Shown: positions 1 through 64,000 of the stretch, one piece after another
Numbering within the stretch: the stretch's first letter is position 1
How the letters are laid out: the number at the start of each line of letters is the position of its first letter
Assembly (NCBI RefSeq): GCF_025602895.1
Contig: NW_026516212.1
Coordinates: forward strand, 558,001 to 622,000
Source: Polychytrium aggregatum
Taxonomy: Eukaryota; Chytridiomycota; Chytridiomycetes; Polychytriales
Length of the DNA: 64,000 nt
Direction of reading: 5' to 3'
Position numbers and translations under genes: made by a program
Notes under the pieces: generated by a model
Seen by the model: only the letters and a program-made list of their open reading frames with translations
Databases searched by the model: none
Told to the model about the DNA's origin: nothing

Positions 1-268
1 TTCGTCATTCCTGGCGGTGATGATGACATCGGCACCGGCTTTGGCGAGCTGGTGGGCGGTGGCATATCCAAGGCCTGTATGAGCGGCGGAGAGCATTCGG
101 AGTGAGTCGCCTTTGAGGAAACCGGGGCCGTCTGATCATGACGGGAAGGCACAGAAATGCTGCAAGCAAGGCGTCGCGGCGATGCTCATGAGACTCACCC
201 GAAGTGCCGCCGGTGACAATGGCGACCTTGCCGGCCAGGCTGGGGATGTCGTTGTCGGAGAAGGGCAT
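1..268 (-). CDS. Short-chain dehydrogenase/reductase, N-terminal part (cut by window edge)
   Basis: The gene starts at 268 (ATG) and runs off the left edge. Exon 1 is 268-199 and exon 2 is 74-1. The intron has a GTGAGT donor at 198 and an ACAG acceptor at 75. Joined, the first residues read a hydrophobic beta strand, then the Rossmann cofactor motif TGGTSGLGYATAHQLAKAGA, then VIITARN, which is the classical SDR NAD(P)-binding beta-alpha-beta unit of the retinol-dehydrogenase/WW-oxidoreductase type. The catalytic Ser-Tyr-Lys region lies outside the window, so substrate and true length cannot be judged. An in-frame ATG further upstream, at about 331, would add roughly 20 residues with no family resemblance, so 268 is preferred. 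It is divergent from the Reeler-domain gene. Confidence 0.8.
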
Positions 269-1167
269 GGCTGTGGGCAGAGCTGAGGGACTGATGTGAA
301 CGGGCGGGTTATGAGCAGGCGGTAAGTGCATGGGGTTGGAGCCGTCCAGGGAGGGGTTTATCAGTGCGGCCGCATGGGTCGGTTTGGCGGGCGGGATTTC
401 AAATGGGCCCGTGACGGGAAAAACGGAAATTTTTTTCCTGCGGGCTGCACCGGATTGGCGCGGTGCAGGGCGTGGCCAGTGTTTGCTGTTCGTGCCGAGT
501 GCGTCGATGGCGGAAGACCCGTGGGGCAAAGTCGATGACGGAAGGTCCGAGGCGAGCCGATGGCGGAAGATGCACACGCCAAGCCGACACGATGACAAAT
601 GTCGGTGATATAGACGGCCTGGCGATGCAGGACAGGGTGTGTGCGCTGACGTGCTGCCTGCAGGCTTGGCGATGGGCAAAACCCCTCTCCTCGGTGGATC
701 CATGCGCAGGCCATGGCGGCATGTGCCGCGGGCCCAACACGCAACGGCACGCATCGATCCTCCCGCTTGGCTCCAGGCTCCGTCTGTGCCAGCGTTACAC
801 CATAATGTCCCTGGCCGGCCGCACTCTGGCCGTCCACACCTGGGCCGGCCTCTGAATGGTATCACGTGGCCAAGCATCCTGGCACACGCACGTGGTCAGC
901 CGCCGTCGCACAGACAAGCAACGCGCCCACGCCCCTGTCCCGTTTCGGCCCGTGTGCGACCGGCATGTTGCCCAACATTTCGCGTGTGTGCGCGTCTGGG
1001 GCTGGTCATGGTGACTCTTGTTTCCTTGCCTGGCGCAGCCACTTTCGGCTATATATGCTTCCTTCGGCTCCTTCATCGCTTGGCCAACCTTCGACAATCC
1101 GACAATCCAACAATCCGACAATCCATCAGTCCATCAATCCATCAGTCCATCAACTCAACATCTCACC
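269..1167. other. Intergenic region between the divergent SDR and Reeler genes
   Basis: No reading frame here has family resemblance. The stretch holds the 5' flanks of two divergent genes, including a TATA box at 1050 for the rightward gene. A run of short imperfect repeats built from ACAATCC and ATCCATCAGTCC units lies at about 1093-1155 and would fall in the 5' leader of the Reeler mRNA. The remaining overlapping frames are low-complexity shadows. Confidence 0.6.
1050..1057 (+). promoter_or_regulatory. Probable TATA box of the Reeler-domain gene
   Basis: The sequence TATATATG lies about 110 bases upstream of the ATG at 1168. That spacing fits a fungal TATA element followed by a leader of several tens of bases. 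Confidence 0.5.
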
Positions 1168-1869
1168 ATGGTCAAGTTCCTCTCTGCCTTCGCCGTCGTC
1201 CTGGCCTCGGTCGCCTCGACTTTTGCCTATCCCACCGGTGCCGGCACCTGCAACGCCGATGCGACCGCCATCCACTACGGCATGGGCTTCACCCAGAACC
1301 CCTCGGGCTTCAGCCTCTCGGCCTCCTCGGCCGTCTATACCCCCGGCACCCCGCTCACCATCACCGTCCAGGGCAGCGGTACCTTCAAGGGCGTGCTGCT
1401 CTATGCCACCCTCGACGACGGCACCACCCGTGTCGGCACCTGGCAGATCGACAGCGGCTTCCGCTCCATGCCCGAGTGCACCGGCAGCGACCCGGCCGCC
1501 TCCATCACCCACTCCAACCCCAACGTCAAGAACGCCGGCACCACCTTCACCTGGAACCCACCGGCCTCGGCCAGCGGCAACGTCCACTTCCAGGGCGCCA
1601 TCGTCCCGGACATGCCTTACTTTGACATTTTTGCTTCCGTGGTGCTCGCGCCTGCTGCTCCTCCCGCTCCCGTCGTCACCACCACCACCACTGTCGCTGC
1701 GGCCTCCAGCAGCTCGCCGGCCCCTGCTCCTCTTGTGTCGGCCACCTCGGCCTACGCCGTCTCCAGCCCCGTCGTCGTCACCACCACGACCACCGTCGCC
1801 ACCGTCACCGTCACTGCCACGACCTCTGTGGCCCCTGCCTACTCGGCCACTCGTCGCTGCAAGGCCTAG
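1168..1869 (+). CDS. Secreted Reeler-domain protein
   Basis: This intronless gene encodes 233 residues. The first 19 or so residues form a signal peptide (basic MVKF start, then LSAFAVVLASVASTFA) with probable cleavage before YPTGAG. Residues about 20-150 resemble the Reeler domain: an early Cys in GTCNAD, beta-strand-rich sequence, a GVLLYA strand, a Cys in MPECTG, and a closing NVHFQGAIV strand. The C-terminal third is a Ser/Thr/Pro/Ala/Val-rich stalk (TTTTTV, SSSSPAPAP), a likely O-mannosylated linker, ending RRCKA. Fungal Reeler proteins are small secreted proteins of poorly defined function, some tied to defence or the cell surface. The ATG at 1168 is chosen because it starts the signal peptide. 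Earlier in-frame ATGs lie in the repeat-bearing leader. No clear GPI signal is seen. Confidence 0.75.
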   Translation: MVKFLSAFAVVLASVASTFAYPTGAGTCNADATAIHYGMGFTQNPSGFSLSASSAVYTPGTPLTITVQGSGTFKGVLLYATLDDGTTRVGTWQIDSGFRSMPECTGSDPAASITHSNPNVKNAGTTFTWNPPASASGNVHFQGAIVPDMPYFDIFASVVLAPAAPPAPVVTTTTTVAAASSSSPAPAPLVSATSAYAVSSPVVVTTTTTVATVTVTATTSVAPAYSATRRCKA

Positions 1870-2720
1870 ACCACAAGAGGACAGCCTAACGACCAAGTCC
1901 TTGCTTCCCGCTGGCCCAAAATCGTCTGGTCCGGTGTCTCTCTGGAACCGGTGCTTCTTGGTCTGGTACCCCCCCCCTGATCCAAATAGATAAACGCATA
2001 CAGCTTGTCGAGAGAAAACGAGACTATGTATCCTCTGAGTGTCCCTCGGTGATCTGCAGGACCAAGCGGACAGGCCATGGGATCACGCTCTTGTATTTGT
2101 GTGCTGCGTGCATTTGCCCCTCTGTTTGGTCATGGTGGACGATGGGTGTGTGTAGTCAACTCAGGACCCCGAAGAGCAAAAAATGGCTACCGTGCAATCA
2201 TGCGTCTCTGCCTTGGCTGTCAGTCGACCTCAACAACCGCCATCGTCTGGTCTGTTCAGCACTTTCTGTCTGCAAGACACCGCAGCAGCGTGTCACGAGT
2301 TGTATTCTCATTGCAGATCAGGAGTCAACAGTCAAGGATGAGGAACCACAGGAGGGAGAGAGGGAAAGAGAGGAATAGACAGAAACAGCCCAAAGCAACG
2401 ACACACCAAGCCCGGACGGAATCAACAGTATCGACAGAGGAAAGGATCGGGATCGGGATCGGTCAGACTGCAACTTTTGTTTTGGAGATATAGAATCAAT
2501 ATTTCCTCAATAGAAGAAAGGGCATAGAACAAGCAGACATAGACACAAGACATAGATCGCAGGAAGGATAGGATAGATGGAGAGGGGAGGCGAACGGCGA
2601 CAGGAGCAGTTCCCGATCATGCTTCCTGACCGTGTGCCGGACTCCTGTGTGGCAGCCGTCATGGCCTCAACTTCGCTGCTCCTTCTGCAGGATGTGCGAG
2701 TGTGGAAGGGAGAGAGCCGT
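1870..2720. other. Intergenic region between convergent genes
   Basis: This is the 3' flank shared by the Reeler gene and the leftward OPT gene. A 138-codon frame at 2077-2493 has no recognisable domain and a composition typical of chance. AG-rich patches occur near 2340-2600. No gene is called. Confidence 0.5.
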
Positions 2721-5257
2721 TTAGCTCGAGGCCTGCCAGCCCTGGCCGAAGCAATAGTAGTCCGGGCTGGTTGCGGGGTTCAGGGCCCAGTTGGGCATGG
2801 TGAAGGGGGCATTGCCGTCGTGGTTGGCAATGTTGGAGATGATGTTGATCAAGACGCCAACAACAGCAGTGGCACCATCGAAGGAAGCCTGGAGGACGTA
2901 GCAGTACTTTTTCCACCACTCGTTCTTGTAGCGGTGGGCATAGAACTGGAAGGCCGTGGCAAAGACGAAGACGGTGATGACAAAGATCTGGTTGCCGTTA
3001 CCGGGGCCCTGGAACTGCATGAGAATGGGGATGTTGACGGCCAGATGCCACATCTGGTGCTTGTAGATGCGGTTGCCGATCCAGGGGACGATGGGGAGGA
3101 CCAAGCCGATGGGGAAGGCCCAGAGGGTGGCCTGGTAGAGCGAGCCGATACCAAAGAAGCGGGTGGGGCCGATGGCACCCCAGATGGCTCCGGCCGTGTA
3201 GGCAGTGCCGTACCAGGGAGCCTGCCAGTCAGCAGTGCCATAGAGCGGGCCGAACAGGAACGAGGTCGTGGCCGGAGTCATGACGACCGAGGCAATGACG
3301 GAGCCCAGGATCTGAGCGCCAAGCATAGCACGGGGATCGATCTTCATGTAGTGGCCAAGCTTCAGATCGCTGAGGAGGGCAAGGGCCTGGAGCATGGTCT
3401 GGTAGCCAACGCCCTTGAAGACCATGACGGGAACGGTCTGGCCGGGCATCATCAGACCGGCAATGAACTCGGTGATGATGTTTACACCGAGCTGCTGGCC
3501 CGAGATGGCTTGGAGGATGCCGATGGGGACAATGAAGACAATACCGATGCAGACGGCGAGGAGGGTGGCGTACCACGGGATGCGGTAGGGGGTGGTCTGG
3601 CCAATGATGAGCATCACAATGGCGGAGACGGCAAAGATGCCGATGTAGACGGCGGTGGGGGTCTCGGGGTAGGCGGCCATGAGCTTGTTGTGGATGTCGA
3701 GGGCGTTCTCATCGTGCTCCATGGCGCGGAACTGCTTGATGGCGGTGCGGAGCTGGCGGACAATGTCCTTGCCATAGAAGAGGGCAATGTGCGACACACA
3801 GGAGGTGATGCCTGCAAAGCCGGTGGCATACGAGATGGCAAAGAAAGCAGTCATGTGGATGGGCTTGGTGACGTTGTAGACGCCGAGATCGAGGTTGTAC
3901 GTGGTGGTGTCGTACAGGCTGACGACGCTCAGGGACTGCGAAAAGTTGGTGCCGTTGTAGAGACTGATGCTGTTGATGTTGCCACAGCCGGTGGGGCCGG
4001 GAACGCTGCAGCCAAGGCTCTGCGAGTCCCACCAGTTGCCGACGTAGGAGATGGGGGTGATGATCCAGCCCCAGAACAGCCAGGAGAAGACGACGGCGCA
4101 GGTGGCCCAGTACGGAGTGACCAGGGGAGCGACAAACTGGGTGGCCGATCCCCAGTCAAAGGTGACCGCCAGGATACCAGTGCCGTTGCTGCCGCTACCA
4201 AAGATGTTGGTGTAGCTGTTGGCACCGGCGCCAAAGAGACAGAGGATGGAGATGACCTGGATGGCGGGGGCGATCCACTGGCTGACCCAGGTCCAGCAGA
4301 ACATGACCGCGAACCAGACCCAGAAGAACTTGTAACGCGACCAGGTGTACTTGGAGGGAGTCTCGTTCTTCTCGTGGAAGGACACGAACAGGGCAACGTT
4401 CGAGAGGGTGCTGGGCCAGAACATGGCCGGGGGCTTGACCAGGAAGTGGCGGGTGAAGCCGGCGAGACCGAGACCGATAAAGTTGGAGGTCAGGACAAAG
4501 AGCAGCGACTGCCAGCCCTGGATATTGGTGTTGTTCATGTAGTTGGGGCCGACCTGGGAGGCGACGTTGTAGAGGGTGAAGGGAGTCGAGGCAGCGTTCG
4601 AGACAATGTAGACAAAGATGTGCTCCTTGATGGAAAAGGGGCCGGGGTTGAGGGACATTTCGGTGCCAAAGATCTTGACACGGACATCAGGGAGGATCTT
4701 GGCAAAGAAGAGGCCGAGGGGGTATGACACGAGCTGGATGTGTCGAGGGCGACGGCAGCGTATCGAGGGACAAGGGAGTGCGGGACAGGTGAGAACCAGA
4801 GTCGTGGCGTCGGCTGGCCAGCGCCCTTGGGTGGCACCATCGCCTGGCAGAGCGGATGACGCGGCGATGACACACAATCATCCGTGACGCAAGTCGACCA
4901 CATCCACCGTGCGCCAGACGGACGGGCCCAGCGTCGCGATAAGATATCGGCCGGACCAGCGACACTTACCACAATCAGGGTAGCGCTGGGCGTGAAGGGG
5001 TTGGTGCGGAAGGACAGAATGGTGGTAGCGTAGGAGAACAGAGCCGAGAAGAGCGAGCCGAGGAAGATGGAGCGGAAGGTGACCGCGGGGGTAGAGGGGT
5101 CATCGGTACGGGGAACGATCGAGGTCAGCGAGGCCACCAGCTTGGCGTCCTGCTCCTCAACGTCGTCCGAGTCGATGGTCTCGAGGCCCATGACCTCCCT
5201 CTCCTCGGTATCGAGCTTGAGCTCGTCGTGGTTTTGCTTGGACTTTTGTTCTGACAT
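2721..5257 (-). CDS. Oligopeptide transporter, OPT family
   Basis: There are two exons: 5257-4970 (96 codons) and 4733-2721. The 236-base intron runs from a GTAAGT donor to a CCAG acceptor in phase 0. The product is about 766 residues, close to the usual 700-900. After an acidic hydrophilic N-terminus (about residues 1-55) come roughly 14-16 membrane segments. Family signatures include the proline-rich NPGPFSIKEH loop after the second helix, the FNFIGLGLAG-like region, and PGQTVPVMVFKG and LKLGHYMKIDPR in the second half, the last being the conserved LKxGHYMK block. Such proteins import tetra- and pentapeptides, glutathione or metal-chelate conjugates by proton symport at the plasma membrane or vacuole. 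The sequence does not give the substrate. The large rightward frame at 2577-4727 is its antisense shadow. Confidence 0.92.
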
Positions 5258-5385
5258 GACGGGCGAATGGGAACCGCAGCCGGGCGGGGAGTCGGATAGA
5301 GAGCGTCCGACGGCACTTGGGGGGGGTGTTGCGTCCCTGGAGTGAATGGGGTGTGGAAAGCGAGGGACAGAGGCGCCAGGGAGGA

Positions 5386-5393
5386 TTTTTATA
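5386..5393 (-). promoter_or_regulatory. Probable TATA box of the OPT gene
   Basis: TATAAAAA on the minus strand lies about 130 bases upstream of the OPT start at 5257. Confidence 0.55.
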
Positions 5394-7403
5394 GCCGAAG
5401 AGCGGCAGTCGGAGCCGGACACATGAAAGACGAGCGACTGATCTGGCTGACGCACTATCTGTGCGGCGGAAGAGCGGGGGCGCTTGTGTCTGGGGGAGGG
5501 AGATCATGTGTCGACAAGGCGGCGATCTCGTTTTCTTCCCGCAGCAAGACGGCGCGCCGGCGGTGGGGGCATGACGCACAGGCGGCCTTGCTGGGGGGGC
5601 CCGAGGGGCGCGCGCGTCGGCACTTTTTGTGGAAGCACAGGGCGGCGGACGCGCCGGGGCTCGTCAAACAAACACGGGGCTGGAGCGGGCAGGCAGAATG
5701 GGAACAGCAAGGCAGAATGGGAACGGCAAGGCAGAATGGGAACGGCACAAAAGAAAGTGAAAGTGCAAGTGAAAGTGCAAGTGCAAGTGAAAGCATCAAC
5801 GGCCTGTTCCAACCCCAGCTGTACACAGCAACTCGGCGAAACTCGCACAGCACAGCACAGCGCGTGCAGAATTGCGCTGCCTGCAGACAGCCGGGCAGAT
5901 GTCCCCCCGCGCCGTCGCCAAATGGAACACAGCCGCCGGACGGACGCAGACAAGCTTGTGCCTGTGTGGGAGATGGCCAGTGCTGGCAGGAGTGCTTCTG
6001 GAAGGAACGCTGGCGACAAACACGAACAAGCCCGGCAGCAACACGGCCGCGATCGACGGCACTTCTCCGGCATCAGACAAGCACACTCACAAGCAAACAC
6101 AGGGAATTGCGCAAGCGAGCACGCAAGTCCCAGCGAAATATGCGTGGGCCACGCCTATCGTCGCACGGCAGCCCATTGGTCACGCTGCTTATCGGCTTTG
6201 CCAGCCGCCACGCAGCCACCCACCAGCCCCGGCGCAGCACGCGTCCCGTTTCGGCAGCCGTGCGCCCGTCTCCACATTTGTGCTCGTCATGCGTCCTGTC
6301 TGGCTCGGCTCAGTCTCCCGGGGGAAATGTGGCCCCTGCCTCTGTGGGTCCGCGGGATGCTCTGCTGACCGGCCTGCCGGCCCAGAGGACGCACGGCCTG
6401 TCCGCTGGCGCCACCCGCCCAGTGCCCGATGCCGGCTGGGCTTGCGCGGGGGTGGAAGCGGGCCGCTTGGCGAGGCCTGCAGCCCCAGCATGCGGGGTGC
6501 ATCGGCAGATCCGCTCCTTGGGAGGTCTGGGGCAGAGGCGCGAGTGATATGCAAGTTGGCATCTCACGCACGTTGTACTTGACTGGGAATGACGGATTCA
6601 GAGTCGATGGATCTGCCGGGCTTTTTGGAGTCGTCGGATCCGTTCACCAATCAAGACACTCACAGGCATCCGCGAGAATATTTGATTGCAGGGAGCTGTC
6701 GCGAAGAAGCTGGTTTGGGCCCGGGATGAGCATTGATTTCTTCTGAGCAAAACTCCACGGGGAAATGGATGATGACAGTGCGTCTGAACGTGGCGCAGCT
6801 CGAATTGGAGATGAGTACGATGTTTGGGATGCAGTTGGTGGCAAACATGAGCTTCCACTTGGGTTTGATTTGGATGGAAGACTTGCAGAGATCACGGTGG
6901 CCTGTTTCGGTGCCAGCTCACCCAACGTTGCATTCCCATTCATTTCAGAGGCGATGGCCGAGAGGGCTGGTGCGGGTGCATCGGCATTAGGAGGCGTCAA
7001 GCTGCTCACAGATGAATGCACCGTGGCGAGGGTTGCAGAGACTCTTGGACAGACCTGCGTCTGTCAGCTTCAGGAGGGGGATTTTGCCGTTTTGACACGG
7101 AGACGTCCATCGAGATCAGGTACAGCATGCAGTCGATTTGATCCTCGCAAGTCTTCGTGATGGATCGAATCACGCGCATCACTTTGGTATGAGCGGGAAT
7201 GGCGGGCTCATTGCTCGTTCGCTGTTCTCGGAGTCGATGGGCAGTGAGCAAAAGCTCGATGGCAGTACCGCACTTGAACGTGAGTAGGACGTCCTTATGG
7301 GTGAGATATCTCACGAAATCGGTGTTACGCTGTATTCAGGGGGGAAATGGGACACCTGCCCACAACCCATTTGTCAGCGTAGTATGCGATGGCATGCGTC
7401 TAA
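5394..7403. other. Gene-poor GC-rich region
   Basis: No frame on either strand has recognisable domains. The stretch holds a three-copy direct repeat of about 18 bases (core GGCAGAATGGGAACGGCAA) at about 5692-5746, followed at 5755-5791 by an AAGTGAAAGTGC microsatellite. Leftward frames at 6600-7320 may be the decayed downstream part of the transposase-like element annotated next, but they are split among frames. Confidence 0.5.
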
Positions 7404-7600
7404 CTATGCCATAAGTAATATAACAGATCGCTTTGGCAGCCTCCGAGTGAAGACCACCGGTCGCTCTCCGGTCTCGGAGTGCCAGCGGTGAATGGTGTTC
7501 TTGGACACACTGAAGGTGGTGGCGACCTTGCGCAAGCTGCGGAGCAGCGAGTCGCATCGCAGTGCAGCGATGCGGAAATCGAGGGTGCTGTGTTTGGCCA
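7404..7600 (-). pseudogene. Possible remnant of a helix-turn-helix transposase
   Basis: Reading leftward, a frame with an ATG near 7600 encodes a basic segment containing LRKVATTFSVSKNTIHRWHS, which has the spacing and composition of a helix-turn-helix as found at the N-terminus of Tc1/IS630-type transposases. The frame stops at 7404. Further left, in another frame, a segment with VIRSITKT and MDVSVSK (about 7180-7090) could be a second HTH, again interrupted. No DDE catalytic block, terminal inverted repeat or target duplication could be identified. The call rests on one motif and on the broken frame. It could instead be a chance frame or part of an unrelated decayed gene. Confidence 0.3.
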
Positions 7601-7900
7601 TGATTGCCATGATTGCAATGAGTGGGTGGGTGCATCTGGTTTGGATGGCGAACCTGCAGGACTCGATACGATGTTCGATTTTATGTTCAATTCCACATTC
7701 GATGAATGTGGCTGTGCATGTGGCAGTGATTGTACAAAATCGACTCCAGCCATCAAACCATCGGATCGAGCCAGGCTTGTGTGTGTGTGTTCGATGGCCA
7801 GTAGGCGGCCTGCCAGGGTTTGGCTTGCTTCGCCACAACTTCCCGCTCTCTCTCCTGTCCACTTCCATCACCCACTTGCCTCTCTCCAGTCTCCATCAAC

Positions 7901-9475
7901 ATGGCCAGCACGAACGAGTCTGCTTCGAACATGGAATCATCTACCACCCACCAAACCCAAGCTCAAGCCAGAACAACCTCGTCGATGCCCGATATCACCC
8001 AGCTCTCGCTCGAACACAACCCAGATATCTTCACCATCATTTGTTGCAACGACGGTTTCCAGCTCGCACTCGACCACAGCGCCATCAAGACCCTGCTCCG
8101 AGTGTGCAAACGAGTCCAATCTCTCCTGAGCTCCAAGGTGCCTCGTTTCCTCATCTGGTGCCAGCGAGCAGAGCTGTGCAATCCAGACGGACAGATGCGA
8201 ATCGGCCTCACACCAAGCGACCAAATCGCCATATCGCTGCACTGCGAGGATCAACGTACAGTGGACAGATCGTGGCTCGTCGAGCAAGCCAACCAGGGCC
8301 ATGTCGCCACCTCGTACTTCCTGGCAAGGATCCTCCAAATGGATGTCGATCAAGGTATAATAAACTGGTACAAGCGAAGGGCTGTACATCAAGAAATCTT
8401 CCACCTTCTCGAGAATGTAGCCTGCACTGGCCATGCAGTGGCTCAGTTCCACCTGGCAAAGTGTTATCGCAACGGACGCGGTGCCGAACAAGACCACGCC
8501 AAGGCTGTCGAGATATATCGTAATCTCGCCGACGGCGGGATCCCTCAGGCTCAAGTTGCCCTTGGCTGCTGTTACGAGAGCGGCGAAGGTGTTGATCAAG
8601 ACTACGGCACAACCATCGAGTGGTATTCCAAGGCCGCAGATCAAGGCAGTGAAGATGGTCGACTCCACATCGTGTTTCTCCGGGCCTGGTTCTCGTTCAT
8701 CGGCCATGGTGTCGAGCAGAGCGACGTCGATGCCTTCAACCGCTGGCAGGAAGTCAGCACCAAGTCTACCGATCCGATCATCGAGCCCATCGCTACCCAC
8801 ATGCTTGGCTGGATGCACTACCTCGGCCGGGGAACCGTGCGCGACGAGCCAAAGGGTGTCAAGATCATCCGAGATAACCAATCAGATGAGTTCAAGCTTG
8901 GGGAGGACGAGTGCCTGGCTGGTGGAACTGGATGGAACACCAATTTGCCCTTAGCGCGCAAGCTCTTCCAGTTTTGCCAGTTTGGATCGGACCGAGACTG
9001 GCTGTGCAGACAACTTATGGCAGTTTTTCTGGTCCAAGGATTCGGAACCACTGAGAACGAAGGAACGGCCGCGAGGGTATTTGAACAGCTCGCCAGCGAC
9101 GGGCACAGCCACAGCCAGTTTTGGATTGGAAATTGCTACTATTATGGGGTGGGAGTATCAAAGGACTACGAAAAGGTCTTTGGGTGGCTCAGCAAGTCGG
9201 CCGACCAAGGCAATTCGTATGGGTAGTGGAAGCTTGGTGAGTCCTACTACTATGGATACGGAGTCACCCAGGACCACATCAAGGCAATCGAGTGGTATCG
9301 CAAGTCGGCCGAGCAGGGCAATCGATACGGACAGAAATATCTCGGATACTGCTACCAATATGGCTGGGGCGTTGATGCAGATATCGACACCGCCGTCTTT
9401 TGGTATCGCAAGTCCGCCAAACAGGGAAACAAAGATGCAATCGACAAACTCAAGTCCCTCGGCAAGTGGCCCTGA
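7901..9475 (+). pseudogene. Sel1-repeat (TPR-like) protein interrupted by one in-frame TAG
   Basis: An open frame runs from the ATG at 7901 to TAG at 9224-9226 (441 codons). It then continues in the same frame for 82 further codons to TGA at 9473-9475. Sel1 repeats (A...LGxxYxxGxGVxxDxxKAxxWY) fill residues about 180-440, for example HAVAQFHLAKCYRNGRG and AQVALGCCYESGEGVDQDY. The segment after the TAG holds two more perfect repeats (LGESYYYGYGVTQDHIKAIE, then YLGYCYQYGWGV). The stop falls inside a repeat, at NSYG-stop-WKLG, where Gln would be usual, so a single CAG-to-TAG change explains it. The N-terminal 120 residues are not recognised. Sel1 proteins are scaffolds in ER-associated degradation or signalling. 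It may be a recent pseudogene, a slightly shortened active gene, a readthrough case, or a base error. Confidence 0.8.
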
Positions 9476-10345
9476 TTCCCGAGTCCCTCCCATTTTCCAC
9501 TTCCAAACCACCAAACCTCGGCACTGAAATGCAAGCAGATCAACCAAGCAAACTGCACCGCCAACACCCACTCCAGACACAGTTGTACCGAACAGCGGAT
9601 TGGAAGTGATTCGGATGAAGTCGCAGTCGCTGAGTGTTCTTGTATTTGTCGTTCAATACATCCAATATACAACGCAGTGCTATCACACTTCCATCTATTG
9701 ATACTCGTAGCTCGGGCCATCACACTGCCAACAGAGTCCGACTGTTCCCCTCCCCAACACACCACCCCTTTCCCTATTCGATGTCCACCAAATCTCCATC
9801 GACTACAAATCCAGCGACCCATGAAGACGTAAGGGTCACCTCTACATTAGACCACCATGCCAGGGTCGCCTTCTATTTGTCGCAGAACTTGACAGCCACA
9901 TCACCACATCACCACCGTTCCCCCAACGCGCGCCATGTTGCGCCCAATGTGATACGTGCACAACAGAGACGCGCACGCCTCGCGCACCTTCTATTTTCGG
10001 ACACACTGCGCACATTGTACAATGCCCTGTGCCTTGTGCGACGCTTCGCCGCGCCCGCCCATCTCCATCCGCCTTTGGCTGTCCTGCTCCCTTTTTTGCC
10101 CTTTGCTGCCCATCACCTAGCCTCGCTCACTCGGCTGCTTTCTTGGCTGCCGTTCCTACTCGATATCCCCCCCAGCCATTCTCTAACGCTGCGGCCTATC
10201 GATACCGACCTCTTGCTGGGCCACATTGTACGTCTTCCTCCCTCCACAGCCTCGCCGATATCGCCTTTCCTTCGGTGCCTCGTCTAAATCCCGTTGCCGA
10301 CAGCCCGATCCTCTCGCTTGACCACCCAGCCTTTCAGCCCACACA
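9476..10345. other. Intergenic region
   Basis: A 217-codon frame at 9634-10287 is low-complexity (His/Pro/Ser/Leu) and has no domain. Pyrimidine-rich sequence just before 10346 suggests the promoter and leader of the downstream membrane-protein gene. Confidence 0.45.
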
Positions 10346-11648
10346 ATGGACACCAGCAGCCAAACCAGCAGCCACACCAGCAGCCACACCAGCAGCCAAA
10401 CCGGCCGAAAGATTCGCTATAGCGGCGATCTCGAGCTGCGTCTGGACTTTGATAAGGATCCACTCGCTCGCCCCTCGAACATGTTCCGAAACCCGGATCA
10501 CAATCCGGATGTATGGCTCAAGCAGGCCAAGCGCAACTCGCAAATCCTGACACTGGAGGAGCCGCTGAGCTCGGACCCATCCAACCCGTTCGGTGACAGC
10601 AACACCGTGCATCTGACGCCTCCCACCTACCCGCCGGCCGCCGCACAGTCCACTTTCAATGGCGTCAGCGACGAAGTTCGGCGCTCGCTCCGTCACGGAT
10701 ACGCCGAGGGCAAGCTTCATCCAGCAGGTGCGGTTTTCTTCCAGAGCGTCTTCAAGGCTGTCGTCTGTTGCATCGGTGCCCAAGCATATGTCCAAACGCA
10801 TGCATAGGAGCATGCCGTCAGACGTGGTGGCGAGTGTGTGCTGATGGCAGTCGACTCGACTGTGACAAGCGGGGCAAGGCCGGGCTTCGATGAGGTTGGG
10901 TTGTCTGGTCCCCCCTTCATTCCCCCTGGCATCCGCGATCCGTGCGGGTCTCGGCTCGCTCCGCACAACTGGCCCTTCGTTGGGCAGCGAGCTTCATCTC
11001 TAACTGTCGCGGCTCCATCCTCTCACAGGTCCGCGAGCCTTCACCCCACAAACCAACGGTTTGAGCAGCGAGTACGAAGGCTCGCTATACAACAGCAAGG
11101 GCTTTGAGGAGCCCATCTACCGCCAGCTTCGCGGCGTCCTTTACACCGTCTGCTCTCTGTCGTCGCTGCTGGCGCTGGTGCTGATGACCCTGGTGGGTCT
11201 CCAGGCCCGCATCTCGACCGAGCTCTCGGCCGACGAGAGCGAGCGATCCCTCATCTCCCTCAACTTTTTCGTCATGGTCGGCGTCTTTACGACGCTCCTT
11301 GCGGGATTCTATGTTGTCTGGTACAAGGTCCAGTCTCCATCTCTCAACCGATCCCACTACTGCTTCATCATCAGCGACAATACCTATGCTCGATTCAGCG
11401 ACCTGGGAATGCACTTCCTGTTGCTCATCTTCTGGATCTCGTCCCTGGCCACAATTGGAACCTCCATCGGCCGCTGCACCGGCAGCACCCGAAGCTCGAC
11501 CTCGATCGTGCCCTCGGGATCATGTGCGACAACGTTTTCGGCCATGGCCTTTGCTTCCCTCAGCAGCGCACTGCTCCTGTTTGGCATCGGCAAGCGCTTC
11601 TACGAGCTGTGGAAGTCGGGCGATCTGCAGCGGATGCTGCGAAAGTAG
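10346..11648 (+). CDS. Four-helix integral membrane protein, function unknown
   Basis: Two exons, 10346-10727 and 11029-11648, join in phase 1 (GTGCGG donor, CTCACAG acceptor) to give 333 residues. The N-terminus carries an SSQTSSHT repeat encoded by 18-base repeats, followed by a hydrophilic cytosol-like domain of about 140 residues with Asn/Pro-rich segments. Four hydrophobic helices follow at about 160-186 (VCSLSSLLALVLMTLVGL), 205-230, 250-272 and 293-315. The segment between helices 3 and 4 is Ser/Thr-rich with two Cys (GRCTGS, SGSCATT). The 4-TM arrangement and FWISSLATIG in helix 3 recall MARVEL-type fungal proteins, but the similarity is weak. No enzyme motif is visible. Splicing is supported because both flanking frames continue without stops. 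Confidence 0.65.
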
Positions 11649-12831
11649 AGAGATCGATTCTTCTCTCGTGCCGGAGACATTGCTTTCCCCCTTGCCATTC
11701 CGCCTCGAACAAGATCCCTTGGAGAGGCCGGCTGCTGGCTCGAGACACTCGCATCCTCGTTGGAACTGTCATCGTTATCGTTACCTTTGATCCGTCAAGC
11801 CATCCTCGTGTGCTCCAAGTCGTTTGTGGGTCATGTCTTGCTCCCGATTCCAAGCCCCTGTTGGGCTCTCATTTCTTGCCTCTCTTTACGGTATCGTGCT
11901 TGCAAGCGCTCTTTTTTTTGGGGGGGGGAAGGGTGGCCGCTTCCTTCCACCAGTAACCCGGCACCTGGTGCCGTATCGAGCCCTCAGTACTTTCCATCCC
12001 AGCCGTCGCTTGCTTGCTGCCGGCCTTGGTTTGCTCGTCTGTCTATCTGTTCGTCTATCTGTTCGTCTATCTGTTTGTCTGTTTGTCGATTGATCCTCGC
12101 TAAACTAGCGCTCTAGTCCAGTTCCTCCTTCATTCCAGTATTCTTCTCGTTGCTCTTTTCTCTCTTCCCATCATCATTCCGCCACTGGCGATCCGGTGCT
12201 CGGTTGCTCCATCCCTCCCTCTTCCTTCAGCAGGATATGCTTTCTCTGCCCTCCACCACTTGCACTCAACAGAGGGATGTTGGCGTTGCAGAGCCCTTCA
12301 TCTGTTTCGCTCCCTGCCAGAGCTATATCAATCCCGCTGTGTATGCCATTGCGGCTCTTTGCATCTGGACAACATCATAGAATGCCTTCCTTCGGGGCGC
12401 GGTGGACGGTCGATATGAGACCGGGTGATGTTTATCCAGCGCAAGTTGGATGCGTCGTTAGGAGCTCGCCTGGCCTGGCAATGCGACGCCGCTGTGGAAT
12501 AGGGGGGGGGCTTCGTTCTTGATCGATCGGATGATGCTCAACAGTCCAGCCAAGCGATGCATTCTTCTCCTCGGACGCATCGAGCCGTGTCCACTGCAGA
12601 CCAGAAACCGACACAGCAATACAATGCCATAATACGGACGGTGGTCGCAGACGCAATCACATACACAAAAGCAACGCCGTTATATTTTAGTGCGATAATG
12701 GCATCGAGGGTCTCCTCCTCTCATGCCATGGATGATCGACAAGAGAGGGTTGTTCGGAAGCTCTCATCGGATGGGGATGGTACAATCGGGGCCAGTTTAC
12801 AGCAGACGCCAGAGCTTGCACTGCCAACGAG
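11649..12831. other. Intergenic region between convergent genes
   Basis: No gene is recognised. The stretch includes a pyrimidine-rich tract with a 12-base tandem repeat (TCTATCTGTTCG-like) at about 12036-12088 and a G-run near 11929. Confidence 0.5.
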
Positions 12832-14925
12832 TTAGACCTGGCGACGAATCATAGCGTCGCGAGCGGGGCCAACGCCGATCCATTCAACTGCAGCAGCGAG
12901 GCAAACAGATTGCGCGCAGTGTTAGAGGCCGCTAGGTTTCAAAAGAGGTGCGGTTATGCAGCTACAGAAGCCACGACGCCGTCAGCGAGTGCGACATGGA
13001 AATGGCCACCCACCTGGAGTCTCCAGAATCTCCTCGACCTTCTTGATGTAGAGCTGAGCATTCAACGGGAGCGCTTCGAAGGTTCTGCAAGCAGAGATGT
13101 CCTGCTTCCATCCGGGGAGGGTAATGTACTCGACATCAACCTTGCTCAGGAGCGTGAGATCGGCTGCAAAGCAGAGGGAGCCCTGATGGTGAGCACACGA
13201 CGCAGGGTACACTCGGATTGTAAAAGTCGGCGGTGTGCCGTCAAGCAAAGCACATTACCAGGGAAGCTGTCGAGCTTCTTGCCCTCGTAGTGGTAGGCCA
13301 CGGCAACCTTGATCTCAGGAAGCTGGTCGAGAACGTCGAGCTTGGTGATGTTGAGGGTGGTGTAGCCATTGATCATGCACGAGTACTTCATCACGACAAG
13401 ATCAAGCCAGCCACAGCGGCGGCGGCGGCCGGTGGTAACGCCGTATTCGACACCGACGGACTGCAGATGGTTGCCAATGTCCTGCGGGCGGTCCAAGCAA
13501 TGTCACAGAGTGAGGATGTGTTGTTTGCAGAGGGCCCATGCTGCACGAGCGGGGCAGTCAGGCATTGTGCTGGTGGCTGGAATCAGAGCTTACATCCAGG
13601 AGCTCGGTGGGGAAGGGGCCAGCGCCGACACGGGTGGTGTAGGCCTTGACGACACCAATGACCTTGTCGATCTTGGTGGGAGGAATACCAAGACCGGTGC
13701 AGACGCCACCAACGGTGGTGCTCGAGGACGTGACAAAGGGGTAGGTGCCTGCACCAGCGCATCGAGATGAGGTCAGCGTCGTCGCATTTGGGAATCGAGG
13801 CACCGCACAAGTTTCGCCCAAAAGCCCAGGGCAGAGGCTGAGGGCTTTGCTGATGCCACAGGATCAGCTCGGCACACGGACGAGGCACTCACCGAAATCA
13901 AGATCAAGCATGAGAGCGTTGGCACCCTCGACCAGGACACGCTTCTTCTCGGCAAGGGCCTTGTGGATGTATGGGATGGTGTCGATGACATACGGACGGA
14001 TACGGGCGGCAAGTTGCTAAACGATCGAATGCAGCGGGAACCAGGCGTCAGCAATCGTGAGCAAAGAGACCAGGAGCAGTGGAGCCGTATTCAAGAAAGG
14101 CCAAACAGCCTCTGCAGTCCAGCAGTCACAGCAACGCCGGCGCTGCCTATGAGATCGGACGACAGCACAGAAACCAAAAAGCACCTTCAGCTTAGCCAGC
14201 TCTTGATCAGCGTCGTGTTCAAAGTTGCCGTAGCGTTTCTGCTTGTTGGCGAGGGTAGTTCGATACTTGGCCTCAAACTCCTCCCAGTTGTAGAGGTGGT
14301 GGACACGCAGACCCGAGCGCGACGACTTGGACGAGTAGGTCGGTCCGATGCCCTTGCGGGTAGTGCCGAGACTGGAGCCGCCGAGCTCGGCCTCGCGGAG
14401 GCCATCGACGACCTGATGGAAGTCAAAGACAAGATGGGCACGGTCGGAGACAAAAAGACGGCCATCGGCATTCAGGCCTGGGTCCCGGCGGATGAGAAGG
14501 TGTCCGAGAAGAGGACGTGTCAGCATCCAGAGTCAAGAAGGCATAGGGCCGCATCGCAACGGCCGCTGAGGCAGCGGAAGCGAGGGCACGGTTCAAACAG
14601 AGTCATACACCCAGACAGCGCAGCTGCAGGCGGGTCGATGGATGCACGCGGCTTGCAGACCACGTACCCTTCTTTTCGTTGTTCTCCAGTTCCGAGAAGA
14701 ACGAGGGGAGATGGACGACAACGCCGTTGCCGATCACCGAGACGCAGTTGGGGTTTACAAGACCCGAAGGCAGGAGATGAAAGTCAAACTTGGCTCCGTT
14801 GGCGACAATGGTGTGGCCGGCGTTGTTTCCGCCCTATACAAGCAAGCCCATTGCGAAGGAGCGAGTGAGCACGGGCTGGCCTCTTCTCCTCGGGGACGAG
14901 AGCGAGCGTTGTGTGTGTCGCGGAG

Positions 14926-14962
<37 letters not shown>

Positions 14963-15237
14963 CAGACGGATCAAAGCGCTCGAGGGACGCGCAAGACAGC
15001 CGATAGACTGCCCGGGGAAACGAAGATGCAGACGGATGCATGCGGCCAGCGACGGCACCACGAAGGCCGCGGGACGTTTGCCCTGGCAAGCCCGGCGGGG
15101 ATATGCAGCAAACTTACAGCACAGCGGGCAACGACATCGGCATCGGAGGCGAGAACATCGACGAGCTTTCCCTTGCCTTCATCACCCCACTGAGCACCCA
15201 TAACCACAGTGGCACCTCCATTTCTCAGGGATGCCAT
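12832..15237 (-). CDS. ADE12: Adenylosuccinate synthetase
   Basis: This enzyme joins IMP and aspartate with GTP to make adenylosuccinate, the first committed step to AMP. Eight exons are resolved: 15237-15118, 14833-14668, 14477-14185, 14016-13893, 13748-13594, 13481-13259, 13163-13014 and 12887-12832. All junctions are phase-consistent, giving 428 residues, the expected size. Motifs in order: the GTP loop QWGDEGKGK (16-24, with the catalytic Asp), GGNNAGHT (41-48, split from its preceding RCA by intron 1, with the catalytic His), [32 protein letters not shown] (split by an intron at the Gly), [18 protein letters not shown], and the C-terminal [12 protein letters not shown]. Intron 1 contains a GAGCCA hexanucleotide array. 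A TATA element lies about 115 bases upstream of the start. The protein is cytosolic in other fungi. Confidence 0.96.
14923..14966. repeat. GAGCCA hexanucleotide microsatellite in ADE12 intron 1
   Basis: About seven near-perfect GAGCCA copies lie wholly inside the first intron of the adenylosuccinate synthetase gene. Confidence 0.85.
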
Positions 15238-15348
15238 GTTGACGACGACGACGACAGCGGCAGCGACGGCGGCGACAATGCGAGCTTGTTCGTATCCAAG
15301 AATCGACCATTTTTTTCCTGCCTGAGCAGGCCCGTGGCGCTCCGGGGC

Positions 15349-15355
15349 CTTTATA
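15349..15355 (-). promoter_or_regulatory. Probable TATA box of ADE12
   Basis: TATAAAG on the minus strand lies about 115 bases upstream of the start at 15237. Confidence 0.5.
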
Positions 15356-16607
15356 CCCGGCATCCGGCGTTTGCCTTTTTTTTCGGGATGGCGACCCGCT
15401 GCTGGCCGCAATCAGGGCGGCTGCGCAGCCGGCGCGTGGCCGCAGTTGCTGTGTGCGCAGCGCGGCTGTGTGCGGCAGGCTCGCAGCCACACTCTGGCTG
15501 CATGCGCGCGTGTGCGCCGCCATTGTCTGCCTTGATGCGTGTGTGTGTGTGCTGCCGGGCCGCGTCTCGCCGTGCTCTCGCCGTGCTCTCGCCGTGCTCT
15601 CGCCGTGCTCTCGCCCTCGCGGCGCTCTCCCCGGGCGTTCTCGGAACAGCCGCCAATGCCACGTGAGCGATAGTGCCCTCACGTGTCCGCGCTGCTGCGC
15701 CCCGTGCTCACAAATTCTCCCATTGGGCTGCGCCATGCCGAGTCAACGGCGCCCTGATTGGCTGCGGCCAGGTATAAATCGCTGCGCGCTCGCGATTCCC
15801 CTTTGACCACCTACTACTGATAGTGCCATCTATTCACTACGCATCGCAGATCCCCGTGCGATGCGGCAGGGGAAACGGTGGCCAGAGCAGATCTCGGTTC
15901 CTCTCATTGGCATGAGCCTCGGCCCTGAAATGTCAACATATAGTTACCGATACATCCCGAGCGGAGGGAGCATGGGAGCGGACGGGTCGCGGCCCGATGT
16001 GTCTGGCGTGGACGTGATGCACGATCGATCAGTCGCAGACGAGCCCGATGGCGCTGAGTCTCGGTCGCGACGCTGCGATGATGCTGGGACGTGCTGATAA
16101 GTGCTGAGAAGTGTCGATGCAGGCCGATCGCAGTATCTGACAATCGCAGCTGCACCGTAGCCGCACGGTGAAAGCTTCATCATACTGATCATCGGCGTAC
16201 GGCTGGCGAGCTATCAGAGCGCCAATCCAGGCCACCATACCCGTGAGAGCCGCGACGGCCAGCACCAGCCAAACAGGGCTTCATTTCCGTTTCGTTCGTG
16301 GTGGAGCGTTGGGTGTCGTTCGTTGCTCCAGTAGTGGCCACGTGATCGCATCAATATGTCTGCTTTTGGCGGCGCCGGCCCAGCCGATCTGTCCTCTGGT
16401 TCCAGGCAGATCTGTTCCAGACAGCCCTCCCAGCACCAGCAATCAAGTGCGATACGCGAGCCGGCAGCAGCAGCAGTGTCAACGGCAGCGGATACGTCGA
16501 CGACATCAGGGAACCATGGCACTCTGGGAAGGTAGGGCCCGCAGCTCGAGGTGTCCTTTGGGCCTGTTCCGAACCTCCTGGCTGTCGCCCTCGCTGATCA
16601 GCTCCCG
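15356..16607. other. Intergenic region between divergent ADE12 and aladin
   Basis: No gene is called. The stretch holds a direct repeat of about 10 bases (TCTCGCCGTGC, roughly five copies, 15570-15620). On the plus strand there is also an isolated promoter-like pair: inverted CCAAT boxes (ATTGG at 15722 and 15757) and a TATAAAT at 15773, far from any recognised start. An ATG at 16356 opens a 59-codon frame (MSAFGGAGPADL) that could be an extra 5' exon of aladin. Confidence 0.45.
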
Positions 16608-19600
16608 ATGGCCTTCCCGATAGACATTGCGATCCCCTCCGTCGAGACGGTTACCTTTGGCGAATTACAGGGCAAGCTTGGTATGCATCCTGGCCAACGG
16701 GCCTGTCAATTTTACTGCTTGCTCGATGACGCGGCCTCCGTCTTGGGATGGGCTGGTCCGTCAGCAGGAACTGGACACTGCAAACCAGCGATCAACCTAA
16801 CGCTCCTCGGCCGGCACGTCCCGAACATCACTCTCTGCCCCCTGCCAACACATCGCTACAGTCCAGGCCAGTGGACCCAACGACGCTTCACTCGAAGACT
16901 ATGCTCGAAGAGATGTATGTGACTCCTGCAGCGCTTCGGCTGCCTCTTCGATTGGCGCTTCGACCAGCGTTTTGATGGCGTTGCTGGAGCGAGTCCTGAT
17001 TCGCTCTTCTGTCGCCGTTCTGCTCCAGGGCATGTTCTATCCCCATATCATCGTGCCGTACACTTACCAGCGGCACGAGAAAGGGGCCATTCCCCCGATT
17101 CGCAACAGAAAGGTGCTCGCACGCAACCTAGAATCTGACGACAGCGACAATTCCGACCTCGAAAGGTAGCGATCATTCGCACCGGCGATGCTCCCTCACG
17201 GGCCCGGGCCACAATTTCGCATCGACTCGATCGAGGATCGCCCCGGCTGCAGTCCCGCTATTCGCATGGCGACAAGCCAGACTTCTTGTCGACTGATCTG
17301 TACGATGCGTTTTTTACCTACGAATCGTCCTCGGCGACAGAGCCGGTGCCCATTCTCTTGCCCAGATCGGATCAAATATCTATCTCTATCTCGACAGTTT
17401 CATTCTTCCGACCATTCGATCGCTGATCGGCGAGGTAGGCCATTCAGCGGCAATCAGACCTCCCAGGCGGCCGCCGGATTTATGGATCAGATCAAACTTG
17501 GTCGATTATGGCTCACCGAATCGAGTATTCTCCCCTCCCCAGACTCTGGGTTATTATCAGGGACTATCAGACTCGCTGAACCAGTCTCCTGTCCGCGCAC
17601 TTGCTTGGCATCCCTACAAGCAACTGTTTGCTATTGCGCATCGAGAAAACAGTATCCATCTTTTCGATCTGACAAACGGAGGTGTGGCCCTTGACCGATG
17701 CAGAATCTCAATCACATTCCGATAATACCCGCAATCATCGTCGCCGCACTCTGCTCCTATCGATTCTGCGAATCCAAAGCTCCCCACTAATGGACTCTAC
17801 CTCCCTCGTCAACGCCTCCACTTTTCCAATGCTATCCCGAACCGCGAATCGTCAAAACGCCATCCAATTCTTCTGGATCTCAGTCTGGATTCCCGAGAGC
17901 AACACGGGACTGACACACGAAGCCCAGTATGAGGTTACCTGTATGGAGTGGAACCCGCACTCGGGCATGCTTTTGGCTGTCGCTGTCCGGTAGGTCCCGT
18001 CGACGAAGCATTGTACCCCTGCGTTGCCTGAATAGCTCGACGATATGATGCCGAAAGAGCAGGAGAGCAGTATCGGACGAGTCACTCGCCCCCCCCGCCA
18101 TGGGTTGCAGCTGTCGTTCCAGGAGATTCCCGTCAGCTTCTTCCGCTACTCATCGGCTGACCAATCCCATCTCGCGAACACGCACAGAGGTGGCGTGCTG
18201 CTGTGGAAAATTGGCAACTGCCATTCCGCCGATGACGAAAGTGCGGAGCCGTCCCGGGCATCCAAGCGAAAGTCGCACACGTGCGAGTTTCTGAGTGCTC
18301 CCGGGCTCGAGTACGTCTCCACCTTGACGTGGTCAAGCGATGGACGGTACTTGGTTGCAGGATCGGGCGCAAAGGACCTTATCGTCATCTGGGATACCCT
18401 GGGACTCGAGCGCGACTTTGACGGCAAGCCAGTCCCGATCTACCTGCGCAAGTTCCGAGGACAGTGCACCAAAGTGCTCAAGTGGAGTCCGGACGGAAAC
18501 TATCTGTTGCAGATCTGTGGGCAAGTACTCATTGCGATGACCGCCTCCGTTGTGAGCCGGCTGGTCGCCAGAATGACTGTCGCCGTATTGGGCCGCCAAT
18601 GCCAGGATGTGCTTGCATAATGCAGTGGCTTGTGCATCAAGCTAACGACCTCTATCTTGTCAGATCGTCCATCTTGAGAATATGGGAGACACACACATGG
18701 GAATGTGTCAACATCAACTTGACTTCTCCGGCCCAGGTACGTGACGTAAATCTGCCATATCTGCGCCGACAGGCCGCCTGAGCACGGCGAATCTGTAGCC
18801 TGCTTTTATTTCTCACCCTGCCGCTATCCATCGCATCAGTCCGCCGCCTGGATGCCCGACAGCAAGACCATCATCTTTGCCCTGCAAGGCAGCCATTCGA
18901 TCTTCAACATCAAGCTCAATCGCGACCCTCCGTCGCTCGGTAAGGGACGCATCCGTGGTCCCATGGTCTATGGCTACCGCAGCTCTATGGTCTATGACTA
19001 CCTCAGCTCTTCTTTGGTCATTGCTGATATGCGGCTCTTGTCATTGCGTGTCCCTGCTCCAATCTCAACCAGATATCCGTGATCTAAAGCCTCAGCGTCT
19101 GCCAAGGAGGTCTGCACCGATCCTGCCTGGTCGGGAGATGGTGACGTAAGTTGGTTCGATGACCGCTGTCGGTCCGGCCGAGGGTCCAAAATATCGTCAA
19201 AGTCTCGTGGCCACATCCGATCCTGACAAACATTCTCCATGTGTTTCGCCCGACATTCAGAGTCGGTGGCCCCATCAAGAGTCTTGCTGTCGATCCAAAA
19301 GGCCGCCGTCTGATCGTCATATTCGACCACGAGGAACTCGGCTCGGAGCTGCTTGCGCTGCTGTCGATAGAGGAGAAGCCCCTGCCTCAGTTTACACCCA
19401 TGTAGGTTTCCTTGTCCATGCAGCATTGTCCTCCGTCTTGTGACTTGTTGTTGGATGCCAGTCTCGTGCACTACTGCTTGGTATGCTGCCTTCCGATGTC
19501 GCTGTCGTTCCGTCTTCCTAATGCGATCCTCTGCTTCCGGTGTCATCGCACGGCACAATCACACGGCACCCCAATCCCACCACAATCCCACCACAATCCA

Positions 19601-19862
19601 ACCACAATCCCACCACAATCCAACCACAATCTCTCACTCCAACGCGACTGGTGCTGTTTGCCGATCCTCGCTGTTCAGCGGCTTGATTCGCGGCCCCCAC
19701 TGGCAGCCGGGCACTCTGCAGCCTCAAGCCGATGCCGGCCTCAGCAACCGCGTCCTTCCCGAGGCCGTCTCGGTGCAGTTTGCTGCCCAGTTTACTTCGG
19801 GTGCCCTCGCCAGCATCGTCTGGAAGAACGGCAAGATCGGCTTCTTGCCATGTTCGTTCTAG
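16608..19862 (+). CDS. AAAS: Aladin-like WD40 nucleoporin
   Basis: This is a WD-repeat nuclear-pore protein homologous to aladin. Exons from 16968 on are phase-consistent: 16968-17165, 17341-17434, 17561-17681 (or from 17543), 17884-17989, 18188-18520, 18664-18736, 18840-18939, 19073-19145, 19261-19401 and 19679-19862. An exon ending at 16914 precedes them. The first exon (ATG 16608, MAFPIDIAIPSVETVTFGEL, ending about 16680) aligns with the aladin VTLYE start, but its link to the next exon is unresolved. Shared blocks are SPVRALAWHPYKQLFAIA, VTCMEWNPHSGMLLAVA, YLVAGSGAKDLIVIWD, LKWSPDGNYLLQICGSSILR, SAAWMPDSKTIIFAL and GPIKSLAVDPKGRRLIVIF, with a final strand before GKIGFLP. The intron at 18521-18663 starts with GC rather than GT. 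Aladin is absent from budding yeasts, so its presence fits an early-diverging fungus. Confidence 0.85.
19570..19631. repeat. CCACAATCC-type tandem repeat in the last aladin intron
   Basis: About six imperfect copies of a 10-base unit (ACCACAATCC) lie within the intron 19402-19678. They give spurious Pro/His/Asn-rich frames. Confidence 0.8.
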
Positions 19863-20391
19863 CCACACACACACCAACGCCCTTCATTGGTCGGCGGAGA
19901 TCGGCCCGCTGCGCAATACACGTGATCAATTTTCTTTTATGTTTTTTCTTGGCCTGGGGGCTCCGTCGCGCCGATCAGCGAAAGTGCCAACCCAGCAGCC
20001 CAGCAGACCAGCCCAGCGTAGACCCGTGCCCAACAGCCTTGGTCCTGGTTCGTTGGCATATTGGACGCTCAACAGCGCCCCACATTCACGGCCCTGCGCT
20101 CCGCACATCGTCCGGCATACGAGGCTCTCTTCCAAACCGACACACAGTCGCAAAGCTCTCGACGGCAGGATACGCCGCATCAGCCAGTCCTCCGTGCCCA
20201 GCTCCGTTTCCAACGCGCCGCTCCCATAGATCTCCGGTCAGCACGATCCGCAACTTGATTGCACACCTGTGCTGTCGCATCCACGAAGGCTTGCCGGTCA
20301 GAGCCAGACCGTCGGAAAGCTTGCTTCTATTAGTTTCAAGCACCTGTCAGCTATACGACGACATCTCCATCATTCGACAATATTCCTTGCC
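19863..20391. other. Intergenic region between aladin and MDN1
   Basis: The stretch holds frames without recognisable domains and presumably contains the MDN1 promoter. AT-rich sequence occurs at 19926-19950. An upstream MDN1 exon cannot be excluded, but the protein beginning at 20392 already matches the N-terminal length of known midasins. Confidence 0.45.
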
Positions 20392-23300
20392 ATGTGCGCT
20401 GACGCCAACGACTCACTGTCGGGGTTGGCTTTCCTGCTTGCACCCGCAATTCGAGGTCTCTTGGCCTCCGAGCATCATCCAGGCCACTGCATTCCAAAGC
20501 AGCACCGTGTGCTCCTTGAGTCAGCCCTCGCCTCCAGCTCGTCTGCATCTGCTTCTGAAACGACGCATGCCGTGCTCAAGACTGTTTCGGAGCTGATGCT
20601 CCTTCGTCCGTGCATGCTTGGACAAATCACACATCTGTTCAGGCCCATACTCATCGACCTGGTTGCGCGCTGGCTTCTTGCGGTCGATATTCCCATTCAT
20701 TGGCAGCATGCCGGAGGGCTTTGTCCTGCTCATCCCTGGATCGAATACCCGACTCATAGGCATTCGCCATCCGGCTCGGCCCAGAAGGACGATCAGAACG
20801 ACAGCCAAAAGCACCAATATCTTCACGAGGCTGTTGATGTGAAGCAGTCTCCGAAGCACGACTCTGATGGCAATATCCTCTCCTCAACTTCACACACCCG
20901 ACCGTCGGACCTGGACCTTCCGTCACGATCTGAAATGCTTGCCGCCGCAATTTCATTCCTCTTGCCCGGTACCCCCCAGATTCATCGGTAAGCCAACTCC
21001 TCTGCTTCTGGTGGATGCACTCTAAAACCCAGGACATCGATCTGGGCTGCCATTGTAATCGTGGATCGTATCTGTGACTCGGCATGGTCGCCATTGAGCG
21101 GCTCGCAGGCGAAATCACCGACTCAGCATCCGCACTTACCAATGCTCATTCATACTTGTCCTATTTTATATGCAGCTATGTTGCACCCCTTCTCTCTGGA
21201 ATCCCCGGGGCATTTGCGACTCTCTCGGGCAAAGTTGCCTGCCATGCAGATGCAGATGCAGGAGCGAGCCCATGCCTCGCCAAGAGGCTTTTCCAGCTCG
21301 TGAGGGCGCTGTACCGCATCGTTCACCATTCGCCTTCCGATTTTGGTTCGCTGTTTGAGTGGCAGCCGTACTACTTGTTTCTCAAGTACCCTGACACGCA
21401 TATCCAAATCTACGTCGCCGAGACACTTGCCACGGTCCTTGGCATGGCCGACACTGATCGCCAAAAGCTCGTGGAGCCTATCCTCGCTGATGCTCAAGAC
21501 GACTCGATCCGCTTGATAAGGTGAGGTGTGATGCAATATCCACGATCGCGGGTCCACGGCGATCCATCACTTGCGAGATCTTGGCTGCGCCATTCCTAAC
21601 CCTGCCAGCGTCTTTTCCCTGTGTGGTATGCAGGCTTCTGGAGCAGGAGCACGATTTGCGGGCCCAGGCCGAAATGTTTCGTCCACCCGCCCATGATCCC
21701 AGCGACCCTGAGGCAGCGTCCGCCCAGTTTGTAACCCACGCTGATCTCTGCAAGTTTACAGTCGACCTATGCGGCGTCCTCCTGCCAACGGCGTCACTCG
21801 ATCCATCGCCGCCCGTGACATCGCCAGATACCGCAGACACCGACCGGCTTGTCCTGACGCCGACGACTCGCCGGAACCTCCATAGCATGGGCCTGGCGCT
21901 TTCCCTGGGATCGCCGATCTTGCTCGAAGGCGGTCCAGGGACCGGCAAGACGTCATTGGTCGAAGAGGCCAGTCGGATGACTGGGCTTTCGGGTAGGTCT
22001 CTGCCTCTTAATCTTGATGCAGTTGGCGCTGCCGGTTTCATTCCCACTGTGTCGGCCGGAGAAAGCTGAGCGTCCGACAAGTAACGGCCATGCAACTGTG
22101 GGGCATCTGGATCCGTTGCCTGGGATGCCCAGGGCTTCCACGCAACCGCAACCGTCGTCGTGCATGCACTTACATGGATGTCGTCCCTCTGTTTGTTCAA
22201 TAACACTAGATCTTCTCAAGATCCATCTCGGAGACCAGACTGACAGCAAGGTGCTCTTGGGAACCTATGTGTGCACCTCCACCCCGGGCAGCTTCCGCTG
22301 GCAGCCCGGCGTCCTTACCACCGCTGTCAGCGAAGGACGTTGGGTGCTGATTGAAGACATTGATCTCGCGCCCATGGAAGTTGTCTCGGTCCTGATCCCG
22401 CTGCTTGAGACACGCCATCTCTTCATTCCGAGCCGTGGCGAGAAGTTCAAGGCCAAGGAGGGCTTCCAGCTCTTCGCCACCCGCACCATCTTTCCCTCAA
22501 AGTCTGGCGGCGGCCGACGGGTGAAGGCCGATGCCATTGGCGATAATCTCTGGACCAAGCTCAAAGTCCATCCACTTCCCATCAGCGAGATCACTTTTAT
22601 CCTGGAGACGCGATTTCCGTCCCTTCGTGAATTCATCCCTGGTGTGATCCAGTCGTTCGAAGCTATGTCCAAGTTCTACGGCGAAACCGTGGGCATCGGA
22701 CGCTACCTTTCCTTCCGGGACCTGCTCAAATGGTGCCGCCGCATGAGTGTGCTCTATCCCTCGATCTCACCGGATACGATCGTCAGTGGCGAAATGAATA
22801 TGCAGTTCCGCGAGGATCTGCTACGGGAGGGCACCGACTGCTTTGCAGGCATGATTGGCCGGCGCTCGATTGTCGACTCGGTTTTCGCCCAGCTTGGGGC
22901 TGCCCTTGGCATTCCACAGCATCGGATCGACTTTTACATTGAGCACTATGCCCCAAGCATATCGACCACCGAACAGCGCATCGTCGTCGGCCGCGGTGCT
23001 GTCTCTGTGGCGAACAATGTGACCACGACCGTCCAACAGCGGATTCGCCTGGCGCGCCCCTTTGCCGAGACTCGACATGCCCTTAAGCTCTTGGAGCGCC
23101 TCACTGTCTGTACACTTTTGAACGAGCCGACGTTGCTGGTGGGCGAGACCGGCACCGGCAAAACCTCTGTCGTCCAGCATCTGGCGACACTCTGCGGCCG
23201 CAAGCTCGTTGTCGTGAACATGAGTCAGCAAAGCGATAGTAGCGACTTGCTTGGAGGATTCAAGCCCGTTGACGCCAAGATGCTGGCCAGCCCAATCAAA

Positions 23301-26300
23301 GAGGAGTTTGAAGCACTGTTTGCCCACACATTCTCGATCAAGAACAACCAGCCTTTCCTTGACAGCATCAACAAAGCCTATGCCCGAAAGAACTGGGATA
23401 TGCTCCTCATGGGCTTCCAGAGTGCCGTCAAGATGGCCGAGAAGCTCTTTGAGAAGCAGCGTGCTCAGTCCAACGCCGAAGGCGACCGCACTAGCTCCCC
23501 GACCAGCACCAGCGCTGAAGTTACAGATCCTCAGCCACCCTTGTCAAAGAAGGCGAAAAAGAACAAGCCAAAGAAGCAGCTCGATGAAGGCCTTCAGCTT
23601 GCGTGGGAGCGCTTTAGCATCAATGTCAGCCAGTTCGCCGCCCAGCGCGACCAGATCCAGCGTCAATTTTTGTTCATGTTTGTGGAAGGTGCGCTCGTGA
23701 AGGCCATCAAGGAGGGTCACTGGGTACTCTTGGACGAAATCAACCTGGCTACATCGGAAACACTTGAGTGTCTCAGCGGCCTTCTCCAAAATGCAAGTGG
23801 CAGCCTGCTGCTTCTTGAGCGAGGCGACACCAAGCCCATTGATCGCCACGAAGGATTCCGACTGTTTGCATGCATGAATCCTGCCAATGACGCCGGCAAG
23901 CGCGATCTGCCTCCAGGCTTACGATCCCGATTTACCGAGTTTTGGGTTGACAGCCCGGACTCGGATCCGTTGGACCTGCAAATGATTGTCCGTCAGTATC
24001 TGAAAGACCACCTTGTCCCCGGCGACATGATCGTCACCGATCTTGCCGAGTTCTACCAAGCTGCAAAGCTTGCAAGCGACAACAAGCTCTACGATGGGGC
24101 AGGTCATCGTGTCCACCTCTCCATCCGTACCCTTTCGCGGGCGTTGACCTATGGTGTCCACGCCGCCGCTGTCTATGGCCTGCGTCGCGGATTGTACGAA
24201 GGCATCCACATGACCTTTGGCACCCAGCTCGGCAAGGAGAGCAAGCGTGTCATGGAGACCCTGATTGATGAGCACTTGCTGAAGAGCGTCCGCAACCGCG
24301 ACGCCTTTCTCCGCCAAGTTCCGCGCGCACCGAGCGGCGGAGGCGACGGCGGCTTGAATCACGTCCTCTTCGAAAGCTTCTGGCTTGAAAAGGGCAACCT
24401 CGAAATCCCCGACTCTATCCCAGAATACGTTCTCACTCCCTCGGTGGAGTCCAACTTGCGCAATCTGGCCCGAGCTGTCATGAGTCAAAAGTACCCGGTC
24501 CTGATTCAAGGTCCCACCAGCGCCGGCAAAACCAGTATGATCGAGTATCTCGCCAAACGAACAGGGCACCGCTTTGTCCGCATCAACAATCACGACCACA
24601 CCGATCTACAGGAGTATCTCGGCAGCTATGTCCCTGATCGAGACGGAAAGCTTGTGTTTCGAGAGGTACGACTCGGGGTTGGTGCGCAGGGCTCGAGTTC
24701 GAGTGCGCGATCGATTGAGGCAACCTCGTCGCCATTGGCTTTCGGCTAAGCGTGCGGTCGCCTGCATCACTCTCTTGAACGGGCCCATCGATTCCTTCCG
24801 ATCGACACTCGCTCTGAGTTTGGATCATCTCTGGCGATCCCTCACGGGCGGTGGCTTCCCATTTGCTTTCCTGCGCTTACCTTTGTCTTTGGGTGCCTTT
24901 CGATCGACAGGGTGCCTTGGTCGAAGCGCTGCGTCGTGGCTACTGGATTGTTCTGGACGAGCTCAATCTGGCGCCGTCCGATGTACTTGAGGCCCTTAAC
25001 CGACTCTTGGATGATAATCGTGAGCTGCTCATACCAGAGACCCAGGAGATTGTTCGGCCACATCCCCATTTCATGCTCTTTGCGACCCAGAATCCACCCG
25101 GCTTGTACGGAGGCCGCAAAGTCCTTTCGCGTGCGTTCCGCAATCGTTTCTTGGAGCTTCACTTTGACGACATCCCTGAAGCCGAGTTGACAACGATTCT
25201 TGAGCAGCGATGTCGCATCGCCCCTTCATATGCCGTCAAGTTGGTTGCGGCCTATCGCGAGCTCATGGCATCCCGGGTCAAGAGCCGGGTCTTTGAAGGA
25301 AAGCATGGCTTTGTCACATTGCGCGATCTTTTCCGCTGGGCTTTGCGAGAAGCTGTGGGCTACGAGGAACTCGCCCGTAACGGATTCATGATCCTTGGCG
25401 AGCGCTGCCGACAGAACGACGAGAAGGAAGTTGTGCGTCAAGCCATCGAAAAGGTCATGAAGGTGAAACTCAGCATGGACGAATACTACGAAGCCGAGTT
25501 TTCCCGCATCCATTCTGCGCACCTGAACAAGGGCCAAAGTTTCGGTGACGGGGTCGTTTGGACCAGAGCGATGAAGAAACTTGTCGTTATGGTTATGGCA
25601 TGTATCAGCAACAAGGAACCCACGCTTCTGGTCGGTGAAACAGGCTGCGGCAAGACTACGGTTTGTGAACTGCTGGCGCGGGCCTCTGGCCGCGATCTGG
25701 TAATGGTCAATGCGCACCAGCACAGCGAGACAAGCGATTTCCTCGGCAGCCAGCGGCCCGTCCGTGGCCGAGACGTCATTGAACGCGAGGTTAGGGGAAT
25801 CCTGAACTCTGCCGCCGAAGCCTATCCGGACCTCGGGCTGGATATCGGTGCTGGCAGCATGGAAGATCTCATCAGCCAGTTCGAAGGTTTCTTCAGCCGC
25901 CAGACTGATGGTGGACCGGCTGACGAATCAATCTCTGCAGCCCTTGGGCGCCTCCAAACGCTCAAGCCAAGAGTCAAGGCTCTCTTTGAGTGGCATGACG
26001 GCCCCCTCGTCCAGGCTATGAAGAAGGGCCGGTTTTTCCTCCTCGATGAAATCTCCCTTGCCGACGACTCGGTCCTTGAGCGCCTCAACTCGGTGCTTGA
26101 GCCTTCTCGCTTACTTGTTCTAGCCGAGAAAGGCTGCGACTCGGATGGCGTTGGCGTCGAAGAGATCTACGGCTCCGAGGGCTTTGAGTTTTTGGCGACG
26201 ATGAATCCCGGCGGAGACTATGGCAAGAAGGAGCTGTCTCCGGCCCTCCGAAACCGCTTCACCGAGATATGGGTTCCTTCAGTAACCGATCAGGACGACT

Positions 26301-29300
26301 TGAAGGCTATCATAACGAGCAAACTGGGACCACAGGCGGGGCTCTCTGAGGATCAAACTGTCGCCGACGCTCTGTTGGAGTTTATCGACTCTTTCTCTCA
26401 ATGGATTCACCGACCACGCGAGACCGTCGTCAGTATGCGCGACATTCTGGCTTGGGTCCAGTTCATGAACGTTTCTGGTGAGTTTGCTGGTACTCGACGA
26501 TCCACCGCGATGTTGTGCCTCACCTTGGAGGGTATTGCAATTCAAGCTGCAGCAATCTTCCATATAGCTAACAGCTCCATGTTCTCCCTCTTTTCGCATG
26601 CTGATCGATGCGGTCGCCGTGCCATCCGGCTGATTCCGTAGCCCCCAACATTGGCTGGCCAAGTGCGTTTGTGAACGGCGGCGAAATGGTGATTGTCGAC
26701 GGAATCGGCGTCAATCCGCTGTATGGCATCTCCGGCGGCGGCGAAACCTCGATCGAGCTGAGGAAACTCTGCCTCGAGAAGCTGCGCGGGCTTGTCAACA
26801 TGACCCGAGGCCAGCTCATCGAATCGTCTACATTTGTCGACTCGACCGATCGCTGGGGTATCGAACCCTTTGCCATCTCCATGGGCCCTCACTCGCCCAA
26901 GCCAGTCCAGTTCGCCATGAAGGCACCCACGACGATGAACAACTGCAAGCGAGTCCTACGGGCGCTCCAGCTGAGCAAGCCGATTCTGCTCGAAGGTTCC
27001 CCAGGCGTCGGCAAGACTTCGCTCATTTCGTCGCTGGCAAGTGTCACAGGCCACAATCTTGTCCGAATCAACCTCTCCGAGCAGACAGATTTGATGGATC
27101 TCTTTGGAAGTGACCTGCCCGTGGAGGGAGGAAGTGGCGGAGAGTTTGCATGGCGAGATGGACCCTTCCTTCGAGCCATGCAAATGGGAGACTGGGTTTT
27201 GCTGGACGAACTCAATCTCGCCAGCCAGCAAGTTCTCGAAGGCCTCAACGCCTGTCTCGATCATCGTGCGGCTGTCTACATCCCCGAGCTTGATCGAACG
27301 TTCGAGTGTCGCCCTGGATTCCGAGTCTTTGCTGCTCAGAATCCACAGTACCAGGGCGGTGGCCGCAAGGGCCTTCCAAAGTCGTTTGTCAATCGCTTCA
27401 CCCAGGTCTACGTTGAGGCCCTGACCATGGATGATCTCCACATGATCACCTGTAGCCTCAACCCCGATATCGACCCGGCGATTCTCAAGAAAATGATTGC
27501 CTTCAACGGCCGGATCCAAGACGAGGTTGTAGAACGCTGCCTCTGGGGCTGGAAGGGCGGCCCATGGGAGTTCAACCTCCGCGATGTTTTGCGCTGGGTC
27601 GAGTTGATGAAGAGCACCGGCCCTGGGGTCCGACCCAACATCTCGCATCCTGGCGAGTATTTGGAGATGGTGTTCTCGCATCGCATGCGCACCATTCCTG
27701 ATCGCGAACGCGTTCGCAGCATTTACCAAGAGTATTTTGGCGAGCTCCCCGAACAAAGCCAGCGCAAGCCGTCATGGTCCATATCGCCCGATTGGATCCA
27801 AGTGGGGCATGCCTTCCTTCCTCGCCACCGACATCGCGGACGAAGCGGCCAAGTATCGACCGATCATCTGCTCGCGCTGCATGATATCGCCTGTCCACTC
27901 GAGAGCGTGATGAAGGCTGTCGAAATGGGATGGATGACGCTGCTGACCGGGCCCACGGCCAGCGGCAAAACCAGTCTGGTTCGCTGGCTAGCCGCCGTGA
28001 CCGGGCACCGCCTCGAAGAGTTCGCCATGAACAGCGGCGTCGATACCGTCGAGCTGCTTGGTGGCTTTGAGCAAGCTGATCTGAAGCGCCGGGCCGAAGG
28101 GGTGCTCTCAAGCCTGTCACAGTCGATCGAGGGCGTGCTGCGGTGTCTGCTCGCCATGGGGGCTCACGATTCCGCCGCAGTGGACGCCGCTCGGCAGCTC
28201 CACGCCGATTGGGACTCTCTACGGTCGCAAGGCGATGACGGACGTCTGGATGGATCATTCGTCCTTTCGGTAATCGCAAGTCTGGAGTCTGTCGTCAACC
28301 AACTCTCACTGGACCTGGCCGCCTCGGGCCTGCCAACAATTCCTGGCATCCGCGGAGCTCTTGAGCAGTACCAAATGCTCTCCCAGCTCGGCGTCCACGG
28401 AGCTTTCGAGTGGATCGATGGCACCCTCCTGAGGGCAATGGAAAATGGGCACTGGGTCATGATCGACAATGTCAATTTCTGCCCGGCCAGCGTGCTCGAC
28501 CGTCTCAATCCCCTACTCGAGCCCAACGGCGTTCTCCTCATCAGCGAGCGCGGCCTGATCAACGACGAAGTCAAGGTCGTCAAGCCCCATCCGGACTTTA
28601 GGATCTTCATGACGATGGATCCCAAGTTCGGAGAAGTCTCCCGAGCAATGCGAAATCGCGCGGTGGAGATCAGTTTGATGAGCTTCAACTGGGCCGAGAC
28701 CGACGTGAGCTCCGAACGGCATGCCCATACTGGCGCAGACGTACTTACGATCCTCAATTCTCTTGGCCTGCCTGGCGAATCGCTCCCTCGACTGGTTCAC
28801 AAGACCCATGGCTCTGTTGCGGACAGCATCTCCGCGTTAGGCCTCCCGGCCAATATGGCTCCGGATCCTAAGGACTTGGTGACCTTTGGGCACTTTGTTG
28901 TTGAAAATGTCCAGCGCGGCATCGCTCTTCAAGATGCCCTCGAGAACGCTGTCCGCGATGTCTACCTCAATCCACGAGGCGATGTATTGGACGTGGACCA
29001 GTGTCTGATTACTCTCCGGCCGCTCTTTGCAGATGCCCAGTCCGCTCAAATGCTGTCCCTCGGTCGGTGGCCTCACCAACCTGCAGGAGCAATCCTGGTG
29101 GACGAATCGCACCTGGGTCGCGTTTCCGTGGATGGTGCACACTGCTTGCACTCGATGCTTTCAGACACCTCGATCCCGCGTGGAACGACGCTGGTCGAGG
29201 CTGCAGGCTGGTACTTTGTTGAGCACACGTCGCTCCAGGACCTCGCCACTCGAAAAGCCTGGCTCCGATACGTTGGAGGCCTTGCGCCCCAGTCCTACAT

Positions 29301-32300
29301 GGCGGAATTTTTGTTCAAGCAACTCGAGTACGAATTCACGCCTGGAAGTCTCCTTGACGATATTGTCAGACTTGAGCAGCGCACTGCTGAGGCGTGCAGC
29401 CTCCAAGCGTCGCTTTGCTCGGCACAGGTTCGTTCCGCATCGCCCTGTGGCGAATGCTTTAGCCAGACCGAGTCCGAGCCCCACAACAAGGCGTCGGGAT
29501 GCGGGAGTGCTTGAGAAGGTGTCCAGTGGCTCTGCGTCTCATTCTGTCTCTATCACTCTCCCGTGTTTAGCCGGTTGATTTGCGCGGGAACAGTGTTCTG
29601 TGGAAGCGACTGCTCAAGGGGTCAGACCAAGTTCATCTCTATGAATACGGACTCGAGCTGCTGCATATTTTCCGGCACGTTCGTTTCCGCCGATTCGTTG
29701 AAGAGCGTGTCTATCAAGCGAGTCGGACAATCAAAATCGGCGACCTGTCGGTGGTGCAAAGGTCGTATGCGCTGAGCAGCGGACGCATCACCGAGTCTCA
29801 GCTTGGGCACGAGATCGTCCGTCATCTGCATCCTCTATTTTTGTACGTGGGCGATATGCTCTTGGCCATGGTCGAGCATTGCCGCTCATCCATTTCTCAA
29901 GCGGTAAGTCTACAAGGAATCCCCAGCTTTCCTTGTGCCGATCAACCGCGCGTTCACACGGGGAGTGGTGTTGGTTCGTCAGGTATGAACCGGCGATTCT
30001 AAGCAGTCCGTGTCCAACTTTCCAGATGCTCGAACATATGCGACTTATTCTCGATCGCTATGATAGCCTCTGGCTATCGGTGCAAAGTCGGGATGTGGAT
30101 TTCTCGAGTCTCAGCATCTGCATCAAGCGGCTGAACAAGGCTCTGGCTAAGGCCGGTGTGATTGCCAACCCCCAAGAAGATCCACTTCAGCGACGTTTGC
30201 ACCAGGTGGTGGATGCTGCCGCGCGGACGCTCAAGCTCGACTCGGCGCAGTCCAACTCGGCGATATGGCGGCACTGTCGCGTGTCGACCCTGCGATACCA
30301 AGACCTGGCCGACACCGAGAGCAAGTTGGTGTCCCTCGACAGACGATTCGACCTTGTGCATCAGCCCCTGGAAGGTACTGAGCTGAGTCCCCTGGATTTT
30401 CCACCATTCTGCGCCAGCGCGTTTGCTTGCTTGGAGTTCGACTGTGACTAAACTGTCGTTTTTGCCCTCATTGCTTCTATTGCCTTCGCTCTCAGACTGG
30501 ATCCTTCACCATTCGCTCATACTCGATGAAGCGATAAAATCGTCGATTGTCGAAGGTATCTCCACGCTCTATTATCTCAACGAAGCACCTCAGTCGGAGC
30601 AAGAACAACTCCTGAGGGTCCTCGAGTCTGTTCATGAGGTAGGCCATTTATTTCGTGCCCTCTAATCGAAACGGGTTGTTGTGCCAGAGTGCATCAGCAG
30701 CTTGGATTCGGGTGAAATTTTGTGCTTATCCGCCGCTCCGCCTTACAGCAAATCCAGGCCAAGGTCGAAAAGGATGCCAACGATCTGGAAATGCGTCGCC
30801 CTCAAATGTCAGTCACTACAGCCGATGATACGGTCCTCAAGTCGCTCTACCCTGTTCCGATCCCCTGGCTTGTGGAAATGTCTCCCAGACTTGCGCAGCT
30901 GGGAGTGCTGCCGGTGCACGATGGATCTGCCTTGTTCAGGGAAGCCCAGTATGTTGGCATACTCTTTGAACTCGCGGAAGGAAGCAAAAGCATCGATGAA
31001 ATCAAAGTAAGCAAAGCAGCTGATCGAGCCGAACCAGACTGGACCGATACGGTATCGCCTGCCACTACTATCCGAACTCTGACCCTGCATCTTTGGTTCA
31101 GTCCACACTATTGCAGCTTGTTCCGGATCTGTCTCGGTACCTTGCTGCATCTTTGGCCGACACAACTCGCTCCCCTGTGAGCTTGGAGGCTTGGCAGCGG
31201 CTGATCTGGATATGTGATTCAAAAAGTCTGGCCATAACAGGTATACTTCTTGCCTCTCTATTATCCCTCGCTTGATCTGGCCAGGCAGGTTGCCGGAGGC
31301 ACCAGCATCATAGCCATTGCGTAGTGTTCTGGGTCACTGCAGTTTGCGCATTCACAATCCTCTCATATCCATGGTGTGCTCTGTGACAAGCGGTATCGAT
31401 GAACACCCGTCCGTCGTGCCCAACTAACGTATGGCTGGTGCCCAATATCGCAATCGCACAGATGATGGATTGGTGCCATTCCTCCGGGCTATCCTCCAAG
31501 ATGTTGTTTACAAGTGGAGTAGCGCCCTTTGGCACAATGCCACAAGTGTTTGGCTGAACCAGATTCGTAACCCAAGAATTGGCTCTGGACTCAATGGAGA
31601 TGCCGTCGCGCTTATGCTTGTGGATGCTGACTCGAAGGTTCGTACCTGGACACTGATGCGCGCATCTCAGTGGCCTGTTGGTGATGGAACTGGCGGCAGC
31701 GTCGCTCCCAGGCGCTTCATGATCAACCAGCGCCAGCTCTGATATGGGATGACTTTCTTTCACAGACCTCGGCCCGAAGCCCCCTTGGCCCAAGCATCCT
31801 TTGCCAGGGTTTCAATACCGCCTTCTTTGTTCATTTGCTGTAAGACAGTTGCCTGTCGTGAATCATAAGACCGCTTGATCACGGCGTCCTCGTGCCATGG
31901 ATGCATTTGCAGGTCGCTCTGATAGTGTGCTCTCTGTAATCTTATTTCATTCGAATGTGCTCTTTGTCGCGGTATCTGATGCCTCTGTACGCATTATCTT
32001 GTATAGCTCCTCCCTGTCGTCCACGCCCATTTACTCCTTTGTCGCAAAGCGACTGCAAGCCCAACAGCTCTTGGCTCACGCTTCGTCGTCGATGTACGGG
32101 CGCGACTTGTCGAGTGAGCGTGCATCGCTGCTCCTTGTTCTTATCTCCTCGGTAATCCATGTAAGTTCTCAAGCTGCATACACGTGCCAATGCTCTCGGT
32201 GTCATTGCCACGCGAAAGGTGCTCGGCCCTCATTGCCACAGCTTCCAGGGGACGATTCGCCGCTCGTCGCTTGTTGCATTGGCGCCGCTAATTGTTTATC

Positions 32301-35300
32301 CCACGAAAACGACCATGTCATCACCGGCATTTCAGTACCTTGAAGCACGATATCAAGGTGATCGACCATCTTTCGCTGAGATTGTCCTGCAGAAACTCCG
32401 AACGGCTCGGACCAGTCTGCGAACCGGCGAAGCACCCGTCATGATGGTCGCTGACTCGCTCTCTGAGCTTGCCGGCCATCCCTCGGCCTCCGTCGACACC
32501 CCGTATCTCTGCAAATCGCTTGAGCAGCTGCAGTTGGCAGTCCCCGAGCCAAGTCTCGACAAAGGCAAGGCCGCGTCCAGCAAGGCCTGGATATACCTGG
32601 GTCTGGCCATGCTCCGGGCATACGTGCCCGAGGTCCCAGTCGACCCCGCCGCTGCCCCCGCGGTCAAGTATCGTTTCGCCGCCGAGAGCCTCGCCCGGAT
32701 CGAAAGTGACATTCAAGTGCGCTTCAATATGGAACAGCTTTGCACCGGAAACAAGTCGAACCCAGCAATCGAGCGCCTTGTCGCCACGCGTCGGGAGCTC
32801 CAAGAGCTTCAGACCAAACTCTCGGCTCGCATTTCCTTGCGCCCGGAGCACTCGCAGATACTCGAGATCTTCAGTGACCTCAGAGTACTCTCGACCAGCG
32901 CCCTCTCAGACAACTCCATTCTGTCACTTCTCGCGGCATTCGACTCGGCCGATGCCCTGGAGGTCGAGAATGCACTCCAGCGCGAGTTGTCACTGCAGGA
33001 AACTCTAGCAGCGTACCTCGAGCGAATGGAGGCCAAGTACCCTCTGTACCGTGATATCTTGCAGCCGGTGTATGTGGCCGTCCAGCAAATCCGCTTGGGC
33101 CTGAAACTGCTCGTCAGCGACATCAACTGCTCCGATGTCCACCTGACAGACCGTGCCTTCTCCTCGCTCTTGTGCTTTGTTGGAGATGATCTGTCGTCGA
33201 CCAACGGAGTCGCTCCTGTCATCGAAGGCTCGCTACGTAGCATCCGTCGCAACATCCAGATCTCCCAGGGTCAATCCGACAAGAAGGGCAAAGTCCATGT
33301 CCAAGCCATCCTGGCGCTAATGCGTAGAGTTCTTTCGTCCTCGCTGATCCGAGGTGCACCGGGCAAGCCCATGCTCTCGGCCGCTCATGCACTCATGGGC
33401 GAGCTTGTCGATGTCTGGGGACTCGCTGAACAGCGTCGGGTCGAGCGCCAGAAGGAAGAAGACGAGCTCTTCAAGTACAAGCAGCGCTCGCATGATATTG
33501 GCACCGAAGACGAACTCCTCGAAGGAGAATTCAAGGAGATATTCCCGGATTTTTACGGCGAGTACTCAGACGTTATCGCGGCCGGCCTACCTCCGCTGAA
33601 CCAAGAGCCCGACGGCGATGGCAAGAAGGATCCCAGCAAGGACATGGACTTTGAAGAAGCCGGCGTCGACGAGGCGTTTGCTGTGCGGCATATTCATGCG
33701 GAGCTGATTGACACCTGGGACGCCAATGGTTGCCAAACACGACCGTTTGAAGTCCATTGGAATGAGGCCATTTCCGATTCCTATGCCGTAGCCGGTGAGA
33801 TACTGCAGCTTCGCGAATGCCTGCCCTCACGTGGCATCGACTTCACCGCACATGGAGCCCATGTGTTCATGGCTCGCAAGCGATGCCTTGGCTTGGGCAC
33901 GTCCGAGGAACAGGATGGCCATTACGATTTCTACAAGGACGCCAATATCCCCGAGGCCCAGAAGATTCTACCGGTGCTGCAGTCATTCGATCTGCGCGTT
34001 TCTTCTCTGTTGGATCAGTGGCCTGATCACACTGTATTGCTCCAGCTCCTGGTGATTGCTCGTCGCATCTCAGCCTTTGCGGTCACATCGCCGATCATGA
34101 AGCTTCTCACGGGCCTGGAGCTTCTCTTGCAAAAATGCGACGACTGGGAGAGCTACGCGTCCAAGGAAGTTAGCCTCAAGGCGAACATGACCGAAATGAC
34201 AGCGCTCATCGTCGAGTGGCGAAGGCTCGAGCTCCGTTCCTGGAAGCAGCTACTGGAAGTCGAGGATCGCCGTGCCCAGGCACAGGCATCCAAGCTCTGG
34301 TTCCACTTGTACAAGGTTGTCATCGGCGTTGCCATGAACTCGGCCAGTGAGCAGGTATGGATGATCAATGCATGGTCCAGAGTGGGCGAGTATCTGACAA
34401 CCTGTGATCGAAGAAGCTTCTCGTTTTTTTCCGGTGGCGCGGGTGTCCATTTGAAGTGAAGTTGGCTCAAAGGCATGCCTACTTGTATCGACGCCACGGT
34501 CAACGACGCCTCGGATGGTTCCGCCGACGTCATTCCACTCACGACTGCATGTCTAATCACAACCGCCATTGCCCCCACCAGACCACTGATCACAACCAGG
34601 ACGATGCCTTGGTCAAAGAGCTACTCTCGACACTGGACCAACTCTGTCTCTCGTCTTCGCTCGGAGAGTTTGCGATCCGTCTGGGCATGATCAACAGCTT
34701 CCACCGACATCTCTCTGTGTGTGCCAAGCATGTTCCTGCCGGGCATCTCGGCCGCCTCACCTCTGTCTCCGACGTCTTGTGGAATGTGCTTCAGTACTAC
34801 TCGCAGTTCCTGCCCGAGATTGCAAACACCGTCGAGCGTCAGCGCAAGCCTATTCTGAAGGAGCTCCACGACTATGTCAAAATCGCGACCTGGAAAGATG
34901 TCAACGTGTACGCCCTGCGCGAGAGCTCCAACCGCACCCATCACCACCTCCACAAGTTTGTCAAGAAATACCGCGAGATACTTGCGCAGTCTGTGACCGA
35001 CACGATCCGAGCCAGCCAGCAGTCGGTGCCTCTCGATGGTGGCAAGTCTGTTCACGAAACCACCTCGGCTGCTGCCCAGCGCATTGCCACGACTCTAGAA
35101 CACACTCTATCGACAGAGACCACGGGTGCAGTGCCCACACAACCACCTTGGAATGGTACTCGGGACGTTTCTCAGTTGATGGCGCGGATGCAAAAGCTAT
35201 CTCAAAAACTCGGTACGCAGATCTCGGCCTCGATCGAGACCGCGAATGGCATCGACGATGTTGCTGGTTCAATACTGCAGCGCATCCAAGAGTTCCAGGA

Positions 35301-38300
35301 CGCCAATGCCACACTCGATCCCGCTTCCAAAGCTGCCAAGGGGCAAAAAGCCCTCCGCAAGAAGGCCCTGGTGGATCTGCTCAAATATCTGGCCCACTTG
35401 GGGCTGTCATCCCGCTGCATCCACAAGTACATGTACCAGCGCGAGTACAGTTATGTCTACTCTCTCCCTGCCGCTCAAGCAAGTCAGTGGATTGAGCTGC
35501 TCGGCAAGGCGTGCCCGTCAGGGCTGGAAAAGGATCTTGGATCTCTGTGGACAAAGGCCAACGACTACTACTTCCGGCTGCTTGCCCGGACTGCTGTGCT
35601 AAGAGAAGGCGCATTCTCGTGGTCGAGCGACCTCACAGACCGGGAGGTCGAGCGCACGGTCAGCAACGTAGAGCACCTCCTCCATCTCATCATGGAGGAG
35701 CGCCGAGTGATTTCCGAGTTTGGCAAGGAGCTCGAGGCAGCCGGCCGCTACGTGACTCAAATCCAGGCACTCGTGGCTCCCACAGAAACTGGCGATGCCG
35801 TGTCGATGCTGCCTGCCGAAGCAGCGCTCGAAGCTATCGAGCAATCCAAAACATCCGTGGACGAACTGGTGGTCCAACTTCGCCAGACCCGGATGCTGGT
35901 CAAAGCCCACCATTTCGCCGAAGCAGCCACCGCCAGCGACATGCTTGCTCAGATCGACAAGTGTATTGAGTCCTTGGCCGCGACCAAATCGAAAGCTGAC
36001 GCTTGGATGTGCTTGCTCGACACCTGGTGGATCAACCAGGCAAGCGCCGCCGCTGTGCCGAATACCGTTCTCTTGCTACTCAAGCAGAGCCAGGAGGCTG
36101 TTGGCGAGATTGTCTATGTGATCGACCAAGTCCTCGCTCGTCACCCGGAAACAGCATACATCCTGAGTCCCCTTCGACAAGCGGCTCTTGGCCATTCACA
36201 GCGGTTGCAGCGGCAGCCTACACTGGTCTCGGATGCGATCGATCCAGCGTCCAGCGATCTGGTATCGGTCTCTGGCGATAAGTTGGTGGACGCCATCCTG
36301 ATTGCGTTCCAGGAGCTGCGAATGAGTCCAACCAACAGTGTCCCGGAGAACAAGGCGCCTGCCCCTGGGGCCGACGGTGCGGCTGGCAATGAGGCCGACG
36401 AATTTGGCCTGTCCCAGGGTTTCATCTTGGACGAGCATCAGAAATTCCTCAAGGTCTTCAAGGCCAGCCCGCTTGCCAACGTCGTTACCGCAATTCAAAG
36501 TGTCCTCACGCCTCCGAACATGGGCTCGGCTGTCGCTGTCGAAGGACTGCACTCATCGTCAGTCGCTCTTCGCCACATTTGCCCGCTTCTGAAGCAGTAC
36601 CTTGCGGCTGCCGAGTACCGCATGTGCGAGCTGATGGTGTACCACAAATCCATCAACAAGCTGGCATATATTCTTTGCAACACATTCGCGTTGCTGCTCA
36701 AAAACGGCTTCTGCGTGCCACAGGCATCCGACGACAGCGCCGAGGGCGAAACTGAAGACAACGTTGATGGAACCGGCATCGGGGAGGGTGAGGGCAACAA
36801 AGACGTCAGCGATCAAATCGACAACCCGGAGCAGGTAGAGGGGACGCAGAACGAGCAGAAGCAACAGCCCAGCGGCGAGCCTGTCCCTGAAGAAGAGAAC
36901 GCTCTCGAAATGGATGAGGACTTTGATGGCCAAATCGAGGATGTCAAACGAGAAGCCGGCGACGATGACGACGACAAGGATGACGACGACGAAGAAGAAA
37001 ACGATGCTGCCGAGGAGCAAATGGGCGAACTCGATCGCGACGAAGCTGATGTTGTTGACGAGAAGCTCTGGGGCGATGATGACGACGATCAAATCGATAA
37101 GGACAACGAAAAGACGGAAAAGAATGCCTCGGTGGACTCCAAGGGCGGTGAGACTGAAACGGTTGCCAAAGATGAAAGCGGCCCCGACGATGAACAGCCT
37201 CCCGAACCGAAAGATGAAGCAGAAAAGCGCGAGCAGGATAGCAAACGCAACGCCGACAACGGCTCAGAGGCTTCGGATGACGAGAGCGACCATGTCAACG
37301 ATATCGAGGACGCCTTTGAAGATAGCCACGGAGTGGATATCAAGGACCGCGACCAGCCAGAGGAGCCCGATGGAGACGACGACATGGATCTCCCTGAAGA
37401 TATGAATCTCGATGGCGATGGCGACGAAAACGAAAACGAAAACGATGACGATGACGATGGCCACAATGACATGGAAATCGACCGCCCCGATGACGACGCC
37501 AAGCCCCGAGACGACGAGAAGAATGTCGGCGACAACGGCGATGCAGATAGCTCGGATGAAGAAGCAGCGGACGAAGCCGACGATGGCGAGGGCGACGACC
37601 ATGTTGACCAGATCGAAGATCAGCTTGATGAGTCGCCTACCGAGCAGCCAGGCGATAGATCCGACAACGATGAATCGTCTCAGCAGCCCGATGAGCCGGA
37701 GGAGCCGGAGGAGCCGGAGGCGCCGGATGAGGCTGCTGACCCAGCCAACAACAGCATGCAGCCCCACGGAGGAGAGGACCCAGCCGCAGACGAACAGGAC
37801 GAGTCCGAGGCCAAAGAAGACGATACCAAAGCTGTCGACGATCGCGAGCAATCTAGAGCCGAGCAGCCCCATGGCGTCGAGGGCCAGGCGGGACAGGTAT
37901 CAAACATCCAGTCTAGCGAGCCCACGACGGGAGAAGGGACTGGTGCCGACAACCAGGCTGCTGACGACTCATTCGAGCATGCCGATGCCAGCGAGGCCAA
38001 GCCCACCCAACGGCCCGCAGCCTCGCAGCAGCAGAAACAGAAACCGCGCAAACCCGATCCCAATCCGCGCAGGAGCCTTGGCGATGCACTCAAAAACTGG
38101 ATGTCCCGCCTCAAGTCCATCTCCGAAAGCTCCCAAGATCGCGCCGAAGAACCGCAGCAGTCCGAGCAGAACGAGCAGCCCCAAGTGGATGGCGATCAGG
38201 CAATGGACTATGAGTTTGTTCAAAACGATGACGAGGCCGCAGATGCCCAGGCACTCGATGCTGCCACCTCGGAGCAGATGTCTCAGATGGACCAAAAAGC

Positions 38301-39600
38301 CCTCGCGGACGATGAGGAGGAGGACAACTATGCCAAGCAAGATGAGGAGATGCAGGTTGACGATCAACCCGCCGAGGAAACACCGGCATTCGAAAAGAAG
38401 CCTGATCAACGCAGCAACGACAACCAAAATGTCAGCGGAACACTTCCCAATCGACAGAAGGAGAGCGACGATAGCGCCGATGCCGAAACAAGGCCCGCGG
38501 GCGAAGATCTGGCAGCCGATGAAGACCACGACGACGGCGATGGTGATGATGCCCGCGACAACCTTGCATCGACCGACGATCAATCCCGTCGCCAGCGACA
38601 AGATCCCCAGAGTGACGAGGATATGGGCGATACGAGCGACGAGCACGACGAAGCCGAGCTGTCGTACGAAGAGCTCCGACAGAACCTTGAAAAGTCTGTT
38701 GCCGACTGGCGTCAGTCCGGCCAAGATCTCCGCGAAGCCGAGACGCTCTGGAAAAACTACACCAATCTGACCCAAAACCTGGCCTTTGAACTGTGCGAAC
38801 AACTGCGGCTCATCCTTGAGCCTACATTAGCCACCAAGCTCAAAGGTGACTATCGCACCGGCAAGCGGCTCAACATGCGAAAGGTCATTCCGTACATTGC
38901 CAGTCAGTTTAAGAAGGACAAGATTTGGATGCGCCGAACCAAGCCCTCCAAAAGAACATATCAAATCCTTATTGCGATTGACGACTCGCAGTCGATGGCC
39001 GAAACCAGATCGGTTCAGATGGCGTACGAGTCTCTGGCGCTGATTTCCAAGGCCCTGACACAACTCGAGGTCGGCGACCTCGGCATCGTTAGCTTTGGTG
39101 AGAGCGTCAGGCTCGTCCACCCCTTCGAGCGGCCTTTCTCGGACGATGCCGGAGCCGAGGTGCTGCGACGGTTCACATTCAGCCAGGGACGCACAAACGT
39201 TCGCACGATGATGGACACGGCGATCGAGGTGCTCGATCATGCTCGGCTCGTCACCGCCACTGCCCCGGGTGCCGATGAGCTCTGGCAGCTGCAGATCATC
39301 ATATCGGATGGCATTTGCGAGGATCACGAAAAGATCAAGGCGCTGGTGCGGAAGGCAGCCGAAAACCGGATCATGGTCGTCTTTCTTGTGCTCGACAACC
39401 GACCCGAGAAAGACTCGATCGTCAAGATGACCAATGTGACGTACGGAACCGACTCCAAGACCGGCCGGCCCACGCTGCAGATGAGCAAGTACATGGATAC
39501 CTTCCCGTTTGACTATTATGTGATGCTACGAGACATCAATCGGCTTCCAGAAGTGCTCTCGGACACCCTGCGCCAGTACTTTTCGTTTGTCAGTGCCTGA
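20392..39600 (+). CDS. MDN1: Midasin, AAA+ ATPase of 60S ribosome biogenesis
   Basis: Midasin is a dynein-like nuclear ATPase that removes assembly factors (Rsa4, Ytm1) from pre-60S particles. Sixteen phase-consistent exons: 20392-20987, 21176-21520, 21634-21992, 22210-24665, 24911-26477, 26642-29427, 29571-29903, 30026-30374, 30496-30638, 30749-31006, 31102-31240, 31462-31637, 31766-31839, 32007-32160, 32336-34354 and 34600-39600, about 5,584 residues (yeast 4,910, human 5,596). Six Walker A loops appear in order: GGPGTGKTS (about 21930), GETGTGKTS (23143), GPTSAGKTS (24510), GETGCGKTT (25632), GSPGVGKTS (26995) and GPTASGKTS (27949), most with Walker B motifs such as LLDELNLA. A linker of about 2,500 residues follows, then an Asp/Glu-rich tract (about 36750-38650). 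The C-terminal VWA/MIDAS domain has ILEPTLATKLKGDYRTGKRL and the metal-binding DDSQS (38980). The start is chosen because MCADAND gives the usual N-terminal length. The small exons at 31.1-32.2 kb are the least certain. Confidence 0.96.
36750..38650 (+). other. Acidic Asp/Glu-rich linker of midasin
   Basis: About 630 codons are dominated by Asp, Glu, Gln and Asn, as in the acidic tether between the linker and the MIDAS domain of all midasins. Its antisense frames read as hydrophobic Ile/Val/Leu strings and should not be called as membrane proteins. Confidence 0.9.
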
Positions 39601-39751
39601 AGGACCCCATGAGGATCCCTTTGGCTCTGTTGCCAAACCCCGGCAATCAGCGTTGTTCCCTGCCCACCGAATAAATCAACATGGCACTTTAATGTCGCTG
39701 TTGTCGAGTGCTTGGTAGTCTGTCGATTCGTCGAGGTCGACGCTGCTGCGG

Positions 39752-40950
39752 TCATGTGTTGCTGCGTTGCACTTGCGACCACTTGTTGCTGATGAATTCG
39801 CCAAATGGCATGAGCCGCTCCGAAGGCCCAACAGCCTCGGGGTCGCGGCCGAGGGACTGGTTGTCGAAGAGGCTCAGGTTCTGGCGCAACGAGTCGAGGA
39901 CCGGGATCTTGGCATCGTAGTTCGGATAGTAGAACAGCACGAACGAAAGCCTCTCGGTGGCGCCATCCGAAACAACTCGATGCAGGGGCGAGCGGAAGAC
40001 CCCGCCAGAGATCAGCGACAGAAAGTCGCCGCCGTTGACGACGATTGTGCCTTCGACTGGAGGGACATCCACCCACGAGTTGCCCAGGTTCACCTGGAGC
40101 CCGGTGACACCGGGTTGCTGCACGATCAAGGTCAAGAAGCCCCAGTCTGTGTGAGGCGAGGAGCCGATCCGGTCTGGGTGGGCAAGACCGCAGGGGAGAT
40201 CATCGGCTCGATGGTAGGGAAAGTAGCGGAAGAGCCTCATCATCGAGATGGTGTTGCCGGCATCGCAGAGCCTCGGGAGAAACCCAAAGGCCTGTCCCAG
40301 AGCCAGCGAAAGGCCCCCAGAGATGGCAAGGGACACCTCGACCATATCGTCGAAGAGCTCTTGCATTGCTGGCTGAAAGCCAGGAAGCTGATCTGGCGAG
40401 GGCCAGGTGTTGGGTCCCTGGAGGTTGTTGCGCGGAGCAACGCTCTTGCTCCATGGAAAGCCGTACGAAAATGCCTCCTTGACCTCAAAGGCATCCGAGC
40501 CAGATTCAGCGCCTGGCGAGGCCGCAGAGCAAGCGCGCGAGAGAGTGAGGATGTGGGCATGGAGCCAAGTGCGTCCTGTGTGGGGATGGATGGATGGCTG
40601 TACCTACCTATGCCGATGTAACCTCTCAACGAGCCGCTAGCCGTCGCCGATATAGAGTCTTTGGTGCTCTGGGGAAGATCGAAAAAGCCCTGGGCCTGCT
40701 GCAGGAGCTGGCTCTGCCGCTCAGCATGGATCCGGTGGCCGTCTATGTAGCATACCCCCACGCCAGCAAAGGCGTCTCGCAGCTGGGCAGCAACTTGGAC
40801 GGCCTCGGGGGTCGCCGGTCCGCTTCCCTGCATGAGCAGCGGCGCGATGTTGATGCGAGGAATCTGCGGCTGCGGCTGCGAAGAGAACATGCGGGCAAGC
40901 GGGGCGAAAGCCCGAGCATGTCGCCCACGGCGAATCGACCCTGCGATCAT
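39752..40950 (-). CDS. 2-oxoglutarate/Fe(II)-dependent dioxygenase, probably mitochondrial
   Basis: Two exons, 40950-40608 and 40512-39752, join in phase 1 (GTAGGT donor, GCCAG acceptor) to give 367 residues. This is the isopenicillin-N-synthase-like family: an N-terminal DIOX_N segment (IPRINIAPLL, GVCYIDGHRI, FFDLPQSTKDS, RGYIGIG), then a double-stranded beta helix with the iron ligands His235-Asp237 (SPHTDWG) and His292 (FRSPLHRVV), and the 2-oxoglutarate-binding Arg302 with Ser304 (ERLSF). Such enzymes hydroxylate or oxidise small molecules. The substrate cannot be read from sequence. The N-terminus (MIAGSIRRGRHARAFAPLAR) is Arg-rich, lacks acidic residues and looks like a mitochondrial targeting peptide. 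An internal Met at FSSQPQ would give a cytosolic form. The gene is divergent from the CNB-F-box gene, about 550 bases apart. Confidence 0.88.
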
Positions 40951-41500
40951 CTTGTGGACTTGACGGGGTGGTGGATGGTCGAAGGAGGAAGCGGCCCGTG
41001 CTGAGGAGAAACATGATGTGCTCACCAACCAGGCGCCAAGCCGACAGGGGACTTGTGCTGTTTCCCAGGAACATTGTACACAGCAGCCCCCAACGAACCG
41101 ATCGATGCCCTGCAATCAGCAAACTTGCTGCTGCATTGCTGGAGCAGCAGCTCAAAGTCACTCTGCGGCTGCGATCGGGAAGCATCTGTGCCTGGCTGGA
41201 AAGGAAGCGTCATTCTGCCGCGCTGGCCAACAATCACACCCAATCGCAGGACAATCCGTCGGCCGAGCACAAACAATTGCCCCCGCAATTCGCCAGAACC
41301 TCTTTTGTCGTCTGCGCTCTGCCTTCTGCACTCCGTACCCTGCACGGCACCTGCCGCTACAGCCAAGGACCAGCCCGCGTCGTTTCTGCCCTTGGCCACC
41401 GTCTTGACTACACTGCTCTGCCCTTCTGCGCTCCCAGGCTTGCCTCCAACAAACCGCTCCCTGTAAAAAGCCCTGCGCTGCACCTTGTGTTGGCTGAGCC
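40951..41500. other. Shared 5' flank of two divergent genes
   Basis: No independent gene is recognised. Overlapping frames on both strands are shadows, with low-complexity Cys/Ser/Ala composition. The region should hold the promoters of the dioxygenase and of the cyclic-nucleotide F-box gene. Confidence 0.45.
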
Positions 41501-44500
41501 ATGTCCCAAAGCAGGCCCAAGAAGCGCACCAGCGGCGCTTCCTTCGATGCCACAATACGGAAGTTTCTCGAGGACCATGTACTCTTCAAGGGCCTCGACG
41601 AAAACTTCATCACTCTCCTTGCCTCAGAGATGCAAACGCGTATCTATAACGACAAGGACTATGTCATCCGAAAGGGCGAAGTGGGCCGCGCCATGTTCTT
41701 TGTCTTCAGGGGCCAAGTGAATGTCATTTCGGAGGACGGTAAGTCTACGAATGCCGTGGGTGTTCCGCAAATGCCGCACGACAAGATGGCGGGTCGCAGC
41801 TTTGGTTGCCGAAGAGTTGTTCCCGCAGGCTGGTTTGCATGGCCGGACGTGCAATAGCCCGAATTACTGTCGTCCTCGCAAGCATGCGTCGAGATGTACT
41901 TTGCGCATCACCGGGGGCCCAGACCCAGGCTCTCTTTGCCCTGAGCTCTCGCCGCCGCACTCACATCCTGCCCTGCATCCATACTACAAATATGGCTTCT
42001 GTTTTCAGGTGAAACTATCGTAAACGTGATGAAAGATGGCTCGTTCTTTGGTGAAATTGGCTTACTGTTCTCTGTGCCGCGGTAGGTTGCCCACGAATCA
42101 CTACGCTCGACTCTTGTAATAGCTACCGAATAGCGCCGTCTCCTCTTCGTATATGGATCGATTCACGCTGAACAATCGCCAATCTTTTGTGTGTCGCCAG
42201 AACTGCGTCGTGCCGAGCATCGGGTCGGTCGATTATCCTGACTCTTACGAAGGACAGACTCCAAAAGTGCGTGAAAGACTATCCCAAGGTGGCAGAGGCG
42301 ATCTCGCATATTGCCGAAGAGAGATTTGCGTCGTACATGAAGCAGAAGGAGGAGCAGCATGAAGTCGAGTTTGGCGAGGAGCTAAAACTTTCGATGACCA
42401 ACGACGATCTCAAGTCGGTGCGTATTTGCTCTTCCGCCGGTCACGCTGTGCTGCATTTGGTTCTCGGTCGATGCTTTCCACGCTGCCCTTTACAAGCCTG
42501 GTTGCGAGTGAGTCCACCAAGATCTCGGTGCCCTGTGCTAATTCCTTATATTTGTGCACGGACCGTACTGCCTTTGCGCTTGAGAACAGGTGCCATTGTT
42601 TCGGGACTGTGAAGTCGGGTTTCTGCACATGCTGGCGCTCCATCTCAAGCCAGTCCAGTATCGCCAGAACAATCTCATTATCAAGAAGGGAGACTATGGC
42701 ATGGAAATGTACTTTGTCGTGCGTGGAATTGCCGAAGTGTTTGGTGACGATGGCAAAGTCTATGCACAATTTCACCCCGGCTCATTCTTCGGAGAGGTTG
42801 CGCTTCTCTTCCGAATGCAGCGAACGGCGTCAGTTCGTTGCGTGTCCAACGTCATCAATGTCTTTAAGCTGACCAAGGAGTCGCTGGATAATGTTCTCAA
42901 GAACTTTCCCGAGATCAACGCAAAGATTCAAATCGAAGCCAAGAAACGCTTCCAAGAGATCGAGTCCCGTGAGCACACCAAGATAACCCAAAATGTCTCT
43001 GCCGATACGGCTCGAACTGAAGTGGAAGTTGCGCGCGAGAGACTCAAGACGGTAGGCCCAGCCGGGAAGTATGCAACATTCTAGATTATGGTTAATCACG
43101 GATATGAATAGACCTCCAAGGCGTGCATAGTCTCTGGGCTTACATCGACATTGTCTTTCAGGTACCGCTCTTCAAGGATGGGCCTGTCGGCTTCCTGCAC
43201 GAGCTCGCGCTGGCCCTCAAGCTCAGGGTGTACAAACCAGGAGAGAGAATCATCAACAAGGATGAAATCGGAACGTCCATGTACTTTGTTGTCGATGGAA
43301 TAGCCGAAGTGACCTCTGAGGACGGAAGCACCGTGTACGCCGAGCTTGGCGAAAACTCGTTCTTTGGAGAGGTTGCCCTGTTCTTCGAAGTCAACCGCAC
43401 GGCCTCGGTTCAGTCCAAGACTGGATGCACTGTCTTTGAGCTCAGCAAGGATTCGCTTCACTCGGTGCTCGACAAGCACCCATCCCTCCAGGCCAAGATG
43501 AGGGAAAAGGCCCTGGAGAACTACAACTTGTTCCAGTCGCGTCAAGCAGCACTCAAGCAAATCAAGGAGCGCTCCAAGGACCACAAAACCGAGCAATACG
43601 ATGTTGAGGCCACTATAGATCGACTCAAGGGGGTGAGTTCAACTTCCATCGGCTGCTGGGAGGTCGCGCAGCTTAGTAAAAGGACTAAAATCCGAATTCC
43701 GGCTATGTGCAATACAGGTTCCCATCTTCAAGGGCTGCGGAACAAACTTTCTTCAATCGCTTGCGGCTGTGACGACCATCCAGCTTTACAAATCTGGAGA
43801 CATTATCTTCAAGAAAGGAGAAAAGGCCACCCAGATGTTCTTTATCGTCCGAGGCACCGTCGAGATCACGTCCGAAGACTTGCAAACTGTCTACGATACC
43901 ATCAAGGAAGGTGGATTCTTTGGAGAGGTTGGATTGCTGCGCGGCATTTCAAGGACGGCGTCGATCAAAGTCTCAAGCTCCGACTGTGATGTCATCATTC
44001 TGACATCCAAGTCACTCGAGAAAGTACTGAAGGAGTACCCAGAGAGCTTCCACATTATCTCTCTCGAGGCCGAGAAGCGCTATCAGTTGACAGAGCAGCG
44101 TCGTAAGGAGCGCGTGGCTGCTGAGGGGGCTGAAGTGGCCGAGGACGAAGGACCGGGGACATCGTTTGTCGAGGAGTTCCGCCCCGAGCTTCCATCCGTG
44201 CCATTTGCACCGATCCCAGCAAACGAAGGTCCAACCAAAGCCCGAAAAAGCTCTAGTTTCAGCAGCATATTCAAATTCCGCGGAAAGAAGGAGAAATCTG
44301 GCAAGGACAAGCCCGGATCAGAGTCTGATAGCGCCATTGACAAGTCCCAGAGCAGCAACAGCGTCGAGAGCGCTCACTCTATCCAAAGCGAAAAGGTAGG
44401 AGCCACAAAGTTGATGATGCCGTCCTGCCTTCGCAACTGAGATCCAAAGTGCTTAATGTAGCCCCAGATGTCGAGGAGAGGGTTCGGAGTAAAGAAGTCA

Positions 44501-46275
44501 ACGAAGCGGTTGCTCAGGAGCTTCTCTGTCATCGGAGTGGTGCCCGGGAGCATCGCACATTCTGAGCCAGCTTTGGCTAAAGATTTGGGGTCGATGGATA
44601 TTAGACTTGGTACCAGCCTCCATCTTACTGAGTCAATGTTGCAAACTATCGATATCGCGGTCGGCTTGTATTTAGGGACCAACAAAGCTTGGCAAGTTCT
44701 TCCAAAATATCAAAAACACTCTCGGAAAGAAGGAAGAGAAGACTCGTGTTGTGCCCAAGGCCATCTCAGCATCGCCATCGATAAGCACCCCGACCGAGAG
44801 AAGAAAGGTCACGAATATCCTCGAGTTCAACGATCTCGAGTTTGGATATATCATCTCGTTTCTCTGTCCTCGCGACCGAATGCGGCTCCGTGGAGTTTGC
44901 ACCAAGTGGAACGACATGCTACACGACTCTCGCTTCTGGTCCATCATGGACTTTCGCGAGATGTTCAACACCGTCAATGGTGCGCTCCTCGACCATCTTT
45001 TCCTTGTAGCTGGACACCAGCTGCTCAAGGTCAACTTTGCCTCGTGCTGGCAAGTCTACGACGACGACTTGCGCACACTTGCCGTTGAGTGCCCAAATGT
45101 CACAAGTCTGTGCATCTCCAACTGCTGGAAGATCACAGATCGCGGCCTGGCCTTTGTTGCCCAGGCATCAAGCAAGCTTGTGGAGCTCGATATTAGCTAC
45201 TGCGGACAGCTCAGTGGCGCTGCCTTCGCCGATCACAAGTGGGGCACCCTGAGAAAGTTCGACATGACCTATTGCAAGCAAATTGGCGATGAGTACCTCG
45301 AGAAGCTCCTGTGCCGCACGACCGAGATCCAAGACCTCAGGCTCCGCCGATGCGTCCGCATCTCTGATTTTGGTCTCTTCCTTGTGGTTCGATACTGTCG
45401 GTACGTTGACCCTATCTGTGAGGCCGAGGCTTGACTTTCCCGCGACTATGAGATCGGTGTCGACACTTGCTGGGCTCCAAATCCACATTTCCGAGGACAA
45501 GATAGCTTCCAGCACCTCCACACTCAACTGCGGCGCTGGAGGATTAGCTTACATCCCCGTGCACATGTCGCTGCTGTTCTGTCAGTCTGTTTCTGCTTAT
45601 GGAAGGCTCACACCTGCTTTCTTGTTCGCTCCTTGTACTGCTTGATTTACGACGCACAGCTATCTACGATCGATCGACCTCTCCGACTGCGAACAGATAT
45701 CGGACAAATGCCTCAAGTGGATTGCCTCCAGCTGCTACAACCTCACCAGCTTCAATCTTACATTCTGCACCAGGATCACCAACGGCGGCCTCTACGACTT
45801 ATCTCTGGGATGCCAGCACTTTGAGTCGCTCAATCTGAGCCACTGTGTCCACTTGACCGACGCCGCAATTGTTTTTTTCTCAGATAGCATCAAATCCCTT
45901 CGGTTCCTGTCGCTAAGGCGCTGCAAGAAGATCACCGACGGGGTTATGGGCTATCTCGGGAGAACCGCGCCCCATCTGAGGGTCCTTGATGTCACCGGTT
46001 GCCCCAACATTTCACAGGCGGCAAAGGGCCAACTAGAGACAACCCTGAGGGGCATCGTCGTCCTCATGGACGTGCCCAGAGAAAAGAGAGGTATCTGTGC
46101 CCCCGGTGAGGGCAAGCTTCCGCGTGCCCTGGAGGTCCCCTTGTCGGTCATGTTCACTTCAATCCCCGCCAGTGACCGTGCTCAGCAGGGGCGCCAGAGT
46201 TCTGCCGACTCGGGCAAGAAGCGGGCTGGCTCGAAGAGCTCGGGCAAGCGGCAAAAATCGACGGTGGCCGACTAA
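41501..46275 (+). CDS. Four cyclic-nucleotide-binding domains fused to an F-box and leucine-rich repeats
   Basis: Eight phase-consistent exons (41501-41738, 42009-42081, 42201-42417, 42590-43051, 43162-43632, 43718-44395, 44676-45400, 45660-46275) give 1,159 residues. Four cNMP-binding domains lie at about 20-150, 177-300, 331-455 and 488-605. Each keeps the phosphate-binding cassette: FFGEIGLL with RTAS, FFGEVALL with RTAS, FFGEVALF with RTAS, and FFGEVGLL with RTAS, so all four look able to bind cyclic nucleotide. Domains 2, 3 and 4 each start exactly at an exon start with VPLF or VPIF. A Ser/Lys-rich linker follows, then an F-box (about 759-805: LEFGYIISFLCPRDRMRLRG, W motif), then Cys-containing LRRs (about 820-1080: LCISNCWKITDRGL, LDISYCGQLSG, LRLRRCVRISD, LSLRRCKKITDG), and a basic tail. 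Inference: an SCF adaptor whose action depends on cAMP or cGMP. The link across the 280-base intron 44396-44675 rests on phase-0 continuity. Confidence 0.88.
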
Positions 46276-47120
46276 GGCACCTTTGCGCAATCGTCCTCGC
46301 CGGGCTCGTGTTGAAGCCGGCATACAAGCCCACTGCGGCGACGACTGGCGGCTCACTCTCTCGGCAATCTCGACCTTGTCTGCAGCATTGCCCGATGTCG
46401 GCGACGCTCTCTCTTATCTCGTTTCCTCTCGCACCTCGCCTTGTCAATAAAATTTGGACACAGCTGCCGGCGCACCAGCAGGGAAGCGGGAGCGGGATGC
46501 CCGATTGCGCTGAGCGGAGTTTGAAACTGCTCCCAGTGTGTGTGTGTGTGTGTGTGTGTGTGTTGCGTGTGCAACACGGATCCGCTGACGGACACGTGCT
46601 TCATATGCGGCCTGCGCCACGTCGGTGATCGTCGGCACGGGTATTTAAGCCGCCCAGGCCTCGATCCCTCTCTCTCCCCATCCAACCACAACTATATCGG
46701 TGATGACGAATGGGTTGAAACTATATCCCAAGCCCTTCGCTTCGTGCTGGAGGGATATTGTAGAGGATTGCACACCCCCAACCACCTTGTTACAACAAAG
46801 TTGCAATTAGGAGAGCCTCTGAGCCGATCCCATAGTTGTCCTGGTTGGATTTCCCCCGCCTTTGCTCATCCCCCCTCATCATCCGCTACACACGTCGCCA
46901 TTCCGGCGCTGCCGGCCCAGCGTTCATGATTGCGATCCGAGGAAGGTCTTGTTTGCGTCCTCGGCGACCTTTCCCAGACTTGGCTACACTGGGCCACCCG
47001 GTGTCTGTGCAGAAGCCTCGCCCCCTTCGGCCATGGCAAATACTGTTTATTCCTATTTTTTGTGGACTCGGTGTATTGTTTGGCGATGGTCCCTCGTCGC
47101 CGCCCGTCCTTGGCGAGCCC
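46276..47120. other. Intergenic region between convergent genes
   Basis: No supported gene. The stretch holds a GT dinucleotide run at about 46535-46562 and a TATTTAAG at 46641. Frames after it lack domains. Confidence 0.5.
46535..46562. repeat. GT dinucleotide microsatellite
   Basis: A perfect alternating GT run of about 28 bases lies in the 3' flank of the F-box gene. Confidence 0.9.
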
Positions 47121-49245
47121 TTAGCTGTAAATCCTCCGTCCTGGCCTTCGGTATAGGATGGCCAGGACGATCGGCACCAGCAACAGGGCAGCCGTGGTCG
47201 TTGTGCCAACCGAGAGGAAGCTGGGACGGGGCAGGTCGTAAGTCGCTGCGTGCGGCCGCGGTGAGATCGTCCAGTCGCCATCAGCTGCGGATGCGTTGCC
47301 GATTCCAGCGAGCACCAGCTCCCACGATATCAGTGTGCCTTCGTCGGGCCACCTGGGGTCAAAGGCGCCATCATCGTCTCGGCGGTCGGCAAGACGGAGC
47401 TGCCACCGCCCGAGCGGCGATTCGCCCCAGTGATGCACGGTTGTGAACGTCCACGGATTGAATCCCTGATCGGACGTGTCTCTTGGTCTCGGGGTTCCCA
47501 GTATGCTTTCGGTACCAGCGGGCGAGACGAGGGAGATGGTCAGGAACCGGCGTTTCGGATGGACCAGTCGCAACACCACCTGAACGTGCTCGAGCCGCGA
47601 GATCATGTTGCTGCGATCGGGCCGAACCCTGATCTCGTCGATCAGCGCCGCATGTCGACCAACCGCCGCCGGGATGCGTCGGTGCACTCGCACACGATGT
47701 TTCCAATGAGGCATGGCCTCTGGCAACGACCGAAAGTCCCTGGCGGCCTCGATCAGCCGATACGCATCGACGGCACCGTATCCGTATTTGTGAGAAACAG
47801 GCAACCCGGCGCCGTTGGTCCGCCACCCAGGATCGCCCGGATCTGTGATCTTGGCGGAGTGGATAATCAGGTGCTGAACATCCCTCCATGTCAGATCGGG
47901 TCTGGCGCCCGATTCGTGTTCGTTATGCCGTCGATGGAGCCGTCGGGGAAGCGAGCATTGTGGCGTGCGAGTTGGTGCGCATGATGGTTGTATGAGATAG
48001 AGCATCAGACGGCGCTGCGGATAATGGGCCATGCAAGCAATGTCTGCGTCGACCGAGTGCGATACTATGTGCCACTTACCTATACGAAAGCAGCAGCGCA
48101 ATCACACCAGATGCATATGGGGCAGCCGCTGATGTACCCGTGTGTTCGGTGGTGCATCGGCCGCGAGGATCGGTTGTGCTCTAGAGAAGATGCGACAATA
48201 AGCGCTCGTTCGTGAATCGCGAACTTGTTATCAGACGATACGGAGTGCAGCAAGCTGTGGGGCTTACGATCACTTTTCCATGGCCGCCCGCATAGCTGAC
48301 AGCCAAATGGGCAGCACATGGCTCTGAGTACGGCGTGAGTACCCCGTCGTGGGTGATGGCACCCACAGAAATGGTGTAGATGCTGCTTGCATAGCCGTCG
48401 TAGTTGCAGTTGTCGGCTTTGCCGCCGTTGCCATTGGCAAAGACAAAGATTGACCCTCGGCCGTGCCGCCCGTTTCGAATGCCACTCTCGAGAGCGGCTT
48501 GAGCGAACCGACCGGGGCCGTCGAGCGATGAGCCGTCGTCCGCAGGTCCCCAGGATGACGAGTAAATGTCGTTGCGTTCCCATCGGTAGTTGAGTGCTTT
48601 AGCCTCAGTTGAGTCGAAAATGCCTTCTCCAAGTAGCCGCTCGGCTACGAGAGATTTGGACGGGTCAATTGCCGCACAATCCTGGATCCCATTATCGCCA
48701 TCGCCATCGCCATCGCCATCGCCATCGCCATCGCCATCGCCATCGCCATCGCCATCGCCGTCGCCATCGCCATCGCCATCGCTGCTTACCCGATATTTGG
48801 GCACCAAATGCTACCCCTGGTCCGCACTTGCTTCCAAGTGCTGCTGCGATCTGTCCCGCACAGCGTGTGCCATGTCGGTCATCTGGCTTTTGCGGAAGCG
48901 CTTGGGGGCCCTTGCTTGCAAAATCCCAACTTCCCTCGGAGCTCTGTCAGGACCGTGGCGGTCAGACAAGCACTTGACAGCGTCTGCCTGGATGCACTTG
49001 GTTTCCATCCGACCAACCATCGCCCTTACCCATGCCTTGGCAAGCCCCGGATGCAAATAGTCGACGCCATCGTCGAGTATGGAGACGGTGATTCCAGTTC
49101 CGTTGATGCCAAGTTCCCACACCGGTAGAACGTTCAGGTTGGATAGGAGACTGCTTTCATAGGCTGCCGGGCTCATGGGAGCCTTCAAGAAATGCCGTGG
49201 TCCAGTTGCATCAGCCATATGCTTTCTGATCACATCCCGCATTCA
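47121..49245 (-). CDS. Kexin/furin-like proprotein convertase, membrane-anchored (5' end unresolved)
   Basis: This is a subtilisin-family protease that cuts secretory precursors after dibasic sites in the late Golgi. Resolved exons are about 49236-49030, 48943-48790, 48644-48268, 48180-48080 and 47901-47121, all in phase. The catalytic triad is complete: Asp in [14 protein letters not shown], His in [10 protein letters not shown], Ser in [14 protein letters not shown]. The oxyanion Asn sits in VFANGNGG, and [10 protein letters not shown] is the convertase signature. The P domain follows (ITRLEH-like [37 protein letters not shown]), then a membrane segment ([16 protein letters not shown]) and a short basic tail. 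The signal peptide and pro-domain are not resolved. A frame at about 49560-49345 with SDVAWLQSRRR may be part of the pro-domain. A GCCATC array fills the intron 48645-48789. Confidence 0.87.
48695..48781. repeat. GCCATC hexanucleotide microsatellite in a kexin intron
   Basis: About 14 GCCATC copies (one variant GCCGTC) lie between the exon ending at 48790 and the one starting at 48644. Read as protein they give a Gly-Asp string, but the conserved convertase frame requires splicing across them. Confidence 0.85.
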
Positions 49246-49345
49246 CCAAGGTGTCGGCCATCGTCTCCACAGCATAGACCGGACGACCAGAAGACGGCTG
49301 TATGAGCCCGTCGCCAGAGCAGAGCAACACCAGCCCTGCCTTACC

Positions 49346-50234
49346 AAAATGGACCTTTGGGTACTCGAGGCAAGTTCTGATGGGTGTTGTTCTTCGGGGC
49401 CATCTCTTCGTCGGCTCTGAAGCCATGCTACATCACTTGTTGGCAGATTGCCCCGTTGAGAGGTACTATTCAACATGAGCTGAATCGCATAATGCACAAT
49501 AAGTACTCCGTGACCCAGGAGGATGTCCTCAGCTTTGATTGGCCGTAGCGGTTCTTGGCAGTACGTAATCGTGACCCATTCATCAGACACATCATTGACA
49601 GAGACTCACCGATGGCGACATCTGGGGTATCTCCACTCCCTCGGCAGGCTGAGGCCGTCCTCCCGAGACCAGCAGCGCTCGAATATCTAGCTCGCCCGTC
49701 GAGTCAGTTTTTGTTTCTTTCCCTCCCTGCGCTTTCGGTGGCATGCAACAACAAACACAGACGGTGAAGCTCCTCCGAAACGTGTAACCCAAATGTGTGG
49801 ATGGCTTGCTTGTGTGGGGTCTGCGTGCGAGGTGGTTCCGTGATTGGCAGCACCACTCCCCATGGAATCCGCCCCTTTCCCACGTCCCCAAGCATCTCTT
49901 CTTTCGCCAGCTTGGGGTGTTTGCATGGGTTACAATTCGCTGGTCTTCGACATGTCCACTCACTTCACAAGCATGTCCAGCAGCCGCTACCCCGACACTG
50001 GAATCCCACTTGGTCAGGAGCAACATGGGGATTGTGTCGTACGTGAGTTGCTGGCGGGCTCGAGTGCATCGGATCGATCCTCATCGGCAGCCGTGGATAC
50101 ATCTATTGAGCATATCCACTTTGAGAACAGAAAAAAGCCACCCTCTGTACACCGTCTGGATGTCCGGGCGAGTGATCTTTGTCTCGCATATCGTCGCTTG
50201 CGTTCTCGCTCCGGATGGTCGGACGCTCCGGGGT
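49346..50234. other. Region between the kexin core and the SDR gene
   Basis: It probably contains the 5' exons of the kexin gene on the minus strand (signal peptide, pro-domain) and its promoter. The best candidate is a leftward frame at about 49560-49345 ending at a GTAAGG donor. No other gene is recognisable. Confidence 0.4.
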
Positions 50235-52465
50235 CTACCAGCGCGTGGGCCGATAGTTTTTCAAGAATACACCCCAGAGAAGCTGCTCTCCGCGAACACC
50301 CACCAACACGGGGTCGATGACTCGCATTGCAGCATCCCATTCGTCCAGCGGCGGTGGTTGATCCGCGCGTTTTTCCCATTGATCGACGGGATTCTCGTCC
50401 GTGATCCACCCAGTGTCGACGGCAGTCATGTAGATGCGGTCGGCGACAAATCCTGCCGCAGCCGTCCTCGTCATCATGTTCATCGACGCTGAAACGAGAC
50501 AAAAGTGTGAGGTGTTACGTTGTATGCTATCACGACATGGTACAGCACTTGGGCTCTGCACGCCCACGAAGCATCCCGGCTCATTATCACTGATCCTGCA
50601 AGCCAAGCCAACCCAGTGAGTGAAGAGAAACATGGTACTGCCCAATACCTTTTGCCATGTTGGTGTGTGGATGGAAAATGGTCTTGTTGCGGTAGAACTG
50701 TCCCTCCATGGCGCTTACATTCACGATGAACTTGCACATCAAAGCAAGCGACCGCCCAGACCGACGAGGCTTGATTAACATGTGTGTTTATCCTGTCATT
50801 CAGGTGTGCCCGGAGCCATATGTCGATGCTCGCTGCAGGTGTCGCTCAATCCAGAGCCACCGGTGGCTTGCAACTTACCTTATCGCAGGGCTCCATTGCC
50901 CCGTTGGTCCCGGCTACGCATGTGTCTCTCATCAACGGCCTCAGCTCGCTGATCAGCACCCACGGCGCAAACGAGTTAATCGTGTGGCATTCAATCATTT
51001 CCAGAGTCGAAATCTCGCCCAGTTCGAGCGTCCACGAGTTCTCGGTTCGCAGATCAATCTGTTGGTCATCGCGATCGTACAGTCCAGGCGGGAACTGCGA
51101 TAGACTACTGCTGGATCCGTCACCCTCGATCACTGCAAGCTGCGACATTGCCGCCGAGACATTGCTCACAGAGCCTGGCATCAGCATCGCTTTGGCGTCG
51201 TCCGAGCCCTCTGGTGTCGCTGATACGAGCAGCCCCGCAACCGGTCGAAACTTGCTTTTAGGGCCAACAAAGTCAAAGACGCAGCCACCGCTTGGCTGTC
51301 TATGGGCAACGACGACGTCGATGACAGCCAGAATATCGGCCTCCAGCGGCTCCACTTCGCCCGCCATCATGTGCTTGTAGAATCCCGGTGGCTTGCGGAC
51401 GGTCTGTGCGGCATTGTTGATGATCGCATCGAGGCGGGCAAAGTTCTGCTTCACGTGAGCGGTAAAGTGATGCACCATAGGAATATCTCTAAAGTCGATG
51501 CCATAGATCGTCAGCCGTCCCTGAAACTCTTGAAAGTCGTCCTCCTTCGAGAAGCGTCGGGCGGCATCGTACGGGAATCGAGTGCAGCAAATGACTGTGC
51601 TCTTCATTCTCAGAAGCTTCAGAACGATGGCGTATCCAATCTGAAAATCCACATGTCCGACCAAGAGTCAGTATTGCGATAGGCAGTGTAAGCGATTCCA
51701 GCTCATCGATGTCACCCCCGCTCATCCGTCCCGCCTGTCTAACTCGCCCCGCCTTACCTTGACTCTACCTCCAGTCACGAGTGACACACGTCCAGCCATA
51801 TCCGCCTCGGAGAAGCGCTTTGAGAAGTTGAAATCGGCGCACGAGGGGCAGAGCTGGTCGTAAAAGTGGTGCAGCAGATCAAAGGTTGTCCCGCAAATGT
51901 GACAGGATCGTTTGAAGTTGAGCTTCTTCAGTTCGGGCTGTGGCTTCGGGTCGTCGGCTTCAAGAAGTGCTGGCTGCGCAACTTCGTTGGCGATGCGTTG
52001 ATCGTCCTCTTTTGAAAACACTTCGTTGGCCTCGACGGTGCCAACCCGCGGGGGCTTTGGGATGTCGATACACCCCCCGGTATAGCCAACCATCTTGACC
52101 TTGCGCATCTGTCGGATGCCCGTGACGGCGAGCTGATTAAGATCGTCCTGTCTTCTACCGCGGCGATCCTGCTTCCTTCTTTGTCTCATCTCTCCATCAT
52201 CGGGCATCAGCGCCTTCAGTGCAAGGTCAAAGAGCTGCTTGATCTTGGGGGACCGAGTTGCATGCCGCTTGTACGCGGGGTTGTCATAATAGACCTGGAA
52301 GACCCTCAAGCAAGTCTCGATCTCGCTCTCAGAAAAGAGAGAGGCTACATCAGGGATCTCGGGACCGTCCCTCTGGCGGCCAGAGTCATCTCCCTTTGCT
52401 TGTGGTCCGCTGATCTCCAGATCATCGTCGAAGGGAAAGAGATCCGGGTCGGGTGCCTCGGCCAT
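50235..52465 (-). CDS. Zinc-finger-containing short-chain dehydrogenase/reductase
   Basis: Four exons (52465-51758, 51640-50879, 50769-50649, 50488-50235) join in phase to give 614 residues. Residues 1-185 are hydrophilic and acidic (start MAEAPDPDLFPFDDD). Residues about 188-209 form a treble-clef-like zinc motif, CHIC-x14-CPSC with two central His. The Rossmann fold follows at once: RVSLVTGGRVKIGYA, split by intron 1 after the Lys, a TGG-x3-IG variant of TGxxxGxG. Next come VICCTRFPYDAA, IINNAAQTVRKPP (the NNA motif), FIVNVSAMEGQFYRNKT (catalytic Ser and Tyr region) and HPHTNMAKASMNMMTRTAA. The layout matches a widespread uncharacterised family with CxxC-x-CxxC in front of an SDR fold. The acceptor of intron 2 (ATCAAG at 50770) lacks a pyrimidine tract and is chosen by frame. 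The gene is divergent from MscL, about 300 bases apart. Confidence 0.85.
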
Positions 52466-52587
52466 GGTATCGGTTTCGGTGTCGGACTGTGGCACCAGAA
52501 TACACAGCGCAGCACGCAGTCGCCCAGATGATGCCTGAGGCTCGCTGACAAGCTGCTCAAGGGCCGGCTGGGAGACGAACGATGGAG

Positions 52588-52625
52588 GCCAGAGAACGAT
52601 CTGCTCCAGAGAACGATCTGCTCCA
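52588..52625. repeat. Short direct duplication near the SDR/MscL divergent promoter
   Basis: The 18-base unit GAACGATCTGCTCCAGA is repeated twice, nearly perfectly, just upstream of the SDR start. Confidence 0.7.
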
Positions 52626-52765
52626 TCGCCCGTTCTGGAACAGCAGTGCACGTGATTTCGGTTGGAAACGCCTTGGGTTCCCACACCGACCGCAGCAGCC
52701 AGGCACTTGACGGGCAGCCCAGAGCAGCCCCCCCCCATCCGCCCCTCATCGGACTTGCTGTAGCC

Positions 52766-54047
52766 ATGCGACCCCCTCACTTCGAACCCGGGGCTGCGAT
52801 GGTTCGTGGCATCTCTGTGGCCGAGCAGACTGCACATCGGCTATGGGACGACTTTCATGCCTTTCTGAAGCTGGAGAATGTCGTCGAGCTCTCAGTGAGT
52901 ACTGGTCCTCCATACAATCTTGCTACTTTGGTGCGCGACGATTGCATGCAATGAGCCGCAAGGCCGACCATTATATGACACACCCACAGGTCGGAGTTAT
53001 CGTTGGAGGTGCATTTTCCAACATCATGTCTTCGTTCATAAGAGGTGCGTTTGATGTATATCCAGCACCAAGATCGCTGCCTGATGTGATGTGGTTTGGT
53101 TTTGGCGAGTGATGTACTGGGCTGGTTTTGCATTGACTTGGCTTGTGCTGCGTGCCGTCATTGCTTCTTTTGCTTCTGTTGCTGGTGGGTCTCGACCAGA
53201 ATGCTTGTCGATCGGTCCTGCTCAGATTGAACGCTTACTTGAGCCACGTTGCTCCGCCTGGACATTTGTCGACCGGTGCTGCAGATATCGTTTCGCCCGT
53301 GCTCTCCGTGTGGACAAGTATGAGACAAATGGCTGTTTCAGCAATAACGGTGCATACGGGATCCCTGAATAAGTTCTGGATCACCGCCTCTGTACTGAAC
53401 ACATCAGTCCTTGCCGTACACAAGACCGTCGTGCTGTACCTGCTGATTGCGTTAGTACTTTGATAGATACGGCCTCCCAGATGGAAAACAACTTTTCAAT
53501 TCTCAAGTGTCCCGCAAATGCAACAGAGTGTTCGGGCTCATGGGTCGGTACTGCAGTGGTTGTGTTTGCTCTGGTCTCGACAAAAGCTGAAACTAGATCA
53601 GCCAGCGGGATCAGATCTTGGCTAACTGTGCTGTATTCAGTACAATACCGTCAACCAGGCCCACGATGCTGGTGCCATCACCTTGAACTGGGGTAGATTT
53701 TGTCTTTCGGTTATGAACTTTTTCTCGCTATCGGTGGTGCTCTGGATCCTGATGAAGCTCTATGTCAAGGCGTTTCGCCGCAAGAACAAGAAGCGCGACG
53801 AAACATCGGAAGAGAAGAAACGATGCGAGTTTTGCCTCATCGAGTAAGCAATACCGACGCACTGCAAAGTAGTTGATCGACTCTAACTCAAAGGCAACTC
53901 TGTTTCCGTCACAGAATTCACGCTCTGGCCAGCCGCTGCCCACACTGTACCTCTATTCTCCTCGACAACGGGGCGACATCCATGGGCCATAAGAGTCACA
54001 GCAACGTCAACTTGATCGACCTGAACCCAGGAAGGAGAGAGGACTAG
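52766..54047 (+). CDS. MSCL: MscL-type large-conductance mechanosensitive channel with C-terminal zinc ribbon
   Basis: Six phase-consistent exons (52766-52894, 52990-53044, 53285-53317, 53467-53543, 53641-53843, 53915-54047) give 209 residues. The MscL core is clear: an amphipathic N-terminal helix (WDDFHAFLKLENVVEL), then pore helix TM1 VGVIVGGAFSNIMSSFI, which carries the conserved VGVIxGxAF pattern, and DIVSPVLSVW (the usual DIIxPxL). A periplasm-like loop has two Cys. TM2 (FCLSVMNFFSLSVVLWILMK) is followed by a basic stretch KAFRRKNKKR. A zinc ribbon CEFC-x10-CPHC is added at the end, as in some bacterial homologues. MscL opens under membrane tension to release osmolytes. Start 52766 is used. 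An in-frame ATG at 52799 would shorten it by 11 residues. Exon 3 (33 bases) is very small, and the exon 4 donor (GTCGGT) is weak. Introns show the gene is resident in the eukaryote. Confidence 0.88.
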
Positions 54048-54474
54048 TCCAGTCAAGCGTCGATCCTCGCCCTCGCCTTGGAATTGTCGGGCGCACGATG
54101 TCGATTACTTGGCTGCACGATGCCGATCGGCACTTGCGTTGTTGGCCGGGTGTGTGATATGATACGACTACACGTAGTGCGTCCCACCAACCCGAACATG
54201 CTTGTCCACATTCCTCCACGGCCATATCCGAGTCACGGGGGCGCCAGGCGTGTGTCACGTGTGTTGATTTCTATTGGAAGGTGTGCGCTTTTTTTCTTTT
54301 TGGGACCCAAATCGCCGACAGCGACCCAAGACTCGCGCCGCGCTCTGGGCCTGCCCTCTGATCACTAGCCCGTCGCTCCGACCCGGACCAAAGGCTGCTC
54401 TCGCTGCTGGGCGCAGATATCCGAACGACGCCTTTCTGTCTTCTGTTTCAAGCACACACGCCCTGAGAGACGAT
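54048..54474. other. Intergenic region upstream of UTP4
   Basis: No coding frame with family resemblance. A T-rich tract at 54290-54303 precedes the UTP4 start at 54475. Confidence 0.5.
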
Positions 54475-57400
54475 ATGGTGGCCCCGAAAGCCTCCGAGGA
54501 AGCCGAGTTCAAAGTGCACCGATGTCGCTTCTTCGACTACCAGCCGAGCGGCATCACGCATCTGGCCTTCTCACCGCTTGCCTGCAAGAAGCTCTATCTT
54601 GCTGTCGCCAGAGAGAACGGCAATGTCGAAATTTGGAATGTGAAGGAGCGGTGGTTCCTGGAACGGGTAATTTGACGATCTACTTTCGACCGAGGAGCGG
54701 GACTGAACGGTGACGGAGGAGGGAGTTTACCAGGCATCGCTCGAGGCGCCCTCGTGTAGCTTCTGTCTCGTTGGTCATGGAGCTTCCGTCTTGGATTGCT
54801 CGGCGGCACGACTTACACCAGGTGCATTGCATCCGCAGGTTCTACCCGGTGTTCCCAAAACCATCGAGTCGATGGTCTGGGTTCACGACTCTGGCCTGCC
54901 CAACCCCGAGCCACGATTGTTCACCGCAGGCATGTCTGGTGAAGTATGCGAGTGGGATCTGGTCTCCGGGCAGATCTCGAGTCGGTTCGACACCAACGGA
55001 GGCGGCGTCTGGTGCATGGCCCGATCTCCCACCCACAGCGATCGCATCGCTGTCGGCTGCGAGGACGGCGTCGTTCGAATCATGAACATATACGGAGAAG
55101 TCGAGAGGCGTCTGGATCGGCAGGACGGTGAGTCGTTGCTGACACCTTGTTGCATGACCGGATATTCAGCGTGCCGGAATACGGCAGCAGCGCAAACTGG
55201 GCCGCTTGCTGTGCTCATCGCCAGTTCACTGCAGTTGAATACGGTCCGATGCGTTTTGACTTGGTTCCTGCTCTAATATTTGCCCTGTTCTGCCATGTGC
55301 ATGCTGGACTGCCGTGTCTCGTCGTACTTGCTCTGCGGGGCGCTGTCTCCTTGACCAACAGTTCGCATCCTCTCGGTCGCATGGCATCCGAGCGGAAACT
55401 TTGTCGTCACTGGTGGATCCGACTCGGTCATTCGAGTATACGATGCCAACACGAGTAGATCCGTCGGCCGCATATCGGTGGACACGTTGAAGGGAGAAGA
55501 CACCTTGGTCTGGGCTCTCATCGTCCTTAAGTGAGTCTGCATCCTAAAGCGAACATCGGTACTCACCGGCCTTCGCGCGCAGCTTCTCTGTGCTTGATTC
55601 GTGCCTTGCTCATGCCATGGTCATGCAACTCGTTCTTGTAGAGATGGTACTGTTGTGAGCGGAGACTCTCTCGGCAACGTACTTTTCTGGAATTGGTCCT
55701 CGAAGACTCTCGTCAAGGGTATCAAGGCCCATGGCGCCGACGTTCTTTGCCTAACTGCAAATGATCAAGGCACACATGTCTACTCATCGGGTATCGACAG
55801 AAAGGTCATCCAGTACGCTCTTGTGGATATCAGCACAAAGAGTGCTACAAAGAAGAAGAAGATGGCCTGGGTTGTTGCCTGCGAACGCCGCTTCCACTCG
55901 CATGACGTTCGTGCCTTAGCCTTGCTTCCGGATCGCCCCCACGATTTAATCGTCTCTGGCGGTAGGCTACCCTTGCTTTGGACGCACATTACATCTTTGC
56001 ACCCGTGATCGACCCTGCCGAACCTTGCTAGCCCTCGATGTGTCATATGCTCCCATATGCTCACAACGGTATCCGCGTTTTGTTCTGTAGGCGTCGATAC
56101 TACCGTTGTCGTATCTAGTCCTGCCTCAAACTTTGAGCACGCCAAGCAGCAGAGAATGGCGCCGTTCCCACAGCGGCCGCTTGTTTCGTTGGCTCGGAAG
56201 GGGCGTCGCTTGATCGGTCGCTACAGCGATCGAGTCAAGGTGTGGCAGCTGGGCACAGCCATGGATACCGCAAGCCACCATCAAGACGAAGAGGTTCTCG
56301 ACCTGGAAGTCAAGGAGAAGCTGCTCGTCGAGCTCAAGCTCAAAGGATCGACCAACCTGTCTGCCAGCAGCATCTCTGACGATGGAACCTTGGTTGCAGT
56401 GTCGGATATGGAATCGGTCAAGCTCTTCCAGATCGAAGGATCGGTGCGTTTCCGGCAGGCTCAATGTGACCCTGCAGGTGCCTTGGGATCTGGATATATT
56501 ACTTCGCAGCTGTCTTCCTATCACCCTCCTATCACCCTCCTGGCACCTCCTGGCACCGCGTAGCGCCGCATGCCATCGGTTCAAATTGTCTTTGTTGTCG
56601 AGTTTGAGTGGAAGCATCGCAGCGGCCTACTGACTATACTCTATTGGTTGACCGACTCAACAGTCTACCAGCTTTATCAAGGTCCGCAAAATCAAGCTGT
56701 TCCCGTCTCCGTCCAGTATTCCGGCCGCCCACCAGCTCATCTTCACTCCCGACGCCAGGCGGTTGATTGTGGCTGGCACCGACTCAGTCGTTTATGTTGT
56801 GAATATCGCATCGCTTGTGGATGACGGGCAAACTGGTGACTGCTATATCGAAGCTCGATTCCGAGTTCACACTGGAGAGGAAAGTGACACCGACATGGAC
56901 GTAGATGAGGACAGTTCTGTAACGACTCGGATCGCCAAGAGCAAGACGCTCTCCAAGAAGGAAATGATTGCATCTCTGGCGGTTAGCCCAGAGGGCAAGT
57001 GGCTCGCTAGTGGCGATTTGCTCAACCGGATCCATGTTTTCGATCTGGAGAGTCTCAGCGTATGTATACGGGCTGTCAGCGAAGCATGCTGTGTTGTATC
57101 GCTTTGTCTGCGGATAAGGTGGAGGACAGTCATGACTCACTACCCGATCGCTTTCTTTTTTAGCTTCGCGCGACCCTGCCTGTATTCGAGTCGCTTCACA
57201 CATCGCTCGGTTTTGGTGATCACGACGACCTGGTCATCACCTGCACCAACAACGAGTTTTACCAATTCAACGTCAAGCTCAAGCGGCTCTCGGACTGGTC
57301 CAAAGACAACTCGCACCGTCTTCCTGTCCGATTTATTGACCGAAAGGAGATTATCTCGGGCGTGTCGTTTGTCCCTGAGTCGCAGTCTCAGTTTGCACTC

Positions 57401-57972
57401 TGGGGCTGGACATATATCTGCGCCGTGGATATTGACAAAGTAAGTCCTGTTGCACTCACCACTCTGCTGCGGACTGCCCTGGACTCGAGTACGAATCGCA
57501 TGTCAATAGCCCATCGAGCAGCGCATGCTGAGAATTTGAACGTGTAAATGCTGCGGCTCTGGCCTGTGCACTAACAGGCAGTCGCATTCCTTGACTTGTT
57601 GCTCGCCAGCCTCTTGGGCCCCGTGACGCCATCATCTCGGTTCACAAGCGCCGAAAGTATCTACAGGAACGGGAGTGGAAGGACGCTTTGCTGCAACGAA
57701 AGCCCGATGTATCTGCTGCCGGCCCAGCCGCCAAAAAGCTGGCTGTCGCTGATGACGGCGACAAGTCCGTGGCTACCCCCAAACGCAAGTCCACCCCAAC
57801 GAGCCAATTCAAGGACGAGTACACCGAAAGCTTCAAGATGACGCATCGGTACCAGCCCCTGGTCTTCTTTGGCTATCTGGGACACAGTGAGATTGTTGCG
57901 GTCGAGCGGCCAATACTCAGCATTATGGAGAAACTGCCGGCCGCCTTCTATCGACACAAGTACGGAACGTAA
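54475..57972 (+). CDS. UTP4: U3 snoRNA-associated protein UTP4 (Cirhin), WD40 protein
   Basis: UTP4 belongs to the t-UTP/UTP-A complex of the nucleolar small-subunit processome, needed for pre-18S rRNA transcription and processing. Eight phase-consistent exons: 54475-54666, 54839-55127, 55362-55530, 55642-55961, 56091-56443, 56664-57059, 57164-57439 and 57610-57972, 785 residues (yeast 776). Two tandem beta-propellers are visible as WD-type strands: ITHLAFSPLACKKLYLAVAR with NVEIWNV, GEVCEWDLVSGQ, ILSVAWHPSGNFVVTGGSDS, NVLFWNWSSKTLVKGIKAHG, VYSSGIDRKVIQYAL, SISDDGTLVAVSD, and LAVSPEGKWLASGDLLNRIH. The C-terminus (RYQPLVFFGYL, EIVAVERP) is the usual ending. An acidic insert (DTDMDVDED) lies in the second propeller. 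Exon 6 uses the CAACAG acceptor at 56663, since the nearer ACCAG breaks phase. Confidence 0.94.
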
Positions 57973-58246
57973 CCGGCTTGAGCAGAGCCAAGACTCAGAG
58001 CCACCGACCTTTGGACCCGTACATTGCGGTCTGCGAAACAGGAGCAGTACGCACTTTGGATGGAATGTGCCATGCTTGTGTCGGCCTTTTGGGCTCTGTT
58101 GGAATACATTCGATCCAGACCAGACGAAGGAATCAGAGGGACAAAGCTGTCGGTCTGACCTGAGCTGTGTATTCTTATTTGGCTGAGCGAGCCGGATTGG
58201 CAGGCAGCCGTGCCCACGGCCTAATGGCAGCCCACTCGGCCATCTC
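57973..58246. other. Short 3' intergenic spacer between convergent UTP4 and F-box genes
   Basis: The 274 bases contain no supported gene. Confidence 0.6.
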
Positions 58247-59603
58247 TCAAGGATGCTCCATCAGCATATTAGAGGCACCGCCATTGGTATTTGCCGCCTG
58301 ATCTGGTGCGGCCTCGGATACATCTGGGGGCAGACCGGCGGCATCAGAGTTCTCGTCGGATGTCCATTCCTCCGCATTATCCGTGCTTGCGGCTTCGTCC
58401 ATGCCCTCCTCAGTTTCGGCCACAGAGACGGAGCTGAAGTGAATCCGCCACAGTGCTCGGTGCGTTGCGCACGTTACGGCTTTGATTCCGCCAACGACTC
58501 CAAACTCGCCGCTGTGTGGGGGATTCATCTCGGGCACGCCGTCGAGAGAGATGAAGACCTTGTGCCAGACACTCGAGTCGGAATAGTGGGGAAAGACCAC
58601 AAGAATGTACGCCGGGGCTTCGTCCTCGGCGGTGGCAGCCAAGCCCGAGACGACCCCTCGCCACCACGCCCAGGGCATTTGGTTGCCGTATCGCCACTGG
58701 ATCTCGACTTCCTCGCCGTTTCTGAAGATCGGAATAGCGGTGTCGAACACTCGCTCTACGGGGCGGAGGAACAGTTCTCGGACATAGATCTCGCGTGCGT
58801 CCATCTCGATCAGATCCTCGGTGACTCGTCGGAAGCGGGTGCGTTCGGTGACAGGGATCATCTCGTCGGTATGTCTCGAGTCCCCTCCTATCGGGGTTGC
58901 AGCAGAGAGGGGAGGTCGTCAGTCCGCACGGCCTTGAGATCCCAAGACGAGGCCGACGATCTCACACAGGAAGTCGCCAGTGCCGAGACCGACAAACGCA
59001 CAGACTGGACCGCCATCGGTGCCTACCGGTTGGTGCTCGAGTGCTCGGGCCGGATGGGACCCAGTCCTTGGGCCGCGGACGCAGCAAGATCTTCTCTCCA
59101 CGGCGAAGCGCAGAGATCGTCGAGGGTGCATAGCAGAGACAAAACGAGTTCGATGGCCAGTGGTAGGTCGCAACGGCGAGGAAAGCCGACATGGGCCTGT
59201 TCGAGAGCGAGTTGAGCACATGAAGGAGGCCCGAATATTGGCCCGATGCAATGACGAGAAACGCCCGCCTGAAACTCTTTGGCAGAGGCATGAACGGCTG
59301 ATCAATGGCACGGTGCGGGAAGGTGCATGCTTTGGAGAGACCAGAGCGGGATGCGTCGATGGTTGAGACGATCTGGGCAGTCGGGAAGTGGTATTCGTAC
59401 TCGAGGGTTTGCTCGCAGCTACCATCCCAGAAGAACCAAGGCCAGTGCCGGAAGCAGAGGCCCCGCCATAGGCCCTCGTCTGATGTCAGATGCTGCAGAT
59501 ATCTGCTGGTGCTGCCCAGCCTTGCGAGGTCGGCAGGGGAAAGAAACGAGAAGACGACCCGAAGGGGTAGCTCCGGCAGACACAGCAGAGAGCTGGTCGA
59601 CAT
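58247..59603 (-). CDS. F-box protein with a conserved C-terminal domain
   Basis: Two exons (59603-59027 and 58887-58247) join in phase 1 to give 405 residues. The N-terminus is an F-box (about 8-50): LPELPLRVVFSFLSPADLAR, then a Trp in GLWRGLCFRHWPWFFW, as in Skp1-binding adaptors of SCF ubiquitin ligases. The middle has no repeats. In the C-terminal exon, VFDTAIPIFRNGEEVEIQWR, MPWAWWRGVV and an acidic-hydrophobic run ending WHKVFISLDG resemble the C-terminal region of plant F-box proteins of the At2g32560 type, where a GEEVEVQW/WWxG block is conserved. The last 60 residues are acidic and disordered (EEGMDEAASTDNAEEW). The target is unknown. Confidence 0.8.
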
Positions 59604-60451
59604 GCTGCTGGCGATCCGGTCGAGAGAGATGTGTGCCAGGGACTGGATCCGCAGCCCGAGCAGCGACTGAGATTGGAGGAGAATCCAAGGACGGTCGTCT
59701 TGTCGCCACAGACAAATGAAATGAAATCAAATGAGGGCACTGCCCCGGAGCTGGTCAGCGCTCACCTGCCCATTCGCATTCGCCGCATCAACCGCACCGG
59801 CTCATCCGCACCGTCATTCGATCCGAATGTCTGATGCACTACTGTGGCACGAGCAGGTCAGGGGGCCGAAGGTTATTTCTCTCGGAGTGCAGCTCAGACA
59901 GCCCGGCAACCATGACACTTGGGCGACAACCGCAGCCCACAACCGCAATGTCAACGCGACCGGATCATGACCGCAGCGCACAGGGGCATCCGACGTTCAT
60001 GGAAGTTGCCCAGCCGCATCTTGCAAAATGCTTCGTGACCAGGAGCATCAGCAATAGGATCGGTGATTCAACCGCATTCACTTGGCGAACGCCGCTCGAC
60101 AATGGCAGTGGCTACTCGATCGTTTCCGGGCTGGTCCACTACCAGTCCAACAGCCACAGCGAAGGTGCCCATCCTCATTCGCAAAGCCTGCGTTGCTGGA
60201 CAGAGTAGTCCAAGTCTATTCGCTAAGCACGACGAAGCAATAAGAAACAATACCTGCGATGAATCATGGATCGTGGCCATTATCTCGTGAGCAGTTCTTT
60301 GTCTCCAGCCCTCAGCGCTGGACCAGCTCCTATAAATACAAAAAGTGAGGGCAGGGGAGCGAAGGAAAGCCCGCACAACTGCAGCCCTGCATCCTCCACC
60401 CGCTAGCATCGGGACACCTCATCAGTCTATCGACACATTGGCTCTTGAAGC
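59604..60451. other. Intergenic region between divergent F-box and chitin synthase genes
   Basis: No gene is recognised. Frames of 60-130 codons lack domains. A TATA element for the chitin synthase lies at 60332. Confidence 0.5.
60332..60339 (+). promoter_or_regulatory. Probable TATA box of the chitin synthase gene
   Basis: TATAAATA lies about 120 bases upstream of the ATG at 60452. Confidence 0.55.
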
Positions 60452-63400
60452 ATGGGAAAAGATCTTCGGCAGACGCCACCGTCGGCCGACGCTCAATCTT
60501 TGCCTGTGATTGGGACGCCCGCAAATGCAGCAAGCACCAGCGACCTTGTCAAACTACCTCAGCCACTCTCAGACGAAAGTATCCTTGATCTGCTCCAACA
60601 GCGCTTCAAGGAGGACAAGCATCTGTCTTGGCTTGGGCCCAACTTTGTAGTGTCCGTGAATCCGTTCAAGCAAACCGAGCTTCCCAACAGCAACTCCACC
60701 TTCAATCTTGTGGCCGCCAGCGAGCGGGACGAGCCCATCGGAGACTTTCGCGAACTTGCATGTGCTGCATATTTTCATCTCATATGCAGCGGAGAAAGCC
60801 AGGTGGTGATCACCAGGTGAGTTGAGAGGTGTAAACCGCAGACTACGAGTGCCTGGCTCATGAGCATGCTGGCTGCCGAGTCCCGAGCCAGGAGTCCCAA
60901 AGCAGTGCCTCTGACGAATTCTCCCACTCTCCCACTCTCCCACTCTCCCACTCTCCCACTCTCCCACTCTCCCACTCTCCCACTCTCCCACTCTCCCACG
61001 CTCTCTCATCTCCCGTCTGCCTAACGCTCTGCGTCAGCGGCGAGTCTGGTTCCGGCAAATCCGTCGCTGTGCAAAAAATCATTGCACACCTGGCCTATCT
61101 TTCAGACCTGACCTTGACAACGTCTGTTTTCCAAGACATCAAAGATGCCGACGAAATCATTCAGGCATTCACGCATGCCTCCACTACCGCCAATCGCAAC
61201 TCCTCCCGCGTTGGCCGATATTCCGAAATACAGTTCACCGAGTCTGGCAATATCGCCGGCATGAAGTCGGTCATCTACATGCTTGAACAGCGCCGCTGCA
61301 GCAACATCGGTGGCCCTGCTATGGAAGACGATCAGAACTTTCACATCTTTTACCAGCTGGTTCTCGGGGCCAGTTCGCAAGAAAAGACCAAATGGAAGAT
61401 TGGCGATATCCGCTCCTACAGCTTTCTGAATCATGGCAAGGGCCTCAGCCTGGATCACAGAGAGCAGTCTTCCAGATTCCAGGCACTACAAGCTCGCCTG
61501 CGCGGATTCCGCATAAACCGCAAAATGCAGGATAGCTTGTTCAAGGTTCTGTCGGCCATTTTGCTGCTCGGCAATCTGGAATTCGGCCAGGAGCAGAAGG
61601 ACGAGCACGCCTACGTCAAGAACAGACACGTCCTCGATACAGTCGCCGAGTTTCTTGAGCTCGAGAGCCCTGCGCTAGAGAATGCCATTACCACCCAATC
61701 TGTTTGGGTTGGTGATACCATGTGTGCAGACTATTTGGATCCGAACAAGGCCTCTGATTCCCGAGACGACCTTGCCAGCATCCTCTACTCTCTGGTAGTT
61801 TCGTGGATTGTAAGCAAGCTGAACGAAACGCTTTCGGATGATGAGCCCCAGTCCAGCATCGGGTTGATTGACATGCCCGGGCACGAAGACTTTTCGCCCA
61901 AGCCCAACTACTTTGAGCAGTACTGCATCAACTACGCCAGTGAAAAGATCCATGCCTTTATTTGGCAGCGCAGTGTGTACGCCAGCGAATTGAGTTTCTC
62001 CCAGGAGGGCCTCCAGTATCGCCCAATCGATCGCGCCGTCGACGACACTGCCCGGCTGGTCATGTACGAAGATCCCTACAACGGACTCTTTGCCCTCACT
62101 GACTCGTACGAAGGCCGCACCGGCGGCAAGGGCAGTGAGGGGACTCTCTTGGAGCTCTTCATGGAGTTCAATCAGGACAACCAGTACTATGCTCCCTCTC
62201 CCGTGGGGTGGAGCTCCTTTGGAATCAAACACTACTTTGGCAAGGTAACTTACGACCTGAAAGACTTTGTGCGCCGCAACAAAACAACCATCAACGCCAC
62301 TTATGTGCAGCTCTTTGGAATCGGCGATCAATCCGACTCGCGACCAGACTCGTTCGTTGCTGGGCTGTTTGGAGAGTCGATCGTGCCTCTGAAACACCCC
62401 AAGAACAGAAGCGCCGTTGTTGGAGCTCGTCGGGTCGATTCCATCTACCGCCCATCTGAGAGCCGCAGCAAGCGCCTCAGCAAGTTGATCACAGGGCCAC
62501 CAAGAAACAGCCTGGTATTCATATCCAGTGCCTCGACCACTCCAACCACTGCTCAACCAAGCACACCCTCGGCGACAACTCCTGGCAGACGTACCACGCA
62601 CAAGCAGACGCTCTTGGGCCGCGAAAAAGACGCTTACGAGTCAGTCGGCAGTTGTCTGCGCAAGTCGTTCGACGTGCTCCTCAGTTCACTGTCTGAATTC
62701 AGGCCATGGAGCGTTTTGTGTGTCAAGCCATGTAACGAGCTCATACCGGACCGATTTTCGGATGGCAAAGTGTTGGGCCAGATAGCTGCACTCAAGTTGG
62801 CCCCTTTGGCGTCTTTCCTTTGCGTTGGATATAGCATCGCCATACCTACTGAGGAGTTCAAAGCTCGCTACGCTGCGCTCGTGTCTGGCATCGAAGAGTC
62901 GGATCCTAAAGCAGTCGCTGCAGCGATTTGTGCTGCTCAAGGCTGGCCTAACGATGCCTTCGCTCTCGGTGAAGGGCGAGTGTTCCTCCAGGAGAAAGCC
63001 TGGAAGTCTCTGGAGCTCAAATGGGCCCGAAAGAATCCAGAGGCTTGCCCCTGGATCAACGAGGTTAGTCGGGCGACGCTTGCTCGACAGACCGAGAACC
63101 TGCACAAGATCGCCTCCAAGAACGGCCTCTCCGACGAGCCGACTCCGCCTGACGCCAGCGACATGGAGCTGGGAAGCACCAGCGCCGAGCCCGAGGGAAA
63201 GGTCAAAAAGAGACGAGGCAAGAAGAAAGTCTCGCCCGTTTCGGGCACAGAAAAGACGGCAAAGAAGCCGAAGAGGGAGCCCAAGCCTCGTGTTCCCATG
63301 TCGAGGCAGCGGCGCTGTTGGGTCAACTGGACCTGGTGCGTCACCTGGTGGGTTCCGAGCGTGCTTCTCGACCGGTGCGGAGGAATGAAGAGCGAAGAGA

Positions 63401-64000
63401 AGCAAATGGCATGGAGAGAAAAGTGCGCGCTGTGCTTCATCATTGCCCTCTTGAGCGGCATGATGTTGTTCTTTGTTCAAGGATTCGGCAAGATCCTCTG
63501 CCCGAGCCAATCCATCTTTAACCTGCAAGAAGTCGCCCAGCACACCGACATAAACTCGGCGGCCGGGGCATGGGCCACGTGGAATGGGCAGATCTACGAC
63601 ATTACCAAGTTCATCAACAACCACCCGACGCCCGGCTCGACCATCAACCTTGGCGCGGGCAAGGACATCAGTGCCTGGTTTCCCCGTGTCAGTTACTCAG
63701 CACCGACGGTTCTCGACTCGTCGTGCTGCGTTGGGATGGCTGCTCAGAGCGATGGCTGCCACACCGACCAGTATCCCTGGTCCAGTCCAAGCGCATCGCT
63801 CATGAAGCGAATGGACCAGGAGGGCGCCATTGTTGGGAATCAAGCAGCATTCAGCCAAGACAGGGACCTGATCAATCTTACAGTGCGTCAGAGCAGCGCC
63901 CCGGCTTCGCCCTGTGGGAGCGACATTGGCGTTTACTACAAAGGCCAGTCTCCTCAAGGATACTGCCACCAGACATGGGCTCTCCAACGCAGCATCATGC
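60452..64000 (+). CDS. Chitin synthase with N-terminal myosin motor-like domain (partial, cut by window edge)
   Basis: Exon 1 is 60452-60816 and exon 2 runs from 61037 to the window end without a stop. The phase-2 junction lies just before the P-loop. The first about 800 residues are a divergent myosin head: LPQPLSDESILDLLQQRF, NFVVSVNPFK, P-loop GESGSGKS (about 123-130), switch I NRNSSRVGRYSEIQF, LLLGNLEF, switch II-like LIDMPGHEDF, and RPWSVLCVKPC. A Lys/Arg-rich linker follows, then a first membrane segment (CFIIALLSGMMLFFVQGFG) and a cytochrome b5-like domain (WNGQIYDITKFINNHP, about 63585). This order is that of fungal class V/VII-type chitin synthases. The catalytic QxxRW domain lies beyond the window. 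Such enzymes polymerise UDP-GlcNAc into chitin at sites of polarised growth. The intron carries an 8-base minisatellite. Confidence 0.9.
60921..60999. repeat. CTCCCACT 8-base minisatellite in chitin synthase intron 1
   Basis: About ten perfect head-to-tail copies lie between the donor at 60817 and the acceptor at 61036. The opposite strand reads as a spurious Trp-Glu-Ser-Gly-Arg-Val-Gly-Glu repeat protein. Confidence 0.9.

Follow-up and report, generated by a model that had tools for sequence, protein, structure and literature searches.

A gene joining four cyclic-nucleotide-binding domains to an F-box and leucine-rich repeats in Polychytrium aggregatum: a candidate cyclic-nucleotide-responsive SCF receptor

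Introduction

Could a cyclic nucleotide act directly on a ubiquitin ligase? The question is raised by a locus in a 64,000-nucleotide stretch of the Polychytrium aggregatum genome (hereafter the window), where a sequence-only reading placed four cyclic-nucleotide-binding (CNB) domains ahead of an F-box and Cys-type leucine-rich repeats (LRRs) and suggested that cAMP or cGMP gates ubiquitination. An answer turns on whether the locus is one gene, whether its F-box is a working part, and whether its CNB domains are likely to bind cyclic nucleotides.

Results

An eight-exon gene with the layout of a catalogued family

Splicing of the eight exons gave an open reading frame of 3480 nt, comprising 1159 codons plus a stop and no internal stop codon (Table 1). 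The start, the end, the intron at 44396-44675, and the phase-consistent exon chain proposed from the sequence alone were recovered at the same coordinates, and an in-frame TGA starts six bases ahead of the ATG. Pfam searches, with chance expectation taken from the Pfam E-values, bore out both halves of the proposed domain order: four CNB stretches that retain the phosphate cassette, and an F-box narrowly over two cut-offs followed by ten LRRs.

Table 1. Features of the CNB-F-box-LRR gene; positions are those of the window.
Feature	Position	Strand	Evidence or remark
Whole coding region, 8 exons, 1159 aa: CNB1-CNB2-CNB3-CNB4-linker-F-box-LRR x10-tail	41501..46275	+	7/7 introns GT-AG, no internal stop
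Exons 1-3 (41501-41738, 42009-42081, 42201-42417): start codon and CNB1	41501..42417	+	cassette GEIGLLFSVPRTASCRA at aa 94
Exon 4: CNB2, Pfam stretch wholly within exon, phase-0 introns on both sides	42590..43051	+	cassette GEVALLFRMQRTASVRC at aa 244
Exon 5: CNB3, phase-0 introns on both sides	43162..43632	+	48% identity with CNB2
Exon 6: CNB4, then Ser-rich charged linker	43718..44395	+	cassette GEVGLLRGISRTASIKV at aa 556
Intron 6, phase 0, GT...AG, between CNB half and F-box half	44396..44675	+	2, 6, and 4 stops by frame; AATAAA absent
F-box (residues 771-806), within exon 7 (44676-45400)	44847..44954	+	Pfam F-box-like and F-box
Array of ten Cys-type repeats (LRRs), residues 829 to about 1085, interrupted by intron 7 (45401-45659)	45021..46050	+	Pfam LRR_6, repeat pattern scan
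Exon 8: remainder of protein	45660-46275	+	spliced gene model
AATAAA, 171 bases past stop codon	46446..46451	+	sole + strand AATAAA in 41300-46700

The layout has a published precedent. Kannan et al. (2007; Genome Biol 8:R264, PMC2246266) sorted CNB domains into 30 families, and row 8 of their Table 1 describes one of these, LR_CC (148 NR and 4 GOS sequences), as metazoan and fungal CNB domains that are usually in tandem, like those of the PKA regulatory subunit, with a C-terminal F-box and leucine-rich domain. The earlier surmise that uncharacterized fungal homologs might exist was thus correct, whereas the accompanying suggestion that the layout might lack precedent does not stand, as the family was catalogued in 2007. 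LR_CC was defined through similarity within the CNB domain; going by layout, we place the window gene in it as a new member. It shares with LR_CC the order of CNB domains followed by a C-terminal F-box and leucine-rich domain, as well as a threonine after the cassette arginine (LR_CC consensus GEIGVLLDPPRTATVRA), which is found in all four window domains, but it has four CNB domains rather than the usual tandem. The available portion of a survey of fungal F-box proteins (PMC7991009) contains neither 'cyclic' nor 'cNMP', and the accessible part of a review (PMC11394779) treats cyclase motifs within plant F-box proteins, a layout distinct from CNB-F-box-LRR. A viral_contigs scan with the full protein found no relatives.

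An FBXL2-like repeat domain and a marginal F-box

The LRRs are homologous to those of FBXL2. The LRR_6 profile scored 63.4 bits (cut-off 23.4), a pattern scan found ten LxxLxLxxCxxL-type repeats with a spacing of 24-26 residues and starts from residue 829 to residue 1061, and FBXL2 was both the best phmmer match (E 5.4e-41) and the best Foldseek match of exon 7. The window protein shares an F-box followed by Cys-type LRRs with SCF receptors of the FBXL2/Skp2 type, and FBXL2 is its best counterpart in sequence and in fold; it differs from these receptors in its four preceding CNB domains and its weak F-box. Indeed, the F-box is the weakest part of the protein. It scored 25.6 bits as F-box-like (residues 772-806; cut-off 24.3) and 24.0 bits as F-box (residues 771-802; cut-off 20.5), the profile match began only at position 11 or 12, and even the nearest sequences of solved structure matched it weakly (Skp2, E 0.031; FBXW7, E 0.081). 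In a structure model whose input alignment had two rows, most of the F-box stretch (residues 58-87 in model numbering, where the stretch spans 58-93) had pLDDT values below 50.

A second gene with the identical domain order lies on the contig shared with the window, about 114 kb past the window end (L041:2442-5086). This gene encodes one CNB domain with the cassette GEIGIVFGVNRTATVIA, a weak F-box, and LRRs, its model has 689, 674, or 634 residues depending on the last acceptor, and its C-terminal half shows 27% identity to that of the window gene in an alignment of 405 columns (E 2e-40). The LRRs of L041 are intact, and its F-box falls under both Pfam cut-offs (19.4 versus 20.5 bits; 13.4 versus 24.3 bits), so that the F-box may not be a common working part of the family.

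These scores bear on an alternative in which the protein does bind a cyclic nucleotide, but the F-box is a degenerate relic outside SCF and the LRRs form a scaffold or anchor, with cAMP or cGMP determining which partner they engage. The marginal score of the window F-box, the sub-threshold F-box beside intact LRRs in L041, and the low pLDDT across most of the modeled F-box all speak for such a scaffold. Nevertheless, the window F-box does exceed both Pfam cut-offs, its weak alignment with Skp2 (E 0.031) covers the VC..W and final W...D positions, and an F-box is part of the 2007 table entry for LR_CC (PMC2246266). Weighing these points, we regard a scaffold outside SCF as unlikely.

Four CNB domains with retained cassettes

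Pfam assigned four stretches of the spliced protein to cNMP_binding (241.7 bits; cut-off 27.5; E 4.6e-73). The binding cassettes of CNB1 through CNB4 are GEIGLLFSVPRTASCRA, GEVALLFRMQRTASVRC, GEVALFFEVNRTASVQS, and GEVGLLRGISRTASIKV; the glutamate and arginine are kept in every one, as is the RTA motif. An NCBIfam search of the CNB half listed eight families, each under its own cut-off. We also compared the cassettes with 12 of the 30 consensus strings in PMC2246266, with LR_CC represented by its consensus only. The best-scoring strings were LR_CC for CNB1 (11/17), HCN for CNB2, Ch_prot for CNB3, Ch_Bact for CNB4, and PKA-R for the L041 cassette, in comparisons of 17 residues each, which decide little.

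AlphaFold modeling predicted a CNB fold for CNB3 (mean pLDDT 79.4). The closest structures to this model were HCN, SthK, and CNG domains, with ligand-bound structures fitting it. Chains from these channels headed the VIA-align list and entries of the CRP family and PKA-R stood within about 3 Z units of them, which makes the fold no guide to the identity of the ligand. CNB3 shares its fold and RTA cassette with the HCN, CNG, and SthK domains, but no channel domain was present among the eight Pfam families detected at E <=1 in the 1159-residue protein. Serial CNB domains are shared with the PKA regulatory subunit and PKG, and the threonine after the cassette arginine is shared with the PKG consensus (PMC2246266). 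By contrast, neither an RIIa nor a kinase domain was found in the window protein (Pfam, E <=1), and the cassettes of PKA-R have RAA in place of RTA. The gene was therefore ruled out as a PKA regulatory subunit by the missing RIIa domain, by RTA in all four cassettes, and by an RIIa-bearing gene elsewhere. RIIa had one match in the genome, close to CNB matches, and this locus is probably a separate PKA-R gene.

A retained cassette does not prove ligand binding, and the CNB domains could have lost the capacity to bind cAMP or cGMP and now serve in dimerization or protein binding, or bind another ligand. CNB domains with another ligand or none are known, as in PDZ-GEF and CooA (PMC2246266), and those of the window gene are just 20-27% identical to the PKA-R domains of the same genome, in a comparison whose second PKA-R row is rough. 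Against such a loss, the cassette glutamate and arginine are kept in all four domains, whereas the cassettes of PDZ-GEF and CooA are described as non-canonical (PMC2246266), and the predicted CNB3 structure fits ligand-bound HCN, SthK, and CNG structures, a match of fold and no demonstration of function. We consider four domains that all ignore cyclic nucleotides to be quite improbable.

CNB2, CNB3, and CNB4 most likely arose by exon duplication, because each occupies its own exon following a phase-0 intron. Most of a tree built from 15 CNB rows lacked resolution: of its 12 inner branches, 3 were starred and 8 were open. The tree settled neither the order of the window's four domains nor their link to L041.

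Continuity of the two halves

The same genome has a pair of paralogs, each encoding three CNB domains, at L042:2656-5351 (- strand) and L043:2637-5244 (+ strand). Their CNB1 domains and their CNB3 domains formed starred pairs in the CNB tree, and the CNB2 pair was less firm (84/74). No F-box was seen past the CNB domains in the frames inspected at these loci, of which the Pfam scan covered the CNB2 exons. Beyond the third CNB of L042, near 960-1190 on the same strand, is a frame with AVFDGHAGKAAAEW, which we take to be PP2C-like.

In the window gene, a TAG lies immediately 5' of exon 7 and the exon has its first methionine at codon 69, which already belongs to the F-box; a separate frame for the F-box half would therefore be unable to start within this exon. 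Because of this arrangement and because intron 6 has stops in every frame and no AATAAA, we reject as very improbable the reading that a gene for a four-CNB protein and an adjoining gene for an F-box/LRR protein were mistakenly merged at intron 6; the L042 and L043 frames do end shortly past the third CNB, and L041, unlike the window gene, carries methionine codons upstream of the F-box in its last exon, so that L041 alone is no proof of fusion, but L041 keeps the same domain order within 2.7 kb and the layout is that of a published family (PMC2246266, Table 1). At the level of the gene model, 41501-46275 is confirmed as one gene in which four CNB domains are joined to an F-box/LRR half.

Genomic setting

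The surveyed genome comprises 64.7 Mb in 418 contigs. Counted exon by exon, it contains 64 cNMP-binding matches (E <=0.001), many of them on duplicate contigs, and 141 F-box-like matches (E <=0.01); profile searches also found 4 matches to Skp1 and 35 to cullins. Searches with Fungal_trans (11 matches) and Radial_spoke (8 matches), for which prokaryotes were the controls, jointly point to a flagellated, zoosporic fungus. Bac_rhodopsin had no match in the genome and likewise none in the controls, and the absence of a rhodopsin-guanylyl cyclase as a source of ligand is not established by this search. Class III cyclase had 48 matches, and six of these loci were inspected: L052, L053, and L054 contain KVETIGD, L055 and L056 contain FDVWGDTVNVASR, and L051 contains neither. 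We assume that cyclases with KVETIGD are of the guanylyl type and those with FDVWGDTVNVASR of the adenylyl type. The sequence YKVETIGDSYMVASGVP is present in L052, L053, and L054, which, like the window, lie on contig C2, and L053 and L054 are nearly identical over the inspected stretch.

Near-identical pairs of matches on two contigs were common, and matches on C2, C146, C179, and C235 were mostly unpaired among those listed. The pairs may reflect haplotypes that were resolved in part, or an assembly that contains more than one genome.

Within the window, the gene is flanked upstream by a 2OG-Fe(II) oxygenase (39755-40603, - strand; E 8e-22) and downstream by a frame with a proprotein convertase P-domain (47124-48101, - strand; E 1.6e-23), beside which another frame (48181-48810, - strand) contains a long Asp-Gly repeat. 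Farther away are a second F-box frame (58962-59726, - strand; PF12937, E 5.0e-9 at C2:617448-617582) and an open frame of 1730 residues (34408-39600, + strand) with very acidic stretches and a terminal VWA domain (E 5e-7), which presumably resembles the C-terminal part of midasin.

Discussion

On balance, we think it probable that this single gene encodes a cyclic-nucleotide-responsive SCF substrate receptor with the LR_CC layout. In such a receptor, the four N-terminal CNB domains would bind cAMP and/or cGMP, the F-box would dock onto Skp1 of a cullin-1 (SCF) ubiquitin ligase, and the LRR arc would bind the substrate. Closure of the C-terminal helices of the CNB domains upon ligand binding would presumably be coupled to the other half of the protein, altering the exposure or orientation of the F-box and LRRs, and the second messenger would switch the breakdown of one or a few targets, with both the substrate and the direction of the switch being conjectural. 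From this arrangement, we infer that cAMP or cGMP may directly gate SCF ubiquitination. The main points against an SCF adaptor are the marginal F-box of the window gene and the weaker one of L041; in addition, LR_CC is not the best-scoring consensus for the L041 cassette or for any window cassette except that of CNB1.

A more far-reaching version of the SCF-receptor proposal, which we hold tentatively and at something short of an even chance, is that the protein is a ubiquitin-ligase adaptor with four graded sensors through which cAMP and/or cGMP switch it directly. Alongside PKA, PKG, Epac, and channels, such adaptors would make up a further class of effectors and could be the receptor behind PKA-independent effects of cAMP in fungi. 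In the present case, the adaptor would have been enlarged through duplication of exons, in what is probably a zoosporic fungus and one with guanylyl-type cyclase motifs. A PKA-independent effect has been described in a study of Fusarium fujikuroi, in which fusarubins were affected by deletion of adenylyl cyclase but by deletion of neither PKA catalytic subunit, and its authors concluded that there is a further cAMP-binding protein awaiting identification (PMC3585259).

LR_CC has been in print since 2007, and a literature search by title and abstract start, with subscription journals mostly and preprints wholly outside its range, found no study of its function. As far as sequence can indicate, the CNB-F-box-LRR protein is a candidate for a PKA-independent cAMP receptor in fungi and, if it is one, the predicted output would be protein turnover that depends on a cyclic nucleotide.
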